35,269 bases of DNA from a virus, in IMG/VR virus record IMGVR_UViG_3300005563_000067, positions 1 through 35,269 of that record, one strand, 5' to 3'. The notes beneath the pieces are model-generated. The model ran no database searches. It worked only from the letters and a program-made list of their open reading frames with translations, and was not told where the DNA came from. Below are positions 1 to 35,269 of this stretch, piece after piece. Position 1 is the stretch's first letter, and each line of letters opens with the position of its first letter. Both the position numbers and the translations under genes were made by a program.

Positions 1-509
1 GTCTGCGCCTGATCGAGGCTGTTGATCACCCGGCGCATGTTGAGGAAGTCGGGATAGTCGGCCAGTTTCTTGCCGGTGAACCATCCCTCCTGCATGCCGC
101 GCACCATGATCTCGGCAGCAATGTCCGGATCGAGCGCGAGGTCGTAGTTCTTGATCAGCGCGCCGTTGAGCCCGAGCCGCTGGTCGGCCTTGGCATAGTT
201 CTCGGTCCAGGTGAGTTGGACCAGACCGCGCCCGTAGGGCACCTGCCCAGTGGCATCCTTGTGCCCGTAGGGCAGTCCCCTGCCCCGGCCCCACTCGCGG
301 ATCGGCTGCATGGTGTGCGCCGTCTCGTGCTTGGCCGTGGCGAGCATATAGGCAAGATGCCGGTGGTTGCCGTCACCCATGGCCCCAAAAGCGGCAAGGA
401 TGCCGTTGATGCCGTCCACCTGTCCTTGGGTGAGCGTGCCCCGGAAGATCGGGCGCACCTTGTCGAAATCGAGCGAAGGCGCCGCCCCCGCTGGTACGGT
501 TGCGTCCAT
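1..509 (-). CDS. Endolysin, GH19 chitinase-like (C-terminus beyond window)
   Basis: Start of a phage endolysin that would cut peptidoglycan at lysis. The visible 169 residues carry the GH19-type signature of phage lysins: HETAHTMQPIREWG at residues 61-74, whose Glu62 is the likely general acid, then YGRGLVQLTWTENY at 92-105. The chosen ATG at 509 is preceded by GGAGA six bases upstream. The gene runs off the left edge, so length and any cell-wall-binding domain are unknown. It is the most distal late gene seen and is read in the same direction as the tail genes, but the rightward acyltransferase gene lies between. Family assignment is strong; the exact glycosidic bond cut is inferred from the family. 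Confidence 0.85.
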   Translation of the reverse strand, partial: MDATVPAGAAPSLDFDKVRPIFRGTLTQGQVDGINGILAAFGAMGDGNHRHLAYMLATAKHETAHTMQPIREWGRGRGLPYGHKDATGQVPYGRGLVQLTWTENYAKADQRLGLNGALIKNYDLALDPDIAAEIMVRGMQEGWFTGKKLADYPDFLNMRRVINSLDQAQ

Positions 510-535
510 GGATGGTCTCCGATGTGGTGATGTTA

Positions 536-564
536 AAGCCGCCATGCGGTGAGGCTGGCGGCTT
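536..564 (-). terminator. Hairpin in the endolysin leader, possible weak terminator
   Basis: A perfect 8-base inverted repeat (AAGCCGCC at 536-543, GGCGGCTT at 557-564) with a 13-base loop. Read leftward, the second arm runs into TTTAAC, a short U-rich tail. It lies between the divergent endolysin and acyltransferase starts. It could end a late transcript arriving from the right or act in the endolysin leader. The T-run is short, so termination is uncertain. Confidence 0.3.
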
Positions 565-638
565 AGGGGGTAGGGACGCAGCGCTTGAAAGACGCTGGCC
601 CGCTAGACTAGGGTGGCCCCGTTTTTGAGGGCCGTACT

Positions 639-2636
639 TTGACTGATACTGTGTTGCCTCGCCGCAGCATCGAACTGACCGACAAACAGTCCTCAAACCA
701 TTCGGCGTACCGGCCCGATATTGATGGCCTGCGAGCGATCGCAGTGCTCGCCGTCGTGGCCTTTCATGCCGGCTGGCTGAAGGGCGGCTTCCTCGGCGTC
801 GACATCTTCTTCGTGATCTCGGGCTACCTGATCACCTCGATCATCCTTCGCGAGTTACGCGAGGGGCATTTTAGCTTCCGACGGTTCTACGAGCGCCGCG
901 CCCGCCGCATCGGCCCTGCGCTGCTTGTGGTGATCCTCGCGTGCATTCCGGCGGCATGGTTCACGATGACGCCCACCGAACTCAAACACTTCGGCGAGAG
1001 CGTCGCCGCACAGGCGGTCTTCGCCAGCAATATTTTGTTCTGGCGAACGTCGGGCTATTTCGGTCAGCCGTCGCAGACGATTCCACTCCTGCACACATGG
1101 AGCCTCGCGGTTGAAGAGCAGTTCTATTTGCTGTTCCCCGCCGTGCTCGTCGTGCTGTCGAAGCTCGCACGCTGGAAATGGCTTGGTGTCACGGCCATCG
1201 TCCTGCTGGGCGCCTACGGTCTATTTTACGCGAACGGCCACTGGCGAGAGATCGCGCCGTTCTATCTCCTGCCGTTTCGGGCGTGGGAGCTGCTTGCGGG
1301 CTCGGTGATCGCGACCGCATGGTTCGGCAACATCATGGTTCGTCTGCGTCGATACTCGAGCCCCATCGCGACGGCGGGACTTGCCGCGGCGATCATCCCG
1401 CTTGCGATGTTCAACGAGCAGACGCCGCATCCCTCGCTGCTGACGCTGATTCCTGTGCTTGGGACCGCGCTGTTGCTTGCCTTCGGCGAGAGCGCGATCA
1501 CGAGCCGCATCCTGTCGTTGAAGCCGGTCGTTGCGGTCGGCCTGATCTCCTACTCGCTCTACCTCTGGCACGTGCCGCTGTTCGTCTTCGCGCGGCTCTA
1601 CTCGATCAGCCGACTTCCCGATATCGCCTACGCTGGCTTGATCGCGATCGCCTTCGCGCTCGCCTTTCTGACCTGGCGCTTCGTCGAGCGGCCGTTCCGA
1701 GATCGTCGACTGGCACTGCCGATCTGGCGGCCGGTGTTCGCCGGCCTCGGAGTGCTCGCCGTTGCGGGACTGACATTGATACTCTCGGGTGGCGTGCCAC
1801 AACGCGTACCGTCGTATCTCCGCGGCGCTCCGCCCTCACCCGGCTATTCGGTGGCCGGCGTCAACTGCATGACCGATCGATGCATCGTCGGCGACGTCGA
1901 AGTACCTCCAAGCATCGCCGTAGTCGGGGACAGCCACACCGGAGTTCTTGCCCAGAGCCTTGACAAGGCACTGAAAGGAACCGGCCGCTCAGCGCTCATC
2001 CTCGCGACGGGCGATATGTTCACCGAGGACTATCCGGCCTACTACGAGACCGGCGACCAATACCGGCCAATTTTGCAACAAAACAAGATCGCCATCGCCG
2101 ACCCGCGCATCAAGACGGTCATCCTCTCGGCGCGTTACACCCTGCGGATCGAGAACACGCCGTTCGACAACCATGAGGGAGGCGTCGAGCTGCTGCCGAA
2201 TTTCTACGACGGCTACACCACGGCGCGGAAGCACGAGCTAATCGGGCTGGTGCAAAATGCTATCGATAACCTCGTGAGGCAAGGCAAGCGAGTGATCCTG
2301 GTCGAGCCTATTCCCGAAGTCGGTTGGGATGTCCCAGAAACGCTGACGCGGCTAGCGCTCAAGGGCCAATACGGCACGTTGACAACCAGCTATGACACCT
2401 ATCTGGAGCGCAACGCGCTGACATTGACGCTCTTTCGCTCTCTCGCCGCATCGCCCAACGTGGTGTCCGTCCAGACATCATCAGCATTCTGCAACACAAC
2501 GATGCCCAGCCGATGCATTACTCAGATTGGCAACAGGGTGCTCTACTTCGATGATGACCACTTATCGGTTGCCGGCGCTGATATGGTGGTGGATGCCATC
2601 CGCGATGCGGCCATAAAGAAGTGGGGCATATTCTGA
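639..2636 (+). CDS. OafA/YrhL-type O-acyltransferase with C-terminal SGNH domain
   Basis: A 665-residue inner-membrane protein that likely O-acetylates a host surface polysaccharide (LPS O-antigen or similar). The N-terminal acyltransferase-3 domain (about residues 24-385) has roughly ten hydrophobic segments. It carries the family R-X10-H motif (Arg32, His43) and a second conserved stretch, LHTWSLAVEEQFY, at 151-163. The C-terminal SGNH esterase-like domain (about 425-660) has GDSH at 430-433 and the D-x-x-H pair Asp638/His641. The start is TTG with GAGG eight bases upstream; no in-frame ATG lies close by. It is read against the surrounding late genes and flanked by tail and lysis genes, as is typical of a lysogenic-conversion (moron) gene. 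The acceptor sugar cannot be told from sequence. Confidence 0.9.
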   Translation: MTDTVLPRRSIELTDKQSSNHSAYRPDIDGLRAIAVLAVVAFHAGWLKGGFLGVDIFFVISGYLITSIILRELREGHFSFRRFYERRARRIGPALLVVILACIPAAWFTMTPTELKHFGESVAAQAVFASNILFWRTSGYFGQPSQTIPLLHTWSLAVEEQFYLLFPAVLVVLSKLARWKWLGVTAIVLLGAYGLFYANGHWREIAPFYLLPFRAWELLAGSVIATAWFGNIMVRLRRYSSPIATAGLAAAIIPLAMFNEQTPHPSLLTLIPVLGTALLLAFGESAITSRILSLKPVVAVGLISYSLYLWHVPLFVFARLYSISRLPDIAYAGLIAIAFALAFLTWRFVERPFRDRRLALPIWRPVFAGLGVLAVAGLTLILSGGVPQRVPSYLRGAPPSPGYSVAGVNCMTDRCIVGDVEVPPSIAVVGDSHTGVLAQSLDKALKGTGRSALILATGDMFTEDYPAYYETGDQYRPILQQNKIAIADPRIKTVILSARYTLRIENTPFDNHEGGVELLPNFYDGYTTARKHELIGLVQNAIDNLVRQGKRVILVEPIPEVGWDVPETLTRLALKGQYGTLTTSYDTYLERNALTLTLFRSLAASPNVVSVQTSSAFCNTTMPSRCITQIGNRVLYFDDDHLSVAGADMVVDAIRDAAIKKWGIF

Positions 2637-2651
2637 CCTATTCGCCCTGCG

Positions 2652-3359
2652 TTAGGCGCCTATGTAAGTCGACAGATTGGCTGCGCCGAAGGTGTTCACG
2701 GAAGTTGACGGCTGGTAGTTTAGCGCGGTCGTTGCACTCACGATTTGATAGGTGAGATCGGCCGACCAATGGTTTGCAGAGTTGTTCAGAGTGGACACTA
2801 GCGACGTAAAGCCGCTGCCCTCTGTGACCGTCGCCGTGGCGTTGTAGAACCCGAGAAAACCCCAAGCGATCTGCTTGGCAGAGGAGAGCGCTCCCGTGCT
2901 GCCCGATGCGTACACGGTGCCGTTATTGGTCTTGCCAGTATTGGTCTTGTCCAAAGGCGAAGCGACCACCCCTGACACATATCCGGCGCAGATGACCGGC
3001 ACGTTGCTCCCGCCCCCAAGAGATGCTGATGAAAATGTGGCCGTCAGAGACGCGCCGGCCCCGACAGGAGAGGCGTTTGCCTTATACCAGGTGTCAACGA
3101 CGACATCACCCGTGGCGTCCCATGCCGAGTGCACGGCTTGCGTGTAGGTGTTCGTGCCGTCGCTTACTCCGGTGATGGTCTGAGCTGCGTTGAACCCGAC
3201 CACGATGCCGACGACCACAAGCGACCCGGACGGGATCGCCGCAGCCGTGGTCAAAGTAACGGACGTGCTTGCGCCTGCACCAGCCGCTGACCCGAGGGAA
3301 ACCGGCGTGCTGATTCGCGCATATTCAGCAAGCAACGCTTGATGGGAGACAGCTGACAT
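2652..3359 (-). CDS. Putative virion/tail protein, unknown fold
   Basis: A 235-residue protein rich in Ser, Thr, Gly and Ala with alternating beta-type sequence, as in phage tail appendage proteins. I recognise no catalytic motif. The ATG at 3359 shares one base with the TGA of the upstream gene (TGATG), arguing for translational coupling. An in-frame ATG at 3389 would add ten residues but has no better ribosome site. It ends 15 bases from the convergent acyltransferase gene. Its position after two fibre-like genes suggests a fibre-associated or decoration role; this is inference. Confidence 0.6.
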   Translation of the reverse strand: MSAVSHQALLAEYARISTPVSLGSAAGAGASTSVTLTTAAAIPSGSLVVVGIVVGFNAAQTITGVSDGTNTYTQAVHSAWDATGDVVVDTWYKANASPVGAGASLTATFSSASLGGGSNVPVICAGYVSGVVASPLDKTNTGKTNNGTVYASGSTGALSSAKQIAWGFLGFYNATATVTEGSGFTSLVSTLNNSANHWSADLTYQIVSATTALNYQPSTSVNTFGAANLSTYIGA

Positions 3360-4549
3360 CAGGTGAGCCCCGCGCCGCTGATGATCCATGACGTCGTCGT
3401 CTTCTTGATCGCCGTCGCCATGCCCATCGGGCCGAGCGTTCGGCTGCCGGTCGTTCCCACGCCCGCGAGGACCAGTGTGTCAGACGTGATCGCAATCGTG
3501 AGCGTGTTGATCTCGTTTACGAAGGTAATTGCAGTTCCGATCGGGTAAGCCACGTTGGCATTGCTATCGATGGTGAAGGTACGAGCGTTGTTGTCGGCCG
3601 TCGGGTGCAGTAGGTGCTTCTGCGCATCTGCTAGAACGGTGGTATATGCGGCGCTCTGCGAGTTCTGAGGTATGTTGGAATAGAGAGGCACGCCCTCAAC
3701 AGCGATCACACCGGCTGCGGAGCGGGTGATCGTCGTATCGCTGGCCGCGCCGAGTTCGATCGATCCCACTGTTATTGCATTCGACGTGCCGAGCGACACC
3801 GGGACGTTGAACGTCAGCAATCCGCTTGAATGCGTGATCGTCGCGTTGCCGTTCGCCCAATTGATGACACCGCCGCTGGCGAGGAAAAGATCGCTGAACT
3901 CCTTGGTTGTGGACCCCAGCGGGGCGCCATCGTCATTGGTCGGTAGCAGTGACGTGCCGACCGTTGCCGTGTTGAGCACCGGGCTGGTGAGTGTCTTCGC
4001 GGTAAGGGTCTGCGTTCCGCCGACGGTGACGACACTGGCCGCATTGGCGCCAGCGTTCGTGACGCGCAGATCGCCGGTGCCGACCGTCACAATGCCGGTA
4101 GTGTGGGTGGCGACCCAATCTCCGGCCGCGATGTTCCAGACGAATCCCGAGGCACCGAACAAGTCGGACCACTGCAGTGCACTTGTCCCCAGCGCATGGC
4201 CGTCCGACGTCGCCGGGGACAGCGCCGATGCAGAGTTGACGAGGCCGGTGAAGAACAGCGCCGGGCTGTCACCCCAGATACTCTTCGCGCCTGCCGACCA
4301 GCTAACGGCGGCGTTGCTGTTCGAGGACGCGAGGATGGCGGTACGCGCCAGTGTCGTGCCGGCAGACGTATATGTGCCGAGCCCAACCTCCCACGCCGTC
4401 CCGTCGGTAATCCCATAGTAGCAGGTATTGCCATCACCGATGGCTGCGAACGATTGGAACCCTGTCGTGGCTCCAGCAAGCGTGTAGGTGCCAGTGCCGG
4501 TCGTAGCTGTCGTTTCCTTGACGCGATCGGCATAGATGGGTCCGGACAT
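3359..4549 (-). CDS. Tail fibre-like protein with internal repeats
   Basis: A 396-residue protein made almost wholly of Gly/Ser/Thr/Ala-rich beta-type sequence. Two imperfect repeats are visible: one around [18 protein letters not shown] (about residues 117-134) and one around [19 protein letters not shown] (about 208-226). Each is followed by a W-N/NG segment and a TH(T/S)xG(I/L) strand. This L-G-x5-SDLF-x-ASG unit is common in phage fibre shafts. The start at 4549 has GAGG seven bases upstream. A terminator-like hairpin precedes it, so it may have separate expression from the upstream tail gene. No chaperone or sugar-binding domain is recognised, so the receptor-binding role is inferred from composition and place. 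Confidence 0.6.
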
Positions 4550-4561
4550 ACGGAGACCTCA

Positions 4562-4588
4562 TAAAGAAACGGCCCCCGCTAGGAGGCC
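4562..4588 (-). terminator. Rho-independent terminator-like hairpin between fibre genes
   Basis: Read leftward, GGCCTCC, a TAGC loop and GGGGGCC form a 7-pair stem with one G-U pair, followed by GTTTCTTTA. It lies between the stop of the 4649-6214 gene and the start of the 3359-4549 gene, where it could reduce read-through into the last two fibre genes. Confidence 0.5.
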
Positions 4589-4648
4589 TTGGGACGACTG
4601 TGTGGATCGATTGCTTGGTGTTGGTCAGAGACAGATCACGACACGTGA

Positions 4649-6214
4649 TCAGCTCATGATTTCTTCAACCTGCATGAACGAATTGAGGGTCCCTCCGTAG
4701 AGCCCTCCGCCCGCGCTACCGTTGAAAGTCAGCGTGCCTGCATTTGTTGCGGCGCGTATTCTGAATGTGGTTGGAGACGTCGAAAGTGCGCGAGCCACGT
4801 AACTCATTGTCACAGTGTAGACCTCCGCCGCACTTGCCTGATCTTGCTCGACGGTCTTCAGCGCGTTGGCCGTCGAGTCCTGAAACAAGGCCACAGCATT
4901 CGAGGCCGCCGACGTGGACGACGAAATGATGATCTGTGCGGTGACGCGAAGCAGGTTGGGCGATGCCAGGGGCGTAATCGCCTGGGTCATGTACTGGTCG
5001 CCCTCGGTGATCTGAGGGATGGTATTGTCGAACGGAATGCGGGTCGTCCCGGTCGCCACAGTCCCGAGGTCGGTGCGGGGATTTTGCACGATGCTTCCGG
5101 GCAACGGAATGCCCTGGTGGAACACCTCGACGTAGGATGGGGCAGTCGACCAGTTCCCGGCTGTTGCCTCTGTGATGTTGAAATATCCAATGATCGTCAT
5201 TGGCTGGGACGAGACCGCCGTCGAGGCGTAGATCACCTGATTGGTATCGGCACCTCCGCCGCCACCCTCGGCCGTTGCGGAGTTGATCCCATCGCGCAGC
5301 GCGGAGACCCAATTGGCTGTGCTCGAAAGCAAATTGACAAGGCCGATGCGAGCGGTGCCGCCGTCGTTAAACAGGACTGCCCAAATACGACCCGCAATGC
5401 CGCTCGACGTGCCAAGAGTGGAGCCGGATGACAGCGTAAACGAAGTCGCTGCCGTCAACTTCAATTGGGCCGGAATACCGCTGGTTGCCGTCGCATTGCG
5501 AAACGGCACATAGACCGGCGCAAGGGTCGATGGGTCCGTGCCGTCGAGGTTCTTGATCGAGATGGTGAGTTGGTTTGCGCCGGGCGAATTGACGTCCACC
5601 TTGAGCGCGAAATTCACCGGCGTACTCTGCTGGAGCGGAATGTTGACCGGATCGAAGTCGTTCTGCACCAGATGAAACGCGCCGCGGGAAACGCTGTAGA
5701 TCATCGTAACAGCGTTGCCTTCCGCGACTTCGCCGCCGGTCAACGGCGTCGGACCCGAAGTGGTGTCCTTGAGCAGGGCAATCGGGCTGCCACCGCCAAG
5801 GGCAATCGTCAGGGGGCCGGTATTGGTAAGCCCGGTGCCAACGAAGAACTGGACCTGTTGACCGTCCTGCTGGCTGAAAGTCGATGCGGCGATGTTCTGG
5901 GCATTTGCGGTGCCGGTCGAGACGCCGCCGAACACAATGCCGCCAACCGCTGTGTCAGCCGTCAGTTGGTCCCAGATCGGGTTTCCATCGATGTCGGTGA
6001 CAATCTGCCTGTAGGAACCGGAGCCATAAATAACCGCCTCACCCGAGGCGTCCAACTCGACAGGATTGGTATTCAGCGTGGCTTGCCCGCTGTCCTGCCA
6101 CGTGTCTTTAGGCGTCAGGGTGTTGGGCACATAGAAGTGGACGAAACCGCCAGCGAGCGGATCGCCGTTGCCGTCGATGAACTGTTGACGCCCATTCGGG
6201 AGAAGTGTAGCCAT
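4649..6214 (-). CDS. Tail spike/fibre protein with N-terminal virion-anchor domain
   Basis: A 521-residue protein whose first 80 residues (LLPNGRQQFIDGNGDPLAGG, then a Y-V-P...W-Q-D...NPVELDASGEA block) match the head- or tail-binding domain at the start of many podovirus tail spikes and fibres. The rest is Gly/Thr/Ser-rich beta structure with no recognised glycosidase site. The ATG at 6214 begins exactly at this domain. A farther start at 6265 would overlap the divergent gene, whose start at 6246 has a strong ribosome site. This is the most likely primary receptor-binding protein here, followed by two further fibre-like genes. The receptor is unknown. Confidence 0.7.
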   Translation of the reverse strand: MATLLPNGRQQFIDGNGDPLAGGFVHFYVPNTLTPKDTWQDSGQATLNTNPVELDASGEAVIYGSGSYRQIVTDIDGNPIWDQLTADTAVGGIVFGGVSTGTANAQNIAASTFSQQDGQQVQFFVGTGLTNTGPLTIALGGGSPIALLKDTTSGPTPLTGGEVAEGNAVTMIYSVSRGAFHLVQNDFDPVNIPLQQSTPVNFALKVDVNSPGANQLTISIKNLDGTDPSTLAPVYVPFRNATATSGIPAQLKLTAATSFTLSSGSTLGTSSGIAGRIWAVLFNDGGTARIGLVNLLSSTANWVSALRDGINSATAEGGGGGADTNQVIYASTAVSSQPMTIIGYFNITEATAGNWSTAPSYVEVFHQGIPLPGSIVQNPRTDLGTVATGTTRIPFDNTIPQITEGDQYMTQAITPLASPNLLRVTAQIIISSSTSAASNAVALFQDSTANALKTVEQDQASAAEVYTVTMSYVARALSTSPTTFRIRAATNAGTLTFNGSAGGGLYGGTLNSFMQVEEIMS

Positions 6215-6245
6215 AGCTCTGGAACCGCATTCTTGGAGGACGCAT

Positions 6246-6887
6246 ATGCCGGCCCGCCGCCCCATCCCTATTGGAGGGAAGTTCGGAAGGCTGACGGTTG
6301 TCAGGAATTCAATTCAACGGCAGGAAGCTAACAGTCGCCGCTACTACTGCGAGGCAGTCTGCGAGTGCGGCGGTGTCGTTGTTGCCCGGGAGGCATCGCT
6401 GTTGAGTGGAAGCACCGTTTCTTGCGGCTGCGCTCAACGAGATTGGGTCTCGATGGGTCGCAGCAATCTCCGGCACGGACATGCGAACTCGCCCACTTAC
6501 AGCAGCTGGCAAAACATGATCACGAGATGCACAAACACAAATGCCATCGAATATTCCAGCTATGGGGGCCGAGGTATCGGCGTGTGCCCCCGGTGGAGTG
6601 ACTTTGCCAACTTCTTGAAGGACATGGGGGTTCGTCCGAGCCCCCATCACTCCATCGATCGCATCAAGAATGACGGCAATTACGAGCCTAAAAACTGTCA
6701 GTGGGCGTCCAAAAGGATGCAATCGGAGAACACATCACAGGTTATTTTAATCACGATTGGCACAGAAACTATGTCCTTCTCGGCCGCCGCGCGCCGCGTC
6801 GGCCGGAGCCCGGCAACGGTTCATGAATGGATGGCGAAGCATGGTCTCACTCATCAGCAAGCGATTGATCGCTACCTCTCGAAGTAG
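6246..6887 (+). CDS. HNH-like homing endonuclease family protein (free-standing)
   Basis: A 213-residue protein with an N-terminal Cys pair set (C39-E-C41 and C60-G-C62) that looks metal-binding. A central block reads SSWQNMITRC...YGGRGIGVC (residues 86-114). SIDRIKNDGNYEPKNCQW follows at 136-153, and an HTH segment occupies about 177-205. The S-I-D-R-I-x-N-D-G-x-Y-x-P-x-N-C-x-W block is typical of phage HNH/AP2-type mobile nucleases. The start ATG has GGAGGA upstream. It is read rightward, 31 bases from the divergent tail-spike start, interrupting the late block as mobile nuclease genes often do. Nuclease activity and target are inferred, not visible. Confidence 0.65.
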   Translation: MPARRPIPIGGKFGRLTVVRNSIQRQEANSRRYYCEAVCECGGVVVAREASLLSGSTVSCGCAQRDWVSMGRSNLRHGHANSPTYSSWQNMITRCTNTNAIEYSSYGGRGIGVCPRWSDFANFLKDMGVRPSPHHSIDRIKNDGNYEPKNCQWASKRMQSENTSQVILITIGTETMSFSAAARRVGRSPATVHEWMAKHGLTHQQAIDRYLSK

Positions 6888-6932
6888 CCGGTTGCAGAAT
6901 TGGGCCTGCGCGCCTATTTTCAGCGCGTGCCC

Positions 6933-7079
6933 GTGGACAATGAGGATTGGCGACAGATGCTTATTCAGCTGAACCGCATTGAGCGGTTATCGGCTGGAGC
7001 GTCTGTCTACGCGCGACTCGCCTTAGTGCTCGTCGCTGGTATTGCGGTCGGACTGACCATCAAGTTTTGGCCCTGGTGA
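6933..7079 (+). CDS. Possible small single-span membrane protein
   Basis: A 48-codon reading frame starting GTG and ending TGA at 7077-7079. It has a charged N-terminus (V-D-N-E-D-W-R) and one hydrophobic span near residues 27-43, ending in K-F-W-P-W. The reading frame stays open upstream to the stop of the nuclease gene, so the true start could be TTG at 6900. No clear ribosome site is seen at either. It lies between the nuclease gene and another small membrane-protein gene on the same strand. A holin or spanin-like part is possible, but nothing proves it. Confidence 0.4.
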   Translation: MDNEDWRQMLIQLNRIERLSAGASVYARLALVLVAGIAVGLTIKFWPW

Positions 7080-7086
7080 ACAGCGC

Positions 7087-7326
7087 TTGCCCAACATCGA
7101 TTTAGAACCTCACCAGTATGCCGACCGTGATCCAAAATCCGGGAAGTGGCGCAGACCGCTCAGCAAGAAAGCCGCAAGGAATTGGACGGCGTTCTGCGTG
7201 CTGTGCCTGACCTTCATCTTCTCCCGTGTGAACGAACTCACTCCCGACATTGCCTTTGGTCTAGGCATCCTGTTTGCGGGCGGTGCGGGCGTCTTCGCCC
7301 AGCAATGGTTGCGCGATCTCTACTGA
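7087..7326 (+). CDS. Small membrane protein, possible holin
   Basis: A 79-residue protein with a basic N-terminal third (including K-W-R-R-P-L-S-K-K) followed by two hydrophobic stretches (about residues 33-46 and 53-70). Start is TTG at 7087; no in-frame ATG is available. It ends overlapping the convergent lysozyme-domain gene by seven bases. Together with the preceding 48-codon gene it makes a rightward pair of tiny membrane proteins. No other holin candidate is seen in the window, so a lysis role is plausible but unproven. Confidence 0.55.
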   Translation: MPNIDLEPHQYADRDPKSGKWRRPLSKKAARNWTAFCVLCLTFIFSRVNELTPDIAFGLGILFAGGAGVFAQQWLRDLY

Positions 7327-9674
7327 GCCAGCAGTCTATTGCCGGAGGCATTTGCTCCGGGCCGCACGATGATCTGCACCGGCTGGCGCGGGGTCGCCAG
7401 CGGCACCCCAGAGCGGAGCAATCGGTTCACTGCCCCCCCGGTAGCCTTCGGGGTCTTGCCGAGAGAATTTTCGATCAGCTTGTTCGCAAGCGTCTTGGAT
7501 CGCAGCAGTGCGCCGGCACCCTTGGCCGTGGCAGCATAGGCCGCCAAGGCGGGAACGCCGGTCGCAAGCGCGAGCGGGATAGCGCCAGGGTTCATTGCCG
7601 CCGCTACGCCAGCGCCGGCCAAGCCCGTTGGCCCGAGCAGTTTCTTGCCGACCTCCATCACGGCCAGCCGCTCGGCGGTGCCGCTCGACGGCGGGGCTTT
7701 CAGGAACCGCTGTCCGATGCGGGCAAGGTCAGCCAGATCGCCACCGCCGCCATAGGCCATGTCGCCGTAAGACCCGCGCACCTGGTTCATCAGAAGCGGC
7801 GCGGAAATATCCCCGGTGGTCGCTTTCTCAGCCAGCGGCTCGATGGTCTTCATCGCCTTCCACTGCGACCGGGCCTGCTTCAAAAGGTCTTGCGCATCCT
7901 GCGGCGCATAGCGGGACAACGCCTCATCCAGCGCCTCCCTCACCTGTCCGGCATAGAATTTGATGTTCGGATCGCTTGAGCTGAGCAGGCGGTCGAGCGG
8001 CGCACCCTTGCGCGTCAATGCCTGATAAACATCGCCGCTAATCCCGTTCTGGCCCTGACCGAACTTGCCGACGATGTCGTCAATCTGAGCCTTTAGCGGC
8101 CCGATCTCAGGAGCGGTCAGCACCTTGTTCGCGTCGTCGGTGATGCGGATCAAATCGCCTTCGATCTGAGGGTCGTAATCGATCCGCGGCGTCTTCTGAG
8201 CGACCGTCTCAAAGTCGCTGCCAATGCGACCCTTGGCGCGCGCCATCACATCGGTGGTGATATGATCGGCGTTCTCACCGAATGTGTGTGCCACTGCCTT
8301 GTTAAAGGCGGACTGCTGCGCCGCGCTCGATGCCGTTCCACCACTCAACGGCATTTTGTTCACGACGGAATCGGCCATGCGGACCATGCCGTTATCGCTG
8401 ATCTGGCCGGGGCCGATCGGGATGCCGAATTTGTCGCGGGCGAGCTGCGCCAATTTGGCAACTTCCGGTGCGGTCCCGCTCAGCAGTTTGTTGATGCCAT
8501 GCCCTATCACGTCCGCAACGGGCGCAGCGCCGGCCCCAAGGGCACCCGCCATAAGCGCGTTCTTGCCGGCATCTTCCACGGAACCGCCGCGAGCGAGTGT
8601 GTCCGCCCCTTCAAGTGCCGCGCTCGATGTCCCGCCCATGACCATCCGAGTCAGCAGGTTGCCGCTCATGCCAAGTGCCTTGGCAACGCCTGGAATGGCC
8701 CCGCCGACCAGATATGGAGCAACAGTTCCCGCTACTGTGCCGACGCCAGAGGCCACTGGTTGCTGAGTCTCGACGGCCTTATCTATTGCCGCGATCTGTT
8801 CCGGCGTCTGGCTGTTGCCATATACCATCTGCTGGACGTTCGATTTCAGCCCGGTAAGGGCGTTCATCGCCGACGGCCCTACAATCGGCAATGCCTCAAC
8901 GCCTGACGTGAAGGCTGCACTGAGGGCGTCGGCGCCGGGGAACAACTGACTTGTGCCGGCCAGAGGGTCAGCCTGCGCCGCCGAGGCCTTTTGCTCAGCG
9001 GTTGGCAAGAACTGCTTCAGGAAATCATCGTCAGCCGACGAAACCGCAGACGCATTTGCCGTCGCGGGCGCACCGCCCGGCAGGAACGCCTTCAACAAAT
9101 CATCGTCGGACACGTTGGCCGGAACAGCGCCAGAAACAGCAGGCGTGGCCGTGGGCGGCGTTTTGGGGCTTGGGGCGACTACTGGCGCGCCAAACGACGG
9201 AACGCCAGGCATGCCCCCAGAGAACGCCGGATTGACGAAACCAGGCTTTGCCGGTTGAGTTACGGCGCCCTCGTCCGGCTGTGCGGCGAACGATCGGGCG
9301 TAGTCGAGACGCTTCCCCGCTTCATCGTCGCCATAACGGATGAATTTCTTGAGCGCTTCGTTCGCGGTCTCGACATCACCCGCTTTGAGAAATGCCGCAG
9401 AGTTCTTAGCCTCTGGGCCAGTCATCTCGTGAACGAGATAATCGAGTTGTGCATCAACATCGGACGGATCGCGGCCGGTCGCCTTGGCGTAGTCCGAAAG
9501 GCCGGTGCGGCGATCAAGCCGCCACTGCATCAAACCCTGCGCGCCCGACCCCGCATTGAGCGCCGTCGGATCAAAGCTCGACTCCTGCTGGATATTGCCA
9601 GCCAGTGCCGCCGCCTGAGGCGCGGTAAACCCGCGCTCGAGCAGGCCTTTGTAGATCGCGTTGCCGTCAGCCAT
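7320..9674 (-). CDS. Internal virion/ejection protein with N-terminal phage lysozyme domain
   Basis: A 784-residue protein. Residues 5-125 form a phage tail-lysozyme domain (NIQQESSFDP at 27-36, catalytic Glu31 likely; GAQGLMQW at 44-51). A Pro/Ala-rich linker follows, holding a duplicated D-D-D-(L/F)-L-K-(A/Q)-F-L-P motif near 190-225. Long Gly/Ala-rich helical stretches near 300-390 and 690-745 could insert in membranes. This matches ejection proteins that digest the cell wall locally and form the DNA channel (P22 gp16 or T7 gp16 role). It overlaps the upstream gene by eight bases, so the two are probably co-translated. Confidence 0.8.
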   Translation of the reverse strand: MADGNAIYKGLLERGFTAPQAAALAGNIQQESSFDPTALNAGSGAQGLMQWRLDRRTGLSDYAKATGRDPSDVDAQLDYLVHEMTGPEAKNSAAFLKAGDVETANEALKKFIRYGDDEAGKRLDYARSFAAQPDEGAVTQPAKPGFVNPAFSGGMPGVPSFGAPVVAPSPKTPPTATPAVSGAVPANVSDDDLLKAFLPGGAPATANASAVSSADDDFLKQFLPTAEQKASAAQADPLAGTSQLFPGADALSAAFTSGVEALPIVGPSAMNALTGLKSNVQQMVYGNSQTPEQIAAIDKAVETQQPVASGVGTVAGTVAPYLVGGAIPGVAKALGMSGNLLTRMVMGGTSSAALEGADTLARGGSVEDAGKNALMAGALGAGAAPVADVIGHGINKLLSGTAPEVAKLAQLARDKFGIPIGPGQISDNGMVRMADSVVNKMPLSGGTASSAAQQSAFNKAVAHTFGENADHITTDVMARAKGRIGSDFETVAQKTPRIDYDPQIEGDLIRITDDANKVLTAPEIGPLKAQIDDIVGKFGQGQNGISGDVYQALTRKGAPLDRLLSSSDPNIKFYAGQVREALDEALSRYAPQDAQDLLKQARSQWKAMKTIEPLAEKATTGDISAPLLMNQVRGSYGDMAYGGGGDLADLARIGQRFLKAPPSSGTAERLAVMEVGKKLLGPTGLAGAGVAAAMNPGAIPLALATGVPALAAYAATAKGAGALLRSKTLANKLIENSLGKTPKATGGAVNRLLRSGVPLATPRQPVQIIVRPGANASGNRLLAQ

Positions 9675-11031
9675 TTGGAGGCGTCACCAGGCCGAGTTGA
9701 ACGGCGGTGCGAAGAGATTGGACAAACTTAGCCTTCTCATCGGGCTTCAGGCCCTCGATCAGCTTCGCGCGCTGTTCGGGCTTCATCAGGTCGAAACCAT
9801 AGGCGCGGGGGTCTTGCGTCGAGTTGAACTCGGAGGACCATTTCGAATAGTCGCTCTCGGGAAGGCCCGAATTGAAGAAAGCACGGGTCTGGGCGTTCTG
9901 CAGTCGAGCCAGCGACAACGCGGTCTTTGCCACGTCGACGGCTGCTGCATTGGAAATCCCAACCGAGGGATTGCCGGCGAAAGCCGCGGCCAGCTTGTCG
10001 TTGGTGTTCGGATCGGTCCCGCCACCACCACCACGAGCGAACTGCGTCAGGTACTTCCGTGCCTCGTCAAAATTCTTGATCTGGTCCGTGTCGGCGACCG
10101 GCATGCCCATGGACTGAAGGAACGATTTGATTTCGTTGATCTGCTCGGTTCCGGGACCGGTGCCTGTGCTTCCCAGCGCCTCGAGGGCGGGAATAGCCTT
10201 TTCCAGCGGCGTGATCGCGGCCTGGTAGCCCGAGGCGGTCTTGAGGTCGTCCGACAGTTGGGCACCCGCCTGCTCGCCGATCTGCTTCAAGGCTTCCTGC
10301 TGGCCCGTGGGCAGCGTGGTGACGACCCCCTGTGGCGGGGCAGCCGTCGCGGCCGGATTGACCGTCGGCGTGCTCTGCGGGTTGGTCTGCGGTGGCACCA
10401 ATGCGTTTGGAGCGGGCAGCGGCGCCATGTCCGGACGCGCCGTAAGCGGATTGACACCGGCCTTTTCAAGCAGCTGACCCGTTGTGCCGGTAATGGGCTG
10501 GCCCTGCGGCGTTGTGCCGATCGTTGCCGGGGTCGCCAGTTCGGACGGGCTGAGCGTTTTGGGGATAGGCGGTCCCATGGCGTTTGCGCCAGTCAGCGGA
10601 CTCACCGTGGTTGGTACAAGCTGGTTCCCGGTGTCGAGCATTTGCGGCGTGCCAAACTGGGCACTGAAGCGCTGCCCCGCATCCAGAGCGCGGAGCCCAA
10701 AATTCGTCGCGAGGTCTCGCAACGCTTTCGGATCGGTGCCGACCTTAGCAACATTTGCCGCTTCCGCCGCATAGACATCGGGGCTCAGAATGCCTTCCTG
10801 CACGGCGCGCTGACCGAACTGGTAGAAATCGTCTGGCGACAGATCGGCTTTGCTGGCAAGGGACGAGAAGCCGTCGACCAGATAGCCGACCTGACCCTTG
10901 ACCAAATCCATATGCTGCTGCTGCGCCGCCAGGGCCTCTCGATTGAGCCCGACCACGTTGCTGGCGGTCGAGAGCAGAGCGTTGTTGTCGGCCTTTGGAT
11001 AGAAACTGACATTGATGTCGGCCATGATCAC
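9667..11031 (-). CDS. Putative internal virion (DNA ejection) protein
   Basis: A 454-residue protein with helical ends and a Pro/Thr/Gln-rich middle (about residues 140-235) likely to be disordered. A Gly run near 330 precedes a C-terminal helical region ending in D-E-K-A-K-F-V-Q-S-L. There is no known catalytic motif. The ATG at 11031 overlaps the upstream stop as ATGA. Placed between a P22 gp7-like protein and a lysozyme-domain protein, it occupies the position of P22 gp20. The role is inferred mainly from order and composition. Confidence 0.65.
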   Translation of the reverse strand: MIMADINVSFYPKADNNALLSTASNVVGLNREALAAQQQHMDLVKGQVGYLVDGFSSLASKADLSPDDFYQFGQRAVQEGILSPDVYAAEAANVAKVGTDPKALRDLATNFGLRALDAGQRFSAQFGTPQMLDTGNQLVPTTVSPLTGANAMGPPIPKTLSPSELATPATIGTTPQGQPITGTTGQLLEKAGVNPLTARPDMAPLPAPNALVPPQTNPQSTPTVNPAATAAPPQGVVTTLPTGQQEALKQIGEQAGAQLSDDLKTASGYQAAITPLEKAIPALEALGSTGTGPGTEQINEIKSFLQSMGMPVADTDQIKNFDEARKYLTQFARGGGGGTDPNTNDKLAAAFAGNPSVGISNAAAVDVAKTALSLARLQNAQTRAFFNSGLPESDYSKWSSEFNSTQDPRAYGFDLMKPEQRAKLIEGLKPDEKAKFVQSLRTAVQLGLVTPPNG

Positions 11032-11693
11032 GCTGCCTTATACATGCCGGCCGGGACGTAGCCCTGTCGCAGCAGTTGGTTGGCGTAGTTGTAGCCGCCG
11101 ATCGTGTTGCCGGCGTTGCTGGCGACATTCCCTGCCCCGGTGACGCCGGCCGCAAGAGCCGTGCCGCCCGACACGATGTTCTGGCCGATATTGGCCCCGG
11201 CGGTGTTCGCGTTGGCCGCCGATGCGGTTGCGGCGTTGGAGCCGAGTTGCGCCGGCTGCATCAGGAAGTTGAAGGCGTTCTGCTTGTTCGTTACGGCATT
11301 GGCGAACTGCTGCTGAAAGGTGGAATCCGCCAGTCCCGTCGCGAAGCCAGCGGCACCTTTTGCAGCAGCACCGGATCGACCGAGACCGCGAGCAGCGGCG
11401 CCGTTCTGGACGCTCTTCAAGCCTTGCCGAAGATTGAACTGATAACCGGGCGTCTTCTCCAGCGTTGCCTGGTCCATCTCAACCGGCGCGGTCAGGTCCG
11501 GCAGCTTGTCGAGCAGCATATTTGTCGCGGTCGCGCCTGCTGTACGGAAGGGCGCAAGGTCGGAGCGACCTTCCTCATACATCTGTTTTTGCGTTGCCGT
11601 CGCATTGTCCGTCGCGGACTTCTGAAGGAAGCCGCCGGCAATCGATCCAGCCGCGCCCAAGGCTGCGGCGCCTACAGTGGCTCCTACCGGCAC
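11028..11693 (-). CDS. DNA transfer/ejection protein, P22 gp7-like
   Basis: A 221-residue Ala/Gly-rich protein with the widespread phage pattern TPGYQFNLRQGLKSVQNGAA (residues 81-100), followed by A-R-G-L-G-R-S-G and a helical F-Q-Q-Q-F...N-x-Q-N-A-F stretch. The first 25 residues are hydrophobic and Ala/Gly-rich and could enter a membrane. This family supplies small internal virion proteins ejected with the DNA. The start overlaps the upstream gene by ten bases, and the gene ends in an ATGA overlap with the next ejection gene, giving a three-gene ejection set. Confidence 0.75.
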   Translation of the reverse strand: MPVGATVGAAALGAAGSIAGGFLQKSATDNATATQKQMYEEGRSDLAPFRTAGATATNMLLDKLPDLTAPVEMDQATLEKTPGYQFNLRQGLKSVQNGAAARGLGRSGAAAKGAAGFATGLADSTFQQQFANAVTNKQNAFNFLMQPAQLGSNAATASAANANTAGANIGQNIVSGGTALAAGVTGAGNVASNAGNTIGGYNYANQLLRQGYVPAGMYKAA

Positions 11694-12451
11694 AGAATCA
11701 CCTCGAAGTCAGAGTTACGAACGGCGAGCAGAGCATCGCCAATGTCGAGCACCAGCGGGTTTTCAGCCGCCACGAAAATCGGCGCGTAGCCGGCGAATGG
11801 AGCCCAGCGGCGATAGAAGCCGAGCCCCTTGGCAACCTGTCCGGCCGCGATCATTTCCACTGTTGCCCCGACATATCGATCATGTACCTCATCATCGTCA
11901 TGGACCGGCATGGCTGAACCCGCTGCGATCTTGGCGGCTTCCAGTTTTTCATGAAACCACTGACCGGTCTCGATGAGGCGCGGCGCCGTGTTCGCCCATT
12001 GGTTGATGGTCTTGGCGTAGTAGCGAACCGCACTCAGACCGTCGGGCGTCTGCCACGCATTGGCGCGTTCGAATTGGAACTCCCAGCCCATGCGCCGAGC
12101 AAGGGCCGCGGCAGCGACATTGCCGGCGGGAACTCTTGTCCTGATCTCGACGCAATCGGTACGCGTGAACATGTAGTGCGAGGCGTCAGCGGAAGCCTGT
12201 AGGACGCCCTCCCCGCGATGCGACGGGACGAACTGCGAATGCGCTTCATAGATGCCCGGCTCTTGCTGGACGAGCAGAAACCCGCCGCCTTCGCCCACCA
12301 TGAGCAGAACGTTGTTTTGATCGGCAACAGCCTGCGACAGGTCGAGCCGCCCTTCACCGCCGACCCAAGGCCTCACGTCGGGATGGTTGACTACGACGTT
12401 AATGCGTTCGGCCGAATATTCCCGGCTGACCGTGAGGGGTTCGAAGGGCAA
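11684..12451 (-). CDS. GNAT-fold phage protein in the tail/ejection cluster
   Basis: A 255-residue protein that looks like an N-acetyltransferase (GNAT) domain. Strand-rich residues 1-75 are followed by FVPSHRGEGV (about 73-82), resembling the acetyl-CoA pyrophosphate loop. Later come VEIRTRVPAGNVAAAALARR and M-G-W-E-F, the usual C-terminal GNAT helix and strand. The start is TTG with GAGAGG six bases upstream; no ATG fits. Such genes recur beside podovirus tail genes, where they may be structural or modify host or virion proteins. Catalytic activity is not certain. Confidence 0.6.
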   Translation of the reverse strand: MPFEPLTVSREYSAERINVVVNHPDVRPWVGGEGRLDLSQAVADQNNVLLMVGEGGGFLLVQQEPGIYEAHSQFVPSHRGEGVLQASADASHYMFTRTDCVEIRTRVPAGNVAAAALARRMGWEFQFERANAWQTPDGLSAVRYYAKTINQWANTAPRLIETGQWFHEKLEAAKIAAGSAMPVHDDDEVHDRYVGATVEMIAAGQVAKGLGFYRRWAPFAGYAPIFVAAENPLVLDIGDALLAVRNSDFEVILCR

Positions 12452-12461
12452 CGCTGACCTC

Positions 12462-12800
12462 TCAGGCCGGAATAAAGTCGACGGTCGGCACGACTGAATA
12501 GCTGATCGTCACGACATCATTGTTCGCCATCAGCACGGATCGAACCGTTCCAAGTGACACTGTCGTACCGCTTCGCGTAAGGCTCACAGCTGAGACCGTG
12601 CCGCCAGAAATCAGCAATGTCCCCGACGACCCTGCGCGATATGAAAATGGCGTCGCCCCCACATCGACGCTGGCGATTGGCGAAGCTGCTGCTACGAGCG
12701 CATTGAAGAACCGCACCCAAGGCGGTGTAACCAACCCGCCGGCCGCAGCGATCGGCTGCTGCGAGCTTGGCACAATCGCCGCATTGTTCGAGCTGGACAT
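12462..12800 (-). CDS. Small putative tail/neck accessory protein
   Basis: A 112-residue protein beginning with a polar M-S-S-S-N-N stretch, then P-P-W-V-R-F-F-N-A-L near residues 26-34, then Ser/Thr/Val-rich beta sequence. The P-x-W-x-x-F-F motif near the start recurs in small phage proteins found beside neck proteins. Its ATG shares one base with the TGA of the gp10-like gene. Function is unknown; it probably helps neck or tail assembly given its coupled place. Confidence 0.5.
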   Translation of the reverse strand: MSSSNNAAIVPSSQQPIAAAGGLVTPPWVRFFNALVAAASPIASVDVGATPFSYRAGSSGTLLISGGTVSAVSLTRSGTTVSLGTVRSVLMANNDVVTISYSVVPTVDFIPA

Positions 12801-14509
12801 CAGGTTGCGGCCTCAACGACATTTATCCAGCAGCCGTTGAGGGCCGTATTCGCATTGGTCGACCATGACAGTTCAAACACCCTGTCGCGCGCCATGCCGA
12901 GACGCTGCCAGTTTGGCGAGGCCAGGTACTGGCCCGTGGCTCCCATCGATTGCGTTACGGCGTTGCCGTAGCTGAAGCCCTTGTCGTCGCTCCACCGCAG
13001 CGATATCAGCGGCGGGTCGGACGACTCACCGCCGGTCATCTGGCCGGTTGCCATGTCGGCCTGAAACTGTCGGTAGCTGATCCGGTTCCCATCATTGACC
13101 ATGTGCGGGAAGCGTCGAATTCGTGGGATCGGCGTGCCGTTGTCGGTGAAGACCTCGTTGCTGAACGAGTAGAGATTGCCGTTCTGATAGTCGCCCACCA
13201 GATTGAGCCCGTAGGCAAAGGCGTAGCAGTTGGACCGATGGCGATGCAGAACGCCGTTGCCGTCGATCGAAGCGCGCCGATGCCATTGGCCCGTCGCGAT
13301 GTCATAACTCCACGTCTTGTCGGCAGACGGGAAGGTCAGAACGTAGAACAGATGGCCTTCGATCTGGTGGCAGTACCCGATTGCATCAGCCACGGTCGAA
13401 TAGGTCTGGATGTCCTGCTCGATCGCGTGGGTCGAAACCTGCTTGAACGCATACCCGTCCGACATGACGACAACGCCGTGGCCCTGCAAATCCTGCGAGA
13501 GCAGCAGCATCGAATTGTCGACCACGGCCACTGAATAGGGCGCAGCGCACCCATGCGCAACGAAGGCACCCTGAATGCGCTGATAGGCAAAATCGGCCGC
13601 GCCTGCGTCGTACCACGGCTCCGTATTGAGCGTGCCGATCAACCAGAGTTCGCCATGCACTGTTGCGAGAGCGACAATCGGGTCTGCCGTGCTCTTGGCC
13701 GCAATGTCGAGCGGGTCGAAAGCCGTCGCCACGTCCTCGACCGAATAGCCGAAGCCCGAACCGCCGCCGCCAAGATTGGAGTTGTTCACTCCGAGGACGT
13801 CGCCGACTGAATACCCGCTGCCGGGAGCCGTGAGGACGATGCCCGTCACTCCAGTACCCGACACCGTGAACGTCGCCTGTGCCCCAATGCCGGTTCCACC
13901 GGTCAATGGCACCAGCGTATAGGTGCCATTGGTATAACCGCTGCCCGCGGTCGCGATCGATCCGCTCAGGATGCGACCGGTGATCCCGGTGAGCATTTCG
14001 AAGGTCACGTTGCTCAGCGAGATATAGAACTGCGCCGTACCCGGATTGTTGAAGATGAAGAACGTGTCCTGGTAGGCCGCCGAAATCCCACCAAGGAAAG
14101 ATGGATCGGTGATGGTCCCAAAGTCCCCGGTGTCCATATCGATCGCGTAGCCAGTCGTCGTGCCGTCAACCAGAACAATCGCCATGCCGTTGTCGGCAAA
14201 GCTGACCGGCGTAGTGTTGTCGGGGATCGTCCCCAGCAAGGTCCATGCGAACGAGATTGAGATCGAATAGACGTCAGGCCCAACCACCGCATACAGCGCT
14301 CCATTGGACGCGCGATAGAGGGTCCGAATCCCCTCGATGTACGGTGACGTCGACTCCAGCGCGAGCCCTGGAGTTGGGTAAGCCGTGGCAGGAGCCGGCG
14401 GCGACGCGTCGGAGTTGTTGCTTTCCGAGTAGAGGTTGATCGCCTCCTGGGCAGACGCAATGACGCTGCGGGACTCGTATGCGCCACCGATGAGCGGAAT
14501 GCGGGTCAC
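12800..14509 (-). CDS. Packaged-DNA stabilisation (tail hub) protein, P22 gp10-like
   Basis: A 569-residue protein that starts RIPLIGGAY...NLYSES, the typical beginning of the P22 gp10 family, whose hexamer closes the neck after packaging and carries the tail needle. Repeated W/Y-rich propeller-like strands follow, as in that family. Between about residues 182 and 262 lies a Gly/Thr-rich segment with two GSGY motifs (189-192 and 230-233) that interrupts the family sequence and makes the protein about 100 residues longer than P22 gp10. The gene follows the gp4-like gene with an ATGA overlap, as expected for consecutive neck proteins. Confidence 0.75.
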   Translation of the reverse strand: MTRIPLIGGAYESRSVIASAQEAINLYSESNNSDASPPAPATAYPTPGLALESTSPYIEGIRTLYRASNGALYAVVGPDVYSISISFAWTLLGTIPDNTTPVSFADNGMAIVLVDGTTTGYAIDMDTGDFGTITDPSFLGGISAAYQDTFFIFNNPGTAQFYISLSNVTFEMLTGITGRILSGSIATAGSGYTNGTYTLVPLTGGTGIGAQATFTVSGTGVTGIVLTAPGSGYSVGDVLGVNNSNLGGGGSGFGYSVEDVATAFDPLDIAAKSTADPIVALATVHGELWLIGTLNTEPWYDAGAADFAYQRIQGAFVAHGCAAPYSVAVVDNSMLLLSQDLQGHGVVVMSDGYAFKQVSTHAIEQDIQTYSTVADAIGYCHQIEGHLFYVLTFPSADKTWSYDIATGQWHRRASIDGNGVLHRHRSNCYAFAYGLNLVGDYQNGNLYSFSNEVFTDNGTPIPRIRRFPHMVNDGNRISYRQFQADMATGQMTGGESSDPPLISLRWSDDKGFSYGNAVTQSMGATGQYLASPNWQRLGMARDRVFELSWSTNANTALNGCWINVVEAAT

Positions 14510-15225
14510 GAGTATTGCTGGTCCGAATAGATGTTGTAGTTGCTGCCATGGATCAGATCGTTCGGCATTTCGAGCGCGGGAATTTGCGCATTGGCGTTGC
14601 GGATCGTGTTCAGCGCTACCTTGGCGAGCGCAATGATTGAACCATCAGGCGGAAGCTGGAAGAGCGGGCGCAGACGGACCGCAAGGTTGTAGTGCAGCGC
14701 CTCAAAATACTCGGGCGGTAGGTTGATCGCCGTCGTCAGGCCAGGGAAGGTCTGGAGCACGTCCTTGATCGAAATGTGCATCTCGTACTGATCCGACGGG
14801 AGCGGCCACACATAGAGATGCCCGAGCGGCCAACCGCTGTCGTAGAAATAGACCTGCGGGAACGAGTTGAGCGACTTCAAGGCGATGTCGTTGTATTCCT
14901 CGCGGCTCCAGATCGGAGCCAGCGGATAGTCGACCTGATTAGGAACGGTCCCAACGGTCTGCCGAAAGAAGGCAGCTTCGACCTTGTCGGTGCGGGCGAC
15001 GTTGAAATCGCCTCCCGTTCCGACGGTGTAGGACAGCGCGCCAGTGCCCTGACAGGTGACGTCGACCAGATGATAGACAAGCCAGCGTCGACGCTGCCAT
15101 TGACCCATCATGCCGTTAAGCAGGGTCAGAGCGTCCGTGAAGTCTTGCGCACCAGCGGTCTGACCGACGCCGACAACGCCGGCCTCGCGAAATGCAAGGG
15201 CAATGAGATCGCCGGCGGTGGTCAT
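14506..15225 (-). CDS. Head-to-tail adaptor, P22 gp4-like
   Basis: A 239-residue protein whose N-terminus (GDLIALAFREAGVVGVGQ, then A-L-x-x-L-N-x-M-M-x-Q-W) is characteristic of the P22 gp4 / tail accessory factor family. This ring binds below the portal and begins neck assembly. Later conserved pieces include PLAPIWSREEYNDIALK and LPPEYFEALHYNLAVRL. It is longer than P22 gp4 (166 residues). It is placed directly between the coat gene region and the gp10-like gene, matching P22 order. Confidence 0.75.
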   Translation of the reverse strand: MTTAGDLIALAFREAGVVGVGQTAGAQDFTDALTLLNGMMGQWQRRRWLVYHLVDVTCQGTGALSYTVGTGGDFNVARTDKVEAAFFRQTVGTVPNQVDYPLAPIWSREEYNDIALKSLNSFPQVYFYDSGWPLGHLYVWPLPSDQYEMHISIKDVLQTFPGLTTAINLPPEYFEALHYNLAVRLRPLFQLPPDGSIIALAKVALNTIRNANAQIPALEMPNDLIHGSNYNIYSDQQYS

Positions 15226-15228
15226 GGC

Positions 15229-15483
15229 TTAGTCCTCGCCGGGGCCAACAAGCACGGGGGCAGCGACAACCGGCCCAGCGGGCGTATCGGCATTGTCTTG
15301 CTCGACCGCCGTAGCTGGCGCCAGTAGCGCGTTATCGACGACCGAAACGGGTTCCGGCTGTGCCGGGGGCGTCTGACCCCACTCGGCCTTTAGCCGGTCA
15401 TGCTCGCGTTCGTTGAGAACACGAATGCGTTTGCCGTCCGGAGTAGTGACGCGCATCGGGTACGGCTGGAAGACATAGGCCAT
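15229..15483 (-). CDS. Small protein of unknown function between coat and neck genes
   Basis: An 84-residue protein with an ordered start (YVFQPYPMRVTTPDGKRIRV) and a helical E-R-E-H-D-R-L-K-A-E-W stretch. The tail is Pro/Val/Ala-rich and probably disordered. GGAGAG lies upstream of the ATG. It ends three bases before the gp4-like gene. Proteins of this size and place are common after coat genes in alphaproteobacterial podoviruses, but no function is recognised. Confidence 0.65.
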   Translation of the reverse strand: MAYVFQPYPMRVTTPDGKRIRVLNEREHDRLKAEWGQTPPAQPEPVSVVDNALLAPATAVEQDNADTPAGPVVAAPVLVGPGED

Positions 15484-15504
15484 TGATTGCTCTCCAAATG
15501 AAGG

Positions 15505-15528
15505 CGGCCGGAGCGGTTGCCCCGGCCG
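15505..15528 (-). other. Stem-loop between coat gene and next gene
   Basis: A perfect 7-base inverted repeat (CGGCCGG at 15505-15511, CCGGCCG at 15522-15528) with a 10-base loop lies just after the coat-protein stop. There is no T-run. It may protect the 3' end of coat mRNA or partly attenuate transcription into the neck genes, which would fit the high demand for coat protein. Confidence 0.4.
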
Positions 15529-15543
15529 ATTGGTTCAGCGTGA

Positions 15544-16764
15544 TCAGATCTTGTCGGCCAGGATCGCGCCCCACTCGCCGCGGAGCCAGGTCTTGCCGTA
15601 GATCACGTCAAGACGGGTGGCGAGCTGGTCGGTGCCGAGCACGTAGTCGGTGATCATGCGCATCGAGATGCCGTCGTAGGTACGACGGGCCGCCTCATGC
15701 ACACCGCGTGGCAGGACGAGGTCCGCAGTCGCGAGGGTGACCGCCTTGGGCGAGTACGAGATGTTCTTGATGTACGAACCGCCCGCAGGGGTCGCCAGCA
15801 GAACATCGGCGCCGCTATCGGGCGACACGTCGACCGTCTGGTACTGAACCTTGTTGCCGTTCACGGCCGGCACAAGAGCCGGGTAGATCGGGATCGAGGT
15901 CGCGCCACTGGCAACATCCGCCGTGACAACGAACTGACGCGGCGCACCGGTCGAGTCCTTGGTCAGACGGTTGACGGCATTGACGCCTTCAATGGTGATG
16001 ATGTCACCCTTGTTGAGCGTGCCGGTGATCGCCGAGGTGGTGATCGTCGACCCGCTCTGGCTGGCGCCGCTCACCGTACCGGCTGAGAACGTGCCGGTCG
16101 TGTGGTTGATCACCGTCTGGTCCATGAAGAAGTCGAAGCCGAGAGCGTTCTTCATCTGGCCGCTGCGGTACTGCTCGGAAATCCCCTGCGAGGGGTTGAA
16201 CAGGCCGGAGAGAGCCGAGACGATGCGCGCTTCCGAGTTCGGCCCAAGTACCGTCTTGAAGCCGGGAACCGTCGGGGTCGAGTTGAGGGCCAGAGCCGCC
16301 TTCGCCAGCAACACAGTTTCGGCGTTCGGCGAGATGATGTTGCCGGAGCCATCGACGTTGGCGACGAGGTTGCAGACGTTGCCATCGACATCCGACATAA
16401 CATCGGCTGCGATATCCGCGGCGAGGTCGTTCATCATCGGCATCAGGACGCGCTCGGAATAGTCGTCCAACTTCAGGGTGCGTTCCGCCGTGCTGAAGGC
16501 GACGTCCACACCGACCTGAGTCGAGAGGGCGAGGCTGGTGTACTTTTCAGCGGTGTCCTGGATGCTGAGCGCCGTGCCGTGGCGGACAGTGAAGTCGTTC
16601 GGCAGGCGGATGCGCAGGGTATCGCCAATCTTGGCGCCATCGATGGCGAACTGACCGTCGTACTGCGTATCGAGGTTCTGGATGAACATGTTGCTGTTCT
16701 TGAAGAGCGAGACAGCGGCTCGCGTGATCATGTCGATCGTGAGGATCGTATTGCCGTCAGCCAT
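15544..16764 (-). CDS. Major capsid protein, P22 coat-like
   Basis: A 406-residue protein of the P22 gp5 type (HK97 fold). Seen are the N-terminal helix and F-x-N-x-N-M-F region, the LRIRLPNDFTVRHG strand (residues 50-63), and a long helix of acidic and Ala residues. Late in the protein comes the family-typical GDIITIEGVNAVNRLTKDST segment (about 250-269), then P-R-G-V-H-E-A-A-R near the C-terminus. Size is close to P22 coat (430). The start has a very strong ribosome site (AGGAGG) and is preceded by a stem-loop leader. It follows the scaffold gene, as in P22. Confidence 0.88.
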   Translation of the reverse strand: MADGNTILTIDMITRAAVSLFKNSNMFIQNLDTQYDGQFAIDGAKIGDTLRIRLPNDFTVRHGTALSIQDTAEKYTSLALSTQVGVDVAFSTAERTLKLDDYSERVLMPMMNDLAADIAADVMSDVDGNVCNLVANVDGSGNIISPNAETVLLAKAALALNSTPTVPGFKTVLGPNSEARIVSALSGLFNPSQGISEQYRSGQMKNALGFDFFMDQTVINHTTGTFSAGTVSGASQSGSTITTSAITGTLNKGDIITIEGVNAVNRLTKDSTGAPRQFVVTADVASGATSIPIYPALVPAVNGNKVQYQTVDVSPDSGADVLLATPAGGSYIKNISYSPKAVTLATADLVLPRGVHEAARRTYDGISMRMITDYVLGTDQLATRLDVIYGKTWLRGEWGAILADKI

Positions 16765-16930
16765 TTAAGGCCTCCTAGGGTCACGGGATGGGGAGTGCTG
16801 CCTTTCGTGCAGCGGTTGGTTTCGGTGCCCGTGACCGAAGTAGTTCGAGCGTGACCCGGCATGCTGTCCGGTGCAGATGAACCCTGTTTTAGCCGAACAG
16901 GTGCGGCTCAGTCGTAAAGCGTCGAAAGCG
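16765..16930 (-). promoter_or_regulatory. Structured leader of the coat-protein gene
   Basis: The 166 bases between scaffold and coat genes hold a perfect 9-base inverted repeat (GGTCACGGG at 16779-16787, CCCGTGACC at 16828-16836). This encloses a second hairpin (GCTGC 16797-16801, GCAGC 16809-16813). In the leftward mRNA this compound stem ends just before the CCTAGGAGG ribosome site of the coat gene. A further small stem (CCTGTT/AACAGG) lies closer to the scaffold stop. This could stabilise the coat mRNA or keep the ribosome site open. No convincing promoter is seen. Confidence 0.5.
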
Positions 16931-17797
16931 TTACCGGCCCTTGCCGGCAACCTGCTTCAGATATGTCTTGGCCCACTGGTCCATTGGCGCGCTCGGATCA
17001 TCGAGCCGATCGCTTGCGGCCGGAGCCCCACCAACTGGTTTGACCGGTGCCGGCGCTTTGCTGATCGGCTTAACTTCCGGGGCGGCTGGCACCGCCTTCT
17101 TGTCGCCGAGCTTGGCGATCTCAATGGCGAGCCGAACCGGGGACATTGCGAGCAGTTTTTCGGTGCGCTCAGGGTCCTTGGCGAGGTCGTAAAAAACCTC
17201 GTGACCGTTATCGAGCGACGTGATCGCTTCGAAGAAATCCGGCCGCGCGTTGAGCTGGTCGCCGAAGTTCTGGACCATTTCCGTGCGAGCGGATTCGAAG
17301 TCGGGGATATTCGCGATACCAGCGGCGAGCACTCGGCCCGTCGCTTCAGAAAACGCGTTTGCTGCAGCTTCTGCTTCGAGTTCAGCACGGGCGGCAGCCC
17401 TCGCTTGGTCGGGCGTGAGGGTTGCGGCGGGAACCGGCGCAGGAGGCGTGGCGCCGTCAGCCGGAGGCGTAGCCGCTGCCTTGCGGAGCCGTTCAAGTTC
17501 GGCCTCTGCGGTGGCAGCGCGGGCCTCTGCGGCACGACGCTTGTTGGTCTCCTCGATGCGGCGCTTTTCCTGCCAGGAAAGCGGCTGCTTCTCGGTCGGT
17601 TTGGTCTTGCCGTCCGGCTCCGGAGCCGCGGCGGCTGGTTCTGCCTCAGCGCTCGGCTCCTCGACAACTTCCGGTTCCGGGGCCGGAGGCGTTTCGGTTT
17701 CGGGCGACGATGGCATTTCGGTAGCGATAGTCTCGCCCGGCACAATGTCAGGCGCCTGCACACCCTCGGGGGCGGCAGCGTTAGCTTCGATGGTCAT
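16931..17797 (-). CDS. Scaffolding protein
   Basis: A 288-residue acidic protein. Residues 1-70 are Pro/Glu/Ala-rich and disordered. About 73-108 is a charged helix likely to form a coiled coil (W-Q-E-K-R-R-I-E-E-T-N-K-R-R). A Pro-rich linker and mixed helices follow, and the C-terminus is basic (K-T-Y-L-K-Q-V-A-G-K-G-R). Basic C-termini of this kind bind coat protein in P22-type scaffolds. The frame stays open upstream to 18043, but the ATG at 17797 follows AAGGG and avoids overlap with the zinc-finger gene. It sits immediately before the coat gene, as expected. Confidence 0.75.
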   Translation of the reverse strand: MTIEANAAAPEGVQAPDIVPGETIATEMPSSPETETPPAPEPEVVEEPSAEAEPAAAAPEPDGKTKPTEKQPLSWQEKRRIEETNKRRAAEARAATAEAELERLRKAAATPPADGATPPAPVPAATLTPDQARAAARAELEAEAAANAFSEATGRVLAAGIANIPDFESARTEMVQNFGDQLNARPDFFEAITSLDNGHEVFYDLAKDPERTEKLLAMSPVRLAIEIAKLGDKKAVPAAPEVKPISKAPAPVKPVGGAPAASDRLDDPSAPMDQWAKTYLKQVAGKGR

Positions 17798-17813
17798 TGG
17801 GAACCCTTGTGGG

Positions 17814-18050
17814 CTAGCCTGGTGAACGCACCAGTACGGAACCCAGCGTGAGGCGCTGGTGCCTTTCCGGATTAGCCGCCGGATCGGGAACATCTGTGAG
17901 CGACCATTCGGAGGGGTTGCTCTCGATGAAGCCTGCGCCGTCGCAGTGACGGCAGATGAAATCTTCGGCGCGTTCCCACATTTCCGGGAAGCGCGGACCC
18001 AGCACGCCCCTGCCCTCGCATTCCGGACAGGTGCGGTGCGCAAAGGTCAT
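17814..18050 (-). CDS. Small protein with two CxxCxGxG zinc-finger motifs
   Basis: A 78-residue protein with two DnaJ-type cysteine motifs, CPECEGRG (residues 8-15) and CRHCDGAG (33-40), which together could bind one zinc ion. The rest is polar with no clear fold. The ATG overlaps the upstream stop as ATGA. Similar small CxxCxGxG proteins occur among portal-to-coat helper genes. It could aid folding or assembly, or bind nucleic acid; neither is shown. Confidence 0.65.
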   Translation of the reverse strand: MTFAHRTCPECEGRGVLGPRFPEMWERAEDFICRHCDGAGFIESNPSEWSLTDVPDPAANPERHQRLTLGSVLVRSPG

Positions 18051-18256
18051 TTCTTGCGAGCCAGAATCTTGTTCGCCTTGGCGTCAACTTTGGCTTTGGC
18101 CGACGGAGACAGCTTACCAGCCTTTTCCATCTGAGACGCACGCGCCTTCGCGTTGGCGGCGTGACTGCGATCAGGCATTGGATAGGCCTTCTTGCCGGGA
18201 AGGCCGAACTCGGATTTCGGCAGTTTGTCGCGTTTTGCAGTTGAGAGCTTTGCCAT
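18047..18256 (-). CDS. Small basic protein with FGLPGKKAYPMPD motif
   Basis: A 69-residue Lys/Ala-rich protein. The central pattern S-E-F-G-L-P-G-K-K-A-Y-P-M-P-D-R-S-H-A-A-N-A-K-A-R-A is shared by small proteins seen in many alphaproteobacterial phages and genomes. The C-terminus is a basic helix. The function of the family is unknown to me; DNA or scaffold binding is possible given its charge. It lies in a tight run with its neighbours, with four bases of overlap downstream. Confidence 0.7.
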   Translation of the reverse strand: MAKLSTAKRDKLPKSEFGLPGKKAYPMPDRSHAANAKARASQMEKAGKLSPSAKAKVDAKANKILARKK

Positions 18257-18259
18257 CTG

Positions 18260-18535
18260 TCAAACCTTTGCGAGCATTTTGGCGCGGTCGTCGGCGCACT
18301 TCTTGACCTCGGCCATGAGCCGCTTGTCCTTCTTGATTTCCTCAGCGCGCAACAGCGTGTTGGCTGCGCTCTCGATCTCGTATTTGCGCATGTCGTCTTT
18401 CGGATAGCCGACAATGGCACTGGCACGTCGGGGCGCTTTGGTGCCTGCTGCGGGGGCGCCCACTGTCTTCACCGGCGGGTTTTTGGCGGGACCGCCTGCC
18501 TTGCGCAGCGCGGGACGATTGATCGGCTGGTTCAA
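18260..18535 (-). CDS. Small basic helical protein, unknown function
   Basis: A 91-residue protein with a Pro/Lys/Ala-rich, likely disordered first half and a charged helix from about residue 45 (D-D-M-R-K-Y-E-I-E-S-A onward) to the C-terminus. The ATG overlaps the upstream stop as ATGA. No family is recognised. It is one of four small genes between portal and scaffold that are probably made together with head proteins. Confidence 0.6.
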   Translation of the reverse strand: MNQPINRPALRKAGGPAKNPPVKTVGAPAAGTKAPRRASAIVGYPKDDMRKYEIESAANTLLRAEEIKKDKRLMAEVKKCADDRAKMLAKV

Positions 18536-18843
18536 TTCAGGCTCCTGAGAGAGAGTGCGGGCTTTGCTTTGACGGTTGAGGCGTGCGTCTTGAAGGCGAC
18601 GATCGCTTCGTAGATTTCTTCCTTCTGGTCTTCCGGGGTACCCGGGGCAGCAAGCAGGATCGTCAACGCCGCTACAGCGGTATCAACAAAGCTGGTCCAG
18701 TACCGGCGCACATACGCCTTCTGCGAGATACCAACGGTGCGGAACCTGTCCGACCGGCCTTCGTCAAAGAATATGCCGGCGAACTCCTCTGAGGTCTTTT
18801 TGATGACCTCGGGAACCTCGCCAGCACGGATATGACCGCGCAT
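18532..18843 (-). CDS. Small protein after portal gene, unknown function
   Basis: A 103-residue protein with a charged N-terminal half and a hydrophobic helix near residues 53-66 (D-T-A-V-A-A-L-T-I-L-L-A-A-P), followed by an acidic helix. One membrane-touching segment is possible but weak. It starts 18 bases after the portal stop and overlaps the next gene by four bases. It has no recognised homologue; a head-assembly accessory role is inferred only from place. Confidence 0.6.
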   Translation of the reverse strand: MRGHIRAGEVPEVIKKTSEEFAGIFFDEGRSDRFRTVGISQKAYVRRYWTSFVDTAVAALTILLAAPGTPEDQKEEIYEAIVAFKTHASTVKAKPALSLRSLN

Positions 18844-18861
18844 GGTAGATCGTCCTTTGTA

Positions 18862-21045
18862 TTATGCCGCGAGCGGCTGAGCCTGTTGCACGGGTTCGGC
18901 GGCAGGCTGTTCGATTTGCGGCTGCATCGGTTGCGGCGCCGGTGCCCCGCCCTGCTCTCCACCAGCAGGCCCCTCACGAAGCATCGACATGATGGTCTGC
19001 ATGATGAGCGGCTGAACCTGTCCCTGCGTCACGTAGGGGCCGGCATTGCCTTCTGCGACGAGCCGCTTCGTATCGGCTTCGAAGGCACGGATGTTTTTCT
19101 CGTCGATCTTGATTGCATAATCGAGCTGCTGGCTTTCCAGCTTCTTGTTGAGTTCGACCACGGCGTTGCTGGCTTCCTGCAACTGCTGCGTGAGCGTCTG
19201 AACTTCCTTGCTCGGGCCATCGCCCTTGATGTTGTCGGGAATCGTCTTGGCCCAGCGTTCCGACAGCTGATCGGCCATCGGGAAATCCGCGGCCTTCCAC
19301 ATCAGGTCGCCGCCGATCTGCATGAACTCTTTGTTCTGCGACGCTATCTGCGTCATGGCGTTGAAGGCTTCCTGTCGACGGGTCGCGTAGGCTGGCCCAA
19401 TATCGCTCACCACCTCATAGCGACCAACGTTCGGGTTGAAGATCGCCTCAACCTGCTGGGCCTCTTCCTGCTGTGCTTTGGCGTACGCCTGCTTGGCCTC
19501 CGGGTCCAACTGGACATGGCTTTCCGTGCCATCCTTGGCGAGGATACGAAGAATGCGCGGTGTGTCGTAGTAGTGCGGGATCGCGTCGATCAGGATTTTG
19601 CCGGTGAACCGGATGCCGATCGCGAGATTGTCGATGTAGTGGTACGTCGCGTTGTCGCCCTGACGCTGACGAGCGTTGATCGCCTTGCCAGACGTCGCGT
19701 TTTCGTTCTGTCCGAACTGCGACTGATACTGTCCCGAGGACATCATCATCTCGTTCTGGGTGATTTGCAGGCCCTGCACATAGGCGGATGCGAGAATGGC
19801 GGGCTGCACACGCTCGGGCGCTGGGATGGTCTTTCCGTCCTCGGTCAGGGCATTGTACGGCAGCACCGCGACTTCATCGATGTTGGCGCGGCCCCAATAT
19901 TCCTCGAGGTTGTCGATCGCCTCTGCCGGAGCGACCCAGGGCGTCTTGGTCTGCAACGCGATCTGAGCCGTCGCTTCGCTGGTCCAGTAGTTGTACATCC
20001 GCTGCGCGTCTTTCATCGCGCGGGTGTGGCCCTTGCGGTCCAGTTTGCCTTCGATGATCGTCTCTTCGCCAATGACGCGGACGATCGGCACGTACTTACC
20101 CAGCCAGGGGCGGCGATCGATGATTTTGGACCCGGCGATCTTGTACCACATCACCAGATCGGTGAGGATTTCGCGCTCATTGACCACATCAGGCGCGGCC
20201 TGTTTTACGGCCTCGTAAAGCGCCTTCACCTCAGCCGACATCTTGCTTTTCGGCATGACGATCTGTTGACCGGCACCAGCGGCCGGCTGGCCGTTGATCA
20301 GGTCCGGAATGACGAACGCAACCAGCGTGTCCTTCTTCTGGGTCTTCTCGTAATATTCACAGACGCGAACGTGGTCTTCATCGATCCACGTATCACCCGC
20401 CTGCCCCAGCACCGACATGCCGGCGTCGTCTTTGAAGTCCGGATATTCCTTGTTGAACTCGTCGCGCGGCTTGTCCTCGAACACAAATCCATAGCGCGCA
20501 TCCGACCCATCGACCTCCGAAATGTCGGGATCAAGATAGACCGAGTCCGGCTGCTTCACGCGCCGGATGTAGAGTTCCTGATCGAAGCTGTCGTTGCTCA
20601 CATAGTCGGTGACCACGCGCCAGTAGCCGATGCCGCCCTCAACCTGGAACGTCGTCGCCGTGTCGTATGCGACCTCGGCATTGCTTTGGTACTCGATGTG
20701 GCGAACGATGCCTTCAAACGTCTGTGCAGCATCGTAGGTGGCGCCATCTCCCACCGGCCGAATGTTCACGCCCGGCTTGTTCTGCTTCGCGTCGTTGATG
20801 ATCTGCAGATTGTGCTGGCGCACCTTGTTGATGGTCAGGCACGGCTTCTTGCGGTCCTGCCGATAGGTCATCAACTGGCTGTCCCACTGCCAGTTATTGT
20901 CGGGGTCCGCGTTGGCGAACTTCAGGTCTTGGATGAAGTTCTTGCGGGCGTTGCCTTCCCACTCTTCGCACAACGCGAAGCGCTGTTTGGCGCGAGCGAC
21001 AATGGCATCGTCACCGGTCAGCGATGAGGTGGAACCGTCAGCCAT
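18862..21045 (-). CDS. Portal protein, P22 gp1-like
   Basis: A 727-residue portal protein, near the 725 residues of P22 gp1. Family marks include NWQWDSQLMTYRQDRKKPCL near the start, a D-S-V-Y-L-D-P-D motif near residue 175, a W-x-E-A-T-A-Q-I-A-L stretch, and Q-N-E-M-M-M-S-S-G-Q-Y-Q. The C-terminal part is a long helix-forming barrel region ending in a Pro/Gln-rich tail. Twelve copies would form the DNA gate of the head. The ATG at 21045 shares one base with the terminase TGA (TGATG). A TTG at 21057 would add four residues. The order terminase-portal-scaffold-coat matches P22-like phages. Confidence 0.88.
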   Translation of the reverse strand: MADGSTSSLTGDDAIVARAKQRFALCEEWEGNARKNFIQDLKFANADPDNNWQWDSQLMTYRQDRKKPCLTINKVRQHNLQIINDAKQNKPGVNIRPVGDGATYDAAQTFEGIVRHIEYQSNAEVAYDTATTFQVEGGIGYWRVVTDYVSNDSFDQELYIRRVKQPDSVYLDPDISEVDGSDARYGFVFEDKPRDEFNKEYPDFKDDAGMSVLGQAGDTWIDEDHVRVCEYYEKTQKKDTLVAFVIPDLINGQPAAGAGQQIVMPKSKMSAEVKALYEAVKQAAPDVVNEREILTDLVMWYKIAGSKIIDRRPWLGKYVPIVRVIGEETIIEGKLDRKGHTRAMKDAQRMYNYWTSEATAQIALQTKTPWVAPAEAIDNLEEYWGRANIDEVAVLPYNALTEDGKTIPAPERVQPAILASAYVQGLQITQNEMMMSSGQYQSQFGQNENATSGKAINARQRQGDNATYHYIDNLAIGIRFTGKILIDAIPHYYDTPRILRILAKDGTESHVQLDPEAKQAYAKAQQEEAQQVEAIFNPNVGRYEVVSDIGPAYATRRQEAFNAMTQIASQNKEFMQIGGDLMWKAADFPMADQLSERWAKTIPDNIKGDGPSKEVQTLTQQLQEASNAVVELNKKLESQQLDYAIKIDEKNIRAFEADTKRLVAEGNAGPYVTQGQVQPLIMQTIMSMLREGPAGGEQGGAPAPQPMQPQIEQPAAEPVQQAQPLAA

Positions 21046-23759
21046 CAACCCATCCAACTCTGCGAACCCTGCGCCGGCCTCGGGGGGCCCTTCGGCAACG
21101 GCAGCTTTGCTTTCTCGCGCACCGCACGGTCGCGGATGTACCAGGCCATCACCACCGCATCGGCTTCATCCGGGGATGATCCAAGCCGAGCCTTGATCGC
21201 CTCTTTGCTTTCGATCTGAATCTTGCCCGACCGCTCGCGCCAGAGGCCTGCGGTCAACTGCGCCATCAGCCTGTCGCCGGGCGGCAAAATGATGTTCTCG
21301 CCATTGTCGGGATCGAGAGCGGTTCGAAATTCCCAGTACATCTTGGCCCGCAGATTGGCGTATTCCAGACCCGTGTCCTTGTCGGTGCCTTCGCCCGCTG
21401 ACGAAAACACAATCGGGACTGCGGCAATTCCGTTGTTCGTCTTCAGGTGATCGCGAGCCGAACCGCCCCAGCCGCCCGTCATGTCGATGCCGATAGCCGC
21501 ACTGTCGCGTCGCAGTTTCAGGATCAGGGCTGCCACACTTGGGCCGTCCGGCGTTTCACTCCCCGGTCGGCTTTCGACGCGCGCGAAATGATTGCCCTCA
21601 TGCAGTCGAGCAATCGCGGTCTTGTCTGGGCCGCCTTGGGCTGGGTCGGTCGCAATCGCCTTCATTCGTGCGACAGGATCGCCAGTCCATCGCGCCTGTG
21701 CGGCACGGACCCACAACGACGGGACAACCTGCCATTCGTCGTCTTCGCGACCGGCGAGGAAATCGCCAAGCAAAAGCTGGGAACGCCGCGGCTCGGGCTG
21801 CGCGTTGATCTGCGCCCGGTATTTGGTGTCCTTCAGGTACGGGTTGTCATCCAACTTGGATGGAATGAAGGTCCGCGAAAGCGGCTCAAGAACCTTATAC
21901 TTGTCCGGGTCAGCGAGTTCCGTTTCGTTTGCGATCCGCCAGCCGTCACCCTCAACAACGATCGGCTCCGGACCATCGACCCAGATCGTTCGAATTTCTG
22001 CCGCTGTACCGACCGCCGCAGCCCAGCGCAGTTCTCCCGGCATTGCCGGAATGGGAAACAACGGATCAAGCCATGGCGCGAACCATTCCAGCAGCCACGC
22101 CCCCTCGTTGCCCATTGGCGGGTTCGAGGCGATAACTGCGCGGCAGCGTATTCCATCAGCAGACCGAAGCCAGCCGAGCACGAACATGACCTTGTCGGCG
22201 CTGAGCTGGGCGCCTTCATCGAACCCGATAAGATCGTGCGGGCGACCCTGCCAGCTGAGTTCCGACCCCGGCAATTCGAGATGGCCGCATTCGACCATTC
22301 GATTATCGTGGGTAGAAAGCTTCTTCTTGTTCGAGTCCTTGTGCCGCGGCTGCGGGTAGAGTTGCAGCAACCGTTCCCAGAAGCCGTCGAGATCGTTTGC
22401 CTGCCGGCGAAAGATCACCGACCGTTTATGTTCCGTCAGCGCGAGGCCGCACAGCAAATCCGTGTTGTGCGTCGGGATAAAGGACCGACCCGCGAGGTAG
22501 AGGTGTGATGGACTATCCACACCAATGCATCGCATAGGGATCGGGTCAATTTCCACCGCGGACACGATGTAGCGAAACGCCCCAACGCGTCTTGTCTTTG
22601 CCTTCTGTCGAGCAAGTTTGCGGGGGAGCCGGAACACGGGACGCGCCGTGGTGAATTTAACCCGCCATTTCTTCCCAACGTAACGTCCGTTGAGCTTCGC
22701 TTTTCCCTCTGTGATAGTGGCCTTGATGCCGAGGCTCACAACAAGTTCATAGACCGCGCAGATCAGTCGATAGTTCGTGTTGTCGAACTCGCACCCGCCA
22801 TCCAGGGCGGCATGACCATCAGTGTCCATGAGCCCTTGAAGAACGGCGGCGCGCTGCTCTTCACTCGCTCTAAGGTATGCCGCAGGAACGTGCTTATTCT
22901 TTAGGAGCCCCGCTGCCCTCAATTGAGCTTTCAGCCCTCGAATATAATGGGACTGTGGGTCGCTTGGCGCATGCGTAACGACGTAGCCAGCATTTTCAAT
23001 TTGCTGCCAGATGAACGGATCGATCCCGGTGAATCCGCCACTGCTCGATGTTCCATCCCCGAGCCACGCACCGAGGGTATAGGGGTCGATCGGTAGCTCG
23101 GCATGCGGAGTTTCTATTGCCTTCGAAACCTGGACCGCGTGGTTCCGACGACCGCGCGCTGTCAGAAGGGTGTCGACGACCTGCTGCGTCGTACGTACCG
23201 TACCCGACGGAACATCGGATCCCTTTGCCATGCGCGAGTTTCGGGCAGAGATAGCAGCCCGGAACGCCGCGCTCTTGTTCGAGCCAGCGCGAGACGGACG
23301 TGCCGCCCGGCGCTTCGCGCGCCATGCATCAGATTTGCGCAGAAGACCCGCTAGTTCGTCGGCGTCGTAGGTCAACCAGAGATGATCAGCGCAACACTCA
23401 ATCCTAGTTCCGTCGTCGAACTCGAGCCTGTAGGTCTTCGCTGTCTTTACCGGAGAGACCACCAGAACCCGAGTCGGCTTCCCCATCTCGTCGAACACCG
23501 TGTCTCCCACGGACACGTCGCCCATACGGACCCAGCCGGCTGGGGTCGGAAGAACCTCATCGACACTCAGGAGCTTTCCGCCACCAGCCGCGCCGCCATA
23601 TAGCAGCAAGTCGGCTTCTGACAGAAATGCTTCGAGTTGTGGCCCCGGCGTCGGAAGCCACGGCTTTGCCAGTTCCTCAGCCAGAACCTTGTCGAGTTCC
23701 GCCATCCCCGCCTCATCAAGAGTGGCGAGCGCGGCATCCAGCCGATCAAGAGCGCCCAT
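21045..23759 (-). CDS. terL: Terminase large subunit interrupted by an intein
   Basis: The DNA-packaging motor ATPase and nuclease, encoded as a 904-residue precursor. Host residues 1-62 and 433-904 join to a 534-residue protein. Walker A is split: GGAAGGGK at 55-62, then Thr433 after the intein. Walker B is IGFDE at 511-515, and the coupling motif is IASNP at 543-547. The C-terminal nuclease has acidic candidates Asp705 (TDPAQGG), Asp759 (IGIDMTGG) and Asp864/Asp867 (SPDEADAVV). The ATG directly follows the terminase small-subunit stop (TAGATG). Because the P-loop lies across the insertion, the unspliced protein should not bind ATP. No frameshift or stop is seen in the intein or the flanks. 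Confidence 0.92.
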   Translation of the reverse strand: MGALDRLDAALATLDEAGMAELDKVLAEELAKPWLPTPGPQLEAFLSEADLLLYGGAAGGGKLLSVDEVLPTPAGWVRMGDVSVGDTVFDEMGKPTRVLVVSPVKTAKTYRLEFDDGTRIECCADHLWLTYDADELAGLLRKSDAWRAKRRAARPSRAGSNKSAAFRAAISARNSRMAKGSDVPSGTVRTTQQVVDTLLTARGRRNHAVQVSKAIETPHAELPIDPYTLGAWLGDGTSSSGGFTGIDPFIWQQIENAGYVVTHAPSDPQSHYIRGLKAQLRAAGLLKNKHVPAAYLRASEEQRAAVLQGLMDTDGHAALDGGCEFDNTNYRLICAVYELVVSLGIKATITEGKAKLNGRYVGKKWRVKFTTARPVFRLPRKLARQKAKTRRVGAFRYIVSAVEIDPIPMRCIGVDSPSHLYLAGRSFIPTHNTDLLCGLALTEHKRSVIFRRQANDLDGFWERLLQLYPQPRHKDSNKKKLSTHDNRMVECGHLELPGSELSWQGRPHDLIGFDEGAQLSADKVMFVLGWLRSADGIRCRAVIASNPPMGNEGAWLLEWFAPWLDPLFPIPAMPGELRWAAAVGTAAEIRTIWVDGPEPIVVEGDGWRIANETELADPDKYKVLEPLSRTFIPSKLDDNPYLKDTKYRAQINAQPEPRRSQLLLGDFLAGREDDEWQVVPSLWVRAAQARWTGDPVARMKAIATDPAQGGPDKTAIARLHEGNHFARVESRPGSETPDGPSVAALILKLRRDSAAIGIDMTGGWGGSARDHLKTNNGIAAVPIVFSSAGEGTDKDTGLEYANLRAKMYWEFRTALDPDNGENIILPPGDRLMAQLTAGLWRERSGKIQIESKEAIKARLGSSPDEADAVVMAWYIRDRAVREKAKLPLPKGPPRPAQGSQSWMG
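22464..23573 (-). mobile_element. Class 3-type intein with LAGLIDADG endonuclease in the terminase P-loop
   Basis: Residues 63-432 (370 aa) of the terminase precursor. It starts LLSVDEVLPTPAGWVRMGD with Leu in place of the usual Cys/Ser/Ala, and ends FIPTHN before Thr. Block B is GTRIECCADHLW with His126 and Trp128. Block F is MRCIGVDSPSHLYLAG with Cys411 where many inteins have Asp. Block G has Thr430-His431-Asn432 followed by Thr433. Trp, Cys and Thr at these sites are the WCT signature of class 3 inteins, in which the block F Cys makes the first attack. Two LAGLIDADG motifs are present: LGAWLGDG (229-236, Asp235) and LQGLMDTDG (307-315, Asp314). Both the splicing and endonuclease parts look intact. 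Confidence 0.9.
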
Positions 23760-24257
23760 CTACTCGGGCTTCACCGGCCGGGCGAGCAACAAAGCAGCGG
23801 CAGCGCGACGCCGAGCAGGCGTGGCCCCGGTGATCTGGACCGGCGTTTCGCCGCCCTCAACCACATTGGTGACGCGCTCGCCGTATTTCTTCGGCAACAG
23901 CTTCGAGACGATCCATTTCCGCGCATCGACGCGAAGCGCAGATCGCCTCAGAGCCTCGCCGTTTTCCGTCCAGCCGACGTTCTGGCCGTCGGCGTTTTTG
24001 CGTTCCATCCAGTCGTTCGTGCCGTCATCGGCAATGTCGAGCAGTTCATCAAACAGCGCGTCGGCCTGTGCTTCACGTGCAACACGATATTGCTTGGCGA
24101 AATTCTCGTTGTTGGCGAGCCAGTCAAAGATGGTCGATCGCGCCGGCATATCCGCATCGGCCGTGATGGTCCGCAAGCTCTCGCCGTCAGCCAGGCGCTC
24201 CAGAATGGTCGCCACGAGTTCATCAGAATAGATAGAGGGACGCCCTACATCAGCCAT
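23760..24257 (-). CDS. terS: Terminase small subunit
   Basis: A 165-residue DNA-recognition subunit of the packaging motor. It opens GRPSIYSDELVATILERLADG and continues with ESLRTITADADMPARST and a W-L-A-N-N-E-N-F...Q-Y-R-V-A-R-E-A-Q-A-D stretch, the HTH pattern typical of small terminases in alphaproteobacterial phages. A helical oligomerisation region follows. The ATG at 24257 overlaps the upstream stop (TAATG); an open frame up to 24320 lacks this conserved pattern and is not used. It directly precedes the large subunit. Confidence 0.85.
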   Translation of the reverse strand: MADVGRPSIYSDELVATILERLADGESLRTITADADMPARSTIFDWLANNENFAKQYRVAREAQADALFDELLDIADDGTNDWMERKNADGQNVGWTENGEALRRSALRVDARKWIVSKLLPKKYGERVTNVVEGGETPVQITGATPARRRAAAALLLARPVKPE

Positions 24258-24718
24258 TACGCATCCCAATTGATCTTGCGACCGCGCTTGTCGCGGGACG
24301 GGCTTGGCCGTTCTGACCAAGACGTCCGATTGACCTGCGGCACTCGTCCGCCGTCGCCCATGTCCACGATCATGTCGATGGTCGTGATCTGGTTGCCTCG
24401 CACCCGAGGCGCGGTGAAAATCACGGGCACGGCGGTGAAGTTGCCTGCGCCGGCCGCAGCAAACACCGCTGCAACTCGTGCCGCGGTGGTGCCGGACAGT
24501 TGCCCAACGCCGGCAGAGGACAACACAGACGACCGAATTGCCTGGGTAGAGCCACTGAGCGATCCCGCGCCGACTGCCGCCAGAACAGCGGTAGCACTAG
24601 ACGCGCCGATACCTGCAAACGAGCCCGCCCCTACGGCCGACCAAATAGCTTGCTGGATTCCACCAATCTCCGGAATTTCGGAGATGGCAACTTCTGAGAT
24701 CGAACCGAAGCCGAGCAT
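24257..24718 (-). CDS. Glycine/alanine repeat protein with 20-residue period
   Basis: A 153-residue protein. It starts LGFGSISEVAISEIPE, a pattern (G-F-G-x-I-S-E) seen at the start of small phage structural proteins. Residues 25-101 are about four tandem 20-residue units, each with A-x-G-x-G at the same phase (positions 29, 49, 69 and 89) and mostly S/G/T in the second half. The last 45 residues are basic and polar. AGGAG lies upstream of the ATG. The even repeat suggests a beta-solenoid-like or fibrous element. It is coupled to the terminase small subunit by TAATG, but its role is unknown. Confidence 0.6.
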   Translation of the reverse strand: MLGFGSISEVAISEIPEIGGIQQAIWSAVGAGSFAGIGASSATAVLAAVGAGSLSGSTQAIRSSVLSSAGVGQLSGTTAARVAAVFAAAGAGNFTAVPVIFTAPRVRGNQITTIDMIVDMGDGGRVPQVNRTSWSERPSPSRDKRGRKINWDA

Positions 24719-24744
24719 CTATCGCTCCTAGCGCAGGCTTCGCC

Positions 24745-24939
24745 CTACTTGTCTTTGCCCAGAACCTTGTCGCGAGCCTGCAGCATCCTGGCGCGGATCA
24801 CGGCATTGTCCGAAATGCCCTCTGCCTGCGCATCGGCAGCGGCCGAGATCATCGCGTCTTGCAGACGGGTGTTGAGCGCGACCTGTGCCGGATCAACATC
24901 GCCATGGCCGGTAAAGGCTGCGACAGATGAAACAATCAT
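24745..24939 (-). CDS. Small helical protein, unknown function
   Basis: A 64-residue, mostly helical, acidic-to-neutral protein (A-L-N-T-R-L-Q-D-A-M-I-S-A-A-A-D-A-Q onward) with a basic C-terminal end. The ATG overlaps the upstream stop as ATGA. No family is recognised. It links the upstream virion protein gene to the repeat protein gene in one transcript. Confidence 0.55.
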   Translation of the reverse strand: MIVSSVAAFTGHGDVDPAQVALNTRLQDAMISAAADAQAEGISDNAVIRARMLQARDKVLGKDK

Positions 24940-25367
24940 GATTCAGTGACCGTGCTCGCTGTGGTCAATTGCGGCGTGATGCCGTTTCCCAAGACGATGT
25001 TCGGCGAGATCGGGCCGGAATAGAGGATGATGCCCGCACCAGACGACAGCATGCCAATCGATGCGTAGGTCGCCGTTCCGGACCCACCGGAACCGGCCGG
25101 GAAGGTTATCGCAGCAACCGGCGACGTTGAGGCGGTTGTCGAGGCCGTCCAACCACCAGTCGTTCGCGCCACGGCAACACGGGCATAGCCGGTATAGCTG
25201 ACCTCATTGGTGGTCTGGTCGCCACTGGCGCCAGGGTCCGCCGTGTGCAGCGCGACATAGAGATTGGTGTTCGGCGATGACGCGGCATTGTCGGCGATGT
25301 TGGCAATCGCTGTCGCATTGAACAGCAACTTGAGCCAATTATTCGACGTTGTGGTGCTCTTGCCCAT
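24936..25367 (-). CDS. Phage virion-associated protein with LHTADPG...TNE...YTGYARVAV motif
   Basis: A 143-residue protein with the recurrent phage pattern L-L-F-N-A-T-A-I-A-N-I-A-D-N (residues 14-27), YVALHTADPG (37-46) and T-N-E-V-S-Y-T-G-Y-A-R-V-A-V (54-67), then Ser/Thr/Gly-rich strands. Proteins with these motifs occur widely beside structural genes and are usually listed as hypothetical or virion proteins. They probably form a beta-sandwich on the capsid or tail. A terminator-like hairpin lies just upstream, so expression may be lower than that of the genes before it. Confidence 0.65.
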   Translation of the reverse strand: MGKSTTTSNNWLKLLFNATAIANIADNAASSPNTNLYVALHTADPGASGDQTTNEVSYTGYARVAVARTTGGWTASTTASTSPVAAITFPAGSGGSGTATYASIGMLSSGAGIILYSGPISPNIVLGNGITPQLTTASTVTES

Positions 25368-25395
25368 TTGCCGATCCTCGTCAGATTTGAAACAG

Positions 25396-25420
25396 CAAAA
25401 AGGCGCCCGAAGGCGCCCTC
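25396..25420 (-). terminator. Rho-independent terminator with TTCG loop
   Basis: Read leftward, GGCGCC, a TTCG loop and GGCGCC form an 8-pair stem with the flanking AG/TT, followed by TTT and GC. It lies between the 25446-26021 gene and the 24936-25367 gene. This is the best terminator of the late block and should reduce transcription from the surface-protein genes into the terminase and head genes unless antitermination operates. Confidence 0.75.
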
Positions 25421-25445
25421 TTGCATGTCGTTCAAGCTATCGCTG

Positions 25446-26021
25446 TCAGTAGAGGACGGCGATCGGGCCAAGGTTTGCCGAGTAGGTCGTCGGCGGAGTG
25501 ATGGAAGCAGGCGTGCCGAGCGTACCGGTTGCGGAGCCAGTGACTAGCGGCAGGCCGGGAGAGGCGTAGGTGCCGAGCTTGGCCGTGGTGCCGTTGGACT
25601 GGGCGACGATGTAGTACGTGCCCGCGACAGCGTGATAGACGCTGGTAAAGGCCAGTCGCTGGAACGTGTTCGCCGTGCCGGCCGTGGTGCCCGTTGCCAG
25701 CGAGGTCGCGACCAGAGCGCCAGTCGAGTCGTGAAGCTCGAACGTCCACAGATCGGTGCCGCCGGTCGACCCGACGAGAACGCCAATACCGGTGACGTCG
25801 GTATCGAAGCCGAGTTCGACGTTGACGAAGTAGCGGGTGCCCGCGACCATCGTCTTGTCCTGAGCGTTGTTCAGGAACTTGATCGCAGCGGCGAGCTGAA
25901 TGAGTTCGATCGCAGCGGTCTGCGGCTGTGCGCCGCCAGAGATTTCAGTGTCCACGGAGAACTGCTCGATACCCTGGATCAGGGAGAGAGTCGGAACACC
26001 ATCGGTAAGCCAACCGGCCAT
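25446..26021 (-). CDS. Putative virion surface protein, unknown fold
   Basis: A 191-residue protein with a polar start (AGWLTDGVPTLSLIQGIEQF) and long Ser/Thr/Gly/Val-rich strands (such as W-T-F-E-L-H-D-S-T-G-A-L-V-A-T). The composition fits a beta-sandwich decoration or appendage protein. GAAAGG lies before the ATG. It sits between a beta-helix protein and a TTCG terminator. No catalytic motif is seen. Confidence 0.6.
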   Translation of the reverse strand: MAGWLTDGVPTLSLIQGIEQFSVDTEISGGAQPQTAAIELIQLAAAIKFLNNAQDKTMVAGTRYFVNVELGFDTDVTGIGVLVGSTGGTDLWTFELHDSTGALVATSLATGTTAGTANTFQRLAFTSVYHAVAGTYYIVAQSNGTTAKLGTYASPGLPLVTGSATGTLGTPASITPPTTYSANLGPIAVLY

Positions 26022-26074
26022 TTTGAAAGTCCTTTCGAGAGAGCGCTAAGCGCTTTGATTTCAGGGGATCAGGA

Positions 26075-27097
26075 TCAGAAGACGACGTGCGATTTGCCGC
26101 CGGCCGTGGTCGAGGCAACCATGTTCATCTGCAACGCTGTGACAGGGGTCGTCTGGATGGCGGTGATGCCATTGCCGAACGTGCATTGATCGAGAAGCAC
26201 GGTTCCACCGGCCGCTGCGTCGACGTTGAACGCCTGAGCCATTGCCGTTCCACTCGACGAACCGCCGCCGAAGAACTCGCAATCGCTAAATTTGGCGTAA
26301 CGATCTATGCCAGCTGCGCCGACAAGCACGTGGCTGGACGCGCCGCCCGAGGCGCCAAGCTGGGCTTCGAACGTGCAGTTCTCGAAGTAGAGCCGCGGAG
26401 CGTTGCCGGCCAGTTCGAGGGTGTAGTTGGCCGCATTACGCACGACGGTATCGACGCCGAACACGCAATCGTACCAGCTCGACTCGCCGTTGCTCGTGTT
26501 GAACACGAACGCGCGCGAAGCGGTGTGGTTGGCCGTGCCAGTGGAAGCCGTGCCGTCACCGAAGCCCATGAACTCCACATTGGAGTAGCAGGAGCGACCG
26601 GCAGTGTCGGACCAGCAGATGCTGGCAGATGCCGAGTTGAAGCCGTAGAACGTGCCGAAATTGGCAAATTCGCAGCCCTGCCCGGTCACGCTGACCAGCT
26701 TGTCAAACGCCGTCGAGCCGGTGACACTGATCCGAGCCCGTTTGCCGCGGCGCTGACCAGCACCAAGGCCGACAAGATGGGTGCCGGGCAAAGACCACGC
26801 CAGCGTTGACGTGCGATGCTGGGTGCCCCAGAAGGCCACGACGGCATTGCGGCCAACAGACGACAGGCCGGCGGCCGTCAGCGCCGTGCTTTCGAGCGCC
26901 AGGGCGCGGTCAAGCGTCTTGAGCGGCGAAAATGGGTTGAAGCCGTCATTGCCGACAGCATCGGAGCCGATGGTCTCATTGGCGTAGTAGACCGGACCCG
27001 AACTCGGGCCGTCGTTGATCTGACCGATCATGGTATTGAGGTCGGACCCGTCGATCAGACGAAAACCGGGCTGAAACCTCTGCGAGACGTAACCCAT
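26075..27097 (-). CDS. Right-handed beta-helix-like virion protein
   Basis: A 340-residue protein. After an N-terminal segment (M-G-Y-V-S-Q-R-F-Q-P-G-F-R) come spaced strands typical of parallel beta-helix coils: C-E-F-A-N-F-G, C-Y-S-N-V-E-F-M-G-F-G, W-Y-D-C-V-F-G-V-D, LYFENCTFEAQLG, F-S-D-C-E-F-F-G-G-G and LLDQCTFGNG. The ladder of C-x-F/C-x-x-F positions is a stacking pattern. No lyase or hydrolase site is evident, so a structural surface or enzyme-decoy role is open. It is placed upstream of terminase, away from the tail genes. Confidence 0.65.
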   Translation of the reverse strand: MGYVSQRFQPGFRLIDGSDLNTMIGQINDGPSSGPVYYANETIGSDAVGNDGFNPFSPLKTLDRALALESTALTAAGLSSVGRNAVVAFWGTQHRTSTLAWSLPGTHLVGLGAGQRRGKRARISVTGSTAFDKLVSVTGQGCEFANFGTFYGFNSASASICWSDTAGRSCYSNVEFMGFGDGTASTGTANHTASRAFVFNTSNGESSWYDCVFGVDTVVRNAANYTLELAGNAPRLYFENCTFEAQLGASGGASSHVLVGAAGIDRYAKFSDCEFFGGGSSSGTAMAQAFNVDAAAGGTVLLDQCTFGNGITAIQTTPVTALQMNMVASTTAGGKSHVVF

Positions 27098-27195
27098 AGC
27101 GGGCCGTTCCTTTCTGTTGGCCGGTCAAGTGCGCAAGGCTCCGGCGGCGGTGGGCCAATTGGACCCCGCCGGGCGCGGTAAAAGTCTGGATTTGG

Positions 27196-27225
27196 TTGGT
27201 GAAAGGTGGGCGTCAGGTGTAGAAT
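27196..27225 (+). promoter_or_regulatory. Possible promoter for the rightward 70-codon gene
   Basis: TTGGTG at 27196-27201 and TAGAAT at 27220-27225 with an 18-base spacer, about 28 bases before the ATG at 27254. The -10 box matches 5 of 6 consensus bases if TATAAT is used; the -35 is weaker. It is the only promoter-like pair found in this short divergent gap. Confidence 0.4.
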
Positions 27226-27253
27226 ATCGCTCTCACCTAGGAGGCAGGGAGCG

Positions 27254-27466
27254 ATGTCTATTATGTCGGTCACTTGGGACGAGGATCAGTCCCTGTTTGC
27301 GTTGGGCGAAGCCAAGGCACGCGAGAAGCTAGATGCCGAGTGGCAACGGCGCGGGCTGAGCAGCGAGTATGTCGAGCGCACCTACCGCGATAAACACGGC
27401 TGGCGGACTACTGAGACGGGAGCGCCTGTCGTTATTCGGGCGATATATCGCGAAGTCTCTAGGTAA
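27254..27466 (+). CDS. Small rightward gene (moron-like), unknown function
   Basis: A 70-residue charged, helical protein (W-D-E-D-Q-S-L-F-A-L-G-E-A-K-A-R-E-K-L-D-A-E-W-Q). A strong ribosome site (AGGAGG, nine bases before ATG at 27254) and an own promoter-like pair support a real gene. It is read against the late block and overlaps the convergent 27459-27851 gene by eight bases. This isolated, reversed arrangement is typical of a moron or a small anti-host factor. No family is recognised. Confidence 0.6.
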   Translation: MSIMSVTWDEDQSLFALGEAKAREKLDAEWQRRGLSSEYVERTYRDKHGWRTTETGAPVVIRAIYREVSR

Positions 27467-27851
27467 AGTTGCCCGTGGCGATGACAGACACGCCTGCCCC
27501 CGTCGTAACCGACCAAGCGCCGGCCGCCGAGGCAAGGTTAATGGTGATCGTGTAGGTGCCGATGGGCGTATTCGCCGGAAGCGCCGGAATGGATGAGCCC
27601 GCGCCGTCCTTGATGGTCACAGCGGAAGTTGCTGCGGTGGCGACAGTGCAGATCAGCGTCGAGAGCACGTCACCGATCGCACCCGTGCCGCCAAGCACCT
27701 GGTTGGTCTGCCCGGCTGCGACGGTTTCATACCCTGCAGGGATTGCGGGCAGCGTGTTGATCGACCCATCCGCATTCGGCTTGATGAAATGCTGCGGGCT
27801 GTCTGGATCTGCAACCGCGACGGAGTTGCGGACATTGGCGTCAGCTGACAT
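27459..27851 (-). CDS. Putative small virion/decoration protein, first late gene
   Basis: A 130-residue protein with a polar start (S-A-D-A-N-V-R-N-S-V-A-V-A-D-P-D-S-P) and Ala/Thr/Gly/Val-rich strands (T-L-I-C-T-V-A-T-A-A-T-S-A-V-T-I-K-D-G). The pattern is like small capsid decoration or appendage proteins. AAGGA lies six bases before ATG. It is the first gene after the long untranslated leader and late promoter candidate, which is where many phages put abundant virion proteins. The function is inferred. Confidence 0.55.
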   Translation of the reverse strand: MSADANVRNSVAVADPDSPQHFIKPNADGSINTLPAIPAGYETVAAGQTNQVLGGTGAIGDVLSTLICTVATAATSAVTIKDGAGSSIPALPANTPIGTYTITINLASAAGAWSVTTGAGVSVIATGNFT

Positions 27852-28235
27852 GCGAAGTCCTTTCGGCGAACGGCGCGCGTAGTGGTCCGGAAATGAGATG
27901 GGGAGAGCGTTTCGATTGGCCGGCGATATGAGCGAGCGGCGCCCGGCTTTGACGCTAATTGCGCATCGAACGCTGAGACTTCGCCTACTCCCCCGTTTGG
28001 CTCGGGGTCAGCGCCTCATGTCGGAAACAGCAACGCCCGCTCCGGTGTTAGGGGTGCGGGCGGGGGAATGTGTGGGGGTTAGTTCTGAAGTGGCCGTCTT
28101 TCCGGCCTGCCATTCCACGAAACACGGACCCAACAGCCCAGCCAGGCGCACGAGGGGAGGTGATGAACAGCGGAAAGATAATCGTGAGGCGCAAAGCGCC
28201 AGTTGACTCCTTATCGGGTGATTTGCCGTACGCTG
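27852..28235 (-). other. Untranslated leader of the late genes
   Basis: No convincing gene is seen in these 384 bases. They hold a leftward promoter candidate at the right end and small hairpins: GGCGC/GCGCC at 28188-28200 right after the likely start point, and GGCCG/CGGCC at 28092-28107. A larger terminator-like hairpin lies at 28034-28062. The layout is what an antiterminator-controlled late leader would need. A short rightward frame beginning at 28163 with a good ribosome site exists but lacks support. Confidence 0.45.
28022..28062 (-). terminator. Terminator-like hairpin in the late leader
   Basis: Read leftward, CGCCCGC, a 15-base loop and GCGGGCG are followed by TTGCTGTTTCC. The 7-base stem is perfect but the T-rich tail is interrupted, so it would be of moderate strength. 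It lies about 140-170 bases after the predicted late start, close to the spacing of lambda tR' from PR'. Confidence 0.45.
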
Positions 28236-28239
28236 TCAA
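28210..28239 (-). promoter_or_regulatory. Late promoter candidate next to the regulator gene
   Basis: Leftward TTGACA (28239-28234, perfect consensus) and GATAAG (28215-28210, 4 of 6) with an 18-base spacer, overlapping the stop codon of the 28236-28763 gene. It points into the late leader and structural genes. It is the best sigma-70-like promoter I found in the window. Confidence 0.55.
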
Positions 28240-28763
28240 GCGGCTCGGCTGCGATAGCCCCAGAACGTAGAAAGCGAGTCCAGTGCGTCGAGCAGCGCAT
28301 CAACCTCGCGTTTCACGTGACGGCGGTTTGGTTCACCGCTGGGGAGACGTGCCGCTGCGTCCTCGCACGGGATAGCCAGCACTACGCAGGCGATGATGCG
28401 ATCACGGCCATCTGCCCCTAGATACTTCATCGCGGCCAGCAGCGAGGCTCCCCTGTCGATCTTAGCCGCCATTCCGCTGTCATGGGCCACTGGCGAGCGA
28501 TCGACCACGGGGCGGGCATTATCGAGCGCCGGCACGCCGGAACCGAACAGCGCCTCGTAATCGGTCTTGAACCGCTCAGCCGCTATCTCATGATGATGCA
28601 GCCGCTTGCGAATGAAGGCGAGCGCCCCCATGCGGGTGACGGGGTTTTCCTCTACCCACACCTTGCCGATCTGGGGCTTTGTCGGGTTGGCCTGCCGCTG
28701 GGCATAATATTCGGCGTCAGTCATGGAAGGGTCAGGCACTAGCCTGCTTGTCGTATTGCCCAT
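28236..28763 (-). CDS. DUF6456-like protein, putative late-gene regulator
   Basis: A 175-residue helical protein. Its core (A-A-E-R-F-K-T-D-Y-E-A-L-F, then a variable loop, an A-A-M-K-Y-L-G-A-D-G-R-D-R-I helix, a C-V-V-L-A-I-P-C-E-D-A-A-A-R stretch and a basic E-P-N-R-R-H-V-K-R-E-V segment ending in a Leu-rich helix and W-G-Y) follows the arrangement of DUF6456-type HTH-like domains. Those domains occur at late-control positions in alphaproteobacterial phages. It is the last gene before the late promoter candidate and leader, the position of lambda Q. Regulatory function is inferred from place and likeness. Confidence 0.5.
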   Translation of the reverse strand: MGNTTSRLVPDPSMTDAEYYAQRQANPTKPQIGKVWVEENPVTRMGALAFIRKRLHHHEIAAERFKTDYEALFGSGVPALDNARPVVDRSPVAHDSGMAAKIDRGASLLAAMKYLGADGRDRIIACVVLAIPCEDAAARLPSGEPNRRHVKREVDALLDALDSLSTFWGYRSRAA

Positions 28764-28818
28764 TTGCCCTGTAGTCCCCGTTAGGTTCAGATTGCTAGAT
28801 CAATCAATGCGTTAGCCG

Positions 28819-29091
28819 CTACTCTAGCGCTGCGTCGATCATCGCGTCCCAAGCGTTCACGAGCGGCACGGATGGCGGGTCAAAGTCGGAATTGTAGCCT
28901 AGGAACTCTATCTGCCCCTTTTTCTTCATTTCGTCGGTCGGCTCCCGCATGGCCTCAATAGCGGCGCGGGCTGCGGGGATAAACTCCCGCCAAGGCTCAC
29001 TCTGGACACCAATCGGCGAGCGCCAGCGCTTGAGCGTGTCGTCGCAGAGCGCCCGCGCAACTCGTTCGATCATCTCCCCTGTCCCTGTCAT
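28819..29091 (-). CDS. Small phage protein with MIERVARALC...AIEAMREPT pattern
   Basis: A 90-residue protein with MIERVARALCDD near residues 7-18, A-A-R-A-A-I-E-A-M-R-E-P-T-D-E-M near 40-55, and a W-D-A-M-I-D-A-A-L end. This arrangement recurs in many proteobacterial phage and prophage proteins of unknown function. The ATG overlaps the upstream HTH gene stop as ATGA. Confidence 0.7.
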   Translation of the reverse strand: MTGTGEMIERVARALCDDTLKRWRSPIGVQSEPWREFIPAARAAIEAMREPTDEMKKKGQIEFLGYNSDFDPPSVPLVNAWDAMIDAALE

Positions 29092-29423
29092 GGCTCTACA
29101 CCTGGTTTATGAGGGGGCGACGCTGTTGATTGTGCTTGTGTTTCTGCCGTTTCGGGAGCAATATTCTTGGGCTCCAACGTGAACTGCAGCATCGCGCCGT
29201 CGATGGCCCAGAAGATGTCGGAGATCATGCGCAACGTGAGCTTGGTCCGGCCCTCAAGCACACGACGAACGAACCGCTCCGACTTCCCCAGCCGCGTGGC
29301 TGTCCTCGATATGGTGGCGCCTGGAGTTGAGGCCATGACGTGGTTCATCAGCGATAGAAGCTGAAAGCGCACCGACGCCCTGACCATGCGCATTGTTTCT
29401 TTCGGGATCGGTGTCTCGCTCAT
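29088..29423 (-). CDS. HTH DNA-binding protein
   Basis: A 111-residue protein with an XRE-like helix-turn-helix. A-T-I-S-R-T-A-T-R-L-G-K-S-E-R-F-V-R-R-V-L-E-G (about residues 36-58) forms the two helices, followed by K-L-T-L-R-M-I-S-D-I-F. The Pro/Thr-rich tail is likely disordered. The chosen ATG at 29423 begins just before the conserved helical region; an open frame continues to 29459. It is a probable transcription regulator in the early block; its target is unknown. Confidence 0.6.
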   Translation of the reverse strand: MSETPIPKETMRMVRASVRFQLLSLMNHVMASTPGATISRTATRLGKSERFVRRVLEGRTKLTLRMISDIFWAIDGAMLQFTLEPKNIAPETAETQAQSTASPPHKPGVEP

Positions 29424-29431
29424 CTCTGGTT

Positions 29432-29872
29432 CTATCCTTGTTGGGTGGGGGTGGTCCAAGGCCGCTTCTGTGTGTCGCGATGCCCGGCGATCATGGCCTG
29501 CGAAATCGATTGGATGGCGTAAGCCTCAATCTCGTGACCAACGGGTTCCGGCTGGGCACTCTGCCCGATGTCATCGAGGATGAAGCGCCACGCATGGACG
29601 GATTCATGCACGAGCACGCCGACGACCTGCGTCATTTCAAGCTTCGCCGTGCGGTCGGCATCGACGTTGATGAGAATGAGGAGCCGACCCTTCTTGTCTT
29701 GGAAGCGGGTGCATCGACCGGCAACGTCAGTAAGAAACGGAACGTCCCGCTCGGCCTTCACGGCATATTTTGCGAGTGTGCGCCGCCACACCTTTTCGTT
29801 CGGGACGTAACCGACTGCCGCCCCAAAAAGGGCCGCACCAGTTGCGTAGCAGACGACATCTCGATTGCTCAT
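29432..29872 (-). CDS. HExxH putative metallopeptidase-like protein
   Basis: A 146-residue protein with V-L-V-H-E-S-V-H-A-W near residues 82-91. The HExxH pair and a downstream Glu in H-E-I-E-A-Y-A-I-Q-S-I (about 111-121) match a gluzincin-like zinc site seen in small phage proteins. A hydrophobic N-terminal segment (residues 6-24) could be a membrane anchor. The ATG at 29872 has GGAAAG four bases upstream; a TTG at 29884 would add four residues. Substrate and activity are unknown. Confidence 0.6.
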   Translation of the reverse strand: MSNRDVVCYATGAALFGAAVGYVPNEKVWRRTLAKYAVKAERDVPFLTDVAGRCTRFQDKKGRLLILINVDADRTAKLEMTQVVGVLVHESVHAWRFILDDIGQSAQPEPVGHEIEAYAIQSISQAMIAGHRDTQKRPWTTPTQQG

Positions 29873-29941
29873 TTTGCTTTCCAAATCACGTTCTAGATGC
29901 TATCAAAAATCACGCTGAAACGCTAGGAATTGTTGGAGTTT

Positions 29942-30226
29942 TCACCCCTTCCCCACACTGCTTCTCGCCTCACCGTTGGGGGATTGGGAGGTCGATTTTA
30001 GCCGGGAGATTTCGCGGTCGATGTACCAGCGGGCCTTTTCGAGGTCTTGGATTTCGTCGCCCTTGTCGCCCGCTCGCCAGATGTACTTCACCGCGTTGCC
30101 ACGACAGAAGTTCATATGCTCGGTGACGGTGATGCACTCCACGCCGGACGGGTGTTCGGTGTAGTGGCGCGGATGATTTACGGGGTCGCTCCCGCGTTCC
30201 ATGGATTGTTCAAGGGGGAGGGTCAT
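29942..30226 (-). CDS. DUF3310 protein (T7 gp1.7-like family)
   Basis: A 94-residue protein with the DUF3310 pattern: NHPRHYTEHPSGVECI (residues 17-32), GNAVKYIWRAGDKGDE (43-58) and D-L-E-K-A-R-W-Y-I-D-R-E-I (61-73). In T7 this family (gp1.7) is a nucleotide kinase tied to thymidylate metabolism, so a nucleotide-pool role during phage DNA synthesis is likely. The ATG overlaps the upstream stop as ATGA. Confidence 0.85.
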   Translation of the reverse strand: MTLPLEQSMERGSDPVNHPRHYTEHPSGVECITVTEHMNFCRGNAVKYIWRAGDKGDEIQDLEKARWYIDREISRLKSTSQSPNGEARSSVGKG

Positions 30227-30435
30227 GCGGCGTCACCCTTGCGGATTGCAGCGGCAATGTCGGCAGCATACGAGGGCACCTGCGGGAAGTGCGTCTCTGC
30301 AACCTCGGCGCACCGCTCCCGCTCGGCCATGATGGCGCGGGCAATTGGCTCGGGACCGTCACCAATGCTCGCGCTAAACACCGCATGAGCGGCCTTCCAC
30401 ACGTCCTGCGGAATGTCGGCGGGCTTGTCGCTCAC
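30223..30435 (-). CDS. Small early protein with MAERERCAEVAE motif
   Basis: A 70-residue protein. The A-I-M-A-E-R-E-R-C-A-E-V-A-E helix (about residues 34-47) and I-A-A-A-I-R-K-G end are common in small early proteins of proteobacterial phages, of unknown role. Start is GTG with GGGGAGGAGGGG upstream. It is coupled at both ends: four-base overlap with the DUF3310 gene, and its GTG overlaps the stop of a possible 16-codon frame. Confidence 0.65.
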   Translation of the reverse strand: MSDKPADIPQDVWKAAHAVFSASIGDGPEPIARAIMAERERCAEVAETHFPQVPSYAADIAAAIRKGDAA

Positions 30436-30482
30436 GCCCCCTCCTCCCCATCATCGCCTACGGTGAAGCCGCGATTGGTCAA
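30432..30482 (-). CDS. Possible 16-residue leader peptide
   Basis: A tiny frame starting TTG and overlapping the stop of the DUF1376 gene by three bases. AGGAG lies eight bases upstream. It encodes M-T-N-R-G-F-T-V-G-D-D-G-E-E-G-A and ends in a GTGA overlap with the next gene. It fills the gap with overlapping coupling signals at both ends, so it could serve translational relay; it may also be chance. Confidence 0.25.
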   Translation of the reverse strand: MTNRGFTVGDDGEEGA

Positions 30483-31093
30483 TGGACGCTCTCCTGCGAT
30501 TTGAGGTTGGCACGAGCCTGGGCGACGACCGACGCAGCGAAGCTCTTGTGCTCGATGAAATCCTTGACGGGCTCGGTGAGCGCGACACACGCCGCGAACA
30601 GCGGAGCGTCCATGTTCTTGTTCACGTCCACCATCTTCTCAGTCGGGTCAGAAAGCGTAGCGCGCCCTTTCTTCAATGGGGTTGAAGTGGAAGACGCGCG
30701 CGTAAGCTTGAGCCTGGCTTGGACTAGATCGTTGTTTTTCTTAGCTTCTGCTTTCATTTCAGCGGATTTATCTCCGCCTTTCGCGCCGTTCTCAGCGTGT
30801 TCTCGCGCAACTTTCGCGGCTTTTTCGATCTCGATCCCGGCTCTGTCATTCATCAAATGGCCGTCGATCGATACCAGTTTCCCGAGGTCGATCAGCCGGG
30901 CGCGGATGGCGTTCCACTTCCGAACCGAGCAGTTGCAGATGCCGGCGATGTAGCGAGGCTCGTCCGCGATAGGACCGCCGCGCTGATAGATCATGTCGAT
31001 GACAACGCCATAGGCCCCCTTCTCCTCAAGCGACATGCCGTTGATGCCGCCAAGGAAGTTGTCGGGGAACCGCCGGTACCAGGGCTGCGTCAT
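30479..31093 (-). CDS. DUF1376 (YdaU-like) replication-associated protein
   Basis: A 204-residue protein with the DUF1376 domain in its first 100 residues: W-Y-R-R-F-P-D-N-F, M-S-L-E-E-K-G-A-Y-G-V-V-I-D-M-I-Y, G-G-P-I and G-I-C-N-C-S-V-R-K-W-N-A. The second half is charged and Lys/Ala-rich, probably a flexible interaction region. The family is found beside phage replication initiators and is believed to act in replication initiation. The ATG at 31093 gives an ATGA overlap with the upstream gene; an ATG at 31102 would add three residues. A related short DUF1376 domain lies next door. Confidence 0.75.
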   Translation of the reverse strand: MTQPWYRRFPDNFLGGINGMSLEEKGAYGVVIDMIYQRGGPIADEPRYIAGICNCSVRKWNAIRARLIDLGKLVSIDGHLMNDRAGIEIEKAAKVAREHAENGAKGGDKSAEMKAEAKKNNDLVQARLKLTRASSTSTPLKKGRATLSDPTEKMVDVNKNMDAPLFAACVALTEPVKDFIEHKSFAASVVAQARANLKSQESVH

Positions 31094-31587
31094 CCGCGCC
31101 ATTCCTCAACCGTTTTGCGACCCTTCGACAGATTGCATGTCCGGCAAGCCACGGTGAGATTTGTCGGGTCGTCGGTTCCGCCGTCAGCCACCGAGACAAT
31201 ATGATCGATGTGGAATGGCCCCGCTGTCGTGCCGCAGTACCGGCATTGTGCGCCGTCGCGTCTGATGACAAACGCGCGAGTGCCGATCGACAATGGCCGG
31301 CGTCCGACCAGCCGTTCCCAGCGAGCCCATCTCTTCAGATGAAGCGACCAAAGCAGCCCGTCGACTTCCTCAAAATAGCCGCCCAACGCCTCCCACGCGG
31401 CGGCGAAGTCTCGCTTCGAAAGCTTGGTGATCCTGCGCAGCCTGTGTTGCTCTGGGGGCAGCACCCCGCCATTGGCGTCGGCGGCCACCAGCAGCAAGAT
31501 GTATGCTCCGATTTCCTCAGCGGAGAGCAACAGGGTGTCCCCGACAAAATCGGAGACATAGAGCTGCATGAACGGGCGCTCGCTCAT
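31090..31587 (-). CDS. DUF1376-HNH endonuclease fusion
   Basis: A 165-residue protein. Residues 1-95 are a compact DUF1376 domain (F-M-Q-L-Y-V-S-D-F, LLLSAEEIGAYILLLVAA, N-G-G-V-L-P). Residues 110-161 are a full HNH domain: zinc-binding Cys115-x2-Cys118 and Cys148-x2-Cys151, catalytic His126-I-D-His129, and Asn143/Asn152. The ATG at 31587 overlaps the upstream stop as ATGA; the downstream end overlaps the next DUF1376 gene. A nuclease tethered to a replication-associated domain may act at the phage origin or on host DNA; this is inference. Confidence 0.8.
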   Translation of the reverse strand: MSERPFMQLYVSDFVGDTLLLSAEEIGAYILLLVAADANGGVLPPEQHRLRRITKLSKRDFAAAWEALGGYFEEVDGLLWSLHLKRWARWERLVGRRPLSIGTRAFVIRRDGAQCRYCGTTAGPFHIDHIVSVADGGTDDPTNLTVACRTCNLSKGRKTVEEWRG

Positions 31588-32033
31588 AGAGAGCCCTTCT
31601 CCATCCGCTGTGTGTGCTTCCTGATGCCATGCAGCACGGTCGTATGATCGCGGTCGCCAAAGCGCTTGCCGATTTGCGGCAAGCTCATCGTGGTTTCGTG
31701 GCGGCAGCGCCAAAATATCTCGTGACGCGCCCGTACCACCATCTGGTCACGCCGAGCCGAGAACAGATCGGTCATGCTCACCTGGTGCTTGGCCGCGACC
31801 TCGCAGGCGATTCGCTTCCAAGGTGGTGTAAACAGCTCATGGACGACTATATTGCCGTACTCGTCTATTTCCTCGATCGCTCGAAGGAACAGCTTGTGCT
31901 TGCGTCGCTCTTTCACGGCGACGAATGGGGAGACTGGGCGTGGCCGTGGCGGCTTTGGTGCCGGTGCGGCGCCAAACCATAACCGGCGGCTCGCTGACGC
32001 CCATGCCTGATGCTGTTCTGCCAATTCGTTCAC
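31584..32033 (-). CDS. DnaA domain IV-like DNA-binding protein
   Basis: A 149-residue protein whose C-terminal half (about residues 72-145) is the DnaA-box-binding domain. It has the basic loop S-A-R-R-D-Q-M-V-V-R-A-R-H (92-104) and the DnaA signature GDRDHTTVLHGIRK (126-139). The AAA+ ATPase domain of DnaA is absent. The first 70 residues are Pro-rich and helical. It is placed between a RusA-like resolvase and a DUF1376-HNH protein with ATGA overlaps on both sides, so it is part of the replication block. It could bind DnaA boxes at a phage origin or compete with host DnaA. Confidence 0.8.
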   Translation of the reverse strand: MNELAEQHQAWASASRRLWFGAAPAPKPPRPRPVSPFVAVKERRKHKLFLRAIEEIDEYGNIVVHELFTPPWKRIACEVAAKHQVSMTDLFSARRDQMVVRARHEIFWRCRHETTMSLPQIGKRFGDRDHTTVLHGIRKHTQRMEKGSL

Positions 32034-32413
32034 GTCGTCCCCCGAATGGTCACGAACACGGCCCCGCCCTTTACAGGCTGGCCCATGCTGTAGGTTGTTT
32101 GGAATTTTGAGTCGTCTATCCCGAGCGCATCAGCGATGCCGTCCTGCGCCGCCTTGTGTTGGGTGATGAGATTGTCCATGTCGTAGCGACGGAGCGACGG
32201 CGGACAGAACTCCCAGGCTATGTGCGCTCCGGCATGGGCCAGCTTCCGCCGGCCACGCTGCTCAAGAACCAGCAGCCATGCTGCCTTCCGCGCTCGCCTG
32301 ACGGCAGAAGCCTTCACAGCCCAATGGCAGCGAGCGTTCGGTGACAGGTTGCGATCCGGCCAAGGCAACGTCACTGTCGTCCCCCCGCTCCCGCTGCTGT
32401 TGGTGTCGGGCAT
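32030..32413 (-). CDS. RusA-like Holliday junction resolvase
   Basis: A 127-residue nuclease of the RusA family, which cuts four-way DNA junctions. The start is L-P-W-P-D-R-N-L-S-P-N-A-R-x-H-W, and the catalytic block is R-Y-D-M-D-N-L with Asp78, Asp80 and Asn81, then Lys87 and Asp91 (D-G-I-A-D-A-L). It has the usual length. It is three bases downstream of the methyltransferase gene and overlaps the DnaA-like gene by four bases. It would resolve recombination intermediates before packaging. Confidence 0.85.
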   Translation of the reverse strand: MPDTNSSGSGGTTVTLPWPDRNLSPNARCHWAVKASAVRRARKAAWLLVLEQRGRRKLAHAGAHIAWEFCPPSLRRYDMDNLITQHKAAQDGIADALGIDDSKFQTTYSMGQPVKGGAVFVTIRGTT

Positions 32414-32416
32414 GGG

Positions 32417-33235
32417 TTATGCCGCCTCGTCTGTGAACATGCCGCGGTCGGCAGCAATTCGCTGTTCAGCCAGCTCGGCAAATTCGGGGTTGAGTTCGAT
32501 GAGAATGGCGTTGAGCCGCAGCCGGTCGGCAACGAGGCCGGTGGTTCCCGCACCGCCGAACGGATCAAGCACCGTTCCACCAGGTGGACAGCTCGCCGCA
32601 ATGCATGGTTCGATCAGGTCAGGCGGGAACGCCGCACTGTGGCCGTCATATCCTCGAGGAGAGACTGTCCACACTGTGCCGTGCGGCAGCTTGCTCACGT
32701 CGAAATGGTAGTCCTTGTTCTTGGAGAACAGGAACAGCATTTCATGGGAGCCCGCCGGGCGGTCGGCGCGCGTCGGCTCAGTTGCCGAGCCCTTGTTCCA
32801 AACCACATCTCGTCGCAGATACCATCCTGCCGTGCGGAGCTTCGTGGCGACCAGCCACGGCACTCCAACGAGGTCTTTTTGCTTATATCCTGGCGGGGCA
32901 TTGCGCCATCCGGTAAGATGCTTTCGATGGTCCCATTTGCCACCCCGCTTCGCCATGAGTTTGCCGCCGCCGCCCTTGCCGGATGCAGCGTAACTATCCC
33001 CGAGGTTCAGCCAAAACGAACCATCGTCGCGGAGCACTCGACGGCATTCGTCAAAGACCTCGACCAAGGAGCCCGCAAAGGTCTCCGGCGTCGTTTCCAT
33101 ACCGAGCTGGCCCGGCATGCCATAATCCCGCTGTGCGCCCCAATAGGGCGGCGACGTGACGATGCAGTTGACCGAGCCGTCAGCCAGTTCCCGCAACTTC
33201 TCCCGGCAATCGCCAACGAGGATTGAAACCGTCAC
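32417..33235 (-). CDS. Orphan beta-class DNA methyltransferase
   Basis: A 272-residue enzyme with motif order IV then I, the beta class: TSPPYW at 27-32 (catalytic) and DPFGGAGTTG at 224-233 (S-adenosylmethionine). It would methylate adenine N6 or cytosine N4; TSPPYW does not settle which. Start is GTG, overlapping the upstream stop as GTGA. No restriction endonuclease gene is nearby, so its likely use is to mask phage DNA from host restriction or to mark DNA for replication. The recognition sequence cannot be read from the sequence. Confidence 0.85.
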   Translation of the reverse strand: MTVSILVGDCREKLRELADGSVNCIVTSPPYWGAQRDYGMPGQLGMETTPETFAGSLVEVFDECRRVLRDDGSFWLNLGDSYAASGKGGGGKLMAKRGGKWDHRKHLTGWRNAPPGYKQKDLVGVPWLVATKLRTAGWYLRRDVVWNKGSATEPTRADRPAGSHEMLFLFSKNKDYHFDVSKLPHGTVWTVSPRGYDGHSAAFPPDLIEPCIAASCPPGGTVLDPFGGAGTTGLVADRLRLNAILIELNPEFAELAEQRIAADRGMFTDEAA

Positions 33236-33471
33236 GCTCCCCTCCCCTTCCGCTCGATATCCGCCTCTGGGAGGAGGGCTTGGCGAACAGCATCAAGGGC
33301 TTGTTCACCAGCAACGCGGTTGACGTAGTGGCGCAAAGCCTGTGTCGTTTCCTCACGCTTGCGAGCTACGGCTTTGCTTTCGGAACGGGTGGCGACGACA
33401 TGACGGATAACTACATGCGGCAATGGCTGGCGGGGATGGCGAACGAATAGGCTGAGAGGGTTGAGGTTCAC
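33232..33471 (-). CDS. Small charged protein, unknown function
   Basis: A 79-residue basic protein (H-P-R-Q-P-L-P-H-V-V-I-R-H-V-V-A-T-R and an E-E-T-T-Q-A-L-R-H-Y helix). GTG at 33471 gives a GTGA overlap with the upstream zinc-ribbon gene. A GTG at 33480 would add three residues. It also overlaps the methyltransferase start by four bases, so translation is coupled throughout. No family is recognised. Confidence 0.6.
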   Translation of the reverse strand: MNLNPLSLFVRHPRQPLPHVVIRHVVATRSESKAVARKREETTQALRHYVNRVAGEQALDAVRQALLPEADIERKGRGA

Positions 33472-33635
33472 TTCGGCCACCCTTCTGCCGGCCGATTAAA
33501 GCCGCATTCCTTTGTGGTGCTCCACGGCAGATCGTGGCGAGGAACGCGACCGTTTTCGGACCACCCCTCACGCTTGCATTTAGGGCACTTCCAGCGCATG
33601 CTGCGGCGTTGCCCGACCTTCATGCTTTGCGTCAT
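33468..33635 (-). CDS. Small zinc-ribbon-like protein
   Basis: A 55-residue protein with W-K-C-P-K-C (Cys17, Cys20), His34 and Cys44, enough for a single zinc site. The start is ATGACGCAAAGC on the minus strand, overlapping the upstream stop as ATGA, and its stop overlaps the next GTG. It is likely a nucleic-acid-binding or adaptor protein, but there is no specific match. Confidence 0.6.
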   Translation of the reverse strand: MTQSMKVGQRRSMRWKCPKCKREGWSENGRVPRHDLPWSTTKECGFNRPAEGWPK

Positions 33636-33829
33636 TTTGGCGCTCGCAGAATGTGACGGAGACCGTCCATCATCACATTCAATTCGCCGATGGCAGCAGA
33701 CACCAGCGCGGCCTTCTCGTCGTCATGGATGATCTCAAACGCCTCGCGACGAGTGACCCATTTGTCGATCAATCCATCGACCGCCGCCGCAGTCCGTCTG
33801 GCCTCAAATTCTATCGCGCTGTCGCCCAT
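33632..33829 (-). CDS. Small acidic helical protein, unknown function
   Basis: A 65-residue protein (E-F-E-A-R-R-T-A-A-A-V-D-G-L-I-D-K-W, then E-K-A-A-L-V-S-A-A-I-G-E-L-N) probably forming a helical hairpin. GGGG lies upstream of the ATG. It couples to the zinc-ribbon gene by ATGA. No family is recognised. Confidence 0.6.
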   Translation of the reverse strand: MGDSAIEFEARRTAAAVDGLIDKWVTRREAFEIIHDDEKAALVSAAIGELNVMMDGLRHILRAPK

Positions 33830-33901
33830 ATCTTGCCCCTATCGTTTGTATCGATCAGCGGGCACCAGGGGAGTCCGCCGAATTGAGTGTGGAACGTCGG
33901 A

Positions 33902-34147
33902 TTAGTTCGAGGCGGGCGGTTTCGCCTCCAGCCACGCGAGGATGAGGTCGGCATCGGCAATGAGTTCGGAGACCTTGCGCGGCGCGCCGTTGTTGGCCTG
34001 CAACGCGACCTGCATCGCTTGGGTACGCCGGTAAGTGAATTGTGCGTCGTACTGCGCACCGAGTATGCCAGCGGCAGCGCCGACCTGACCTTGCGCAGTG
34101 CCGGAAAGACCGGCCGTCTGGTACTTCGCCGTTTCGTCATAGGCCAT
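33902..34147 (-). CDS. Small helical protein, unknown function
   Basis: An 81-residue protein with a Gly/Ala-rich start and a Gln/Ala-rich helical middle (Q-A-M-Q-V-A-L-Q-A-N-N-G), ending in D-L-I-L-A-W-L. The ATG at 34147 follows AAGGA at nine bases; another ATG two codons upstream (34153) is also possible. It is part of the early small-gene run. Confidence 0.5.
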   Translation of the reverse strand: MAYDETAKYQTAGLSGTAQGQVGAAAGILGAQYDAQFTYRRTQAMQVALQANNGAPRKVSELIADADLILAWLEAKPPASN

Positions 34148-34202
34148 ATTCATTCGTCCTTCATGTTGCCGCGGCTTTCTCGCGCGGGGGATATCGATAG
34201 GG

Positions 34203-34463
34203 CTAGAACGGGATTGGGTCCGCGTTCGGATCAACCGGAGGCCGCTTCTTGAGCGACCAGCCATTGATGTTGGGCTTGTCAGTACGGACCCCGTATTTGG
34301 CCTTGAGGACGTAGAACGAAATTCCGGGGTTCTGCGCCTCTAGCCGCGCCGCTTCCGCCCGCGCAGAGTCGGCGGTATCGTGCTTGTAGGTCGGGGCGCG
34401 CTGCCCTTCCCCGTACACCATCCAGAAGACATGCTCGGTCTTGTCGCCAGTTCCCACGATCAT
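34203..34463 (-). CDS. Small early phage protein with FWMVYGEGQRAPTYKH pattern
   Basis: An 86-residue protein with the recurring start FWMVYGEGQRAPTYKHDTA, then A-R-A-E-A-A-R-L-E-A-Q-N-P-G-I-x-F-Y-V-L-K-A. This pattern is widespread among small early proteins of proteobacterial phages with no known role. It starts directly after the stop of the upstream gene. Confidence 0.7.
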   Translation of the reverse strand: MIVGTGDKTEHVFWMVYGEGQRAPTYKHDTADSARAEAARLEAQNPGISFYVLKAKYGVRTDKPNINGWSLKKRPPVDPNADPIPF

Positions 34464-34844
34464 CTAGCCTTCCGTTCCTGTCTTGAGGCTCGGCGCAATT
34501 CCGAGCGCAGCTTCCGTCTCTGCAACCAAAGCTTCACGAGCCGGGGTGGATGGAAGCGCCTTAACCAATGCCAATTCATGCCGTAGTCTCGCTTCCTGCC
34601 GTCCGCATTCGGCCTCGTAAGCTGCCTTGAGCCCCATATAAACGCTGACTAGAATGTCTTTCGGCTTCCGGTAGCGGAGTTGCCAAAATGCATATGCTGG
34701 CACGCCGTATTTCTGTTCGGCGCGGTACATCGCGGCCTCAACAGTGTCACCGGGTCCGTAGTGGACGCGCGCCAGCAATTGGGCGGACCAGCCCTTAGCC
34801 TCGCTTACGAGGTGGTCAGCATTGGTGATCGTGGCGTCACTCAT
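34464..34844 (-). CDS. Phage early protein, unknown function
   Basis: A 126-residue protein with S-E-A-K-G-W-S-A-Q-L-L-A-R, then G-P-G-D-T-V-E-A-A-M-Y-R-A-E-x-K-Y-G-V-P, L-R-Y-R-K-P-K-D-I and a long A-Y-E-A-E-C-G-R-Q-E-A-R-L helix. This is a recurrent phage and prophage family without known function. The ATG at 34844 begins where the conserved part starts; the frame extends to 34952, but that stretch is not conserved-looking and overlaps a possible operator. Confidence 0.65.
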   Translation of the reverse strand: MSDATITNADHLVSEAKGWSAQLLARVHYGPGDTVEAAMYRAEQKYGVPAYAFWQLRYRKPKDILVSVYMGLKAAYEAECGRQEARLRHELALVKALPSTPAREALVAETEAALGIAPSLKTGTEG

Positions 34845-34904
34845 TTTGCTCTCGGGGCAGTTGGATTTTCTCATCAGCAAATCGCCTCTCGCTATGTCTG
34901 TTGG

Positions 34905-34918
34905 CGTTGAAACCAACG
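34905..34918. promoter_or_regulatory. Palindromic operator candidate in a divergent region
   Basis: CGTTGAAACCAACG is a perfect 5-base inverted repeat with a 4-base centre, lying between the leftward early gene start at 34844 and a possible rightward frame at 34936. Spaced palindromes like this often bind HTH regulators, such as the HTH protein encoded at 29088-29423; this link is a guess. Confidence 0.3.
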
Positions 34919-34935
34919 GACGAAGAGAGACGTTG

Positions 34936-35269
34936 ATGGCCTTCAAAAGCATTCACACCCTGGCAGGAAGCGTGCTGTTGAAAGCTGAGCGCACAGCCGC
35001 AAGGCGAGCGCAGAATTTGAACGGCAGGCCACCGAGTGCGAGCGATAGCCTGCCGATGCTGCCCGTTGTGGACAGCAATGGGTGCGGGCCGACGCAGCCG
35101 GGAGGGAGCGAGCGCGTCGGCCCTACGCGTGATGCCCATGCACAGGCCCCCCGCGGTTCGAATGAGAAAAAGGCCCGGTCTCCTGGCGAGGTCGCCGGGC
35201 CAAGTACGGGGCAGCGAGCGTCGGGAGATGTGGCGCGGCTGTCCGACCGGAGCGGAATTGCCCCGGAAC
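34936..35269 (+). CDS. Possible rightward gene running off the window
   Basis: An open frame of 111 codons with no stop to the right edge, starting ATG (M-A-F-K-S-I-H-T-L-A-G-S-V-L-L-K-A-E-R-T) with GAGAGA nearby. Third-position base use is fairly GC-rich. The later part is Pro/Gly/Ser-rich and of no known family. It overlaps four stem-loops and a leftward terminator, so it may be chance in a non-coding stretch. Confidence 0.3.
   Translation, partial: MAFKSIHTLAGSVLLKAERTAARRAQNLNGRPPSASDSLPMLPVVDSNGCGPTQPGGSERVGPTRDAHAQAPRGSNEKKARSPGEVAGPSTGQRASGDVARLSDRSGIAPE
35022..35123. other. Cluster of three perfect stem-loops
   Basis: Three consecutive inverted repeats: CGGCAGGC (35022-35029) with GCCTGCCG (35048-35055), CCCGTTG (35062-35068) with CAATGGG (35076-35082, one G-T pair), and GGGCCGACGC (35086-35095) with GCGTCGGCCC (35114-35123). 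The first and third both have 18-base spacers. A leftward terminator follows at 35167. The cluster lies in the gap upstream of the early genes. It could be a structured leader, a small RNA or a regulator-binding array; there is no match to a named family. Confidence 0.4.
35167..35201 (-). terminator. Leftward rho-independent terminator at right end
   Basis: Read leftward, GGCCCGG (35201-35195), a 16-base loop and CCGGGCC (35178-35172) are followed by TTTTTCTC. A perfect 7-base stem and a five-T tail make it strong. It suggests that a leftward gene beyond the right edge ends here, or that early transcription is attenuated before the first gene. Confidence 0.65.

Follow-up and report, generated by a model that had tools for sequence, protein, structure and literature searches.

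Organization of the terminase locus

The window, the whole stretch of DNA analyzed here, is a viral contig of 35,269 bases from IMG/VR. It contains a gene for the large terminase subunit (TerL), which adjoins genes for the small terminase, portal, scaffolding-like, and major head proteins (PHROGs) and is interrupted by an intein (Table 1). The C-extein alone was recognized as a terminase large subunit (PHROGs, 1.8e-28). In translation, the intein spans TerL precursor residues 63 to 432 in frame, starting with LLSVDEV and ending with IPTHN, with Leu at position 1 and Thr at position +1. The K62 codon (AAG, 23576-23574) lies directly before that of the intein Leu, and the Thr433 codon (ACG, 22463-22461) directly after that of the intein Asn, so that the insertion point (...LLLYGGAAGGGK ^ TDLLCGLALTEH...) falls in the Walker A motif of the terminase, GGAAGGGK^TD. 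No stop codon or frameshift was found in the 370 intein codons (23573-22464). The GC content was 58.8% in the intein and 61.4 to 62.4% in the exteins, a gap that is too small for dating the arrival of the intein.

Table 1. Coordinates of the features of the intein-containing terL gene, with the basis for each
Feature	Position	Strand	Basis
Intein-containing large terminase (TerL) gene, 904 aa	21045..23759	-	Translation; PHROGs terminase large subunit, 4.7e-32
N-extein, 62 aa, ending in Walker A ...GGAAGGGK	23574..23759	-	Translation, intein-free alleles
Class 3 intein with LAGLIDADG homing endonuclease domain, 370 aa	22464..23573	-	Translation, Pfam, alignments, predicted fold
Block B His64-Leu-Trp66 (B:10 and B:12)	23376..23384	-	H and W in 159/159 inteins among the matches listed
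First LAGLIDADG motif, LGAWLGDG (Asp173)	23052..23075	-	D in 155/159 inteins among the matches listed
Second LAGLIDADG motif, LQGLMDTDG (Asp252)	22815..22841	-	D in 154/159 inteins among the matches listed
Block F Cys349 (F:4), predicted first nucleophile	22527..22529	-	C in 159/159 among the matches listed; aligns with block F Cys of solved class 3 DnaB inteins
Block G Thr368-His369-Asn370 (G:5-G:7)	22464..22472	-	Alignments
C-extein, 472 aa, beginning TDLLCG; Walker B-like LIGFDEGAQ and C-terminal nuclease region	21048..22463	-	PHROGs, motif reading from sequence
+1 Thr433 of the C-extein, predicted second nucleophile and Walker A Thr	22461..22463	-	Translation, intein-free alleles

Intein-free alleles and the insertion site

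The C-extein was used as the query in a scan of IMG/VR, which yielded 79 TerL loci. Among these, 77 were intein-free, with an uninterrupted P-loop and the same flanks (mostly GGxxGGGK-S/T), and they aligned across the point between the Walker A Lys and Thr, the site of the TerL1-a type; one of them (L019), with 68% TerL identity, reads GGAAGGGK^TDLLCGLALTEH. The uninterrupted relatives fix the boundaries of the intein. An earlier note on this DNA had placed the intein at 22464-23573, between Lys62 and Thr433 of the Walker A motif, with Leu rather than Cys, Ser, or Thr at position 1, and had proposed a search for intein-free TerL alleles; both the translation and the alleles found by the search (77/79) agree with this placement. 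The sizes given there, 534 residues for the ligated product (904 minus 370) and 370 for the intein, are also correct. In addition, tblastn matches to phage inteins ran the full length of the element (residues 2-370, down to 2e-61). Together with the intein-free TerL alleles, these matches indicate that the intein reading is not a product of chance.

An intein is present in the two remaining loci. One of them belongs to the same virus as the window; in the other (L041; TerL identity, 52%), precisely this point is occupied by a different class 3 intein. The near-identical contig (L001/L018/L097) is identical to the window over 9,110 bp and is thus not independent, so it provides no evidence of selection on the intein. 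A defective insertion, which would have lost splicing and left an inactive terminase and a dead phage, is extremely unlikely, given that the frame is open throughout, all catalytic residues and extein motifs are intact, and the same sequence occurs in two viral contigs. A decayed intein was rejected because there was no sign of decay.

Up to 40 of 48 bases around the insertion point were conserved in the intein-free alleles, as expected for a homing target. Of the related inteins listed, 136 of 158 were inserted at GK^S/T, and at least 32 of the sampled inteins lay in P-loops of the GGxxxxGK type. Judged from the sequences, this sample (136/158) shows that class 3 inteins strongly favor GK^S/T P-loops, in different ATPases. 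This preference is consistent with homing that reuses the P-loop, a conserved target.

Class assignment

The intein has a complete WCT triplet, namely, Trp B:12 (W66), Cys F:4 (C349), and Thr G:5 (T368); the earlier note had listed the same residues, correctly, as Trp128, Cys411, and Thr430 of the precursor. Position 1, at the boundary set by the intein-free alleles, holds no Cys, Ser, or Thr. The +1 residue is Thr433, the C terminus is H369-N370, and His B:10 is H64. Class 3 is defined in the literature by these features (PMC5222942, PMC7891396). When the intein was aligned with 11 inteins from isolated phages, the signature residues were invariant except for position 1 and position +1. Among the 159 inteins in the matches listed, which are samples from viral and bacterial contigs and not full collections, His B:10, the W, C, and T residues, and Asn G:7 were the same in all, His G:6 was present in 157, and, after L113 was corrected for an offset of one residue, none had a nucleophile (Cys, Ser, or Thr) at position 1. 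Leu at position 1 was rejected as an oddity, since it is shared by 18 of the 158 relatives listed and ranks second after Ala (108). The apparent position-1 Cys in L113 and a few other oddities were rejected as one-residue offsets of the boundary extrapolation.

The family profile retrieved solved class 3 DnaB inteins as its top matches (Mycobacterium smegmatis, 1.5e-39; M. chimaera, 2.8e-39), and the W, C, and THN residues lined up with those of the Msm and Mch DnaB1 inteins in the profile alignment. The alignment with class 3 inteins suggested in the earlier note thus gave matching signature residues for both the phage inteins and the solved DnaB inteins. A class 1 intein was rejected because position 1 is Leu, and a class 2 intein was rejected because the full WCT triplet is present. 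Splicing of the class 2 type, in which the +1 Thr would attack the N-terminal junction directly and Cys349 would be incidental, shares with the window intein the lack of a nucleophile at position 1; however, the triplet is complete, the block F Cys is conserved in 159 of 159 inteins among the matches listed, and the closest solved relatives belong to class 3, so that this alternative is almost certainly wrong. Assignment to class 3, which the earlier note had worded as "class 3-like," is supported more firmly by the sequence criteria, with the alignment, the profile search, the predicted fold, and the intein-free alleles in agreement.

Predicted fold and homing endonuclease

The AlphaFold model of the intein, built with 42 sequences, had a pLDDT of 90.7 and a pTM of 0.88. 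In a Foldseek search, its splicing domain matched the class 3 mini-inteins 6rix, 6riy, and 6bs8 (target TM, 0.81 to 0.85), and PI-SceI was matched across both domains (2e-19); the structure search also returned I-DmoI. The predicted fold is that of a HINT domain, and Cys349 aligned with the catalytic Cys of 6rix and 6bs8 in the profile alignment. From this alignment and the fold match, we infer a probable Cys-His-Thr active-site geometry.

The intein contains two LAGLIDADG motifs with the catalytic Asp (D173 and D252), both of which the earlier note had reported as kept, together with the predicted domain fold and a Pfam LAGLIDADG_3 match (6.4e-8). The motifs, the profile search, and the model support a homing endonuclease that is likely intact, as had been suggested. 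A class 3 intein that splices while its endonuclease is inactive on the present target is unlikely, though far from negligible. Decay of the endonuclease domain is common in inteins, intein-free alleles form the large majority among the TerL relatives, and activity cannot be read from sequence. However, both catalytic Asp residues are kept, the domain was predicted with high confidence and matched PI-SceI, and the motif Asp residues are conserved in 154 to 155 of the 159 relatives listed.

Proposed splicing and homing

We consider it highly probable (about 95%) that the element is a mobile intein of class 3 that occupies the conserved Lys^Thr point in the Walker A motif of TerL, with splicing and DNA cleavage expected by analogy with characterized relatives. 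Class 3 chemistry has been demonstrated for characterized inteins (PMC5222942, PMC7664689), and both splicing and homing cleavage have been demonstrated for other TerL inteins (PMC5050341); by the same analogy, the window intein would share this chemistry and both activities. In the proposed mechanism, Cys349, assisted by His64 and Thr368, would attack the Lys62-Leu63 bond to form the branched thioester of class 3, and the acyl group would then be taken by Thr433. The intein would be released by cyclization of Asn370; the product of an O-N acyl shift would be ...GGAAGGGKTDLL..., with the Walker A motif GGAAGGGKT and an intact P-loop in a ligated packaging ATPase of 534 aa. Cleavage of intein-free terL genes by the LAGLIDADG domain, at the codons of the P-loop, would let the intein be copied into them and would maintain its spread. 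Redox-sensitive splicing is reported for a mycobacterial DnaB intein (PMC6195587). Conditional splicing of the window intein, for example, redox sensitivity through Cys349 that would time activation of the packaging motor, rather than a silent passenger, is very unlikely.

Comparison with known inteins

The earlier note had left open whether this site was known for class 3 inteins; it is, both as TerL1-a and in isolated phages in GenBank. The terminase P-loop Lys^Thr site has been described as "TerL1-a" (Kelley et al. 2016, PMC5050341), and the same paper covers class 3 inteins located elsewhere in TerL. The TerL1-a inteins of mycobacteriophages share this position, separating the Lys and Thr that are invariant in the terminase P-loop. 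The window is not a mycobacteriophage; its TerL differs in having a Walker A motif of the GGxxxxGK type and is accompanied by a portal and an ejection module that are P22-like. As read from their sequences, the isolated phages JeTaime, CMP1, CN1A, SOVA965, and B124-14 have class 3 inteins in the P-loop. The TerL of Mycobacterium phage JeTaime (KNGK^T) has the class 3 signature at the same site, and its intein is about 40% identical to that of the window. Stenotrophomonas phage SOVA965, Clavibacter phages CMP1 and CN1A, and Bacteroides phage B124-14 share with the window the WCT and THN residues and insertion at GK^T/S. Microcystis phage Mwe-JY05 has the same signature at GK^T/S in a gene annotated as hypothetical, which may encode TerL. 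The inteins of these last five phages also lack a position-1 nucleophile, but they are 35 to 42% identical to the window intein and have P, D, A, or E at position 1 instead of L.

The nearest relatives in the tree among the matches listed are three inteins of uncultivated viruses from IMG/VR (L098, L099, and L100; 98% local support, 53 to 58% identity). They are three of the inteins in P-loops of the GGxxxxGK type and are inserted at the same GGAAGGGK^TDL or GGSAGGGK^TDL site, whereas their position 1 is Gly rather than Leu. The mycobacterial DnaB class 3 inteins (MsmDnaB1, 6bs8; MchDnaB1, 6rix), whose class 3 chemistry is known (PMC7664689), have the HINT domain and WCT triad in common with the window intein but are mini-inteins without an endonuclease and reside in a replicative helicase. 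In 2020, 1,701 class 3 inteins were counted, 82.5% of them with LAGLIDADG motifs (PMC7891396). Both the type of element and the insertion point are well known, and the window intein is one more ordinary example. It adds a clean, endonuclease-bearing class 3 intein at the terminase P-loop of an uncultivated phage and changes no concept.

Other features of the window

Two IMG/VR sequences (L156 and L172, at about 3001-4014) have related class 3 inteins in an apparent portal protein, with the insertion point KDAQRMYNYW^TSEATAQ in L156. The portal gene of the window (18862-21057, minus strand) has exactly the L156 portal stretch, uninterrupted, and thus has another potential site for an intein, which is unoccupied. 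Of the two neighboring minus-strand reading frames at 31093-31713 and 30482-31102, one combines a DUF1376 domain with an HNH endonuclease domain, and the other encodes a second DUF1376/primosomal-like protein; the pair possibly arose by duplication with HNH capture. An N6/N4 DNA methyltransferase is encoded at 32420-33235 on the minus strand (Pfam, 6.6e-39). DNA ejection proteins are encoded at 7323-9674 and 11031-11693, also on the minus strand (PHROGs), and these proteins, together with the portal family, suggest a P22-like podovirus.
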